A stretch of DNA of 64,000 nt. Origin: Hirudinaria manillensis. Lineage: Eukaryota > Annelida > Clitellata > Hirudinida > Hirudinidae. The stretch is taken from assembly GCA_034509925.1 (NCBI GenBank), contig CM067531.1, forward strand, positions 4,193,501 to 4,257,500, in the 5' to 3' direction. The translations under genes were made by a program, and so were the position numbers. Under the pieces are notes generated by a model. That model saw only the letters and a program-made list of their open reading frames with translations, had not been told where the DNA came from and did not search any database. This document shows, piece by piece, positions 1-64,000 of the stretch; the first letter of the stretch is position 1, and every line of letters begins with the position of its first letter.

Positions 1-1654
1 CCTCCTCGTGTTAGGCTAAATTTCTACCTCTCCATTACCCCTAAAGTTAGTAACAGCGGAGTAGCGAGTGGGGCATCCTGGACATACAACACTTCCAAAC
101 AAACTCTTCTTAGGACTGAAGATTTGGATGTTCAGCAAAATACCCTCCGTCAAATGTTAGTGCTCAGATTTTGGAAACTTTGGTGCCATTGACCTTGATG
201 GAGAAGAACTGTGCACTGTGATCTTTGCGATTGTAAGATGTTGCTGGATGTTAACAGAGGTACTGATAAGGGTGACAATCTTCATGGGGTCATGGGCGCA
301 AATTTGGGCGTTTTGCCCCGGGCGCCAAATATCCCCACTGCGTCACCGCCTAGTGACATTCGACCACCAGTTTAGGTTCCAACTTATAACTTCCTCCTCC
401 CCCTGCCAAGGTATCCTAAATCCGCCGCTGATTCAGTTATTCTTTCGTATTAATTGATATCTTTAGAAACTGTCAATAGAGGCAGATTGTTGTTGGAAAA
501 GTTGTTAACGAGGTTGTTTGATAAGGAGATTCGGAGGTGGATGAGCAGATGTGCAACGTCGTCTGGCATAAACAACTCCCTTCAGCCCAAGAACGAGATC
601 GTGTTTACACAATCAACATCGTCGTCGTCGTTGTCTTCATCGTCATCATCATCATCATCATCGTCCTCATCGTCGGACCACACATGAGGATTACGATAAT
701 GATGTCTCGCACTTCTGACCAACATACTTCCGTTATCATTAGCACTTCTACCAAAATTACCAACACTCAGCATCAATCGTCATCATCATCATCATCATCA
801 TCACCATCGTCGGCATCATTACTATGACCGCCAGCATCATTACATTGGTGGTTCGGCATCTCTTAAGGGTAAACATGTGTCAAATGATTTCCTGTAATCA
901 GGTCCTCATTAAGTCCTTAATTGATTCAGCATTGCCTTCACAACGTCTGTCCTCATCTGTTGCTGATTAATTTGACTAATCGATTGACTATTGGTTGATT
1001 GATCGATCGATCGATTGATTTGATCGTTTTCAAGAGGAACTTCCGACAAGAAGCCAATCAAGCGTAAACTCTTTGTGCACTACTCCTTGTACACTTCACA
1101 ATTAAACGTTATCCATCCTCACGATCCCTTCTGCAATGGGACCACACGTGGTTGAAGTGTTGGACCAGAATAATGAGAATTGTTTTGAGTGGTGGTGGTG
1201 GGGGGGCTCGCATTGCCTCCGGAAGAAAGGAGTTCCGAGAACATCCGAGAACATCCGAGCAATTAAAAGTTTAAGGAGTTTACAAAATGTTTTCGTCTTC
1301 GACTACCATTCGAAGGCCGAGATTGTTTGCACTTCGTTGGCGGCGTTCATTGAAAACGTACGCAAGTGTAAACGGTGCGAATCGGTGACGACGACGACGA
1401 CGAGGATGATGGTGATGGAATCATTTCATTGATAAGGAATCATGCCTGTATCAATCACGATATCAATGACCTCGCTAGAATAACCTATGTTATTTTATGT
1501 AGGAAATGTTAAATTGTCGGAATTGTTATAATTTATTATTCACTAATTTCATTTCTAAATAAAACTATTCAGCGAAAAGTTACCTTATCGGAGTTATTAT
1601 CATTTATAACTATTAATTTTATTTTAAGTTAAAAATATAAATAAATAAACCAAC
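1..1654. other. No supported gene; simple repeats
   Basis: I see no exon here that I can defend. The stretch holds TCA/TCG trinucleotide runs (about 617-680 and 776-820) and short ATTGATCG-type runs near 1000. Netrin lies just above on the minus strand, so its last exon or exons with the NTR domain would be expected here or beyond the window edge. I read all three minus-strand frames and found no cysteine-patterned NTR-like segment. Confidence 0.5.
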
Positions 1655-4600
1655 TTATGCAGGGTTCGATTGTGGAGCGAGACTGTTGATAGCCAGGGGC
1701 GCACCTATTGCAAGTGAGTCCAACAACTCCAGGCCTGCAAGGACATTGGCCAGTCACTTGGTCACATGACTTGTCCAGCGAACCAACCGGATGACACGTG
1801 CATTCTGTGAATGGAAATCTTAGTAATATTATTTACAACCACAACAACAACAACAACATCGATAAAAAAAATTGATCGATTTACGGAATAAATTTGATAA
1901 ATTAATTGGAAAAACACAAAAAAAAAACAACTAAATCTCGGTGCAGACGTGTTAAGGGAATTAAAGTCGCATAGATTTCAATCAAATTCCACGTCCAGGA
2001 AAGTTGAAGTGTTTATGACCCATTAACATAAATTATTAACGCTATCTATAATAATAAGTTATTGTGATTGTCGTAAACATTGTTATTATTATTTAATTTA
2101 TTATTAATATTGCTATTATTACATTAGTATATATTATTCATGATATGAATTACTATTAATATTTAATATATTGTTAATGATATCAATAACAATAATAACA
2201 ATCAAATAAATAAATAATAGTAATCATCGTAGTCATCGTCATCTGATATTGCCGATAATAAGATTAAACACGTTTAAAAGAGAGCTGTCGGTGACAACAA
2301 CATCGATTCGTAACGATACAACAACAACAATAACACCAACAGCAACAGCAACAACACATCGTAATGTTCTGACCTTTGCAAGCTTTCCTGTGCGTGATTG
2401 GTTTTGTGGCGTCCCTGAAGAAGTTCCTCTTGCAGAGGTGGCAGTGCTTCCCTTCGGTGTTGTGTCTGCACGAGAGGCAGACTCCGCCGGACTTTGATTG
2501 CTTGTAAAGTTCCACGTTGAAACGACATTTCGTCGAGTGTCCGTTGCATTTGCAGGCTTCAAAGGAAATTAAATGCTTTAAATAAATAATTAACCACTCG
2601 ATTTCGTCATATTGGATCATCCGATAAACAAGCACCGATGGACAGGTCGATGTTATGCCGTGTGCTTGTTGTTTTTGTTGCTGTTGTTGTTGTTGTGGAT
2701 GTTGTCGTTGCTGATGTCGTTGCGTAATTGATCAAAAACTAAACATCAAGTTGTTTGTTAAGAAAATAAAAAGTTGAACTTGATTGAATTGACCTGAAGA
2801 TATTCGTTCGTTCATTTCGTGAACATAATTTATTCAAATTATTCACACTTCTCAAAACAATGCATCTTCCTCTAAATCGATTCGCAATGCTCGTCAAGTT
2901 GAACGACTCAACCCGGTGTACTTTTCAACTTTCGCTTTCGTTCTCAGGGGACTACTTTCGGCTCGAAGTGATTGATTGATTGATCGATTAATTCAAATCA
3001 ATCTCATCCACTAATCGCAACTATCCGGACATCCAACTTTCCAGCTCGATAATCGAATCATGTCAGTACGATGGAGTCTGGAAATATGCAAATGAGCTCG
3101 CGGGATGTTAATGACGTGTCCCCGAGGGAGGTCGACACTACTTGACACCTCCCCTCCGATTTTACAGCTCTTTAGTCACGTGATAAGCGGACCACCCAGT
3201 CTGCGTTCGAACCGCGAAGTCTTTAAGTCCCAAAGTGTTGGCAGTGGTTATTGGGCCGGGATTAACCGGTTCTTAAGCCGAAAATGAATGGAAAATCCAA
3301 AAATTACTTCTGAGTTCGAGAGAACTGGTTGCAGATGTTATGACTTTATGTGGCCGTAAATAAGTATAATAAATAAGATAAATAAATGAAATCTAGTCTT
3401 ATTTCTATGAAAATTGAATTTATCGTCCGATTTCTTATTCACGAATTCCTCTTGGTGCATGAAGTTGAATGAAGTGAGGTTATTAAAGAACAGTGGGTCG
3501 AAATAAAAGTTGCTTAAATTAAGTTCGGTTGACTTTCATTGTTTGATTTTAAAAGTTCTTTGAAAATCAACGACCTCAGTGACCCCTCACGTAAACAAAT
3601 TCCTAACCGAGGTCTCCACGCTCGAGAAACAGCCGAAAACTCCGACAAGGAGTGGCACGACCTCACAATAATTGAAAACCATTGAACGACCACCTACCGA
3701 CGCATTCGTTGGCCTCGTGCTGGGTGGCTCTGCTCCACGGTCTGTCGACGTAGAAGGGCTTGCACCGGTCGCAGTCCACTCCGTCGGTGTTGTGCCTGCA
3801 ACGACAAGTCTGCTTCCCGTGTCTGTTGAGGGCGCACTCGGATGCATGGCCGTTGCACTTGCATCTTCCGCCGATGGCTACGTCAGACATGGAAAAGAAT
3901 TGAAACGTTCCTGCCACGGATGCGCCCTGTTGGAATTCCAGTGAGTTTGAAAGAAGTTCCTGCTTGTACGAGTCACTCGAGCGAAAACTTCTCTGTGAAT
4001 TCCTGGAGCTGGAGCGCTTGACGATCAGATCGGAATGGAGGAATGTAGACTTCGGGAGTTTCTTGAGAACGATTCGTATGTCCGTGGCCGTCTGCCAGTC
4101 CTGTAGAACTGAATTCGAGTCAATTTCTGCAGCTGATGGCCTGCCTTCGAGTGTACTGAAGGCTATCCTCGCCTGCTCGGATCCTGCCAAATGGTTTTGT
4201 TGGCTGTAAATCTCGCTGCACAGTGCCTCCTGTTCGTTCATCTTCGAAGCTTGACTTTTGGCCTGCTTGTCAAATGTTTTCCTACAGTCGCTCGAATAAA
4301 ATTGGAATGGTAGCCACGACTTTCCGTAGTCCGAAGATTTGTAAATCGCAAGAGAATCAGGTCTCGTCGAGCAGAACTGAAGACTTATGTAAGTAATTTC
4401 GAACGCTTTCTCAAGATTGAATGTCAACGTCACTTGACTGGAGTTGGAGGAATCAGTATCTTGAGAAAGTTCCTTCTGGAGTGGAGAGGACACCCAGCAG
4501 GAGACGTTGTTGGAGTTGTGGAGGTCGTTGAGATGCTGGACAGGATACGAGGACGATGGATTAGAAGCATCGCAAAGGAAACACGAAACGTGATTTTGAC

Positions 4601-4925
4601 GGTCGAGATGTCGTGGATGTTTACTGGAAGGTTGCTGACGATGTCTACGATGAAGCACCTGCTTTGGATCTCTTCTGTGCTCCGAAAACGAGTCTGAACT
4701 TCTCTTCAGAACGCAGTGCTTCGTGGGAATCATGCCGCAGGTGCTCGTTGATTCCACCTTTCTGCCAAGGGCAGCGTTGACGAATTCCGGGAGACATTTC
4801 CTTGCAGAACCGTCGGAATCGAGGCACGGATCCACGTTCTGATCGGCTGGATCGATAGGTTCACCTCTCGTAAATTGAACGAGTAGACATGTGATCAATA
4901 GAATTTTCTTCGCTGTTTTCATCAT
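1655..4925 (-). CDS. Netrin (UNC-6/netrin-1 type), 3' end incomplete
   Basis: This is a secreted axon-guidance and laminin-related ligand. Three exons join in phase: 4925-3698, 2556-2374 and 1804-1655. The ATG at 4925 begins a signal peptide (about residues 1-21). A laminin N-terminal domain VI follows, with family-typical stretches such as [20 protein letters not shown] and [11 protein letters not shown]. Three laminin-type EGF repeats come next, beginning [16 protein letters not shown] and ECTCHPVG. Relative to netrins, about 28 extra residues rich in Arg and His sit before the [11 protein letters not shown] segment. The last exon ends just after EPCI at a weak donor (gttggt, minus strand). 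The C-terminal NTR domain is not found below 1655; it may lie outside the window or be lost. Netrin is clearly favoured over laminin by the EGF spacing and the ITHRKAC segment. Confidence 0.93.
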
Positions 4926-7900
4926 GTTTCCACCTCAGTAAACTTGGAAAAAATTATTTCAAGTCGACGGCGAATGCAAAATTCTCACTCATAATGCGTA
5001 CAAGATAATCCAGGAGGTGAAAAAATTCGCGAGGTTGAGGCATCTCATTTATATAGCGCACAGTCCTTACGGAAGGCCGTGCTGGCGTCCTTTTGAAATG
5101 AAAAATCTCTGAAAGAAATGAAACGATTTAGTTGATAATTCTAAAGAGCACTTCGCAAAGCAGCTTCAGAGATAATCCTCGTTAATCCCGCGAACGAGTC
5201 AGCGCTATTTGAGCCGCCTATCACTGGCACATTGTAAGTGAGTGTTTATATGTGTGCATGTCTGTTTCTGAGCTTATCACTAGACACCTCTCCCGTCATT
5301 GTTATCACCTTCCCTTAATCATTCTGGATTATCACACATTGTAAGCAGGGCAAGCATTTATAATCCATTACATTTATCATTAATGATAATTCATGAAAAG
5401 GATGCTACAGTTGACGTTCATTAAAATCGATTAAAAACGATTTGGAAAAAAATGAAAATGAAGAAAAATAAAACGCGAGGCGAGTTGAATGACAATTGGC
5501 TCGTCATACTAACAAAACTTTCTTTCTTCTCTGTCAGCGACCAGCAAATAAACTTTAATCATGACTTAAACCAAGTTTTTTTTTTTGTAAATTAAAATTC
5601 AACGGAATTAATAAAACGATCAGAAAGTTGGCATTTCAATTTGCATATATAGTCTAATATAACAAGTTATGCGTTCATATTAAAGCAGAACGTCTGATGC
5701 GGATCTGCGTGTCTCTCATCTGCATTTATACGAGATGAGTTTGCATGGAAAACACACCCACTTCCATCTGGCCGATGGAAAATCAAATTGACGACATGGA
5801 ATGTATAATTCAATTGCCAAAAAAAATCTTTTTCTGAATCACGAGGGTGACTCAGCACGTGGTCACAACGATGAAGTAATGGTTTTTCCTTTAAATGAAA
5901 ATAAAAGGAAATGCTGTGCATTCGATTTCAATCTCCTCGTGTTGCGCAAACTTTAGTACCGATTGGCCTGAAGCTAACTTGAGTAATTCGAGACAACATT
6001 CCTGCAAGATTCGAAGACTTAACTTTAAATCCTCAGTCACGGGCGAGCAACAAGGAAATCTTGAGCGAGGAAACAAAAGAACTTCATTCTATTGTAATGA
6101 AATTGCTCTGAACATTCTTTTGATGCTACAACGACTTTCGTAATTAATTTTTCTTGCATAACCATTTATTATGGTTACTACAATTACGATTAATTTACTG
6201 ACTTTGAAACTCAATGAGATCTTGTCAAAGGCTGACCTCAAACTTAAGAGGTCAAAACAACATTGGCTTATGTCGGGATCTTGCTAGGATTTAGAATTGG
6301 AGCGAAACATGAAGGACCAAGTTTAAATTTTTCAAACAAAGAGAATAATCACATTTGTGGATATCTTAAAATGACGGTAATAATGAATTAATCAAAAAGG
6401 TTTAATCGCTTTGTTATCCTAATGGCGATTTTTTTTATATTTTTGTCAAACCGTCATTAAATTCGTCCTTAAATAGTTAAATTGAATAGTTTCTGAATAT
6501 TTCTCCCGGTGACTTTGATCGAATTTATGGGATAATCAACAATGTCACTCAATTTGTTTAAATAAGTATTATTTATTATTATTTATAGTATTATTATAAT
6601 TAAAATACAAATACTCATGGTATTAAAAATCTAAGAAAGCTGTACTGATTTTGAATTGTTATAGAGCTACTTATCATTCCTTTAAATGTATGAGCATTAG
6701 GATATTCATTCAATACAGGGTGGTTCATTTTTATTATTACTGATAATAGGCGTTATCTAAATAATTTTAAAAACCAGCGGATTTAAATGTGGGTTATTCT
6801 AAGGAAGATACGGACAGCTAATTAAAATCCATTTGACAAATTCGAATTTATCAATAGTGATCACTGTGCTGGCGTTGAGTCAAAAGACAATAAATCTTCA
6901 ATGTAAATAACAACAATCTCCAAAAATCTTATGACACAAACATTGTTTTTATATGCTTATTTGTGAACATATAAAATATACATGTTTAAGAATTGTTCAA
7001 TAAATACACTCTCGAAACAATTTACAACCCCGCGAATAAAAAGAACATGATTAATGTTCGGGGCTCAAAAATTGCCTCTTCCAGTTGTCATCCAAAATAT
7101 TTTTTGTAGATATTGGTCAAAGACACTGCAATATTTACTAATAAATATATATATAAATTAATAAACAGTCTAATAAAAAAAAATTACACATTGATGCTTT
7201 GCCATCATATGGCTTTAGTTATCAAAGACCTGAGCTTCTGCTTGCCGAGATTCATTTATCGTCACTTTCTGGGGTTATCCACTAGCTGTTTTTGTTCCAT
7301 CCAAAGTCAGAAGCTTTTAAATAATTCCGGATGACAGTTTTGAATCCAATGAGCTCTTTCTCCGAGCTAATAATTTGCTTTCTCAACTCTGAACTCTAGC
7401 AATTGACCAAATCATCAAATCGTCGATAGAACAATTTTGTATAGGAACGCATTTTTATACGTTTGTTGACTATTATTATTTGTTTTTAAATATTCATTTG
7501 ATTTTTAAAATGATAAAATATATTCAACTCAAACGGCCATGCTGTGCTCATTAAAAATATTTTGCTTGTGCGGGTGTTCTTTTGGTCGTTAGGATATTTT
7601 AACATTTTTGTTTCGTATTATTTTGTGAAGGTGAGGATCTTTTTACAAATAAAGATGAGTGTCCTTATATATTTTTATGAATTTATAAAATTGCAACTTA
7701 AACGATCTGGGCACCGATTTGGTCGATTTGAACGATGATTTTTGCATTCTAGATTGTGGATTGATTTATGCACTGCCCTTTTCTTGCTAAAGATAAATCA
7801 AAATAGTTAAGTTGAAGGCAACGATTATTGTTATTATTGTTATTATTAAGCCGGCGTTAAATAACTATTTGAAAGTTATTAATTTGGATTTTTACATCCA

Positions 7901-8085
7901 TGATATAACGAATTTTCTCTATTTTTCAATTTTTCTTAAAAATGATCAGCTAATCTGCGCTAGAAGTAAAATTGATCACTGATTTGATTGTTGATCCACA
8001 CCCATTTTTTTAACCTTTCTTTAAAAATTCTTGTCTCCACCAGAAATTCTGTCATTGGTTTTCCAAATTTTGGCAAAGATCAAGC
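4926..8085. other. Intergenic region between divergent genes
   Basis: These 3.2 kb separate the 5' end of netrin (minus) from the 5' end of the RRM gene (plus), so both promoters and first untranslated exons probably lie here. Only short ORFs without splice support or family similarity occur. A pyrimidine-rich acceptor lies just before the RRM start codon region. The DNA is AT-rich with no long repeat. Confidence 0.5.
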
Positions 8086-9995
8086 ATGTCTGTAAAGTTA
8101 TTTGTTGGAAATTTGCCATCTGGTTGTAGACAAACAGACCTGGAACATCTCTTTTCTCAATATGGTCAAATTGTGGAATGTACCATTATGGGCAGCTATG
8201 GGTTTGTGGTAAGATGATGCTATGTAATAATAAATTTATTATTAATATTATATATAACTCTGAAATGTAATATTCCAATATTTTTTTTAAACCCTTGTTG
8301 CATTATTGGTTGGTTTAATTTTTCTACAGCACATGGCAGGTCAAACTGAAGCACAGTCAGCCATAAATGATTTGAATGGCTTCACTTTGATGGGAGCCGC
8401 ATTAAGTGTTGAGGTTTAATTTTTGATCATCTTCACTGCGTGTGTGTGACGAGCCACGTGCTAGAGCATGTGATTAGCTATTAACAATTGTTTGTATGTT
8501 TTTTTTATTGTTTTGTATGATTCTGAATTAAGTTCAATATTTCAGTTATCAAAACCTGGCTCTGGCAAGAAAACAGGGAAAGGGTTAGTTTAATATAAAT
8601 TATTCTCTAGTCTATATTTTTCAATGTTGTTCTTGCCTTTTGATTTTAGAATTCCAGACAGAACAGGTTTGACAAAAATTTTCATTGGAAATATCAAGGA
8701 AGGCACCACAGATGAGGAGTTGAAGTCACTTTTTGAAACATACGGAGAAGTTGCGGAGGCGGACGTCTGCGGAGGATTTGGATTCATCGTGAGCATAGAA
8801 AGCTTTTGTTTTTGTCAATCAATGGATAAATTATAATGGAAATTAATTTAAATTTTGCATATTGAGGCATTAAAGTACGTTCACTTTTCTTCTTGTAGCA
8901 CATGAAAGATCACAATAGTGCACTAAAGGCTATAAAATGTCTAAAGGGATACTTGCTGAATGGAAACAGATTGAATATTGAGGTATAGAAGTTATTTGAA
9001 GTTCACCGTATCTATTTTAATTTATAATAATTATCTTAATTTATAATATTTATTTAATTTATAATATCTATCTTAATTTTTAATGTTTGTCTTAATTTAT
9101 TTCTTTAATTAATTCTAGCTGTCCACAAAATCGACTCAAGGTCGTAGCAAATCTGGAAATCCCGAGGAATTCAGGTTATTTCTTCTTGCCTATTTTCCTC
9201 AACATTCAAATCTCCTATCTAAATATCCAGCATTATTTAGCATCTGTTGTGCATTTGTTGTTGTTGCATGCATTTTAGGTTTGATGACTTTTCTGGAACA
9301 TCATATGGAAGAGGTGGTTTTCAAGGCAGAGTGCTTAGAGGCAGGGGAATAGCGCCGCCGAGATTCGACCCGTACAAAACCAGCGGACCGAGACGACCTC
9401 TCTTAGACGAATACAATTCCAACTCCATGTATCCGCCCCAATCCAGGCCTCCTCTCCTGCCGAACGCTCCCGGGATGGCGGGCTCGGACGGACTCGCCAG
9501 GGAGCTCCTCGATTTATACCTAAAGAATCCCGTAGCTTTCGATCGTTATGCCAGAGATCCTCTCGTGCAGCAGTCCTTAAATCTGAACGCGGAGGATGAA
9601 TCCGGGACCATCGATCCTTATTATAGGGCTTCTAGGGAATATTACGAAAAGAAACAGTAAGATTTTAAAAATATTTATTTTGTTGTGCTCTGTTATGTTC
9701 GTGCTAATATAAGATAAATATTTACCAGAGATTAATACATTAAATTTTATTTATTTAAAAAAAATTGGTCGTAAGCGAAAGCGGATTTTATTCTGTCGAC
9801 AGAATGCCGGGCGACGCCATCGAAACCATGCCGGTCACTTATCCCAACGTGCCTATGCCCGGCATGCCGAGGGGCGGAATCGGTTCGGGAACCGGGATGA
9901 GGCATCCCTTGCCTTATCCGCCCGCGACGGGACCTAGGATGCAGAGAATGCCAGGTTCCGGTAATGGATCTCATGTTTACACTTCGTTCGAATAG
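8086..9995 (+). CDS. RBM4/Lark- or RBM14-like protein with two RRMs
   Basis: This is probably a nuclear RNA-binding regulator of splicing or translation. Eight exons join in phase: 8086-8208, 8330-8413, 8546-8583, 8650-8788, 8899-8982, 9119-9174, 9279-9656 and 9803-9995, giving 364 residues. RRM1 (about 3-70) shows KLFVGNL and SYGFVHM; RRM2 (about 90-156) shows KIFIGNI and GFGFIHM. Each RRM ends in a VELSK or IELSTK segment, as in RBM4 and RBM14. In both RRMs the exon boundary falls just before the HM of RNP1, so the domain intron positions match. The C-terminal half has GRGG/RGRG, Pro-rich and Tyr-rich stretches (PYYRASREYYE) and a Met/Pro/Gly-rich end. I see no CCHC zinc knuckle, which RBM4 proteins usually carry, so the exact subfamily is open. 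AATAAA signals lie at 10266 and 10270. Confidence 0.88.
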
Positions 9996-12410
9996 TCATC
10001 ACGTCGGTTCCGTGGCTCGTCTTCTCGGCTCTTCCGCGACGTACTCGTCGACTTCCGACGAGCGACTTCTTAAAGATCGGAAGTGAATTTTACGGAATGG
10101 ACGACACTCGCCGCGTTCGTGTTTGTGACTCTGATCGTGTTGCGTTGCCAGGCTCGCGAGCAGCGGGCGACGTTTTTCCTTGTTTTTTTTTTAAGTTAAT
10201 CCGGACGGAAAACGACCGTAGTTTTAAAGGATTTCCCCGATAAAACAATCCTTGTTTTAAGACTAAATAAATAAACCTCGAAACCTCTTATCGTCGGAAA
10301 ATGCTCCCTTCGTTAACGCGCGATACAATTCGGCTTAAATCGTTAAAATTGTTGCGGCACACAAGACCAAAGTCCCCGGCCGTTCGAAGAGTTCGCCGTT
10401 TATGACTTCGTTCTGTCAATCGGTCCGGAAGTTTCCAAGCTGCGCTCGAACCACGACTTGACATCGTCCGGTATCGTTTGGTCATTTTCTTTGCGACCTC
10501 GCATGCTCTTGCCAATTTGATTCTGGTTTGCAAACTGCCTTGAAATCTCATTTACTATGCATCTGTTTTGGTCCGAATGAAAATGTCGGACTCAGCTCAG
10601 AATTTGCAAATGCTCATGATTTTGCAGCTGCATTCTGTTGATGCTCACACATTTATTCTGCCATGGTGGATTGTTTTCTCAAGTTATGATTTGACATTTT
10701 CAGGTGAAGTATTATAGCTAGTGGGGCCGAAGATCATGTGAGTTACTACCAGGCAGACTTCATTTGCAACATTCAGTACTCGAATAGTGATTGTTATTAA
10801 TTTATTTTTTACATTTAATTAACTTTCTTATTGATTTTTTGTTAAAGTTTCAAGTTTTTTTTTTATTTATTGTTTCAGGAGTTCATCACTATGCCATGGT
10901 GCCTCTATATGCAAACTGGCAGTTTGTTAGCTTGTTGATGAAATGTTTAAATTCTCATGTTTTTAGAATTTTCATATTCTCAGAGATAACATTCCACTGC
11001 ACACTAATTGTGTTGGACCGGCCATATAAGCAGGTAATCCAATTTGTTAAACTTATTTAACTTCAGGTATTTTCTGAGCTAGAATTTGTCATGCAGGAAT
11101 ACTTTAATTATAGCATGACTGCAAGGAACCCATTTTTAACATTTTTCAATTTGTGGATAGTTTCTTTAGGTATTAATAGGTATAAATTACTATTATTTCC
11201 AAATGTTTTTTTTCCACAGAATCAGGACACTATTTATACTTTCATTTATGCTGGTTTTACCTGCTGTGACATTTGATTGCATTGCCTACTTAATTAAATA
11301 ACCATTTGATCAGCCATTTGCCTAACTTATAAATTACTTAGAATTCCTTTGGGAATTTTTCTTTAAATAAGAAAGTAAAATTTAATTCACTTTAATTACT
11401 GTGGAAATGCTGTAGGTAATAAATAGTGTAATATTTTTATTTTATTTCAGGACTGAGATGCACAAATGCCTCTTTGGCTGGTCATAGAGCCACCATTTCC
11501 CAGTATTCAGTTGTATGCTGATTTTGGGAAGATCCCTCAAACTTTTCATGATGTCCAACCTCCAAAGAACTTTGATTTTTGTTTATATTTGTGAGCAATA
11601 AAATCAACAGTCACTGTACATATAGAATATAAATGCAGATGTTACCTGCCATTCATAATTTTTGGTTAATTTTCGAGCGATCTTTTGCTGAGATTTGTCT
11701 TGGTCAAAATAGTCCATCCTAGTATACCCATGATTGAGGATGCTATTTGATTGAATGCTATCTTTAGTCGATGACAATAGGTCGACGAGATGGTGCTACA
11801 TCATAGGCTTCCGCTCATCAAATGCCTTGGGCAAAAGTTCCAGTATTTTTACAGATTCAAAATCTTTGGGCAGCTTATTATTTATTATGGTTGTGAAGAC
11901 CTGTGCCATGCCTTGATCTTAGAGCTAGTTATCGCTGACCCGGTTTCTTTTTTTTCCATTAAAACCTGGGCTAATAAATGGAATAGTGGAGAACCAATTT
12001 GCAATGAATGCCTCAGGTTCAAGCCTTGCTGTCGGAGTGATGTGGATTGTCATTTGAGCGACAAATTAACGTAACGTATCTGCCCAAAAGTACTTTTCAA
12101 CATATTATTTTTTTCTTAAATAAATGTTACAATATTTTTTCCCACCGTAAAAGAAGCAGCAGATTCCAAGACTTACACAATTGAGCATTGTACATCTTCC
12201 AAGCCATCTGAACACTTTCAATAAACCTGACCTTCCATAATTAGTTTGAGGACCCCAGGTTACTATAATATTATGTAAGAATTAGTTGGGCCTGCTTGAG
12301 TCCTAGGCATATGTTGCATCCATTGTTATTGATTAGGCAATAATTGTTTAATTTTTTAACATGTGCAAATATAGTTATTTTGGCTTTGCATTATAACTTA
12401 TAACATTACT
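9996..12410. other. 3' UTR then gene-poor DNA
   Basis: The first 280 bases are the probable 3' UTR of the RRM gene, ending near AATAAA at 10266-10275. Beyond that I find only short ORFs in AT-rich DNA with no recognisable family, splice pattern or repeat border. The stretch may include old decayed mobile-element sequence, but nothing identifies it. Confidence 0.45.
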
Positions 12411-12698
12411 TTACAGACTTTTGAAACTGGGCCTTATATTTTCTTTGTAGTGGCAGCTGGAGATAGAAACTTCCGGGACCCGACTGTGTTTGCAATTCAT
12501 ATTGCATTGCAAGTCCTCAGTGGTCTCATTTCTTCTTGCAATACCATGTATCTTGGCCAATGATTTGGCCCCGTCGTTTGGTGGATCGTTCATGCCGGAG
12601 ACAATGTGAAGAAGCCAACGAGAGCTTTTGCAATTGCTCCAATCCAAGCAGCAGTGACCAGCAGGATGAGATATCAAATAAAACGAAGGACTACATTT

Positions 12699-13774
12699 GA
12701 TTCGAAATTTATTATTTAATTTCAAAGTAACAGCAAAATTTAAATGATTAAAACGAGTAAAGCTAAGCTCGACTGGCGAGAAATCGCAAAGAAAACAGCA
12801 GTTTCGTGATTGACCTTCATCAAATGAAACTGTTGATCTCTGCATCTCTTCAGGATATTCCACTGGATCAGATGAACTTGTATTTTTGATTCGAAATTTA
12901 CAAGGTTACAGCAAAATTTAAAAGATGAAAACGAGTAAAGCTAAGCTCGACTGGCGAGAAATCGCAAAGAAAACAGCAGTTTTGTGATTGACCTTCACCA
13001 AATGAAACTGTTGATCTCTGCATCTCTTCAGGATTTTCCACTGGATCAGATGAACTTGTATTTTTGATTCGAAATTTACAAGGTTACAGCAAAATTTAAA
13101 AGATTAAAACGAGTAAAGCTAAGCTCGACTGGCGAGAAATCGCAAAGAAAACAGCAGTTTTGTGATTGACCTTCATCAAATGAAACTGTTGATCTCTGCA
13201 TCTCTTAAGGATATTCCACTGGATCAGATGAACTTGTATTTTTGATTCGAAATTTACAAGGTAACAGCAAAATTTAAATGATTAAAACGAGTAAAGCTAA
13301 GCTCGACTGGCGAGAAATCGCAAAGAAAACAGCAGTTTCGTGATTGACCTTCATCAAATGAAACTGTTGATCTCTGCATCTCTTCAGGATATTCCACTGG
13401 ATCAGATGAACTTGTATTTTTGATTCGAAATTTACAAGGTAACAGCAAAATTTAAAAGATTAAAACGAGTAAAACTAAGCTCGACTGGCGAGAAATCGCA
13501 AAGAAAACAGCAGTTTCGTGATTGACCTTCATCAAATGAAACTGTTGATCTCTGCATCTCTTCAGGATTTTCCAATGGATCAGATGAACTTGTATTTTTG
13601 ATTCGAAATTTACAAGGTAACAGCAAAATTTAAAAGATTAAAACGAGTAAAGCTAAGCTCGACTGGCGAGAAATCGCAAAGAAAACAGCAGTTTCATGAT
13701 TGACCTTCATCAAATGAAACTGTTGATCTCTGCATCTCTTCAGGATTTTCCACTGGATCAGATGAACTTGTATT
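12699..13774. repeat. 178-bp tandem repeat, six copies
   Basis: The word GATTCGAAATTTA starts copies at 12699, 12888, 13066, 13244, 13422 and 13600. Spacing is exactly 178 bp after the first copy, whose period is 189 because of an ATTATTTAATTTC variant. The copies differ by only a few substitutions (for example ATATTCC/ATTTTCC and TTTCGTG/TTTTGTG). The array stops in the middle of a unit at 13774. The minus strand of each copy is open for about 60 codons, but 178 is not a multiple of three, so no long protein results. Confidence 0.95.
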
Positions 13775-15053
13775 TAATATCCATCCAGTGAAAATCCTTA
13801 GAGGCCAAAGAGGTGCGGCCTCAGCGGCAGTCAAGGAATCCGGCGACCGTTGAAGCGGCGTCCATTTGGAGCAACCGCTCCCTCGTCATTTTTATATTTC
13901 AACAAATCTCCACGGACTTTGAGTAGACACGTCAGCTTCACAATGTCATATGAACATCTCTTATGAACATTCAAAAGAAGGGTACATTTGCATATCAAGG
14001 AAGTCCTTGATTTGATGCAGGGCCAATATTGATGTACCATAACAGAAAAAGGAAAATACTCAGGTCCAGATTCTTAACCTACCATTGAAATCTTTACTCA
14101 TCAAGCATTGATTTAGGCTCGTCCCAAAATCATGTAACATTATAAAGTAACATATATACATAAATCATCCAATTTTTAAAACGTTTGAAGTAGAAATTCA
14201 TCATGCCTCAAGAAGTTCAAAGCTAATGTCTATCACTAGGACTAATGGAACCAAAACCTTGGATTATTTGGCACTTGCAAAATTATTTTTAAAAATTCCT
14301 TCATTATTAGCCTGAATGACACAAAAATTAAAAACAGCAAAAAGTAACCCCTCTTAAAAGAAACTCCTTCTTGTAATCGTTATATAAGCTGATGAGTTTG
14401 TCTTTCACTGTTTCATCATAATTTCTACTTTTTGTCCATCAATGAAGATCTGATGATACAATACAATTTTCCTTAAACAGTTTCAGATTATTCAAAATGT
14501 AATGATGTGTTGTGGCATTAAACAAGGCACTTTTCTTAACATTACAAGTTCTGTTTATAACAAGTACATCCATGTTGACTATTATGTTGCTGTTCACCAA
14601 ATATCACATCTTACCTCCACACTTCCAATGCAATTTTATAACTCTTTTTATGATGTGAATTGAAGAGGTTATAATCCATATAAGGTGCTCGATAATCCGT
14701 GATGTAATGCAGCTGTTAGCAAATTATTTGCTAAAATTTGTGTTCAAAATGATGACATCATTATCATCATCATCATCATCATCTAACCTTATCCATTTCT
14801 TTCCTGTACATAATTTGAGCTTCAACAATAGAAGTTATATTATCTGCTTCTATTGTAGCCTTTGTTTGAATAGCAATTAACAAAACAATATCAATAAACC
14901 GACTTATTTTATCAATTTGTTAATAAAAACAGTAATCACCTTCATGAAAATGAAAGCTTCAGGCTCTGGAATGATTTACAGAATTATCTAAGTTTTTCTT
15001 ACCTGGAAGCACGTACTGTCGTACTATCGGCAAGAGCGTTTTTGTATATAAAT
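13775..15053. other. No supported gene
   Basis: AT-rich DNA with a short ATC trinucleotide run near 14760-14785. I see no exon, RNA gene or repeat border that can be defended. One short minus-strand ORF (13831-14040) has no similarity that I recognise. Confidence 0.4.
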
Positions 15054-15735
15054 ATGCTTTACTTTATGTGGAATTTGATGGGTGGAGAAATAACTAATAA
15101 AGTCATATTTTCAAGAAGCCTCTGATTGGACGGTCAGCTCCCGCGCAATTTTTGTCATTGTTCACTTTAGCCGAGCTACGTGTTGTTTTACTTGATTTTA
15201 ATTTGATTGAGTATTTTTAAAATATTGAACGTATATTTTTAAATATAATAATATATTTTTTAAGAAAATATATACAATTTTTTTACAAATTAGCAGGAGG
15301 AGGAGCTACATTAATAAATTATGTATGGGGGTGGAGCTATGGTTGCTCCATTGTTGTGAGCGATAATAGAGGGGGCTTATCGATCGGGAATACCATGCTT
15401 TACTTTATGTGGAATTTGATGGGTGGAGAAATAACTAATAAAGTCCTTTTCCAGAAGCCTCCGATTAAACGTTCAGCTCCCGCGCAATTTTTGTCTTTGT
15501 TCACTTTAACCGTGCTACGTGTTGTTTTACTTTATTTGATTTTGACTGAGTATTTTTAAAATATTGAACGTATTTTTTTTAATATGATAATATATTTTTA
15601 AAGAAAATATATACAATTTATTTAACAAATTAGCTATATTTATTAATGATATGCACGGGGGGTGGAGTTATGTTGCTCCAATGTTTTGAGCGAAAATAGA
15701 GCGGGCTTATCGATCGGTATTACATGGCATAAAAA
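15054..15735. repeat. 341-bp tandem duplication
   Basis: A unit starting ATGCTTTACTTTATGTGG at 15054 recurs at 15395, an offset of 341 bp. Both copies carry the same order of landmarks: CTCCCGCGCAATTTTTGTC, GTGCTACGTGTTG (or a close variant), AAAATATATACAATTT, a GGGGTGGAG box and a GGGCTTATCGATCGG end. Several short indels separate the copies. No coding sequence or terminal inverted repeat was recognised. Confidence 0.9.
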
Positions 15736-16444
15736 GTCGTTTGCGATTTTGTCATCACAAAATAAAAAGGTCCCCTCTGGATTTTCAAAATAACTAAAAC
15801 ACGAAAACTACCTCGAAAGACTGCCATGGCGTAAAAAGAAAGTTTAATATATTTAAAAATAAACAAATTTAAAATAAATAAAATCAGTGCAAACTTTTTA
15901 TTGAATTTTTAATTAGTTATTTCTCAAGTTCGTTGTTGAATCGTATAGGGAAGGGGATACAGAAATTTAATTTAATAGCTGAATCCTCTTCCTTGGCCGC
16001 AACTTTTTAAACATTTGATTCTTATTTAATAATGAGATGAGGCGCATGGCAACCTAGTCCGCCTGACACGCTTACGCACAGCCGTTAAGAGCCAACACAC
16101 ACTCAAGCCAAACATAGTCTGTTCGAAATCTTGATATTTATGTTTATATCATCACCGACCAATTAAATAAAGACAAACTTAATAATTTACTGGTGCTAGA
16201 ATCCTACGAGCCGAATAGATAATTGCTCATAAGAGACCTGTAAATGACGAATGTTTTTGTCAAAGACCGGTCCGGCCGGCTAAAAGTCAAAGTTAAATAA
16301 AAGAATTGAACGCATGCCTGGACCTCCCGTCTTTCTTAGGTCGACTAGTCCGATGAAATAGGCATCGGGAGCGGGCCCTAATGACCGATAGACGCGAAAA
16401 GGTCCTAAAATTATATGATAAAACCTGAGCGCCAGAGAGGGGTG

Positions 16445-16595
16445 AGATATCAAATAAAGTGAAGGACTACATTTGATTCGAAATTTATTATTTAATTTCA
16501 ATGTAATATTAAAATTTCCTGATTAAAGCAGCTGCTAAGCTCGATTGGCGAGAAATCGCAAATAAAAACAGCAGTTTCATGACTGAACGGTACAA
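16445..16595. repeat. Diverged single copy of the 178-bp repeat
   Basis: GAGATATCAAATAAA, GGACTACATTTGATTCGAAA and CGAGAAATCGCAAA occur here in the same order as at the left end of the six-copy array (from about 12668), with more substitutions. The similarity includes about 30 bases left of the tandem unit, which suggests that the array grew from a dispersed element and is not a purely local satellite. Confidence 0.8.
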
Positions 16596-16974
16596 ACTGA
16601 GATAAAATAATGTTTGATATAGATTGATGTAATAAGCAGACAATACATTTAACTTTAAAATTCATCGAGTTATTTTATTAAAGATCGATATGGTCGAGAT
16701 TTTCCGTCAATTGTGTCTAACTCTTTCGTCTGAAAGCCTCTGGGACGGGCCATAAAATCGGCTTTATTCGCTTTATAATTAATTAATTAATTAATGTTCC
16801 AGATTTTTTAGATATCCCAAAACTAGATTCCCACATTCCTTAGAATGTCTACTATTTTTTTAAATAAACCGCACATTTTTATCATAAGCGGTTGATTTTT
16901 AAACATTTAAAACGTGAAACTAGGTTTTGTTGCTGATCGTGTTGCAGATATCACTTTCGTAAACAAGAAGAGGC

Positions 16975-19554
16975 ATGGCTTCGGAAGTTCGTGGGGACTG
17001 GTTTTTTGCCAATAGAAAGCGGAAGCGATTTGAGATTGATGATACGGTGATGCCGCTTAACGATTATTTTAATCGTAAATTTTGTTATTCGTCTTCTGTC
17101 GTCGAGTTCAATACGTGTTTGGACGGCATCAAGAATGGACAAGTATTTTCGAAATGCCAGAAAATTGAAGAGTTACAAGAAATTAAATCTGACTTGAATG
17201 CTGCAAAGAATTTGTTGAATTCGTTCGACATTGCGAAGTGGAGGAAACACACTCAGTTCATGCACAGAGGGGGAGAAGTTGTGAGATACATAAAAAAAGA
17301 TATTAAACCGGAATTATGCACCAAAGCATGGTGTAAATTTTATGAGATTTTGTCTCATTTCGAATTGAACTCGTACTGTGGGGAAGTTTTTAATAGTTTC
17401 CATCTTTGTGAAGCCCCAGGAGCATTTGTTACCTCTTTGAACCATTTTCTACATGTCAAAGGTGTTCTCTCAACTTAAGAATTCTAATTACTTTTCATTA
17501 AAACCAAAAGTTATTTCAAAATTTATTTATATTCTACTTATTTCACAAGTTAATTTTCGAGCAACAGCAAGCAGTTCTGAAGATTCACCAATTGAATTTT
17601 TCATGCTTAGTTGCCTTATCAACGCAATGTGTTTCTCATTTATCATATAATTTCTATTCTTATCGCATACATGCTATTTGCTTTGGATTCAGGCTTTGAG
17701 GGAGAGTGGAATTGGGGAGCAAACACTCTGAACCCTCTTTATGAGGGTAATAGCTTTGGATGCATGATTGATTCAGACAACTTCATCAAAGAAACTCTAG
17801 ATAATTGGTGTTTTGGAGATGACGATACTGGTGACATAATGGTGCTGGACAATATCGAATGCATACAACAAGCATGCGAAAGAGAATTTGAGGGAGGAAT
17901 AGACTTGGTAAGTCGGCTTGTTGTGTTTAGTCGCTTATTATTAACTTGAAGCGTTGCTTCACCAGGTGACTTGTGACGGCAGTTTCGACTGTGCCAACGA
18001 GCCCGAGGACCAAGAGAAAAATGTATTTGCCCTTCACTTCTGTGAGTTGGTGGCCAGTTTGAGCATATTGAAGGAGGGTGGAGTGATGGTCCTAAAGATG
18101 TTCACAATGTTTGAGAATCCTGCCATTGGCCTCATGTATCTCTTGTCAGGCCTTTTTGGGGAAGTCAGTATTCTATAAATTTGTATTTTTTTTAAAAACT
18201 CATTCTCCTTCAGCTTGTGCTGGAAATAAGGTTTTGTGATGTTTTTGAAATTGAGAACATTTTGATGACATAAACATGACTATTTTAGCTTTATGTGTTT
18301 AAACCAGTAACAAGCAAACCTGGAAACTCTGAAGTCTACGTTGTTGCATTGAAATTCCTAGGAATATCAGAAGTTCTTCTAAATAAGCTAAAAGATGAAA
18401 TAAGTAAGTCACTTGCCTATTTATGCATTACGTTTTGTGTTACTGGGACTTACCAGTTTGCATATGTTGTTATAGGAACAGGCAGGTTCAAGCAGAATTT
18501 GGAACTCTTTGTGACAAGTGCCTTGCCAGAAACGTTCCTAAAAGATCATGTAGAATGCTGTAGACTCTTTTCTGGCTGGCAGAAGGAGACAATCCTTGAA
18601 AACGTTGACACTTTCTTGAACTTTTGTGACACTCGGACCATGAATTTTCAGAAAAAGCTCGTTTGCGAGGATTTTCTAAACCGCTATGAAGTTAGGAGGT
18701 TGAGAAAAGAACTGCAAATTGTACCAAACCAATCTACCGTTAGTTTCCGAGTTGCATTGTCTTTGACGTCGTCTTAAAATATTAATTAATTAGGTAATTT
18801 TAATTAATTAATTAATATTGCACACATGTTTTGTGATACGTGGCCATGTCTTCCTACGTTTATAAACAGCAACAATTTGTTCCCGGAGGTGTTGAGGAAG
18901 ATGATAACGTCGAGAAGGGACACGTTGGATCTCTCTTGGAAAGGAGGAAAGCCTTGTCTTTGCCACTTCTTGAGAGGTTATCCAGCATGGAGATGTTTCA
19001 AGTGGAGGATTCTAATCACTTGGTTCTCCAGGTACATTTAAAATAAATGCACAAATAATAAGCATACCATTTTAACGAGGTTTAACTTACTGATTTGCAT
19101 TTTTAAAATATCTTATATCATACTTATGAAATGCCATAGCTTAATTTGGGGTTCTCTTTAATTACTTATTAATCACTTAAATTTATTTATTTACAAAAAA
19201 CATTAAAAGCCTTATTATTATTATTATTAATACTGATTATGATTTTGTAAGTTTTCTTTCCAGCATGTGGAATTGCCAGAGTTGAACAAAAAGTGGAGGA
19301 CGATACACGGAAAGATGTTCGACCGCATCGGTTCATCGAAGTTCTGCCGAAAGTCTCTGCTCTGCAGACTCGAGGAATGCACGAGGATGTTGTCGGTCGG
19401 TGCATTGATAATGTGAATTTTATAAAATCATGCAATCATGATTTGCGATGCATTTTGCTTGATTTCCTTCTTGAACTTTATTATTATTATAATTACTATT
19501 GCTATTATTCAGTTTTTTCATTTATTATTTGTATTGCTATTATTATTATTATTA

Positions 19555-19628
<74 letters not shown>

Positions 19629-20864
19629 GTTATTCAGGTGCATCTACATGCGGAGAATTTCAAGAAAATGGAGGCTGATTTGTTTGAAGGTCACGTCATC
19701 GAGAAAATAAAGAAGTCCAATGTGAGGGGCGTCTGCTCCTCAGACCCGGCTGTCGCTTTGAAGCTCGAATCTTTCAGCAAAGAGTCCGGGGTTGAGGTTC
19801 AAATAATTGATATTTCAATGCTTAGGAATATGAATTTACAGTGTTTTTCAATGATTATTATTATTAATGATTTAAAAGACTTAAGATTTAAATAATGTTT
19901 GTTTACTTTTTTTTTCTTTAGATTGTCGATCATAATATTTCTGGAAGTGATCATCTGAGAATTGAAAGTTTAATTGCTTTTGGGGGACTCGATGCAGAGC
20001 ACACCATACTCCAACAAGATTCTGTCTCTCACTTCATCCATATTTTATTGGTTCGTTGACAAATATTGTTATGCATTTTTTATTGTTCTACGTTTTTTAA
20101 TAATTCTTAATAAGCTTTAAAATGACTCACATGATTGCAAATGTTTGCGAGAATTTATAATTTTTTGTTGCTGAAAAGTAACTCTTGTGACGTTGTGTTT
20201 CTCTGAATTTTAGTCCATGAGGATCGGATGTTCATTGATACTCCCACTCGGAGCCCTGCTCACAAGAATGTCAGTCCAAATGTTTCTCCTGCTCCTCACT
20301 CATTTCCAGCAGGTCGTTACTTTAAACATAGAATCGTTTCTCGAAATCATAGCCGGTCGCATCAAAACGAGGAGTCGATGATGATTAATCTTTTCAATTT
20401 CAGGTTTCAATTTTCAGATCCGGTCGACTGCCTTACATGTGCTTTTACGCCTCCTCGTTTTTGGGAATTTCCGACGACACCAAAGCCAAACTTAGCGACG
20501 TAAGCGCTGCCATCGGGAGGCACGAGGAGTCGAAAGACGACAGAGTCCTTCTCTCGTTCCTTCCGGCAAGAATTTGTAGCGGTCAGTGTTCTCGAAGATC
20601 TTCTTTGTTATTGAAGCAATGTTTGACGTAATAAGTTAACTATCATTTGATATTGAAGTAATGTTTGATGTAATCATTTGGTATTGAATCATCATCATCA
20701 TCACCACATCTGGTTGGGGGATTAGTTAGTTAAGTAATTAATGTGTAATTAATAATTACTTTGCAGATGCCAAAGTGGTGTCGATCCTGCACGACATAAA
20801 TAACGAATACCTGATGATGAGAATCAATTACTTCCTCGCTTTATTCCAACGAGCGGAGAAGTGA
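16975..20864 (+). CDS. CMTR2: Cap-specific mRNA 2'-O-methyltransferase 2 (FtsJ family)
   Basis: This enzyme methylates the 2'-O ribose of the second transcribed nucleotide of capped mRNA (cap2), using SAM. Twelve exons join in phase: 16975-17461, 17693-17907, 17966-18163, 18289-18403, 18482-18738, 18870-19031, 19264-19395, 19638-19796, 19922-20050, 20214-20312, 20404-20581 and 20767-20864. They give 742 residues, close to the roughly 770 of vertebrate CMTR2. The SAM-binding loop HLCEAPGAF is at 143-151. The Asp of TCDGSFDC (238) and the Lys of VMVLKMFTMFE (278) fit the FtsJ catalytic residues; the first catalytic Lys could not be placed with certainty. The C-terminal half matches the catalytically inactive second Rossmann domain, for example ILPLGALLTRMSVQ. 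The exon 5 to exon 6 junction is the least certain. An acceptor-like GTTGCAG lies about 25 bases upstream of the ATG, so a 5' untranslated exon is likely. Confidence 0.93.
19540..19629. repeat. ATT microsatellite in a CMTR2 intron
   Basis: A nearly pure run of ATT triplets ends about eight bases before the acceptor of the eighth CMTR2 exon (19638). Its pyrimidine-poor sequence replaces most of the usual polypyrimidine tract; only TTATTCAG precedes the exon. Confidence 0.9.
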
Positions 20865-21598
20865 ATCCGCATGAATTTATTTATTTTTTTTATTTGGATG
20901 GTTCATAAATTTTTGGAAAATTATTTTTTAACTTTATGTCGAGGCTTGCATTTCATGTGACTGATGCTGGTGAATCTCTTGAAAATTCTCACGTTGTCCC
21001 CAGGAGTTTAGCAGTGTTTATTATTTTTATTTTTTTTTGTGAATCTGAACAGATGGAAAGACTTTTTTTGGATCTTATTAATAAAAATGGTTAATTTATT
21101 AAAAATTAATGTCACCCATCACTTGGTATTTTTCTTTTTGATTTTCTTGGAAGAGGCATCCTTTATAAATAAATGGCTCCTTCTAGTGAACGGCATTATT
21201 AATAATTTATTACCAATGATTCATTGGTGTTAAATTATTACCAATATTAAATTAATATTAAATTACCAATGGTGCTGGTTAGTTGTTTCATTTGATTGTG
21301 TTTAACTACAACGACCTTTTAAGTTCTGATCTAATCACATATGAATGCACTTTAAATGCCCGGGAAGTGTTCGTTGTGTTGTGGCTACCACTTAACTCAT
21401 ATGGTCCTCTTTGCATGTGGTATTAAATTATTTTATTTGACACTGAAGTGACTTCTTAAATTAGTCGTTTCTAAATAGTTAAAGCGAATAATCCGGGCTG
21501 GGAACCTCACCGACGTTTGGTGCCCTGTTGACTCTGCTCTTTGGGAGGGGGATTGTTTCACTAGGTAGGTCATTGAGGTTCTTTTGAGGTGGTTTCTG
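20865..21598. other. Intergenic region between two converging genes
   Basis: CMTR2 ends at 20864 on plus and the sulfotransferase-like gene ends at 21599 on minus, so this stretch should hold both 3' UTRs and polyadenylation sites. AATAAA near 21168 could serve the plus-strand gene. No other coding sequence is seen. Confidence 0.5.
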
Positions 21599-22630
21599 TT
21601 AAGTCTTTCGTTGTTGTCCGGGCTGTTGTTGTTGTTGCCCTGGTTGCACTGGTTGTTGTTGTTGACCAGGTTGTTTCTGACCTTGTTGCTGCTGGCCAGG
21701 TTGAGGCTGTTGTTGACCAGGCTGTTGCTGTGGCTGATTTTTCTGTTGTCCAGACTGTTGCTGCTGTTGTTGCTGCTGCTGCTGCTGCTGAAGTTGTTGC
21801 TGCTGTTGTTGAAGTTGTTGCTGCTGTTGTTGAAGTTGTTGCTGCTGCTGTTGTTGTTGAAGTTGTTGCTGTTGTTGTTGCTGCTGTTGTTGTTGTTGAA
21901 GTTGTTGCTGTTGTTGTTGCTGCTGTTGTTGTTGAAGTTGTTGCTGCTGTTGTCCAGGTTGTTGTTGTCCGGGCTGCTTCTGATCTGGTTGTTGTTGACC
22001 AGGTTGTTGCTGCTGTTGTTGACCTGGCTGTTGCTGTCCAGGCTGTTGTTGCTGTTGTCCAGGTTGTTGCTGCTGTTGTTGGCCTGGCTGTTGCTGTCCA
22101 GGCTGTTGTTGCTGTTGTCCAGGTTGTTGTTGACCAGGTTGTTGCTGCTGTTGTTGGCCTGGCTGTTGCTGTCCAGGCTGTTGTTGCTGTTGTCCAGGTT
22201 GTTGTTGTCCGGGCTGCTTCTGATCTGGTTGTTGTTGACCAGGTTGTTGCTGCTGTTGTTGGCCTGGTTGTTGTTGACCAGGTTGTTGCTGCTGTTGTTG
22301 ACCTGGCTGTTGCTGTCCAGGCTGTTGTTGCTGTTGTCCAGGTTGTTGTTGTCCGGGCTGCTTCTGATCTGGTTGTTGTTGACCAGGTTGTTGCTGCTGT
22401 TGTTGGCCTGGTTGTTGTTGACCAGGTTGTTGCTGCTGTTGTTGACCTGGCTGTTGCTGTCCAGGCTGTTGTTGCTGTTGTCCAGGTTGTTGTTGCTGTT
22501 GTCCAGGTTGTTGTTGACCAGGTTGTTGCTGCTGTTGTTGACCAGGCAGTTTCTGATCCGGTTGCTGCTGTCCAGGTTGTGATTGACCGGGTTGTTGCTG
22601 ATTTTGTTGTTGATCTGCTTGAGGGACCAT
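21599..22630 (-). repeat. Coding Gln/Pro/Gly repeats of the last exon
   Basis: The exon reads as alternating PGQQQ and PGQQQQQ blocks, interrupted by PDQK spacers, with a nearly pure Gln stretch broken by single Leu residues (about 21770-21945). A larger unit carrying PDQKQPGQQQ recurs at offsets of 144 bp (22197 to 22341) and 240 bp (21957 to 22197). Both are multiples of three, so the duplications keep the frame. The composition suggests an extended, disordered, Gln-rich segment. It would lie on the luminal or extracellular side if the type II topology holds. Confidence 0.9.
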
Positions 22631-25600
22631 TTTTTGAGTGGTTATTGATTGTTGAGCCTTTGCTGCTTGTTGTTGTCGTTGTTCATTTTCCTTTTGTTGA
22701 CTTTCCCTTTCCTTTTTAAAATAAGTTGAGCAGGATTATATAGGATAATTACAACTAATAATACTAATTACTATATAATAATGTAACGTAATATAATAAT
22801 AATAATAATACTCAAGAGGGGTGCGTTTGTATTGACAAAAATAATAATAAATAAATAATAAAATATAATATAATTAGATAATAATATTAAAATCGTTGCA
22901 ATCGTGGAACATGTTTCCATGGAAGTTTTTCGATGCTTACCTGCTGCTCCCTCTGTTGACGTTCTTTTTCCTAATTACGAATTTAATTTATTGAATATTA
23001 AACATTTTCTAAACTTTTTCATAAAATTATTATATAATATTTTTTTCATAAAAATGAAATATTTTATAAAGTAAAAACACTTTATTGATCATTTAAGGTA
23101 ATCCTGCAAAGCATTGCTTTGTTAATAACGACACCAACAATGATGATCTGATAATGATAATGTAATAAATATAATATCGATAATAAATTATGTAATTACG
23201 TACGTAATGTAGCTAGAAATATTTTTATAATTTTAACGGAAGATTATAACATTAATTAATAACATTCATAATTAACTACTTTCCTTAAATGCTTATCTAC
23301 GATTACTAATCGGTTAAATAAATTTGTGCAATTTATTAATAATTAATGATATTAATTGAAATAAAAACTTAATTGGCTTAAAAATAAAGATAAAATCTGA
23401 AAAAGGTGATAAAGTAATTGATGTAAACAATGCAAAATGACTTCAAATGATCACCTGCTGTTCCTTTTGTTGACGTTCTCGTTCCTTAATTGAGAATTTA
23501 ATTTAAATAATTAATAGAAATTAATTTATTTAATTATTTTAACAATTGTTATTTACTTTTCACATTTGTTGTTAAATTTTTTATATAAATAAATATATGT
23601 ATATTTTTAATATAATATATATATTTATGTTTAATATTTCTATGGTGAGTTTTTCCACCTGGAAATTATTAAATAATAGATAAATAAATAAATAAATACT
23701 TAATAATAATAATATTAATTAATTAGTTACCTGCTGCTCCTTTTGCTGCTTTTCACGTTCCTGAATTGAGAACAGGAAGTGGTTTTTATTTGCAATAATT
23801 ATTTTATCATTTAATTTACTGGGTTTAATTAATATGCAAATGCAGGACATTACAAGGCTTGGTCAGTTAATTAGCATAATATTATAATTAATATTATTGC
23901 GTCGTTATCATTAGGCACAATTAAAATTAAATTAACATTTAAAACAAGAGACATTGTTATTCATGGAAATTTGTAATACATATTTTTAAATTGCATAATT
24001 TATTCAAGTAATTACTTGCTGTTCTCTTTGTTGACGGTCTCTTTCCTGGTTGAAAATTTAATTTATTCAAATGTAATTATAACGAGCCATTTATATATAC
24101 TACGTCGTCAGAGCTAAAAAAATAGCTTAGCTGCTGTTATAAAAATAATTTACATATGTAAACAATGAATAATAAATTATTTATTTATGTAACCAATTAA
24201 GTTACTTCCAGAACGAATTCATTTACAATGGTTACCTGCTGCTCTTTTTGTTGACGTTCGCGTTCCTAAATTTAAGACTTTTTTATGATTTTCATAATAA
24301 TGATCCAATAAATGATAGTAACAAATATTTAAATGTTCGTAGTAATAATAATAATAATGATAATATTAATTATTATTTTTTAGTTTTATAAATAACAGAA
24401 TAATATTAATATTGAAATGTTCCTACAATAATAATAATAATATTAATTATTATTTTTTAGTATTATAATTAACAGTAACAGAATATTATAATAATTTTAC
24501 AAAAAGGCAGAATAAGTATATAGAATTTGCACGCCAAAAGCGTCCTCGGAGCGCTATATAAATGGCTAAAGAGAATCGCCTTAAGCATTTAGACTGGAGA
24601 ACGCATGTAAGAATCACCAATTTATTTTCATGTTATTTAATAAAAAGAATTAATTGTTTATTGAAATATAATATAATAGAAAATAATAAAACAAAAATTA
24701 ACAATAAATAGGGTAAAATATATAACTAATATTTTTTATTCAAATCGAATTTATTCATGGAATTTAAGTGTAAAATACCTGTTGCTCTTTCTGCTGACGA
24801 TCCCGTTCCTGGTGGTAAATTGTCATTGATATTTAATTATTTTAATTAATTAAAAACATAATTGTAATTAATTATTACAAAATTAATTTAAAAAATTATG
24901 CGATTAAGACCCGTTTTTATTTATTATTTATTAATCCTATTCAATTTACAAAAAAATGATCAAAAATTGGGAAATTCATTTCATTGTTGACATTACAACA
25001 TATTTCGCGGTGTCTATGGTAATAAGATTTAGAATAACGATTTGTAATTATTATATTTTACGTTTTTAAGAAATAATAATTGGAAATAATTCCAGCATCG
25101 CAATATTTAAATATAATTACCTGCTGTTCCTTTTGTTGACGTTCCCTTTCCTAAAAGTAGTTGACAATAAATTGATTTTAATTTATAATGTTTATTAATC
25201 ACTTAATTTTAATTAATACGAATAAAATAATTAATTATTACAATTGATTCTTTAGCATAATTAATTATTAATAATAATTTAATTATTTAATTTAATTTAC
25301 TAATATGTTGTTATCGGTGAAGTCGTTTGAATAAATAGCTGACTCATGTATATTCTTAATTTTCAAGATAATAATATTTTATAATAAAAATAATAGTCGT
25401 GCCAGTGGAACATGATTCCGTGAAAGTTTTTAAATGTTTACCTGCTGCTCCCTCTGTTGACGTTCTCGTTCCTGATTATAAATTTGATTTATTCAAAACA
25501 AAAGATTGTAATAATAATAATAACAATAATAATAATAAATAATAATAATAATAATAATAATAGTAATAATTGGAAATAATTCCAGCATCGCAATATTGAA

Positions 25601-28508
25601 ATATAGTTACCTGCTGTTCTTTTTGTTGACGATCCCTTTCCTAAAAGTAATTGACATTAAATATTATTATAATAATGGTAATATTGATAATAATAATAAT
25701 AATAATAAATTATATAAATATGTTACTAGACTTTTTATAAATATCTTTTATTTCAGTTTCAACGAAGAGTTGATAGTTAACATAATAGTTGCCATTATTT
25801 ATTTTAATATAATAAATGAAATATATTAATATTTAAAAATCCATTATTTAAATTAATATTAATAAATAACAATTTCAGTCGGAAATAATACAATTAGTTT
25901 TATTAAAATTTTAAAACATATTAAATATATTTGACCTGTTGCTCTTTTTGTTGGCGTTCCTAAATATTGAAATTATAATTAATTAAATTTATGTTTATAA
26001 TGTATTTTTAATTTATTAATTTATTTAAATTAACGCTGAATGAAAATGACACAATTAAATGTTTATTTTTTTTATAAATGCCAATAAATATTTAAATGAT
26101 ATTATTGATAAATGTTAAAAAGTGATTATTAGAATAGATAAATATGTAAATATCGTACCTAATTAATTATTAATTTAATAAATTATCGATTTATATTTTC
26201 AATTTCAAATACCTGCTGCTCCTTTTGTTGACGTTCTCGTTCCTGAGTTCAAAGGTCAGAGTTAAAGTTTGAGAAATAATAAATATATTTTATTTATATT
26301 AGAAAATATTAGCATATTAAATGCAAAGGTGTGGTTACGCAATTGTTAATCATTACATCTTCATACAAGTTATTACAGTGTAAACAATTCAAATATCCTT
26401 ACGACTTTGAGCCAAGAGCGAAAGATTACAACATATTAGATTACGTAATCATTCTATGCTTTGGAGTTAATTTAGAAAGTAAATTATGATAGTCATTTGG
26501 AAACTCTTTTACCGTTTGTTCTTTCTGCTGCCTTTCTTTCTCCTGCAATTGAATTGATTGCTCGTAGCGATTGTTCACATCTTCATTGAAGCCTTGCTGA
26601 AAGACATGGAGCCAAGAATCAAATGAGGCACGGATGCTTTCCAAATCGATCTCCACTCACGAATCGAGCGAATTCCGGTTCATCCTTCCAGAGGAACTTG
26701 TCATCGTAAAGCAGTTCGGCCAATTTTGTGTTGAAACCTTCGTAGAAGGCATTGAGCATGGCTTCCGTGCTCGTCAACATCCTATTCATGGAGTTCTTGG
26801 ATCTTTCCTCGAGAATTTTCTTCTCCAGTCCCGTCAGATGTTTTATCGGAAATGGAGCTGACGACAGACAAAATATTTAAAATATAAAAAATAATAACAT
26901 TATTCTAAGACAATGAACTGATGCAGTTGGAATATAACTTCAAATAAGTGCAAAGCTTATACTTATAATTATAAATAAATAAATAAAAAAAATAAATAAA
27001 AATAAAAATAAAGTTATAATTCTTAGTATAATATTTTTATTTTACAATTTATAAATTCTAATAAAGTTATAATCTAAGTTATAGTTATTTGTTGAGCCAA
27101 AACTTCTAAGTCCATCGAAGTAAGGCATTCTCCTCAAAATTCTCCCCAAAAACTTTTTCAAACTAACCGAGTCGCAAATGATTGCAGACTTCGTTGATGG
27201 TTTTGCTGGGGTAAAAGACAAAATCCTCGTGTCTTACGACAAGTACTTGAGTCCTGAATGCACTCATCCAATCGGATACAAACGGATAATACATGCCGAT
27301 CCTCAGTTTTGCCTTTTGAATTATTTGAAATGTCACAAATATATTTGAACTTGAAGAATATTGTTTCTGATAGGAAGCATTTTGATGAAATTTCAAAGAA
27401 ATCAGCAATAAATCACGTATTTATTTCATTATTTCAATAAATATTATTATTATTTTGTTATTATTATTATTATTTTAATCAACGGAGATTTAGTATTCAA
27501 ATTAACAATCAACACTCCAATGAGTGACTCACAACAATCATTTTGTTGAAAGTGCTGTCATAAGCACAGACTCTCCAGGACTTTTTTTTGAAACAATCTG
27601 TCATCGAAGTTATAGCCTTACTGACGGCAGTATGGAACTCCTCTGGGGTTGAAGTGTTGGAGTTTGCCAAATAGCCCTGGTAAAGCCTGCGCGTTGTGTT
27701 AAAAAATAATTTAAAATTATTTTTAAATAACAAATATTAACATAATTAAAGCACAGTCATTTCTTTTGTTAAAAATATTAGCATAAAATGCAAGTAATAA
27801 CAATGACCCACTTTAAATGAAGAAATTATGCAGTATTTAAATTAATACAAATTATATAATTTTATAATTTCATGCATTAACAGCACAGACTTAACAGGCT
27901 TAGTAAATAAAATAAGATCATTTATTTTCGAATCCACCTCTGCGTCGGATTCCTGAGTACGATGACGATTCTAACGTCTGGGGTGAGTTTTTTTATGAGG
28001 TCAGGAACGGTCAACTGGGGGTCATTTCTGCCTTTGTTCTCAGGGATGATATTCCAGTTTTCAAAGTTCCACAGGTAGGAACTCGTGCCGTCACCTGTTT
28101 GTAAAAGTCACCATCTTGTGGAAACTGAAAAGTTTTCTCGACTCTTTTCTTTAACTTAGTTTGTTTTGCTTTTCATTGCCATACGTTTCGTGTGAAAATA
28201 ATTATTTGTTAAAGTAATTTTAAAGAAATGGTTAAATTGAATTTAGGGATTTATGTTTATTTTGATCGCGATGAATGTCGTGAAGTCACGAAGGAAGAAT
28301 GTAGTTATTTGCGGGCGTTTGAATGCACGATTGAACAGTTAATGCTACCTGTAAGTGTTGTCCTGAATTTGGTCAGATCACCTGTTTCTCTGTCTCTGAT
28401 GACGGTGGCATTGACGCGAATTTTTTCAGATGAACTGTCAAACAGGTCAACGTAATCCTTGAAAGAAGCCTTCAGTCCTATTTTCGTAAATTACGAGAAT
28501 TTGTTATA

Positions 28509-28569
<61 letters not shown>

Positions 28570-30145
28570 GCTGTTATTGTTAATTTTTAATTCACTACAA
28601 TTATTTTTCTAATAGTTTCATAAAGAGCTGTGATTCCAGTCCAGGACTAGAATTATCTTGGTATGAGCTCAGTTACTTTTTATTGGTAGCTCAGCTTATT
28701 ACTATTACTAGTGTTTCCTTTATTATGCGAGTCTAAAATTATAATTTATTAATGTTATTATAATTTATTCTCGCTCATATATTTCACTTTTATCAACACA
28801 CCTGGCCCTCTTTCATTCCAAAATTCCGGTTCATCAATTTCAGGATTCTGAACAAAAGGATGAAATCCAAGGATGGTGTGGAGTCTGATGAAGTTGGTTG
28901 GAGGTACTTCCATGATGTAAAATCCAGGCAGGCACCTCGTCCTCCACTTATTCGTCATGTCCTGTCTTTTGGCGAACGTCCTTCTCATGTTTTGAAAATC
29001 TTTATTCAGCGCATCACTGTGTTTGTCCAGTTTAAGGTAAGAATTGTTCTTGTAAGGCTGCTTCGGTATCATCTCCGCCCAACAAGGATTCTTGTAATCA
29101 GGAAAAACTTCCAATTTTTCCTAAAATTTTGCCAAATAAACAGTTAGAATGCGATGATGATTTAACTAAAGTTATATTTCAAAATGACTAGGATTAATGG
29201 GATGGTTTGGTGCTACTACTATGAGAGGCAGAGCTTTTAGCCCTGGGAAACCCTAAATTATTTGAGTGAGGAGTTGCAAACCATGGAATATCAATCTAGG
29301 TTCGAATTTTGGCCAGAGGCTGAATAAGCCCGTTCAGTGTTAAATTAAAGTTAAGTTAATTTTTTTATTTTTACTTATTATTTATTTATTTCAAGAGTTT
29401 AAAAACACCATATTGCCTATTTAATATAATCAATATTTTATAAATCCTTTTATATGCTTGAAGCGTAAAACTTTTCAGAATTATCCTAAATCCAAAATTG
29501 GCCATTTAATACTGACATTCATCATGTTCAAAGCAACTAACTTGTGGTGGATTTTTAAAGATGTTATTTCTTGTTAATTGAGAAGAATAATCTTTAATTA
29601 GTGGAGGTTCTCCCATTTCTCCAGGCTTGAGAACGTACTTAAGACCTTCATCTATGTCCGACTGGTACTTGGCATTGTAATCCAAATAAAGCACTTTGCT
29701 GGTATCATCGTCATAATAATCCGGATTTGATCGTGGTAACTAGATTGAGAAATGCATTTAATTTAAAATGATTTGTCGGTAAATAAGTTAAGAAATATGA
29801 ATAATAATAATAACAACGTTATTCTCTTGATTTTAGTTTAAGAAAAAAAACCTTTACCTTTTCAAGATCAATCTGAAATATAACTTCGTTGTCACGATTA
29901 AAGGAAGAGTGATGCCTCCATCTGTCGTTAATGTAAACTTCGTCTCTCATTAACGATATGTTCCACAGGACTGGAAGAGAAAACTCGTCTCGATTATTGG
30001 AAATAATTTAGATAAATAGCGTTTATTAGTCACCTGCTACGAATAGCGTCAAGCCGATTGTGAGGAGGCAAAGACAGGCTCTCCTGTAGCTGTTGATGCA
30101 CCTCTGAATCTTTATTCCAACTCTTGGCAGCTTTTCTCCTGCCAT
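21599..30145 (-). CDS. CHST15-like probable pseudosulfotransferase with micro-exon and Gln-rich tail
   Basis: This resembles carbohydrate sulfotransferase 15 (GalNAc4S-6ST), a Golgi type II enzyme of chondroitin sulfate modification. Ten exons encode residues 1-525: 30145-30034, 29970-29858, 29739-29542, 29120-28802, 28477-28382, 28094-27938, 27686-27533, 27312-27168, 26857-26661 and 26596-26513. The ATG at 30145 has A at -3 and G at +4; one membrane segment follows (about 23-45). Family order is clear: LPGFYI, EPEFWN, DYVDLFD, RIVIVLRNP with RLYQGY, SDWMSAF with VLVVRHEDF, and FYEGFNTKLAELL. The 5' PAPS loop, which the family writes PKCGTT, reads VPPTN (213-217), without Lys or Gly; the 3'-phosphate Ser of RLYSDY is Gln. 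Catalysis is therefore unlikely. Eleven micro-exons (residues 526-633) and a last exon, 22711-21599 (634-1003), complete about 1003 residues. Joining them to this gene is inferred from phase 0 throughout. Confidence 0.82.
22682..26542 (-). repeat. Array of 30-bp in-frame micro-exons
   Basis: Eleven internal exons, each preceded by AG and followed by GT on the minus strand: 26242-26213, 25959-25936 (24 bp), 25640-25611, 25471-25442, 25150-25121, 24808-24779, 24265-24236, 24045-24016, 23760-23731, 23484-23455 and 22970-22941. Each encodes a version of ERERQQKEQQ (variants ERDRQQKEQQ, ERDRQQREQQ, EREKQQKEQQ, EKERQQREQQ; the short one ERQQKEQQ). All are phase 0-0, so any can be skipped without a frame change. 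The same unit ends the exon at 26596-26513, with a cryptic acceptor exactly at its edge (26542/26543), and begins the last exon (22711). The peptide should form a charged, Gln-rich helix. The introns are AT-rich and 139-513 bp long. Confidence 0.88.
28508..28569. repeat. AAT microsatellite in an intron
   Basis: A run of about twenty AAT triplets lies in the intron between exons 28802-29120 and 28382-28477 of the sulfotransferase-like gene. Confidence 0.9.
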
Positions 30146-32013
30146 AATTTCCGCTGATGATCTTGCAAATGCGACCTTCGCGACGATAAATCTCAGTGGA
30201 AAGTGGCAATACAAGTCTGCCCAGTAAGACTAAATTGCATAGAACAGGCATGATTTTTGCCAGCCTGTGAAAAGAAATTCAATGATGCATGTCTTCTTGA
30301 GAAATGGCCTCAACAATCAGACGCACGAGTTATTAGAACTGATTTGTCTTTTAAATCTTTAAATATCTGTAGGTCTGTAGATCTTTAAAGCCGGGTTCAG
30401 TGAAACGGACTCAAGAACAATGGTAGTATCGCTTACTTTATTGAAACTTATTCCAAGAAGAAATCGACGATGTCCACTATAAAGAGTTTATGTTAATGGA
30501 ACTTATTTTTTAAAATATTTTATCTTAAAATAACCTCGTTAAACTTTGAGATTCTAGTCCAATGAAGGTCACAAATTGTATTTAAAAATTAGTCGTAAAT
30601 GTTGATAGTTACGAAGAAATAGTCCACGACAGAATCGAGTCATCTCGATGATAACGAAAGAATACAAATTAATTTAATAATTTGTTCATCAACCGAAAGT
30701 AAAACGTACTCAATAATTAAGGTATACACCCGTGATTCCTGTAGGCAAATAATTGCCATTTTTGCCACGTTTTCGTCAAATTCTTTCAATTCTCTAATGA
30801 CCCCTGTACACTTGAAAGCCAAGAATCTTTGCATTTTAAAGGCATTCTTGGCACATGCCAACCTGGTACCACTTACAACATCTTGAATGAGTTTTCATCG
30901 TCTTTCTCCAGCATCCGACCAGCCCATGTCCATTTCATCGAGGTGTCACGAAGTTAATTATGTTTTATAGTTTTATAAATTTTTTTTCTCATAATTTCAC
31001 AACAGCATCGAATTGAGAGACAACACGTTTTAGTTACGTTTACCTTTAAAACTATTCGTATTTTGAGATTAAATTGGATTAGTTTTTATTTCAATCTGCG
31101 TAGGTTTTGTTTTGGTTCCAATCATTTGATAAGGAACACATTCCTAATGTTCTACTTGCACGCAACTTCAGATAATTTCAGATAATGGTCTCTCTCACCG
31201 AATCAGATAACGCAAATTTAAATGAAGCAGAAATAAACCCAACAATTAGCTTGCTGTTAAATAAAATTTAACGACCCATTAATTTCAACCATCAAAAAAA
31301 TCTTTCTCCTTAGATCAGAAGCGTCTTGTTATCTTAATTACAAAATAGCAGAAAGACATCTGCGTAAACCTGCAAGTTGTTCTAAAATTATTTAATTAAA
31401 ATAAAATAGAATAAAATAGAAACTATGATCACAATGAAGTGAATGTCGTCGAATGCTTTACGAAATCTATCGAAGATTTGAAGTAATTGCCAGGAAAATG
31501 ACTCGTCAGTCTCTTAACATTTAAAAGACCCTGGTTGCCATAAAGTTTTGACATGGTAAATGTCAATTTGGGTCCGAATTCATTCATCGTTCGGTGCCTG
31601 GCCTTCGAAAACAATTGAACCAAAGCCGCCTGAAAAACAATTAGTTTTCGACTCCAATGAAACGACGAACGTCTAAAGTCAACTTCAACTTTCGTGGAGA
31701 TTTCAACGGATTGATTGAGTAAAAAAAAAACTAAACTAAACTAAAAACTCGAAACAAAACTTTTTCATCTGAGAGAAGGTTCAAACAAAGTCCGTGAAAC
31801 TTTTTGAAGCGTGTGTGCAAGCTTAAAAGCGATGCGACCTCTGAAAAACAAGTGGCATTTTTATGACGAGCATTGCTTTGAAGAGAGAACAGTTGATGAG
31901 GGTGAAGACGATGACGGCCAAGCTAATTGACGACCAGTCAACAGAAGCAGTCAGTGGCTTTGAACGTGGGGCTTGAAGAGATTCATTAAGTCTTCCAAAA
32001 TGGCAGACTTTTC
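30146..32013. other. Intergenic region with weak minus-strand exon candidates
   Basis: This lies between the 5' end of the sulfotransferase-like gene and the 3' end of the CARD-pseudokinase gene, both on minus. Two minus-strand stretches look protein-like but have no family that I recognise. One is 31632-31429, entered by a good acceptor (TTTTTCAG) and ending in a stop. The other is about 30946-30886: an ATG-led stretch with MKWTWAGRMLEKDD followed by a consensus GTAAGT donor, and a further open stretch below it (30861-30730). The two do not connect in phase in any way I could find. A 32-codon plus-strand ORF (31831-31929, starting MRPLKNKWHF) is also present. Confidence 0.3.
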
Positions 32014-35000
32014 CTAACCAGATTGTTTACTTTTTGAAACCTTCAGAAGATTTCTCCAGCTCTTCCTTAGCTTACTTCCCCTAGACACGTCACCATTGGT
32101 GAACTGATTGAAAGGTATGCTCGCAGAACAGGTGTCAACCATAGAGGAACGTTCTATGGTGGACCTGGCAGAGGAAATGAGGTGCCTTTTCGAATTATTC
32201 ACCGACATCGAACGAGGACAGTCATCAGTCTTGATATCGCAGTCCGAGTAGGGATTGCTGGACCTGAAAGTCGGTGTCGAAATCAGGGGAGTGTTGGTAC
32301 CGCTGTGAGAGTTTCTTTTCGAACTCTTCAGGATCAGTTGCAAATCGTCCGACAAACTTGCGCTCGAATGGAGAGGTGAAGCGACTTCCGAGAACTTTCT
32401 TTGTGAATCGCTGAAGTAAATGTTGCACTGACCTTTAACCTTATTTTCGAGCATGGAAAACGTTGGCCTAGCGGAAGCTCGGTATCTCCAACACTGCTGC
32501 ATGATTGAAAACATGAAAGTTTCACATTCTGCGGGTTTTCCCAGCCGCCCTTTCTCGACGATGTGAATGGCCGCTTCCTGTTCGCTCAAGTGGCTGTAAG
32601 GGAGTTGCCCTTGGCTGAACAATTCCCAAAACACCACCGCCAAAGACCACACGTCGGATTTCGTACTGTACTGACAATCTCTGAGCACTTCGGGCGACGA
32701 CCACCTGATCGGAACCTCTTCGCTGCTACAAGCCGAATAACAGTCATCGTCCACCCTTCTTGCTCGCTCGAAATTGAAAAGTTTGACGGCGTAATTTGCA
32801 GAAATGAGGAAATTGCTTGCAGAGAGATTACGGTGAAGAATGAAGTGTTGTCGTTCGAGATGCACCATGGCAGAGATCATCTGAACGCACATGTCAAAGT
32901 ACGTGTCACTCTTGTCAGAAAGGAATCCATTAATCAAGGAGTCTTTCAGCGTGCCCATACCGAAGTTTTCGGTGACGATAAAAAACGGGCGACTTCTGAA
33001 GCAAACGCCGACGAGCTTGATGATGTTCTCGTGAAATGTGTTCATCAAAATGAGAGCCTCGTTCAAGAAGTCGTCGTCTTCCTCGACCAGCGAATCATTC
33101 TGCAACGCCTTTACAAAGACCTGTTGTTGACCGTAACTACCAAGACACGTGAGACCGAACTTTCCCTCGCTAATTATTTTCCCGTATAGTCTGATGGATT
33201 TTCTCAACAACTCGTAATTTGCAGGATAATGGTGGCCCGGGATAATTGGCATCCTCGATTCTTTGAGAGGTCTCCTCAGGCGAGCTATTAAACTGCTCTT
33301 GTTTCTACGGAAATACTGGACCAAGTCAGATAGCGTTAGGAAGCTCCTATCGTGTCCTTCAATCATTACGTCGCCGCAGTAATTCTCTGTTATTGGATAA
33401 TGGACGATTTCTCCCAATTCACCGGATAGACTTAGAAAGTAGAAGCATTTCACAATCTCCTGGTCGTTGTTGAAATCCGACGATTGGTAAACAAGAAAAC
33501 ATCCTTTTTGCTTCTCCTGTCTTAAGAAAAGCGTGGCTTCTTTCGTGGTTAGGGGAACAGGATAGAACCATGGTTCACCCGTTGGATCGCCGTATTTTTT
33601 CAAGTGTTCAAAGTTAATGTAATAAGCGGAGCCTTCTCGATCGTAGCAAATTCTAGAACCTTTGTATGCCCCTAATTTCGATTTCTGACTCTCGTCCACG
33701 TACTCGTTGTGTGAAGAACATTCGCATTTACAAGCTGGAAAATAGTCGCACATGAGAAGAGTGCCTGCCATCAAAATCTTTTGTTCCGAATCCAAATAAG
33801 AGGCGCCAGTTCGTCCGTCTGGTTCATCCGAGCGAGGATCCAAATAATGACTAGAATGGTCGTTCATAAGATCGATGTCTTCGTAGTACGACGGCTCCGT
33901 CATTCCCGGATGCTTGCTGCCCTGTTCTGGGCACTGGTTTTCGATGGCCTCTGGTATCAAAGTATCCAAATCTTCGGCGGTGTCTGTACCGCAGAAGGGA
34001 GAGTCGTGCAGACTGTGAGAGACGACGGAGTCCACACCCGAGTCTCTGGTCTTCACGGTCGTACTCACACCAGACGACGACCTGCTGACGGAAACGTCCG
34101 AGCAGCCGGGTTGGTCCAGTAATTCGTCTGTGGCTATGTTCACGGGGTTTACGGTCGATTCTTCGCTTGGAGCGCAATTTTCACTCTTTGCTTCTCCGAC
34201 TTTCCCCTCTTCTTGAGTTACTTGAGTCGTGCTCTCTGGGATATTTTCGTCATTGTGGTCATTTTGGTCATTTTGAGAATAAATATTCTGATTTTTAATA
34301 AAAGTTTCTCTTTCTTTGTCTTCATTCGCTGCATTCTGATCGATTGCTTCGTAGGGCCCTTCGACGTTGCCTTCGGGTTCAATGAAGTAACTGAGGGAAA
34401 TGTTATCATCGTCCATGCCGTCGTCTACCTCGTAGTTGGAGAATGCTTTGGGGTAACTCGATATTCGGACCATGTTCAGAGGTTCAATATCCCTGAATGC
34501 AGGATTGAGAACGGGAAGAACTGGCGGAGGTTTCAAGTTTGTTTCAAATCGTTGTCTCGCTGGAATCGGTGGAGGATTAGCGACGGTTGAATGATTGTTG
34601 GAACTAGATAAGTCTGCTTCTATTTTCAGTAAGGTTTCCTCTGTCAATCTTTCTTGAAGCTTCATTCGAGGCAGGGGAGACAGAGAATCTGGCTTAGGTG
34701 GCAAAGGTGGAGGGGTCTGAATGTGTTGGATTTTTAAAATGTCTTCGTTGTTCGATAAATCAGTCCTGTAAGACAGTCTGAGCGTCGATGCATGGAAGGC
34801 GTCGACGTTTCTGGCCAGTTTTGCCACCGAAAATGCCTCGTTGCTTCTTTCGTCTGGCACATAAGCGTGAGTACAACTGACTGGATTTTTAACAAGATCT
34901 GGAATATCAGTTGTCTTGATCATTTTGAAGAGAACGTCGCTCGTCAGAACAGCCATGAAAAGATCGTCATCATCATCCAAAGAGTTTCTGATCTTTCGTC

Positions 35001-35580
35001 GCTTGTCGTGTTTTATCCACGGTTTTTCGTGCGCCTTACCGCGAGAAGCAACCACCTGGCACGTCACGTAACCGCTTGAGTCCGCAGCTTCGGAATCTAG
35101 AAGGCCGTTTGGCAAGTAATCGTCAAAAAGTCTGTTGTTGATCTGATATTTTTGACGTTTTAGAAGCTCTCTTACGGCATGACCAGTCATGGTAGCTCTC
35201 TCACCGTACAACATTTCTTCGTCCAACAACTCTTCTTCTTCCTCCTCACTCTCCAGAGTCTTCATGGCTTGGTCGAGTACACTGTGGACTCCCCTGTTGT
35301 GTTCTTTCAGAACGTCCATGAATTGATCGAAGGAGCGTCGGTCGCTTTGTTCGAGATTGTCGAGGAAATGAATCAAGCGTTCGACCTTACGATCTGCTTC
35401 CTGACTCTCAGCTTTGAAGACGACTGGATGTCTAGACAGAAACGAGTGACTGCAGAGAATCTCAGGATTGAGTGACTTCAGCAAGAAATCCCTGCACTGC
35501 GAAAGAACTCGAGAATGTGCAGTCTTGAAACACTTTTCAGACTTTTCTTCCAGTAATCTATTCTTTCCGGATGATTTCAT
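32014..35580 (-). CDS. CARD, degenerate SH2 and tyrosine pseudokinase protein
   Basis: One uninterrupted ORF of 1188 codons from an ATG at 35580. Residues about 19-107 read as a CARD death-fold: an amphipathic helix, then RKVERLIHFLDNL and FDQFMDVLKEHN, the typical CARD helix 3-5 pattern. An acidic stretch follows, then a long disordered region with SH3-type proline motifs (PPPLPPKP at 290-297, PPPIPAR at 336-342) and possible phosphotyrosine sites (GPYEAID, YYEDIDLM, HYLDP, NEYVDE). The SH2 domain (about 669-768) has WFYPVPL, GCFLVYQSS and IVHYPI; the conserved FLVR Arg is Tyr698. The kinase-like domain (about 797-1050) keeps beta-3 Lys824, helix-C Glu841, SPE and DVWSLAVVFWE, but HRD is HRN (Asn918) and DFG is NFE (936-938). 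The likely role is a signalling scaffold. Known families do not supply a name. Confidence 0.9.
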   Translation of the reverse strand: MKSSGKNRLLEEKSEKCFKTAHSRVLSQCRDFLLKSLNPEILCSHSFLSRHPVVFKAESQEADRKVERLIHFLDNLEQSDRRSFDQFMDVLKEHNRGVHSVLDQAMKTLESEEEEEELLDEEMLYGERATMTGHAVRELLKRQKYQINNRLFDDYLPNGLLDSEAADSSGYVTCQVVASRGKAHEKPWIKHDKRRKIRNSLDDDDDLFMAVLTSDVLFKMIKTTDIPDLVKNPVSCTHAYVPDERSNEAFSVAKLARNVDAFHASTLRLSYRTDLSNNEDILKIQHIQTPPPLPPKPDSLSPLPRMKLQERLTEETLLKIEADLSSSNNHSTVANPPPIPARQRFETNLKPPPVLPVLNPAFRDIEPLNMVRISSYPKAFSNYEVDDGMDDDNISLSYFIEPEGNVEGPYEAIDQNAANEDKERETFIKNQNIYSQNDQNDHNDENIPESTTQVTQEEGKVGEAKSENCAPSEESTVNPVNIATDELLDQPGCSDVSVSRSSSGVSTTVKTRDSGVDSVVSHSLHDSPFCGTDTAEDLDTLIPEAIENQCPEQGSKHPGMTEPSYYEDIDLMNDHSSHYLDPRSDEPDGRTGASYLDSEQKILMAGTLLMCDYFPACKCECSSHNEYVDESQKSKLGAYKGSRICYDREGSAYYINFEHLKKYGDPTGEPWFYPVPLTTKEATLFLRQEKQKGCFLVYQSSDFNNDQEIVKCFYFLSLSGELGEIVHYPITENYCGDVMIEGHDRSFLTLSDLVQYFRRNKSSLIARLRRPLKESRMPIIPGHHYPANYELLRKSIRLYGKIISEGKFGLTCLGSYGQQQVFVKALQNDSLVEEDDDFLNEALILMNTFHENIIKLVGVCFRSRPFFIVTENFGMGTLKDSLINGFLSDKSDTYFDMCVQMISAMVHLERQHFILHRNLSASNFLISANYAVKLFNFERARRVDDDCYSACSSEEVPIRWSSPEVLRDCQYSTKSDVWSLAVVFWELFSQGQLPYSHLSEQEAAIHIVEKGRLGKPAECETFMFSIMQQCWRYRASARPTFSMLENKVKGQCNIYFSDSQRKFSEVASPLHSSASLSDDLQLILKSSKRNSHSGTNTPLISTPTFRSSNPYSDCDIKTDDCPRSMSVNNSKRHLISSARSTIERSSMVDTCSASIPFNQFTNGDVSRGSKLRKSWRNLLKVSKSKQSG
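33277..33576 (-). other. SH2 domain lacking the phosphotyrosine-binding Arg
   Basis: This segment encodes the SH2 fold of the pseudokinase protein. Order is preserved: W at the start, FLV strand B, YFLSL strand C, IVHYPI strand D, and FLTLSDLVQYF helix B. The Arg of FLVR, which binds the phosphate in nearly all SH2 domains, is encoded TAC (Tyr) at 33489-33487. Ordinary phosphotyrosine binding is therefore not expected. Confidence 0.88.
35260..35526 (-). other. CARD-like death-fold domain
   Basis: Residues about 19-107 of the pseudokinase protein. The strongest pattern is a Lys/Arg start (RKVERL), then LxxLxxxDxxxFDxFMxxLxExN, as in the CARDs of RAIDD or caspase-type adaptors. The acidic EEEEEE run after it marks the domain end. 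Another death-fold subfamily is possible; a structure prediction would decide. Confidence 0.75.
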
Positions 35581-36199
35581 ATCTGGAATGAATGAAGTTT
35601 AAGATAAAATTTAATCCTAAAAGACGCATTATAAATTTAAACGAATAAACAACAACCCATATCGTAAAACAAAGCCCAAGGTTCCAAAGAACAAAGAACT
35701 TGTTAACAAAGAAGGCCAGCAACAGCGAATCCATTAGCGATCGATAATATAGATTCTATTTAAAATCGGCAATTTCTTTAATTATTAATCAGGTGATCGT
35801 TACTTTTACTATTCCTTGACAACGATGATGTTTCAACAGGAGAAAACAACTTTTGACCAGCTGTCAATTGACGATGCATGAGCCACAAATTAAAGCAATT
35901 ACAATAATTGCACAACAAAGCACTTTTTACGTCAACATTACAATAAACCTCGATGCTATTCATGAGAAAAGCATTTCGTTTTTATCAAAAATTCGGTAAA
36001 AAAAATTACAAATGTAGTGTTCAAATTTAAAAAAAAAATATTGAATAGAAGCGATATGATATGTTGGAATGGGATACGAGTGAGTGGGAATGACCAGGTT
36101 AGGAATGCTGGAAGTTATTAACTCAAAAGTTAATCATCAGCTTCAAGTGGTGGCTCCAAAGCGAAGCAGCGGCGTCGTGACAGACACATCAAAGCGAGG
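35581..36199. promoter_or_regulatory. 5' region of the pseudokinase gene
   Basis: On minus, the sequence TTCATTCCAG stands two bases before the ATG at 35580, so the start codon probably lies at the beginning of a second exon and an untranslated first exon lies further upstream (higher coordinates). The region is AT-rich with no other coding signal. Confidence 0.4.
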
Positions 36200-36568
36200 A
36201 GAGTGAGTGAGTGAGTGAGTGAGTGAGTGAGTGAGTGAGTGAGTGAGTGAGTGAGTGAGTGAGTGAGTGAGTGAGTGAGTGAGTGAGTGAGTGAGTGAGT
36301 GAGTGAGTGAGTGAGTGAGTGAGTGAGTGAGTGAGTGAGTGAGTGAGTGAGTGAGTGAGTGAGTGAGTGAGTGAGTGAGTGAGTGAGTGAGTGAGTGAGT
36401 GAGTGAGTGAGTGAGTGAGTGAGTGAGTGAGTGAGTGAGTGAGTGAGTGAGTGAGTGAGTGAGTGAGTGAGTGAGTGAGTGAGTGAGTGAGTGAGTGAGT
36501 GAGTGAGTGAGTGAGTGAGTGAGTGAGTGAGTGAGTGAGTGAGTGAGTGAGTGAGTGAGTGAGTGAGT
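36200..36568. repeat. GAGT tetranucleotide satellite, about 92 copies
   Basis: About 369 bases of uninterrupted GAGT (minus strand ACTC). The two long minus-strand ORFs reading SLTH repeats are only translations of this satellite. It lies 0.6 kb upstream of the pseudokinase start codon. Confidence 0.98.
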
Positions 36569-39500
36569 TATAAAAACCAGCCGGTTCACTCGAGGGCGAT
36601 GTCAAGAAGATATTCGAACAAAACTCAAAAGCATTTGAGAAGATGGCAGGCATTAATTTGTACCTTAAAAAAACAAAAAAGAAATTGCAGTGCTTTCCCA
36701 ACAGCACTTTTTTCTTAGACGCCTCTTAAAAAGGAGGAATTATTTTTCCATTACTCGGCAAACCTTATAAAACGATATCTGATGTAAACAATATTTTCTT
36801 GAACCTGTTCCAGGAAGGCGCTCAAATAGCCTCAAAGGGCTTTTATTGTTTCACCACCTCGTACTCCACCAAAACTTAGGATCTAAATCCATCTAAATCA
36901 CCAGGTAACTTTGAAGTCGCACCTTTGAAGCATCTCCTTATGAGTTAAAAATTATTTTACAATCATTTGAATGATCCTGAAGTGTGATTAAGGTTTTCTA
37001 GACTCATAATAAGCCTAATATAAAACGGGCTGTTAACAAATGAAATCAGATCTCTTCACACACGTCATACAATGTCAAGATAATCCCCAACATGACGTCC
37101 ATAAAAGTCGTCCAAGATGGTACTCAAGGTGCAAGCAAATATTAGTCAACCAATTTCGACGCAAGAAAGTGAATATTAATTAACTACCTGGAGACGAATC
37201 ATCTCTAAAAAATGCAGACACGTCTAGCTTTGGCGTCCAATGAAGAATGAGAATTTCTATGTTCTTTATTATTCTTTTGTTATTTGTTTAATTATTTATT
37301 TATTTGTTTGTTTGTTTGTTTCTGCCGAATAAATGAAATCAATTGGACCACGCTCTAATATTCAGTATCAGCTCATTAATAATTAATCGAAATGTTCTCA
37401 GAATCCTCACAAGGTCAAGGTACTGCTGCCACCCGCTGCGTTGCCAACAAAGAACTCCGCTTCGTCGGGTCCTTAAAGCACAGCACGTAACCCGACCTTA
37501 CTTAAAGGGGTCATTGGGTTCAAGACCTTGAACTTATGGGTTACAAAGGTTATAAGAAGTTATAAGAGGTTATTTAACGAATGAAATTCTCAGATTCAAA
37601 AAGTCACGAGAGTTTGAAAGTCGAGATAGAAATAGTTGAAAATAGGATATGTAGGACGACGTTTGCAGATAATTCAATCTATTTATAATCGATCCGAGCT
37701 CGCCGTTGGTCGCAGAAAAGAAAGGCATGGTTCTTATTATTCGTAACCGTTCTTCTGATTGTCAGACCAAGTTGCTGAAACCCACGCATTTTGAAGGATG
37801 AAAACGACGTATTGCTGTGTGTTTAATGTTCGCAATTGAACAAATAAGCCGCGGGTTTGTTATCTCCGATAAAATTTCGTCAGATTAATGGTTGCAATAA
37901 TAATAATAATAATAATAACACCAAGAATAATACTAATACTACTAATAACAATAATATAGCAACAATTATTATTATAAATATACTAGTATAAAATCAAGCA
38001 TAACCATAAAGATGATGATCACATCATAGTTATTATTGCAGTTAATACTAAAAGTGATTAACAACAGCCACTTGCCTCATGTGGAAAGCAAGCGACCACA
38101 ACATCGCTTGATGGAGGTTAACTTAATCACTTGATCTGAAATACAGGTTGTCGTACAAGATGAAAAATAAACAAACACTTTTACACACACACACACACGC
38201 ATACGACACTCCGAGTTAGGCGAGCAATTGAAATTGAATAAATTATTTCCAATTACTGCAAATTCTACCTCGAAATTGGCTCGGCTTTATTTGCTGTGTC
38301 ACGAAAACATTGAAAAGTGAAATCCATCACAACATCTCAATATAATTCCAACGAGCAAATATTTGACCATTCGAAACGTATAAGTCCGCAGAGGTAAGCA
38401 CGCCTATTCACGCTATTATCACCTTGCCAGCTCAGCAGATAGGAATTACCAAAAATACAATTTCCTTTCGCTGGCTTGCAATTGGTTAACATCGAGGAGT
38501 CGATTAATATTCATGAAGACACCTATTTTGGGCCAAAACAATCGTGGCTGACAATGTTAATACATCCTAGAGTCGGAATCAGATAAAGATTGAGACACTC
38601 AATGGTTTTCAGTCCGAAACAGAAATTCCTTTGTTTCTAGAAACAAAGAAAATGACGCCCAGTGGTTACCTGCATCTGTAATTACCTGTAATTGTTACCT
38701 GAACATTTCAACAATCATCCTGAGTGACTAAGCACCAATCGTTAAGCACTTGCACTGCTGTGTGTCTTGGTTGTTTATTATTTTTTTTATTGTTGTTATT
38801 ATTGTTATTATTATTATTATTATTATCGTCGTTCATGTTGCTGATTAAGTTTTGCAATTAATCACATTAAATTACGTAGGAAGAACATGAAAGGCACCTT
38901 TATTGGCTCGATTGGCGCGTCACAGAAATTTCTTAGAACAGATGGAATCATAAAGGTTCAGTCCTCACTTTTTCTATCCTTCTCTCTCCTGTTTTTTTGT
39001 TGTTTTTTTTTACATGGAAAACAAGTTCAACTACGAGTCATTATTCGGCAGTCATCGGCTTTAAATTGCTTCACCAATCGAAGATAATTTAACAGGAATG
39101 CGTCCGAGGTGTTGGCTTTGTCATTTTGGAGGACAAACGTTTTTAGTTTTTCATCCGACAAATCATACTCTTTACGAGTTCAAAATGTGCTTTACCAGCG
39201 ATTAGATATCAGCAGAAAATCGTGTTCTACTGATAAGTATAACTTCGAGCATCATCATAATTTATTCAGTGCATAGAGACGTGCAGATGTTTCCTATGCA
39301 CTTCTTTTATATGTTTTGATGTTTGTATTACCGTAGTAATGCGATATTCACAAGTGAGTGTCAATTTTTGCAGGGAAATATGTTGTCTAGACTGACACTC
39401 TCACGGATTTTAACATAAAACCATTAAAAATGATGACCTTTAAGCGTACGATGAGTTGTGTAACTATGGATAGCAGTGCACACGTGATGGGATTAACCGA

Positions 39501-40394
39501 TGGAGAGGTTGATGTTTTTGTTGAAAATGCTTGTGTCGTTGTCGCTGTTGTTGTTGATATTGTTGTTGAGATTCATCTTGAAAAAATTTCGCCTTAAAAT
39601 CACTTGAGATAAACTCCGTTGACCAAAAAGCTTTTATCCCGTCACAACACAGCCACTCATTCATTCGTTCGTTCGTTCATTAACTCATTCATTCATCCAT
39701 CCATCCATCCATCCATCCATCCATTCATTCATTCATTCAATCATTAGCGCTGCCAATCAGACAGTCATTAGAACTTTTGTTGTGTTGCTTTTGCATCTTT
39801 TAATGGCATAAAGATTTCCACATTTGTCTTGACGTCAAACAAATTTCGATCGCAAAGAACAATAAGCCGCTCAAGGGTCATAATTTAAACGAATGACTCG
39901 AAGGAAGCATTCATGTAGCGCCTACTTCTGTGGGTGCTCCTCGTGGCCATGCAAGCTGTGAAACGAGCCGCAGCTAAAGTCCCTTTGTGTCGAGGAGGGT
40001 ATTTTATGTTCAAGTACTTGTCCACCCCGAAGCTAATATTTCCAATCGATATTTTATAAATAAATAAATAAATAAACAAACAAACAAACTTCACGTAGGA
40101 TTTCATCTGAGACTGAAGAGACTCAAGAAGAGGTCTTGAAAATCACTCGAGGGTGATGACGTTCTCGAGTGGTTTTCGTTCAAAGGAACAATCGAGGTGT
40201 CAAATAGTCATTAAAAAAGGAATATAAAAAATATATTAAAAATAAAAACATATACAAATATTTTTTAAAAAAGCGACAAAATCATAAACAATAAACACTT
40301 GATCGAGATTAATCCGCTCCCAAACATTTCGATAAAATGCACCTAAAGTTGTTAATGGTTGTTGGATATTAATTAAGAGTTAACGATCATCATC

Positions 40395-40433
<39 letters not shown>

Positions 40434-41334
40434 GTCGTCATCATCATCATGATCTTATTCTTAGTCTACAAACCGGTTTGCACTCGCCGTGTTCTGAATA
40501 TTTTGAAACTCAACGATGAATAAATTATGGAGGAATAAATAAAAATAGAATTAATAATAAAATAGAGGAACAAGCGATGAAGAAATTCGACAGGATATTT
40601 TAATGCATGTTTCTCTGCATTGATTTGACTGGAGCAGGTCGAAGAGAAGTTGAGAAAGACATGGAAATATTTTTTTAAGACCGCGAGCAGAGCAAGAGCA
40701 GTCATCAGTCCCCCGTTCTCATATAAGTAAATAAATAAAATAGGTTAAGAAATAAATATTAAAAAACCGTGTAATGATAAATACAAACACTTCATTCATT
40801 CATTCATTGCATGTTCCAACAACTATAGCAACGATAACAATAACAATAATAATCATAATCACAATCCGTTAAATAAATATCTGACCAACCAAGCATAAAA
40901 ACCTCTGAAGCGAGAGATCGTTAGAATCGAAAGATTGCTTGACCCTGGGGACTTCCTTTGAGGACTTGAGGTGTTCCACCAGATCGTGTATCCAGTGATT
41001 CGTGGAGTCTTTGAATGTCATCGAAGTACGAGTTAACCCCACGGAAGAAGACAAATCCCGATTAAAATCCTCTCAAAGAGATTTTCGAGGCTCAAAAGAA
41101 ATTCCCAACCGGTTGGAGCTTCCACGAAAGACTGATTTTCACGTCTGGGGATGTTGTTGTTGTTGTTCACAGGCGAGCAATTACACGCGCACAACGAAAA
41201 CGAGACGAAATTTTTTTTATAAAGGTCCGTCAAAAGGTGTAAACAGGTATCGGAGAGGTCCTTAATAGAGGATTTCCTGCAATCGCGCCAAGAAAACGAC
41301 CTATAACTACAAATACAAGATAAGAAAAACTGAT
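36569..41334. other. Gene-poor interval with simple repeats
   Basis: I see AT-rich DNA with AAT runs near 37898, CA near 38182, a CATC/CATT run (about 39650-39740), an ATC run (40386-40450) and CATT near 40793. Short ORFs occur, for example a Gln-rich one at 39464-39664 on minus, but none has splice signals or a recognisable family. Confidence 0.45.
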
Positions 41335-41535
41335 TATATTTGTTTGCAACGCGAGCGATGCCGATCGTAGCGAAGCGACTGGAAGCTTCTCATCGAGTTT
41401 AAGTAGTGTCGTTGCTTGAGTTGAAGCGTCCATTCGATTGTTGTTGTTGTTGTTGTTTTCGTTGAGAAGTGGTTGTTGCTGAATAAGTGCAACATCCCGT
41501 AGTTGTTCAAAATTCTTTGTCAATCGACCAAACAT
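41335..41535 (-). CDS. Possible first exon of an unknown Asn-rich protein
   Basis: An ATG at 41535 opens a frame reading MFGRLTKNFEQLRDVALIQQ, then a run of seven Asn, then a Ser/Leu/Ala-rich stretch. Amino-acid use looks coding up to about 41335. I could not find a convincing donor or a following exon, and no family is recognised. It may be non-coding. Confidence 0.25.
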
Positions 41536-41702
41536 ATTGAAATAATTTTTAGAGTCTTTGTTCAGTGATCACCGTGATCACTTTTTAATATGCATCTGAC
41601 AGAATGAAATTGCTGTAAATTATGAGAGCAATTGTTCATTATATTCAGAATATAATTCTAGGATTTGAATGCTACAAGATGTTTTTTTTTTTTATAAATT
41701 GC

Positions 41703-42002
41703 TCAGATCAAAAGAGGAACGAACTGTTTCTTAGAAAACGATGTCAGAAGTAGAATTCGTTCCATCGAATATTCTTCTTTCATGCCTGGTCGACGTGCAC
41801 TCAATTCATTTCCAGTTCTGGAATCGATCACATTCGGACACACGCGTTCGTCAAGTGATTTGATAGATTCTTCAAAGAAATCAAATTGACATTCGATACG
41901 GCTAAGATCTGGATGATTGGTTATCATTTCCAGTTGAAAATCACTCGGAAGTAATTGATTTGATATTTTAATACGTGAAATATTTGAGAATCTGATGCTC
42001 AT
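41703..42002 (-). CDS. Hypothetical 99-residue ORF
   Basis: It runs from an ATG at 42002 to TGA at 41703, with balanced, protein-like composition: SDFQLEMITNHPDLSRIECQ, then FDFFEESIKSLDERVC. About ten bases after the stop the minus strand has an A-run (41685-41696 on plus as T). That could be a genomic poly-A remnant of a retrocopy, or chance in AT-rich DNA. No family is recognised. Confidence 0.35.
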   Translation of the reverse strand: MSIRFSNISRIKISNQLLPSDFQLEMITNHPDLSRIECQFDFFEESIKSLDERVCPNVIDSRTGNELSARRPGMKEEYSMERILLLTSFSKKQFVPLLI

Positions 42003-42881
42003 AATTGTTCACAAATATGTGAATTTTTTCTCATAAAATTGCTGTTGGAATTTAAGTCACACCGTTTTCCTCACAATGGACAAAATTATCTTTAAAAACT
42101 ATTTTGCGAGGAGAAGCTAAAATTGAATAGAAAACATCTTAGATTTCCGCCATCTGTGGGGGTAAGAGTAACTTTGAGGCAAAATAACTTAAAGGTTATT
42201 TTGGTAAGTGATGTCATAAGTGATTAAAATCGAACCTAGGTTTTGACAAGTTAATTGCCTTAACCAAATGAAAATTCAGACTACAAAAATTATTTGTAAT
42301 CCAATGTGTTCATGAATTTTTAAGCCAATTTCCTTGGCCCACATAATTTCCATTGTAATAACCAAGAGGGCGAAACGAAAGAGATAGTCAAAGTTGAAGT
42401 GAGGGAAGCACTGGAGAACGCCGGAAAGTGAGTGAATGGGGAATTATTGCTTTGTTTTAGATAAAATAAAACCACGCCTTGGAAGCAGATATTCACGTGC
42501 ACAAGGAAATGAATTTGTCGCCTCATTTTGGTCGATCACAAAAATTAAATTGGCATCGAGTCGAGTGCGGATAATCATATCAAATTTTGGCTTAAAAATA
42601 CCCTTATCATCACCCCAATCGCACACTCACACACGCACCCACAGACACAAGAGGATGAGAGACTTTATGAAAAACAGATCGGAGGAAGGCTCCAACAACA
42701 TGCACATGTGAACAGCCGTTTCGGTACGAAGTTGTGTCCTATAGCTGACACCGCTCAAGTAACCTCACAAGACCTTGTTCATTTGGACTGCAGCTGGCTG
42801 TGAAGAGCTGGAGCATTCAAAAGCTGACCTTCTTTTGTGATTCGGGTCATTTGGGGATTTGTTTCATTAATTCTCTCGACC

Positions 42882-45800
42882 ATGTTGAGGGAACGAAGTC
42901 GCATAGGTGCTCTAGTGGCCATAATTTTTCTTGGAGGACTTTGCTCTCCAGTCAGATCTCTGACCAGGGACGAGTTGTTTCCCTTTGGCACCGAACACGG
43001 TGACGAACATTTGGAAGTTGGTGATGATCTCAGCTCACCCAGAATTGATCTCAAGAGCCCCTTCCTGTTTTATGGCAACCAGATTACCAACGTCTTTGTG
43101 AGAATTTAATTGAGTGCTTGCTTGTTTTAAATCTGATTTTCCTATCGATATGCTCTGGATTTAATCAGAATACGTACGGCACTGTTTCCAGGTTAACTTG
43201 AACGGGATAATCACTCTGGACAGAGAGTTTTCTCAATACCGGAACGACTTTGTCTTCCCTTTTCCATTGCAGCACATATCACCATTCTACGCCGATGTTG
43301 ATACATCTACTTCTGGCAAAGTTTATTACAGGTAAAACTAATTGATCGTTCGATTAAATGATAGATAAGAGCTGTTTATTAAATGAAAAAAAAAAAGATT
43401 AATTACGATGAATTTCACGTCCAGAGAAACGACAGATCAATCGATACTATCAAAAGTTTCATCAGAAGTTGAAGAACCGTTTCATTATTATGCCCCATTT
43501 CGTCCTTTGTCAGCGTTTATTGCCACTTGGGACAGCGTCGGTCATTACGCGGCACGTTCAGATCAGGTTTAAAATGTCACTTTTAATCATTTTTATTGTT
43601 ATTTTTATCTAGAGGTGGCGTTAACAAATGTACTTTGTGAATTCTATTCCGCCAATGCATGCCTTTGATACTTACGCAGACCAACACTTTCCAAGTTGTC
43701 ATCGCATCAGATGGAAAACAATCGTTCGCCCTGTTTCTGTATCCCGAAGATGGTTTAACGTGGACGGTTGGAGAGGAAAAATATGGATCTGACAAGGTTC
43801 ATGCTCAAGTTGGTTTTGATAATGCCGACGGTAGCAACTACCACGTACTTCCTAGGTCCGGAACTGAAGATGTGGTGAATCTAGCCGTGTAAGTAGCAAT
43901 TTTCATTCTACTATTATTTTTTAGGTTGTTTCTAATTATGTTTACTTATTATTTATGTTAATTCAACCTACAATTTTCATTTTTCATAATATTTGTTTCA
44001 ATTATAGAACGGGCAACGGCGATAGAAGCAAAAGTGGATTGTGGGTATTTAAATTGTCAGACTCTTCCGTGGAAAGCCCTAATTACAGTCCGGGATTTGA
44101 ACCTGGTGAGGCTCTCATTGTATAACATTGAAAAAAAATTAAGTTGCTCAACTTTTCCATTTCAAAGTTTTTTTTAAATTTTCAATATAAATCTTAATGT
44201 GACAATGTTTACTTATGTTTAATTTTGAAGTGTTTTGGTACACATCACATAATCTCTTCTATATCATTTGACCAAACCTACTTATGAGCTACTTATGATT
44301 ACTTATTGAATACCAAATGGTATTTTGTCAGAATAGTTAAATTAAATTATAATTTTAAATGATTGCATCAAAGTTGATCTATTATCGATTCCAGAAATAT
44401 TATATAATAGTCGTTATGTTACCTATTAAACCCATTGGCCAGCTGACAGGAAAGAAATTCCTTCTGATAACATATTATCCCAACTGATATTATATTAATT
44501 TTGCTGATTTTTGGTTCAATAAAAATAGCTTTAGTAAATAAATAGGAGAGCTAAAAACATCGGTAATTCCACGCAATAAATGACGATTCTCACAGTCTCG
44601 GCCCGTACGACTCAGAGAGTCCCTCATCGCAGTTTCTGCGAAGAGGCAGGGAGCGGTGCTTGCCACAAGTCGGCCTCGTGTCATGACTTCAGGACGGGTT
44701 TCTGCTGCCAGTGCAACCCGAACTTCATTGGAAATGGAGTCCACTGCATCTCTGCCAGTCAGTTGTTTTGTTCTTTTGTTCCGTCTTTGTCTGAATGCAT
44801 TTTGAATGGCCGCTTGTTTGCCCATTCCTTATGATAAAAGTTTTTGGTCTGTTGTCACGTCATGTTACTATTTCAATTATTGTAGGTTTATTTTTATTTT
44901 AATCTCATGTTCTGATATTCAGAATATTTAATGTTGTTATTTTGTTTTTATCCATTCATTGCCATTTATGACGATAATAATAGTAACAACAATAAATATT
45001 ATTTATTATTTAAGCTTTAAAGTTCATGTTTGTTAATTTTTATCTGAAGTTGGACGTTCACCGAAAACAACTCTTTTTACATAAAAATTTCTGCATCCTT
45101 TCACTAGTCGAGGTTGTGAGAATTTAGAGACTCAAAGTTGTTTTGATTTTCAAAATTATTTAAAAGATTGATTTTCAAATCATAATAGTACCTGAAATAA
45201 TGAAAATTCTTGTAGCAAAAACATTGAGAGTCAAAGGAAATTTAAAAGGAGTCGTGAATGGCCAGCATTTGTCTCTGGAACTTCATTCAGTTTTCGTGCT
45301 CTTCGAGGGAAGGAGCACGACATTGGTCAGCGGAGTTCAGAGCCAAACGGCCAAAGTTTTGCTGAAGCTTCCGGCAGTCACGACTGTTTTTGGTTTCATC
45401 TTCGCTCACATGGCGAGTCCCGAGGCCGTGAATGGATTTTCCCTGACGGGTTCGGTCGACATTTTGTTTTTTTTTGGCCTCTCGAAGGCTTCGTGCGAGT
45501 CCATGATGGATACCTTCCCCGTTCCTTTTAGGCGGCTCTTTCAATAGGACGGCAGAAGTTCTTTTCTCGGGTTCCAGAAACGTTCTGACCATCAATCAGT
45601 GGTTCACGTCAACAAACGGACAGTTCCACGTCGAGACTCACGTCGAGGGAAACGTTCCTCCGCTCGACAGGACGGACAAAGTGGAAGTTCACGTTCCGAA
45701 TCACGAGTACAAGAGAGTCGCTCCAGGTGCTGTTTCCATTGATATGATGTTTTTTTTTATACTTTAATAATAAAATATGCTTTCTTGTTGCTGAAAATTG

Positions 45801-46924
45801 ATCACCAAGTATAACATTAATCGAGATGGTTAAACTCATCGGTCCCGACGACACTTTAGCCGTGCCCTGACTTAAAGCCTTCCTCTCACCCTTCCAGGTC
45901 AGATAAAGAGTCGCTACCAGTACCAGCTGATCCAGGGAGGTCAGGTCCATGCTGCCACGGTGGACGACGTCATAGACTTCCACGAATGTCACGCAAATCC
46001 TCTCGACCACCTGGAAAACCTGCAGTTGACATTCACGAAGAGCTTTGCGAATTACAAGAACGGCAACATTGCTTACATGCAGTCAGCCAGCATAGGGCTA
46101 CAAAGTAGGTCGATCGGATTTCATGGCACGGCAAAAAAGCTTCCATTCTTTTCCTCTTAGCTCGTGCAGCTCGTGCTAAAGCACTCTTGCTAAAGCACTC
46201 TTGCTTGAAATCAGCCACAGTCAGGCTATTTATCTTTGCCTATTTTGGGTCTTTCTCTTTGATGTGCATTGTTGGCACATTTGCATCCAATTAGGTGGAA
46301 CCTTGTTTTCTCACAGTCCTAAAAAGAAATTGTTCATCATCGTCGTTGTTGTTAACGTAGGAGTCCCTGAAGATCCGTGCGACAACGCAAACTGCGACTC
46401 CAATGCCATGTGCCAGGCTACGGACAACACCTTCCAGTGCACCTGCAGGAGTGGATTCTACGGAAACGGAAACGAATGCTATGGTTGGTCGGTCGAGTGC
46501 TTTGATTGAATAATTGGTTTTAATTAAATTGATTAATAAATAAAATAAACAAATTATTCCCATCAGGAAACTTCGGGATATATTGAGGAATAAAGAATAA
46601 GCATCAATTAATATCATAATAACACTATTATATTACTAAATACACAATTATAGCATCAAATAATATTATAATAAAAGTCAAGTAATATTAATTTAATAAA
46701 CCAATTAATTGCTTTGGAGTACATTAAATGCTTCTATAAACAAACCAGACGTTATAGTTTAAGAAATTTTTAAACTCAATTTTTTTTCACCAGATGTCGA
46801 CGAGTGCAGGGAGTTGACTCATGAATGCCACTCGAATGCCAGATGCATAAACACCTTGGGATCGTACAGCTGTCAGTGCAGGGAAGGATACTTGGGAGAT
46901 GGAAGACAATGTTGGTCCTTCTGA

Positions 46925-46956
<32 letters not shown>

Positions 46957-49900
46957 GGTCTGATTTGAGTAGCAAGTTAAAAGTAGCATACATACATACC
47001 TGTGATCAGCGCAGCAATTTCTATAAATTAAAAATTAATTTCTATAAATTAAAAACAATAATTCCTACAAATTATAAATGTAACAATCTACAAATAGGCC
47101 AAGAGGAACCAAGAGATCTGCACTCCTGCAAAGAACTGAGAAACTGCGACCAAAATGCCGACTGTGTCTTCAACAGCCACGAAATGCGACATGTTTGTGT
47201 CTGCAGGAGAGGATTCCAAGGTCAGTCTGCAAAGCATTTGTTGACGAGAATTGTCTGAAATTATCCTCAATTAATAATTAAATCAATTTAATTAATCTTT
47301 AATGTTTGTTTATTTTGTATTTTTGTTATCATTGTTGTCATTGTTGTCATCGTCGTATCAGGCGACGGATATCTTTGCATCTACGACGGTTACGTGGACG
47401 ACAACGACTGCTCGCGCAACCCCAACCTGTGCCACCCGGACGCCACTTGCGGTCCGAGCGCGCACACGGGCAGGTACGAGTGCGCGTGCAGGGAAGGTTA
47501 CCACGGAGACGGAAGGCATTGCCAGTCCATTGGTGAGTTTTGTGGTCGTTTCCTTTGTGGTTGCACACTCGTAGTTGTTGATTGTTTCTTTTGAGTGATT
47601 TGTTAACAATAATTTATTTGTTTATTTATTTATTTGTTTGTTTATTTATTTATTTAGTGGAAGGTGTTTTATGGAAAAGCAGATTTTAAAATTATTTTAC
47701 AGCACTTCAAATTAAATGCACATTTTATCATTTTCCTTTGAGTATCACATAATGGTAATGGGTTAATTATTGGTTTAAATAATTAATAAATTACCATTTT
47801 TAACCGGAGAAGTATCAAATTAAAATTCCAATGCCTTCAAATCAGAGTTTTATTATTATTTAATTTAATTTTTAATAAACTAATTAGGCATTTCTTCGAA
47901 AAACTTATTCAGATTGCAGTCAAGATCCGAGAATCTGTCACGAGAACGCGAGGTGCGAGAGGAGGTTCGAATCTTTTGCTTGCGTCTGCAACCCGGGTTT
48001 TGATGGGGACGGGATGCACTCCTGCACGAGTGAGATCTTTGGGCGGAATTCTTTTTAAACATGATTTATGTTGTAATTAATTGTAATTGCAAACAATTTT
48101 TTAAGTAAATTAATAAATATTCAATTGAACCAAGAAAAATTGACTTCAGTAAATATTTTTTAAAGTAAAACTTTTAGAATTCTTCCACCATTTAATGATA
48201 CCTGCAAATTACCTGGAATGATTTAAGTCATTAAAGTGTTATGTTCTCTGCTGACATCTCTCATAATTAAACAACTTGCACCAAATTAGCAACACAAGCA
48301 GAATTATTTATAATTGCAAATATTAAATCCTGAGCAATGAATTGCTTAAAGCAAGGTTGACCTCAGCTCGAAATAAATACAAGATGCTCGCAACATGAGC
48401 CAATGTGAGAATAGGTCATCAAAAAGATGCTACATGTTGCCATGAAAACACATTCATATGTAATCTAATGCTGCAACAATATCATTGCACTGAACCTAAC
48501 CCTGAAAACTCTTCCATTTCCTTCTAGTTGCTGTGCCAGGCGAGCACGGAGAAGGGGAGTTGGTGTACGCCCAAGCCATGTTCGTCGGAAAAGCAGGGTT
48601 GAGACAATCAAACTCCCACGGGGCTGGGAAATTAATAAGTTATGATTTAGGTGAGTGCATCCATCACTTATGATGTTTTTTGGGGAAAAAACTATTTTGG
48701 AGCGTTTCAACTTATTTATTAAGCCCAGAGACATAAGTTATGAATTAACTTGACTCGGTGAGATTAAGCCCGAAGCTTGTGGTGATAGTTAGAGTTCATT
48801 TGGTACGCTTTTAATGGCTAGGTTTTCCTGTGTATCTAGCAATGGCAATGAGGTTTAGAGAGAGCTCTGTGAATGTTCTCATAAACTCAAGTTTTAAAGA
48901 TTTAAAGATGAAAAGTTTTATAAAAATAAGTGCATGGAGACATAATGGGCTTAGAATTTAAACTTAAAAAAGAAACAAACTTATACAAACTGTTTTGGAA
49001 AAACCGGTCGCATTGTGACTTAAATAACTTAAGCCATAGGATCGTGCAACATGCATTGTTGCAATGTTTATAGTTTTTAAAAGGGAATTTAATAGTTTAA
49101 ATAAATAAATAAATTAATTAATAAACTTTAACAGGACAATTGGCCGTCGCAGTCGACGTGGATTGCTCCTCGCACGAAGTATTTTGGACGGACATTGTGA
49201 CGAAAACGATCAAAGCATCCAACTTGGATGGTTCCAATTCGAGAACTTTGGTTTCGAGTGAGACTTCATTCTGTCGTTTCATTTCTTCGATGGATCGATC
49301 TTCGACTTCCAGGAGATTCCAGAGGAATAATAATAATAATATTATTATTATTGTTGTTGTTGTAAATGATGCCAGAATTGCATCGAGTAAACACACCCCG
49401 AATATCATTCATTTGCACAAAATGGTCTTAAGAAATTATTTATGGGCTCTGACAAATCATCCTAAAAAAAACGCAATTCAAATTTCAGATCTCGGCTCAC
49501 CAGAGGGAGTCGCAGTGGATTGGATCGCCAGGAACTTGTACTGGACCGACTCTGGATACGACAAGATCCAGGTTTCGAAGCTCGACGGGAGTCACGTCAA
49601 AACGCTGTTCTCGAAGAACCTGACGAATCCGAGGAGCATTGTCGTCGATCCGATAAGGGGGTGGAGCTTTTGGATTTTGAGTCGCTTGTTTATTTCTGAT
49701 TAGTTTCCGAATTTAAAATGATTAAACGATTAAATGTATTTTATTTGCTGCTATTTATGACTCTGTTATCGATGATAAATTCTTTTTGGATAATTCTTTT
49801 GATTCTTAATGGAGATGGATTAGAAGTGGAGAAATGCTTGAAATCATTGTTGTTGTTTGATAATTATTCAATAATTATTAATTTTATTATTATTTGTGAA

Positions 49901-51536
49901 TTATTTATTATTTATTTAATTTTAGATTTACCAGAATCTAATGTTAGTTTTTTATTTATTTTTCAGTCTATTGTTTTGGAGCGACTGGAACAGGGCCTTC
50001 CCGAAGATCGAGAGATCGAATCTCGACGGAACTCAGAGGCAGGTTTTGTTCTCTGAGGGTCTGCACCTCCCCAATGGACTTGCACTTGATTACGTGTCGC
50101 AGTTCGTCTGCTGGGGTGATGCAGGTTTGTAGAGATTGAATCGATGGGTTCAAAGGTGATGACGATGATGGTGATGGTGATTAACTTGAGGATGATGATG
50201 ATGACGATGATGATGAGTTGAGTGCTGGCAATAAAATGATGATGATGATAAAGTGACATATGACATCATGTTTTCAAAAACTTGAATGTCTTGGAAAACC
50301 CTGATTCTTCTATATTATTTCTTTATTCATATGCAAACATATTAAAACATGTAAAATATGGCAGCAGCTTGAACAGAGCCAGCCACGAGTTAACAGTTAA
50401 CAAATATAGCAACAGAGTTAACAGTAATCAACATGTCGTTGAATGATTGCAATTCAAAGGAGCTCAGGCGATCGAATGCGCCACGTACGAGGGCGGAAAC
50501 AGGAGGGTCATCTACGCCGAGGCAGGTCACACATTCGGGCTCACCTACTTTGACAACACTTTCTACTGGACCGACTGGAAGAAGTCAGTCCTTCCTATTG
50601 TTGTTGTTGTTGTTCTTCTTCTTCTTCCTCCTCCTCTACGTCGAGAAGATTGGAAAAACTGGATGGCTGGTTGAATGGAAGGATGGATAGATGGATGGAT
50701 GGATGGATGGATGGATGGTGGATGGGTGGATGGATGAATGGTGGATAAGATACAACGATATTCGTCTTGCAGCTCGAGAGGAATCAAAAACATCCACTCG
50801 AGATCCGACCGACCCAACGAGGATGTTTCTGTTTCCCACGGTTCCGTCGGAAGATTGTACGGAATAGCGGTTGCCAGGTCCACGTGCCACCATGGTTTGC
50901 GGATTTGTTGTAAAATTTATGAGCATATTGTGTGGTCATAATTTTATGTAATATTATGATTGCTATGTTACTTAATATCATGATTATAATATTATGATTA
51001 TTATGTTACTTAATATAATGATTATAATGTTATGCAACAATACCTGATCACCCAAGATGTAGTGTGATAATCAATTGCAAGTGTTGTTATTGTTTACCAT
51101 TATGTTTCTGAATATTTTTTCCAAGAATTATGATGTGTTTTAGTGATATTTTAATTATAATTAATATTTAAATTAATTATTAATTAATATAAATTAATTA
51201 ATTTAATTAATTATTAATAATGAATAACGAATTGTTATCAGCAGGTATTTACTTCTGCGCTCACCTGCGCAGTAATTTGTGTTTTTTGTTTCAAATTTTC
51301 AACACTTTCCATCGATTTTATTATTTTTTATTTATTTTTATTTTTTAATCAACCACGTTAAAAGTACTTAAACTCATCAGCGGAGGTCCTTTTCAACTTT
51401 AGGTAGCAATCCCTGTTCCTATGGCAACGGCGGATGCAGGTACTTGTGCTTTGCCTCCCTGACAGGGGGCAGCATGTGCGCTTGTCCTGACAACGTTTCG
51501 GAAGAAGAGTGCCAGAGAAGCGCTCGCTCGCTTTGA
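42882..51536 (+). CDS. Nidogen (entactin), basement-membrane linker
   Basis: A secreted glycoprotein that links laminin and collagen IV. Twenty-one exons join in phase: 42882-43097, 43192-43331, 43425-43566, 43680-43888, 44008-44105, 44620-44757, 45216-45449, 45532-45726, 45898-46104, 46361-46483, 46794-46910, 47098-47220, 47362-47532, 47913-48029, 48528-48650, 49135-49257, 49489-49660, 49967-50124, 50460-50583, 50773-50894 and 51403-51536 (about 1061 residues). Order: signal peptide; NIDO domain ([11 protein letters not shown]); EGF; G2F barrel ([27 protein letters not shown]); five EGFs, one calcium-binding type (DVDEC); a YWTD propeller (VFWTD, LYWTD, LFWSD, FYWTD); and a final EGF. No thyroglobulin type-1 domain is seen between the EGFs and the propeller, unlike vertebrate nidogens. 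The exon 6 acceptor (gactcagagag) was chosen by phase and is the weakest junction. Confidence 0.94.
46923..46952. repeat. GTT microsatellite in a nidogen intron
   Basis: About ten GTT triplets begin a dozen bases after the donor of the exon ending at 46910. Confidence 0.85.
50684..50752. repeat. GGAT tetranucleotide run in a nidogen intron
   Basis: A GGAT/GGTGGAT run lies in the short intron before the exon at 50773, about 20 bases from its acceptor. Confidence 0.9.
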
Positions 51537-53071
51537 AATGGAGTGATCCGCTGGAAAGAAGAGATGAAGAGGAGATGGAGAGATGTCGAACTTTGAACTT
51601 TCGTCGTTTTCACGCGTTCTATATTTTTTTTTTCCTTGTTTTCATTCTTTCTCTCATCGTTTATGCCGCTATTTTCGACGGAAAAATTCGGTCGTCGTTT
51701 GGATCACGTTTCGGCGGAACTTTTAAGAAACTTTTTGCAGCCGATCGCATGACGTCATCAACTCCGTTGCTATTCTGGGCGCGGAGTTGGACGAGAGTGT
51801 TGTTTGTAGTCGACTGTAGTTGATTGTAGTCGACTGTAGCTGATTGTAGTTGACTGTAGTTGATTGGCAGACCAATAAATGATGATTGTTGACACAACAA
51901 CAACAACAACAACAGCAACAACAACCTCGAACAGCTGTAATGGAGGCGTTGTTCAGGCGATGTTATTGTTCCTTGAGGGAATGATCCGCTCGGATGCAAT
52001 CATCATCATCATCATAGTCATCGTCGTCGTCGTCGTCGTCATCACGTTGAAATGTTTCTTTAACGATGATTAAAAACATTTCCTCGATGCGAATTGTTTT
52101 TGTATCCTCCCGAGGCGATCGGGAAGTGGATGAAGACTTGACGGAGTTTCGAGTTGTTTCGACGCGTTATAATTCTGGACGTTATTTTTTTGGGGCTTGC
52201 ATCGTGTTGGAAGGGTCACGCATTCGGACCCTTAAACCCGCTGACCTGTTAACCTCAGTTAGTGTAATAGACGCGTCATCGATAGGGACGCATTCTCATC
52301 ACAGCAGTCAGATTCGGTGTAGCGGTACTCGTAGTGGAACCACCGGTGCCTCTCTTCTGCAGGGCTCCATCACAGCACACCTGGTTGAGTCGGGATGGAA
52401 AAATAACAACGAAATGCATTCGCATTCGTTCCTCTTCGACATCATCCTCGTAAAAGTATGCACTTTCATCGCGCGAATCGATCAAATTTCTGAGCACGTT
52501 TCTTCGATAAGACTCCCCCCGAAGGTAATTTTTTTTTTTTTTTTTACAAATATTGGAAAGGAAATGAAATTCGTGGGGAACAATCGATTTTTTATTTGGA
52601 GAATTGGTTTTAATGTGAATTCCTATCGATCGACCTTTGTCATCTTAAGACGTCTTCACGATCTGCCCTTGATTAGGTTTGTCGCTGGCTGCCAGAGGCA
52701 GACATTTCGACGTGAGGTGTTCATGGAGCGGTTCGACTCATCATCGTGTACCTTCTCCGTCAAGTCGTATCATCCTGGTCCTGGTCGTGAACAGATGCAC
52801 GGTGTGCACTTTTCAGACCAGAGTCTATAAAAGGCCGTTGGCAAAACTATCAATTCTGTGCGGAGTTTCAGACATTAGACTGCGTCATTTTTTGAAAACT
52901 TTTTGGGATGGGATTTTTGGATTTACATTAATTTCAATTGAGGCAAACATTCTTGGATTGCTGCGATTTTTTATTTCGAAAGTAGTTTTTTAAGCCATTT
53001 TTCTTGTTTCCGTTTTAAAGATATATAAATCTGTCATAAATCCGGCACGAACAGTTTCAGAAACATGAGCT
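51537..53071. other. Interval between nidogen and the Kv gene
   Basis: This holds the nidogen 3' UTR and probably the promoter and untranslated first exon of the channel gene; an acceptor-like CAGTTTCAG lies before 53062. A 254-codon plus ORF (52066-52830) and an overlapping minus ORF (52497-52276, with DESAYFYEDDVEEERMR) are open by composition but have no family that I recognise. CAACAA (51896-51925) and ATC/GTC (51998-52041) runs are present. Confidence 0.4.
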
Positions 53072-53085
53072 ATGAGTTTTTCTAA
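53065..53085 (+). other. Short overlapping upstream ORF at the Kv start
   Basis: An ATG at 53065 opens a six-codon frame (MSYEFF, stop) that overlaps the channel start codon at 53072 in another frame. If both are in the mature mRNA this could lower translation of the channel. Confidence 0.5.
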
Positions 53086-53633
53086 TACCCCGAAGTCAAG
53101 AAAGGATTCCTCAGACGGAGGTGAAGGAAGGCTGAGGATCAACATCAGCGGACAGCACTTTGACGTCATGTCAAACGTCCTGGAAAAACACCCTGACACG
53201 CTCCTCGGAAACAGGAGATCCAGAAGCAAATATTACGATCCACAAAGAAAGGAATACTTCTTTGACCGACACAGGCCCAGTTTTGAAGTGATATTCTCCT
53301 ACTACCAGCACGGCAAAAAGCTCAAGAGACCCAATCTCATCCCAGAAGACGTTTTCCTCGATGAGTTGAATTTTTTTCAGGTGCGTTTGAAGCGATGATT
53401 GAATCTATTGAATCCACCGTTTTATCTATTGAGTCCATTGAATTCGTTGGGTTCGATGTACTGGAATTTTACATCGGCCGAGTTTATTTATGGCCACATT
53501 CACAAAGAAGCTCGAACTGTTTCATTATTCAAGCCGCGAAATAAATATTATCAAAAATAAAACGATTCCTTATATTATCAAACAATCTTTTAACAGCAGC
53601 AACAACAAGTTGAAAACAACGACCACAACAACG

Positions 53634-53699
<66 letters not shown>

Positions 53700-56600
53700 T
53701 GGTTGTTTTAAATATTTTCTTTCAAATGCGACATTGAGCGATAACGTACAGAAAATATTATCACTGAAGATCGAGAAGGACGTGGTGAATGAATACAAAC
53801 GACAAGAGGGTTACAGCGACGATGAAGAAGATGTTCCGGTTTATAATAACGACTTCCAAAAGACTTTGTGGGAACTTTTTGAAAAGCCCAAGTCTTCGAA
53901 AGCTGCCCTGGTGATCGCTTTGACCTCAGTTTCCATGACACTCGTGGCCATCATGATCCTTTGCCTTGAAACGCTGCCTAAGTTCAGGAAGTATTCTTGC
54001 CAAATTGAGGTGAAGATTATTATTATTATTATTATTATTATTAAATTAAATCGATGATGATATCGTTTAATCGAATTTTCAATCTTAATAAGAGCAGTCG
54101 AGTTTCATTTTTCAAAATCGATTCCAAGAAGAATGGATTTTCATATCCGCTAATAAATTGGCGTTAAAAGATCGTACGTTTCATTAATATTTACGTTCAG
54201 CATGGATAAGGAGTTGGGGAGTGGATGTTGTGATATCATATCATATCTACCGTATCATATCATGCCGTATCACATCACATCACATCATATCATACCGTAT
54301 CATACTAGGAAATAAGAAACTGTTTATCAAACCAAAGTATTTCTAAGTGTCTGATGAATTTTTCTGAAGTTTGACTGATAATAAACGTCGTCCTCGTCGT
54401 CATCGTCACTAGCTGCATAAATAAATATATTATTTTTAAATCATTATTATTTTTGTTTATCACCTATTTAAATATGATGATGATGATGATCATCATCATC
54501 ACATCACCATATGGTTTATTCACAAAAGACAAAAATATTGTCGAGTTGAGGGACACGAGGCGGCATTCATGGAATATAATGAGCTGCAAGTTTCCATTTT
54601 ATTTAATATCTTAATAATAAAAACTTGGTCAAACAATTTATGACACAATAAGATATTATTGCGCAATAAAATACCAGGACGTAATAAGCTATTGTTGCAT
54701 AATAATAGTGCATATTACAACTTATTAAAAGAATGTTGCGCAATATGGACGTTGTAAGTTAATCAGATTGAATAGAATTTTGATAATAGTTGAACGAACT
54801 TGTGTGAAGTAATCCAAGGCTCGACTTATTTCATCTGTTGCTGCATGTTGCTAATTTCCTGAGCACATAATTTAATGAAATTACTTAAAAATCGACAAAA
54901 AATACCCTTATAATTCATTATGGAAAATATAATTGTCATTTTCAGTCAAATTAATTTAATTTATCAATTATCGAGAATATTTCTCGACGTCCAAAACACT
55001 CCGAAGTGCATAAACAATGATTTTAAATATTATTAACTTTACTTGATTGACTGCTACGTACGTTTGACAAGCACTACTTATTGTTGTCGTCATCGTCTGT
55101 TTAAGGCGAGCAGGGATCCATTCTTCATCGTGGAGAGCATCTGCAACGCTTGGTTCACACTCGAGGTCCTGGTGAGGTCGCTGACCTGTCCTTCCAAGTT
55201 GAACTTCATCAGGGACTTCAAGAACATCGTCGACTTGGTATCAATCATTCCATACTTCGTGACCGTCTTCACCATACTCTTCACCAAGAGCTGCCTCTGG
55301 AGTCAGAGCAGTAGCGACGCTTTGGCCTTTCTCAGAGTCATCAGATTGGTCAGGATCTTTAAGCTCACCAAGCATTCCATTGGACTTCAGGTTCTTTTTG
55401 ACTGTCTGTGAATTATATGACTGTTTTATTTCTGCTTCTAAATTTAATTTTATTTAGTCTTTTAATCCACTCAAAAAAAAAAAAATAAGAACAAAAAATA
55501 ACGCATTACTCTTTCAACGACTTGTTGAACGAAACGAGGAATATATTTTTGGAAGGGAGAATTTTGAACGAATGTTTTTCTAAATCTTTTCTTTCCTTTC
55601 TTTACAATTTTATGATTTACGATAGACATTTTTTATGGAATGTCGTCGAAATAAATATTTTTTGAAATAACTTTTTAAGGAAGGTAATAACGTTTTATGT
55701 GAACGTATTCATTATTTCTGCAACACGTGCATGTGCAGATTGTCGAGAAGTCGAATGCTAACCGATTACTTCTCGGTCGAGCGAACAAAGATGAATTGGA
55801 AAAGGAAAGAGTATCTTTGGTCTGACTTTAGTCTAAACATCGAAGACTTTGGTATAAATATCGAGGAATGGTAACTAAATGTCCAATTTTAGAACAACGA
55901 AAACAATCCTAAATTGTTGCAAGGAACTCTAGATTGTATGCAAGTGTAAAAGCAGTGGAAGCCATTTCGACGGGACCTAATAAATAAAACAAAAACAAAA
56001 GGAACAGCCTGACAGTTAGTCTGACGTCAGCAAGGGAAAAATAAAGTTGCCAAAACTTCCTTCTTTAGTTTATCGAAGGAAGGGAGTAGACTTAATTGCG
56101 ATTTGCAAAGTGATTCATGGATTTCTGTCTCAAGTTGCATGCCCTGCAACATTATGAACTCCAGGCAAATGAAGAAGATCAGGAAGAGGAAGAGGGCATG
56201 AAATGGTAAACCCAAGCGTTTGTCAGGGATTGTCCCAAGTTTTGTTCACCATCGAACGATGCAGGCTTCGAATCGACCGCCAGAAGTAATTATGGAATAA
56301 CAAAATAATTCTCAGTTTAGATAAACTGTAAATGATTTTTTTTTCTATGAAGACACGGATTACTTTTTATTTTTTTCCTTTTTGTTCTTGGGATTGTTGT
56401 GAGATGTTCATTTTTACATGTTTTACCGTGTATGATGCATCAAGGTAATTAATAATAGCAAAGATAACAATAATAATAATAATCAAAATAATAATAATAA
56501 TAATAATAATACAACAACAGTAATAACCATTTCTTTTGAGTACAAAAATATTTTGTTGGAGTGTCACTTGCAAAGCCCACACTTCATTCACTTTTTTTTT

Positions 56601-57385
56601 ACACTCAACTTCTGGGAGACATTAATTTCAAAGTCATTAAGCAGCATTAAACTTGTAGCAATAAAGCAATTAATTAAGGACATCCTAATAACATTACTAA
56701 CCAAATCTAATTTTCCCTTTTAACTTTAAGCAGTTAGTAATGCATGCATGCATGCACAATTTTAATCCAACGTTTTCGTTGTTTAAAAAATGTACAACTT
56801 TGGATTAAAATATCTCGGTTTATGCATCAAACTAATCAAGCTTTTTGAGTTAATCAACTTAATACGTCATCAGGATTACAAAATACCAAAAATCACGCAT
56901 TAAAAAAAATGGCAGATAAAAAAACACCCCGCTTCCCAATGAATCAGAAATCGATGCGTGCATGATTCCATGATTTGCCCTGCAACGTTGAGTTTCCTCA
57001 TCACGGCGAGCGTCTGCAGGTGTGGAATCCTTTCCAGGTTCTCGTCATGACGTTCAAGGCCAGCATGGAGGGTCTCGGAATGTTCTTCGCCACCCTTATC
57101 GTCTGCATGCTCCTCTACTCAAGTGCCCTGTACTATGCCGAGGCCAACTACCCCGGATCGCACATACACAGCATACCGGACGCGTTCTGGTGGGCCATCA
57201 TCACCATGACGACCGTGGGCTACGGAGACAAGGTGCCCGTCGGTCCGGTGGGCCGCATGATCGGGGCGGCCTGTGCCATCTCGGGCATCCTTACTCTCGC
57301 CATTCCGGTTCCGATAATAGCAGGACACTTCAACAAATTCTACACTCACAAGACCGGTCGAGCGAGGCTCCATCGCGATCCGTGA
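53072..57385 (+). CDS. Shaker-family (Kv1-like) voltage-gated potassium channel
   Basis: A pore-forming subunit of the plasma membrane. Four exons join in phase 0: 53072-53380, 53752-54009, 55106-55390 and 57038-57385, giving 399 residues. The T1 tetramerisation domain is in exon 1 (RINISGQHFD, TLLGN, YFFDRHRPSFEVIFSYYQHG). S1 is about 141-165 (VIALTSVSMTLVAIMILCLE). S2 starts at DPFFIVESICNAWFTLE, S3 at NIVDLVSIIPYF. S4 reads LRVIRLVRIFKLTKHS (265-280). The pore has TMTTVGYGD (341-349) and S6 has PVP in TLAIPVPII. Gating charges are R266, R269, R272, K275 and K278. Shaker and Kv3 S4 segments have one more R-x-x repeat between RLVR and IFK. S1-S2 and S3-S4 linkers are short, and the tail is about 30 residues without a PDZ-type end. 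The donor after GLQ is gttctt, weak but supported by the exact join to VLVMTFKASM. Confidence 0.93.
53636..53698. repeat. AAT microsatellite in Kv intron 1
   Basis: About 21 AAT triplets lie some 50 bases before the acceptor of exon 2 (53752). Confidence 0.9.
54226..54306. repeat. ATCAT/ATCAC-rich run in Kv intron 2
   Basis: Imperfect repeats of CATATCAT, CGTATCAT and CACATCA lie within the 1.1-kb intron between exons 2 and 3. No coding sequence is seen in that intron. Confidence 0.75.
55391..57037. other. Kv intron 3
   Basis: A 1.65-kb intron separating the voltage-sensor exon from the pore exon. I looked for an alternative S4-S5 linker or pore exon and saw none. It contains an AAT run near 56475-56510 and ATGC repeats near 56740. 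Confidence 0.6.
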
Positions 57386-59115
57386 ACTCGACGATCAACC
57401 AATCAACCAACCAACCAGACAGACAGACAGACAGACTTTTTTTTCTTCTTCCTCTTTTAGAGTTTATTTTTAATCGACCAAAAAAAAAACGACAATTTCT
57501 CGTCAATCTTTCGAATTTCAATCGTTCCGAAACCGTTCGTCCTTTAATTGCTTCTACGTACGTACGAGAGATTCATTTGAACTTCCGATGGCCGCCTGAC
57601 AAACGATCTCATTTTGTACCGAAACATTTCTCTCTCTCTCTCTCTCTCTCTCTTTATCTATCTAACTCTATCTCTCATTCTCTCTCTCCCATTTTTTTTT
57701 TCATTGAAATACAACTCCGGGCAAGCGAAAGGGAAGGAAGTTGGTGAATAATTCAGAATAAATATTCACAAAGGACGTCTGCAAATCAGTCGTCCGGGAA
57801 TTTTGTGCCCCTGCCTGCCTGACCGTCTGGCAAGACGCTGCCGGTCGTCCGAGCTGGAACGCGGGAGATGCAAAGGATATTCCAACACGTGCTTTATTCA
57901 ATCTTGACCAATTCCACTGGCCATCGACAGAGGGGGGCCCGTTGCTAACTGATTGGTTCTATCGAATCAATTCGATCTCATTTATGTCTTGGCGAGTGTC
58001 ATCATCACCGTCATCGTCATCATCCGTCGTCGTCGTCGTTGTCCTCCTCTCCATGGAGTGCGGCCATCGTGCTCCGTTCAGTCGAGGTTAATTACCCCGA
58101 ATCACGTCCCCTGGCAAATACCTTTTGTCATCGGTTTCACTCTCAAATCATCAACGAAGGCCACTTTCGGGTGGCTCACCTTCCGTCAGATCTAATTAAG
58201 ATGAAGACGACGACGACGACGATGGTCTTGATGATGTTAATGATGATCGATTAATCGTCAGACGAGTGGGGATTTGGACGAGCAAATGAGACGTGCAGAG
58301 TGAAGCAGTTTGAGGGTTTATCGTGCCCGCGTCTCAATCATTAACAACATCTTCATCGCAACATCGCAATCGTCTCCTTCGTCATCATCATCATCATCAT
58401 CGCTTGCGTCTTCCGATCAAAAGATCCCAGCAAATCATTTTGATCTCATCATCCTCTTCGTCACATCAATTGTCTTCATCTAAATCCTAATCGACGTTTT
58501 CCACCTCTACCAGCTCCGTCACCGCCGTCGTCGACATCGTCGTCGTCATCATTAACAGGACCAACAGGGTGGAAAGCATGCAGGGGCACTAATTAAACAA
58601 AAGATCATCAATAAAATATCAAGCACATCTCCGCCCGCAAACAATTGCATTTCATCACTGTCCAAGAGAAACACCGATTCATTTGCTTCGGACGTGAGAT
58701 GCTGCTACTAATGATGATGACGATGATGATGATGATGACGACGACGACGATGATGATGATGATGATGAAGATGATGATGATGTTGCCGCCGCGGAATTAT
58801 CAGCAACGGTGATTATGATGATGATGACGACGATAATGAATGACGTTGATGTTGATGTTGCACGTTATCGTGACTGTTTATCCATCTTTAATGCTCCATT
58901 GGTTTTGAATGATTATAAAATTTTAATGGATTGATGGAGGCTCAAGGATAACGACGACGACGATGAGGTTCATTACGACGACGATGGCCGCGCAAAATTT
59001 TTCTTTCAGGATTTTACGACTTATTATTTTTTTTTTATTTTATCAATTACCGATCAAGTGATGTCAAGTGGCAAAGGTTAACCTTTGATCTTATCCTTGT
59101 TGATGATAAAAGGAT
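57386..59115. other. Kv 3' UTR and downstream DNA
   Basis: The stretch after the channel stop holds CCAA/AGAC (57400-57438), TC (57630-57655) and many ATC/GAC trinucleotide runs. AATAAA near 57758 may be the channel polyadenylation signal. No further exon with channel similarity, such as an extended C-terminal tail, was seen. Confidence 0.45.
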
Positions 59116-59118
59116 GTA

Positions 59119-59158
<40 letters not shown>

Positions 59159-59289
59159 CGATAACGATAACGATAACGACGACGACGACGACGATGACGA
59201 TGACGATGGCGATGACGATGATGATGATGATGATGACGACGACGACGACGATGATGATGATGATGACGACGACGATGATGATGATGATA
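59116..59289. repeat. GAT/GAC trinucleotide array
   Basis: About 170 bases of GATGAC, GATAAC and GAC triplets. All frames are open, producing poly-Asp, poly-Met/Thr or poly-Ser ORFs that are not genes. Confidence 0.95.
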
Positions 59290-59640
59290 TTGAGAATAAG
59301 ATGATGGTAATGGTAACCATGTTAATGATGCTAGGCCAACGATTATGGCTGTGTTGATAATGATGACGATCACTTAAAATCTACACCTGTGTACATCGAC
59401 GTTCGTCTCTTGTGTGCTTGTTGTTTTCGTAATTTGTCTGCAAATTCACAACACAAAAGAGTCCTCCACGATGCCTCAGGTGTGTGGAAGTTTGTTGCTG
59501 TTGTTGTTGCTGCTGTTATTGATGTTGTTGCTGTTGTTATTGTTGCTCTTATTGATGTTGTTGTGTTGTTGTTTCCTAAATGTCTTTTCGTTTTCTTTCC
59601 GTGACTCAGATATTTGATTGGTCACACATAAAATTAAAAT

Positions 59641-59644
<4 letters not shown>

Positions 59645-59719
<75 letters not shown>

Positions 59720-59725
59720 TAATTT
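59645..59725. repeat. AAT microsatellite
   Basis: About 25 AAT triplets; the apparent poly-Asn ORF over it is an artefact. Confidence 0.95.
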
Positions 59726-62700
59726 TAATATTTTTAAGATAATAAAATATGTAGTATATAATTTACGTTAAATTTCTAATTGCCATGTTATATATTATAT
59801 TATATGTAATTTATCAATCAGTTTGTTATTGATGCAATAAATTTTCTATTGTTGATTTTATTTTTAATTAATATTATAATTAAATTAATTTAAATATTAT
59901 AATGAGATAATATCATAACGATATTAATACGTACACACTTGAAGCCGGCAATGCTATCGTCCGCTGAAACAGTTTTCATTGAAGCAAAAAAGATTGATTC
60001 ACTCAACCGTGTTGTTTCCTTCAATGAGATTTGGAATTATTATTGAAATTATTGAAAAATTAAAATTAATTACGAATTCATTCATTCACTCGGATGTTCA
60101 GTCAATCAATCAGAGAAGTCTGACGGTGAATGAAAGTGACAAACGTACAAAACATTCCCTCCAACCATCTGTCCGCCTGTCCGCCCGTCCGTCTGTCCGC
60201 CCGTCCATCTGTCCTCCTTCTGTTAACGTTAATCTTGATATGAATAAAACTGTGCAATGAAAGGCCCATAAAGAGCTGAAGATGACGAATAATTTCTTGA
60301 AATAATATTCTTGAAATAATTTCATACTTTCGATGACATTTCCCTTCCGCTGAAGATCGCTCATGTTTTGTGGTTTCCTGGGCTTTTCCAGCTGACGTTT
60401 CCATCCCCTTCTCCTCATTTTCGTCGTGAGGGGGCACAGAACGTGGAAGGAAGTAATGGAAAGCTTTCGTTGTTCACCATGTCTTCCATGTCGGCATTTC
60501 TGTCAGCAATAAAAAAACGTTTTAAACGCCTGGGTTTAATAAGTTTCACTGAAAATGTTAATTATGAAAATGATACTTACCGTGTTCCACTTAAAAACTG
60601 AGTAATGTTTATGTGTTTTAATAGCTCTTTCGCTTCTCTCGTATGCCCATCCGTTCGTCCGTCTATCTATCAATAGTAGGTACTGGGTACCAGTACTTAC
60701 ATACAACTTGAGTACTTTTTAAAATACTGGCTCAAAGCCCTGGAACGCCAGATATTGGTCAGTACATTCGTTTCGTAAGGACGGAAGGGAAATTTAACAA
60801 GTTATTTTACAGAAGCATATTTTATTTTAAAAAATCTTAAAAATGTTTGCATTTCGTGTTACCATGCCAATGACATACAGTCATCCTATCAGTCCTTCTA
60901 TTGTCCAAAGTTGTTAAAGCAATCTTTTAATACCGCCACATATGCAAATGAGGGCAGTGCTAACCATCAGAACAGCAAATATTTGGACATGACGTGGAAA
61001 AGCAGACGACGATGACAACGACGCGTCTACTTTGGATTATTAAAAAAAAAAATAGAATAAGATTTAATAAACCGTGCAAAGAAAAATCTAAGTGCTTCAA
61101 ACTCTCCAACGTTACATCCTTTTTGGTCATCTCGGCGTTATTTTTGGAAGTCCACTTTGCTCTTCAAAACGTCAGAGATTTTGTTATCCACATTAAACTT
61201 CTTTTTTTTTAATTAAAATTTAAATTCTTTTAAATATTAATTTTGGGCTAAAACAACGTGTGACAACTTTTACAGTGTTGTGTCTACGTTCGTACTGCAA
61301 TTGAAATTATTCGTATAATATATAAAATTCTACAAGAAAAATTTGAATTATTTATTAAATTAATAGACAAATAAATAAATAAATAAATTCGTTGCTGATA
61401 CTAGACACTACTAGTACTAGATACTCGCTGATGATACTGATGCTGGTAACAACAGAGCACTGGCCACGAGTACGTTCTTAGTCCAAGGGGCGTGTAAATC
61501 CGAAAGAAACTTAACGAGAATAAAAAAAAACAAACTTTATTCCTGTTTTAAAAAAAAAAAAACTTCTCTTCATCCACAAATCTCAATTAACATCGATGCA
61601 ATGGAAGCATAGTTTTGTCTTCCATCTGGAGCAGACGTATAAATCAGTTATCATTATCATCATCGTCATCGTCATCGTCGTCGTCGTCATCAACATCAGC
61701 AGCAGAACCATTATCATCATCATAGTCGTTATCATCACCATCAGAAAGTCACGTTCGTGTTTTCTGTTCCAGTTTCTCCATGAATTTCCATGGATTTCCA
61801 ACTGGAATAATCATGTAATAATTGCCATAATTATTTAACAATCATTATATATTATTTATTTAGTTAATTTAAAATCATAAAGTGATGACAATAATCTTTT
61901 GATAATAATTAATATAGATTAATTCCGAATTACAAAGTTACAATTAAAATTAAATTACATTTAAAAACAAAAAAAACTAGCAAAAACACCAACCAGTCCA
62001 ACGATGTTCCGTGCTCTGAAAGTCCCGAAAGAGTTTTGAATTATGGTACAAAAATTGCTAAAAAATAATCACCAATCACGTTTATTCAATCGACGTTTGC
62101 AGTTTGGTTGAGGATTTTAAAATATTTCAGAGAAGAATTTTCTTGGTACTAAGGATTGTTGTTAAGGATTAAGTACTTCTTAAATGTATCCGTGCTGCCA
62201 CCACGAGAGGCAAAAGAAAGTTTGCAGGAAGATTTTTCCAAGGCATCCTGGGCCGCAACAAGGGCCGCATTAAGGGCCGCATCAAGGGCCACATTCTGGA
62301 GTTGTTTTGGGTGGAAATTTTTGGAGAGTTGTTTGTTAAAGTTTTCTTTCCCAAAGATGATTCTTTTTTTTTTACACAGGTTTGATGTTCTAATTATTCT
62401 TTGAATTTAAATTCAAATTTTAAATTACAAAAGTATTTCATGTAAAATATTAAAATGATTATAATTTGTATTAGAAAATATTAGAAAATACTTATCTCTA
62501 AATATTTAAGCACATCGATGCATTAATTAATGCTTACCACGATTTTGGTCTGGTTTTAAAACTTTCAACTTTTACAGCTTCTTGAATTCTTGAATTATCG
62601 CTTTTTTTAAAATTAAATTCTCATAAAAATATGTTATTTTCATAAATTAAATTAAATTTAACAGAATATTCGAATATTTACAGGATTTCATTTGAAATTG

Positions 62701-62880
62701 AATCTTTGGTTTCAATAGATTAACACGGATTGGATTCTCTTCCGGATATAAAAATGTTTTTATTACTTTTTCTCAAAAGCTGATTATTTTGATAAAATTC
62801 CACATAAGGTTGGCTTCCTGACAACAACTTGTTTATGTTTTAGAATCCGACGTATGCCATTATTAATATTTATTATTGTA
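59726..62880. other. No supported gene
   Basis: Short ORFs on both strands lack splice signals and similarity. Landmarks are CCGTCCGT/CTGTCCGC runs (60170-60215), an ATC/GTC run (61646-61700) and a small GGGCCGCAT(T/C)AA repeat of three copies (62260-62295). Confidence 0.45.
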
Positions 62881-63065
62881 TTATATTATGTTATGTTATG
62901 TTATGTTATGTTATGTTATGTTATGTTATGTTATGTTATGTTATGTTATGTTATGTTATGTTATGTTATGTTATGTTATGTTATGTTATGTTATGTTGTG
63001 TTGTGTTGTGTTGTGTTGTGTTGTGTTATGTTATGTTATATTATATTATATTATATTATATTATG
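62881..63065. repeat. TTATG pentanucleotide satellite with sub-blocks
   Basis: A run of TTATG (to about 62995), then TTGTG (about 62996-63025), a short return to TTATG, then TTATA (to 63062). All have a 5-bp period, so the array grew by several local expansions after single-base changes. Confidence 0.95.
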
Positions 63066-64000
63066 CAAATTATACGTCCATAAAATTATGCAACAATATG
63101 TGAGTGGGTGGAATGGGGTGTTCTAACCACTCATTGAACCACACCCCAGGATACAACGTTGGGTGCAACATCTGGAAACATCTGCTAGTCACGTTAGGAA
63201 GCGAAAGAACAGCTGTTTTCATAACCTCTTTTGAACCTTTTAGAATTTATTGCTTTCTGATTATCCAAAAATATCCAAAAATAGAATCTAACTTGAGTGA
63301 AACAGCGCAACAAATATGAATATAAATATTAATATTAATGTTAATAATTAATATTTATATTAATTAATATTAATATTAATATTAATAATTAATTATTATT
63401 ACAATTATTTATTATATAATTAATAAACTTAATAAAACGTTAATTCAATAAATTGATCTAAATGAAGCATTTCTTTGCTCCTTCTTAATGTTAATTTCAA
63501 TAAATAACATAAAATAATTATTAAGCATTAATATAAATGAATATATACGGATAAAAGAATGATAAATATGTGGAGTCGAAGTCGATTGTTATTCTAGTTG
63601 TCAGTCCCTAGGGGAGTTACCTATCAGTCATAAAAGGGTCAGTCATTATGTAAATCATTATTATTCATTATTTATCATTAAGTACTAATTATATTAAAAT
63701 TTGAATATTTAAAAATAAAGTTGATCTTATTTGAAGAGGGATGGAAGAATAAAATGACAGATTCAAAGACTGTTTTTCCTCAGATTTCATTGGTGAATGA
63801 AAAACAAATAAAGAAAACATTGCATTTGATCACCAGAGTTCACCAGCTGCCATTTCAGGTGATGAAGATGATGACGACGACGATGATAACGATGATGATA
63901 ATGATCATGAATTTAGAAACAAGTAAATTCCGGGAGAAATGGACTGATTTCTTCCTAAATAAACGCTTATTTAAGGCTCGATTTGATCCATTTTATCACT
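63066..64000. other. No supported gene at the right edge
   Basis: AT-rich DNA with AATATTAATATTAATT-type runs (63310-63400) and a GATGAC run near 63860-63905. No exon, RNA gene or repeat border can be defended. Confidence 0.45.

Follow-up and report, generated by a model that had tools for sequence, protein, structure and literature searches.

CARDs oligomerise in many settings. In RIPK2, a RIP kinase with a C-terminal CARD and no SH2 domain, CARD assembly could cluster the kinases. An SH2 domain lies directly before the tyrosine kinase domain in the Tec (BTK), Abl, Src and Csk kinases, which often act on adhesion and the cytoskeleton, and is followed by a pseudokinase in the JAKs (FERM-SH2-pseudokinase-kinase). 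The FLVR arginine is missing from a small number of known SH2 domains, such as those of TYK2, RIN2 and SH2D5. In vertebrates, according to passages of PMC5978004, CARD9 and CARD11 act downstream of SH2 tyrosine kinases, one such route leading from ZAP70 through PKC to CARD-11. A CARD, an SH2 domain and a tyrosine kinase in one chain would offer a natural shortcut for studying how death-fold and tyrosine-phosphorylation signalling are coupled. The original prediction for the locus described here knew of no CARD-linker-SH2-kinase family, and a limited literature search likewise found none, which makes for a weak claim of novelty.

Gene structure and domain architecture

The window, a stretch of 64,000 nucleotides from a leech genome, contains a single-exon gene (32014..35580, minus strand) whose uninterrupted frame encodes a protein of 1188 amino acids (P0001). 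A relative, P0002, is 86% identical at 100% query coverage. A candidate 3′ splice site, cattccag (35583..35590, minus strand), was read from the sequence two bases 5′ of the ATG and would point to an upstream exon that is non-coding. The observation is confirmed: the protein comprises a CARD, a disordered linker, an SH2 fold and a tyrosine pseudokinase in one chain.

Like the Tec, Abl, Src and Csk kinases, the protein has its SH2 domain directly before a tyrosine kinase domain; for this part BTK is the best PDB match by sequence and Abl, Src and Csk are the best by fold, while the Owenia member of the family has an EGFR kinase as its top PDB row, followed by BTK and ABL1, which align over the SH2 and kinase parts. 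Unlike them, this family has an N-terminal CARD, a long disordered linker, no convincing SH3 and an often degenerate kinase, and its SH2 domain lacks the FLVR arginine. RIPK2 also joins a CARD to a kinase, but the leech CARD is N-terminal and nearest to caspase-9, and the kinase is of tyrosine type with a preceding SH2 domain; RIPK2-type membership was rejected. Membership of the JAKs, which share the order SH2-pseudokinase, was rejected too: there is one kinase domain only, Pfam gave no FERM match up to E 10, and in a kinase tree that holds no Src or Tec rows the two rows with JAK-type domain lists, P0014 and P0017, are placed apart from the family clade with 100/100 support. CARD9 and CARD11 (CARD-CC) resemble the leech protein in their N-terminal CARD, with profile matches to both; no MAGUK-type domain was matched by Pfam in the leech protein, which, unlike CARD9 and CARD11 with BCL10-MALT1, itself carries a kinase-like domain.

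The CARD and the linker

The CARD (residues 19–116; 35233..35526, minus strand) rests on a relatives' profile, a PDB profile search and the predicted fold. Pfam (PF00619) gave no match in the window protein up to E 10 and is thus blind to the leech copy, so that the anticipated HMM detection succeeded only by way of relatives: a profile built from 15 CARD-bearing relatives matched with E 1.6e-15 (0.11 at best in 500 shuffles), and 14 of 23 family proteins scanned passed the Pfam cut-off. In the PDB, the region found the CARDs of caspase-9, APAF-1 and CARD9, with E values of 5e-6 for CARD9 and 8.4e-5 for CARD11 and only 0.12–0.13 for RIPK2 CARDs. The predicted model of the N terminus matches CARDs, showing the six-helix death fold that had been expected for residues 1–115, with a broken helix 1. 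The domain is divergent, with a low-confidence loop at residues 51–60, and is 82% identical between P0001 and P0002. CARD and kinase do not always go together, several family rows having no CARD in the predicted sequence.

Beyond the CARD, the model predicts helices at residues 96–125 and 133–148, then mostly disorder up to 597 except for a segment at 205–245. The latter lies within a conserved middle segment (residues 165–245; 34846..35088, minus strand), identified from alignment and model pLDDT, in which C174, W188 and P233 are invariant in 20 aligned rows; residues 211–240 were modelled with pLDDT 86–90 in the full-length protein and 59–84 when folded without the C-terminal part. The proline and YxxI/YxDP motifs noticed earlier between the domains were all found. 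A motif search in the aligned rows placed PPPLPPKPD, which we take to be SH3-ligand-like, at residues 290–298 (34687..34713, minus strand), and a motif of this type occurs at some position in 41 of 46 rows. Alignment columns identified YYEDI (residues 565–569; 33874..33888, minus strand), with the conserved Y566, and YLDP (residues 579–582; 33835..33846, minus strand). These hold the best-kept linker tyrosines, Y566 being Tyr in 45 of 46 rows and Y579 in 41 of the 42 with a letter there. The YE.I motif is present in 43 of 46 rows (missing from P0136, L023 and Owenia P0140) and YL.P in 38 of 46; the Owenia protein has none of the three motifs. pYEEI-type sites suit Src-family SH2 domains and pYxxP suits that of Crk; on this basis we presume Src-type partners for YE.I and Crk-type partners for YL.P.

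These features bear on a reading that we consider unlikely but worth taking seriously, in which a tyrosine kinase of development or the cytoskeleton uses its CARD for intramolecular or homotypic oligomerisation, unrelated to apoptosis or immunity. The broad use of CARDs for oligomerisation would fit, as would the suitability of the linker motifs for Src and Crk partners and the nearness of the SH2-kinase part to BTK, Abl, Src and Csk, given their adhesion and cytoskeletal roles. The nearest CARDs by profile, however, are those of the apoptosome and CARD9/CARD11, although a profile match shows no partner.

The SH2 domain and the segment before it

A β segment of predicted strands (residues 596–668; 33577..33795, minus strand; pLDDT 56–92 over 601–670) precedes the SH2 domain and is possibly a degenerate SH3, judging from the model. 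Foldseek aligns SH3-SH2-kinase chains with the full-length model, for example over 467–479 columns, and the BTK alignment extends into the end of the BTK SH3. Pfam found no SH3 before the SH2 domain in three fragments; a profile of eight pre-SH2 fragments matched five PDB sequences up to E 10, none an SH3 chain (the best being an antifreeze protein, 0.045), and comparison with five SH3 domains by hhalign yielded a probability of 1%. We also considered a split SH3 formed from residues 208–242 and 600–665.

The SH2 domain itself (residues 669–775; 33256..33576, minus strand) is defined by a near-cut-off Pfam match, the BTK alignment and the relatives. Direct detection with Pfam (PF00017, residues 676–757) fell 0.7 bits short (E 6e-4, 20.3 bits against a cut-off of 21); the domain was secured by family proteins above the cut-off (10 of 23 scanned) and by the PDB sequence match to BTK over the SH2-kinase part (residues 646–1047, E 3.1e-60). 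It is 87% identical between P0001 and P0002. Tyr698 (33487..33489, minus strand) replaces the FLVR arginine in the alignment, and the position is Tyr in 45 and Phe in 1 of 46 rows. The strand-B arginine is also replaced in TYK2, RIN2 and SH2D5, but here the replacement runs through all the rows of one family, whose SH2 domain is nevertheless well conserved. Because no row has the arginine, the family SH2 is probably no normal phosphotyrosine reader.

This count also tells against the proposal that the protein is a phosphotyrosine hub, with the SH2 domain recognising phosphorylated tyrosines of receptors or adaptors and the CARD relaying the signal, and we regard that as improbable. The SH2 fold does keep the strand-D His and Tyr in 46 of 46 rows, and 37 of the 46 have R or K one column past the helix-A arginine position, so that a register shift could turn it into that arginine. 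The reader role claimed in the original prediction is unsupported all the same.

Kinase domain and catalytic state

Both profile (PF07714) and fold assign residues 795–1056 (32413..33198, minus strand) to the protein tyrosine kinases, as foreseen, with degenerate catalytic residues; comparison of the full-length model with known structures returned kinase chains only. In the alignment the catalytic Lys is retained, while HRD reads HRN (residues 916–918; 32827..32835, minus strand) and DFG reads NFE (residues 936–938; 32767..32775, minus strand), both Asp residues, catalytic and metal-binding, being replaced by Asn. The pseudokinase label holds for the leech protein and fails as a family trait: of the 37 complete rows, 24 keep Lys, HRD Asp and DFG Asp and 13 are degenerate, and the Owenia member has intact catalytic residues. 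Since so many rows keep all three, the leech pseudokinase is probably a derived state, and the sequences point to a CARD-SH2-kinase family with repeated catalytic loss. The best tree has five changes of catalytic state, of which well-supported branches force only one. The family thus offers a series of enzyme-to-pseudoenzyme states.

Loss of both Asp residues could also be a sign of gene decay in the leech copy, its kinase dead through relaxed selection, and the long-branched paralogues L022 and L023 are likewise degenerate. We think this very improbable: 1188 codons are open, the pseudokinase is the best-kept folded part relative to P0002 (91% identity), and a degenerate clade of six rows is supported at 97/96, so the degenerate state is old. 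The disordered Ser-rich tail (residues 1057–1188; 32017..32412, minus strand), delimited by pLDDT (modelled at about 25–39 from residue 1061 on), is 92% identical to that of P0002 and ends in a basic RKSWRNLLK; an RKS or RKG motif lies near the C-terminus in 9/9 rows of a relatives' alignment.

Proposed function

The reading that we favour, at a little short of even chances, is a CARD-driven scaffold that in many members is still a kinase and whose leech form is phosphorylated by another kinase. The CARD, to judge from caspase-9, APAF-1 and CARD9 as nearest solved relatives, may enable the protein to enter CARD assemblies or to seed them. Members with an intact kinase would, once packed on such an assembly, have their kinases close enough to phosphorylate one another and the linker tyrosines; the phosphorylated YE.I and YL.P sites and PPPLPPKP, where present, could then recruit other SH2 and SH3 proteins. 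The arginine-less SH2 domain would clamp the kinase structurally. Leeches would have given up the enzyme step, leaving a CARD-driven scaffold whose linker tyrosines depend on another kinase for phosphorylation. Passages of PMC5978004 credit annelids with Bcl10 and a MALT1-like paracaspase and state that CARD-CC and Syk go together with Bcl10, which makes CARD partners likely in the phylum.

Several observations count against the scaffold: L022 and L023 have no CARD in the flanks examined, the leech CARD is divergent, and one change of catalytic state is forced rather than five. Owenia has none of the three linker motifs, which means that docking as proposed here is either not ancestral or was lost there. 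The fuller history, held more tentatively still, would place the origin in annelids before the Owenia split, with CARD polymerisation switching the kinase, the SH2 domain turned from reader to clamp in the ancestor and the leech family turned from enzyme to scaffold.

Family members and leech paralogues

Three word-seeded protein searches yielded at least 43 further family proteins; the searches are incomplete, P0007 having been found in one and missed in another. Only the Paralvinella and Owenia members, the latter with CARD and SH2, carry species names; both are annelids, and no member named to a species outside Annelida appeared in these incomplete searches. The relatives indicate a conserved annelid family in which the kinase is often still intact; restriction to annelids is not proved by these sequences. 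A search for the same architecture in other invertebrates had been suggested, and the domain order is indeed repeated in separate contigs, those of the Paralvinella and Owenia proteins among them, which together with the single genomic exon refutes an assembly or gene-model artefact as the origin of the fusion, a reading with practically nothing left to it.

In a search of the leech genome 39 of 216 candidates were scored, which gave a list of 38 places. Among them, three span SH2 and kinase (the window gene, L022 and L023) and are the leech copies found, all catalytically degenerate; the remaining 35 are fragments covering sequence from residue 760 onward. No catalytically active sister copy was seen among the 38 places listed, and no hidden CARD exon in the 9.0 and 8.5 kb examined around L022 and L023. 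As a separate observation, five CARD exons occur elsewhere in the leech genome, each distinct from this gene.

A CARD, an SH2 and a tyrosine pseudokinase in one chain

Within the window, which spans C6:4193501-4257500, the gene at 32014-35580 (minus strand) is an uninterrupted frame of 1188 residues, with a splice-acceptor-like cattccag two bases 5' of its ATG. Its product, P0001 (whose residue numbers are used throughout), was originally predicted to fuse a CARD to an SH2 and a tyrosine pseudokinase. The kinase domain was found by Pfam (E 5.4e-60), and its state bears out the prediction: Lys824 and Glu841 are retained, while the catalytic aspartates of HRD and DFG are both asparagine. The SH2 scored slightly under the Pfam cut-off (20.3 against 21 bits), and a phmmer search of the PDB aligned BTK to residues 646-1047 (E 3.1e-60). 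The AlphaFold2 model, made from a 34-row alignment (mean pLDDT 60.8, pTM 0.52), has confident stretches at approximately 20-50, 61-115, 211-245, 601-775 (with dips) and 776-1050, with predicted disorder at 253-597 and beyond 1058.

The Pfam scan alone missed the CARD of P0001. However, a profile built from 15 relatives, with P0001-P0004 excluded, detected it in a test set of 14 family proteins plus 500 shuffled sequences, giving E-values of 1.6e-15, 1.2e-14, 1.2e-8 and 2.5e-6 for P0001, P0002, P0003 and P0004, respectively, against 0.11 for the best shuffle. With P0119, these were the five proteins over the inclusion threshold; nine fell below it, and in five of the nine, inspected over their first 300 residues, the sequence appears to begin downstream of the CARD. 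A nine-row profile that included the leech sequence matched PDB CARDs of caspase-9 (8.9e-11), APAF-1, CARD9, CED-3, NOD1 and CARD11, and the predicted model of residues 1-262 resembles CARDs, albeit with cautions. We conclude that the CARD of P0001 is real. Six-frame examination of the window revealed no second CARD-like sequence.

Family membership and distribution

Protein database searches yielded 43 further proteins counted as family (P0002-P0009 and P0106-P0140); 96 others from the first search were set aside as generic kinases by coverage and domains. Among the 23 of 44 family proteins covered by the Pfam scan, CARD, SH2 and kinase exceeded the cut-off in 14, 10 and 22, respectively, and all three did so in seven (P0106-P0109, P0123, P0125 and P0140). 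Only two of the 43 carry species names, P0108 (Paralvinella palmiformis) and P0140 (Owenia fusiformis), both annelids and both labelled merely 'Tyrosine-protein kinase' in UniRef. A 46-row tree of kinase domains placed the 30 family rows, including two leech paralogues, apart from 16 other tyrosine kinases with support of 100/100. The paralogues, L022:2831-6010 (+) and L023:3581-5854 (+), are single-exon SH2-pseudokinase loci elsewhere in the same leech genome (148.4 Mb, 23 contigs), and no CARD was detected with either in the 9.0 and 8.5 kb stretches around them. This genome also has one hirudin-family match (E 5.8e-6), which is partial and contains an internal stop. A literature search, itself of limited reach, brought up no account of a chain joining CARD, SH2 and tyrosine kinase, in agreement with the original prediction. 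What appears to be new is a conserved combination of known domains with two unusual losses, of the FLVR arginine and of kinase catalytic residues.

Loss of the FLVR arginine and of catalytic residues

The SH2 of the predicted hub is present, but a phosphotyrosine-reading role for it is not supported: in an alignment of the 44 family proteins with L022 and L023, the strand-B FLVR arginine is replaced in 46 of 46 rows (Tyr in 45, Phe in one). The strand-D His and Tyr are retained in every row, and the helix-A position has Arg in none; R or K stands one column further on in 37 of 46, which leaves the register of the helix-A position in doubt. Owenia, an early branch among annelids, shares the FLVR loss, which is therefore probably old.

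The catalytic-state count covered 37 of the 46 rows, leaving out nine that stop short of the catalytic loop or are cut off. Of these 37, 24 have an intact set of residues (VAIK Lys, HRD Asp, DFG Asp) and 13 do not. On a tree built with catalytic columns masked and Owenia as outgroup, five changes of state occur on the best tree and 4-5 in bootstrap trees; well-supported branches require only one. All members of the six-row clade formed by P0001-P0004, P0006 and P0129 are degenerate (support 97/96), and L022, L023 and P0009 have long branches of uncertain placement. Since the Owenia kinase has intact catalytic residues, the ancestral state was likely intact, judging from these sequences. The pseudokinase does not look like a decaying part of P0001, being 91% identical to that of P0002, whereas the CARD reaches 82% and the whole protein 86%.

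P0114, P0116, P0119, P0120, P0131 and P0132 lack residues in the columns of the catalytic loop. At the ends of P0114, P0119 and P0120, family sequence is left after '(C/S)(I/V)QV', perhaps an intron site that leeches lack.

Linker motifs and a possible mechanism

The best-kept tyrosine columns of the disordered linker are Y566 (Tyr in 45/46 rows) and Y579 (41/42), with lower figures at Y565 (32/46), Y398 (14/28) and Y410 (4/6); the remaining columns have Tyr in at most three. At Y948, in the activation loop of the kinase, 35 of 37 rows keep the tyrosine. Out of 46 rows, 43 carry a YE.I motif somewhere in the protein, 38 a YL.P motif and 41 a PPPLPPKP-type motif. None of the three is found in the whole Owenia protein, which counts against their ancestral origin. 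Sites of the pYEEI type are suitable ligands for Src-family SH2 domains, and those of the pYxxP type for Crk.

Copies could be gathered on a CARD assembly by their CARD, where kinase-active members would phosphorylate each other and the linker sites, at which other SH2/SH3 proteins may dock. The arginine-less SH2 would act as a holder of the kinase, and in leeches the scaffold part alone would be left. A study of the CARD-CC/Bcl10/MALT1 complex reports Bcl10 and a Bcl10-dependent paracaspase from annelids, with leeches unnamed there, and restricts CARD-CC and Syk to lineages having Bcl10 (PMC5978004); suitable CARD partners are thus likely to be available in annelids.

Surroundings of the gene

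A perfect GAGT tetranucleotide array of 92 copies (36201-36568) lies 0.6 kb upstream of the gene start. Elsewhere in the window are a tandem repeat with a 178 bp unit (12718-13775; 5.9 copies, 97% matches) and a long, repetitive, glutamine-rich open frame overlying tandem repeats (21599-22735, minus strand). By domain content, the exon at 3663-4934 (minus strand), which encodes a Laminin_N domain (E 2.2e-57) together with laminin EGF, is that of a netrin- or laminin-like gene, and the exon at 49125-49703 (plus strand), where LDL-receptor class B repeats were matched at E 2.2e-24, that of an LRP-like gene.
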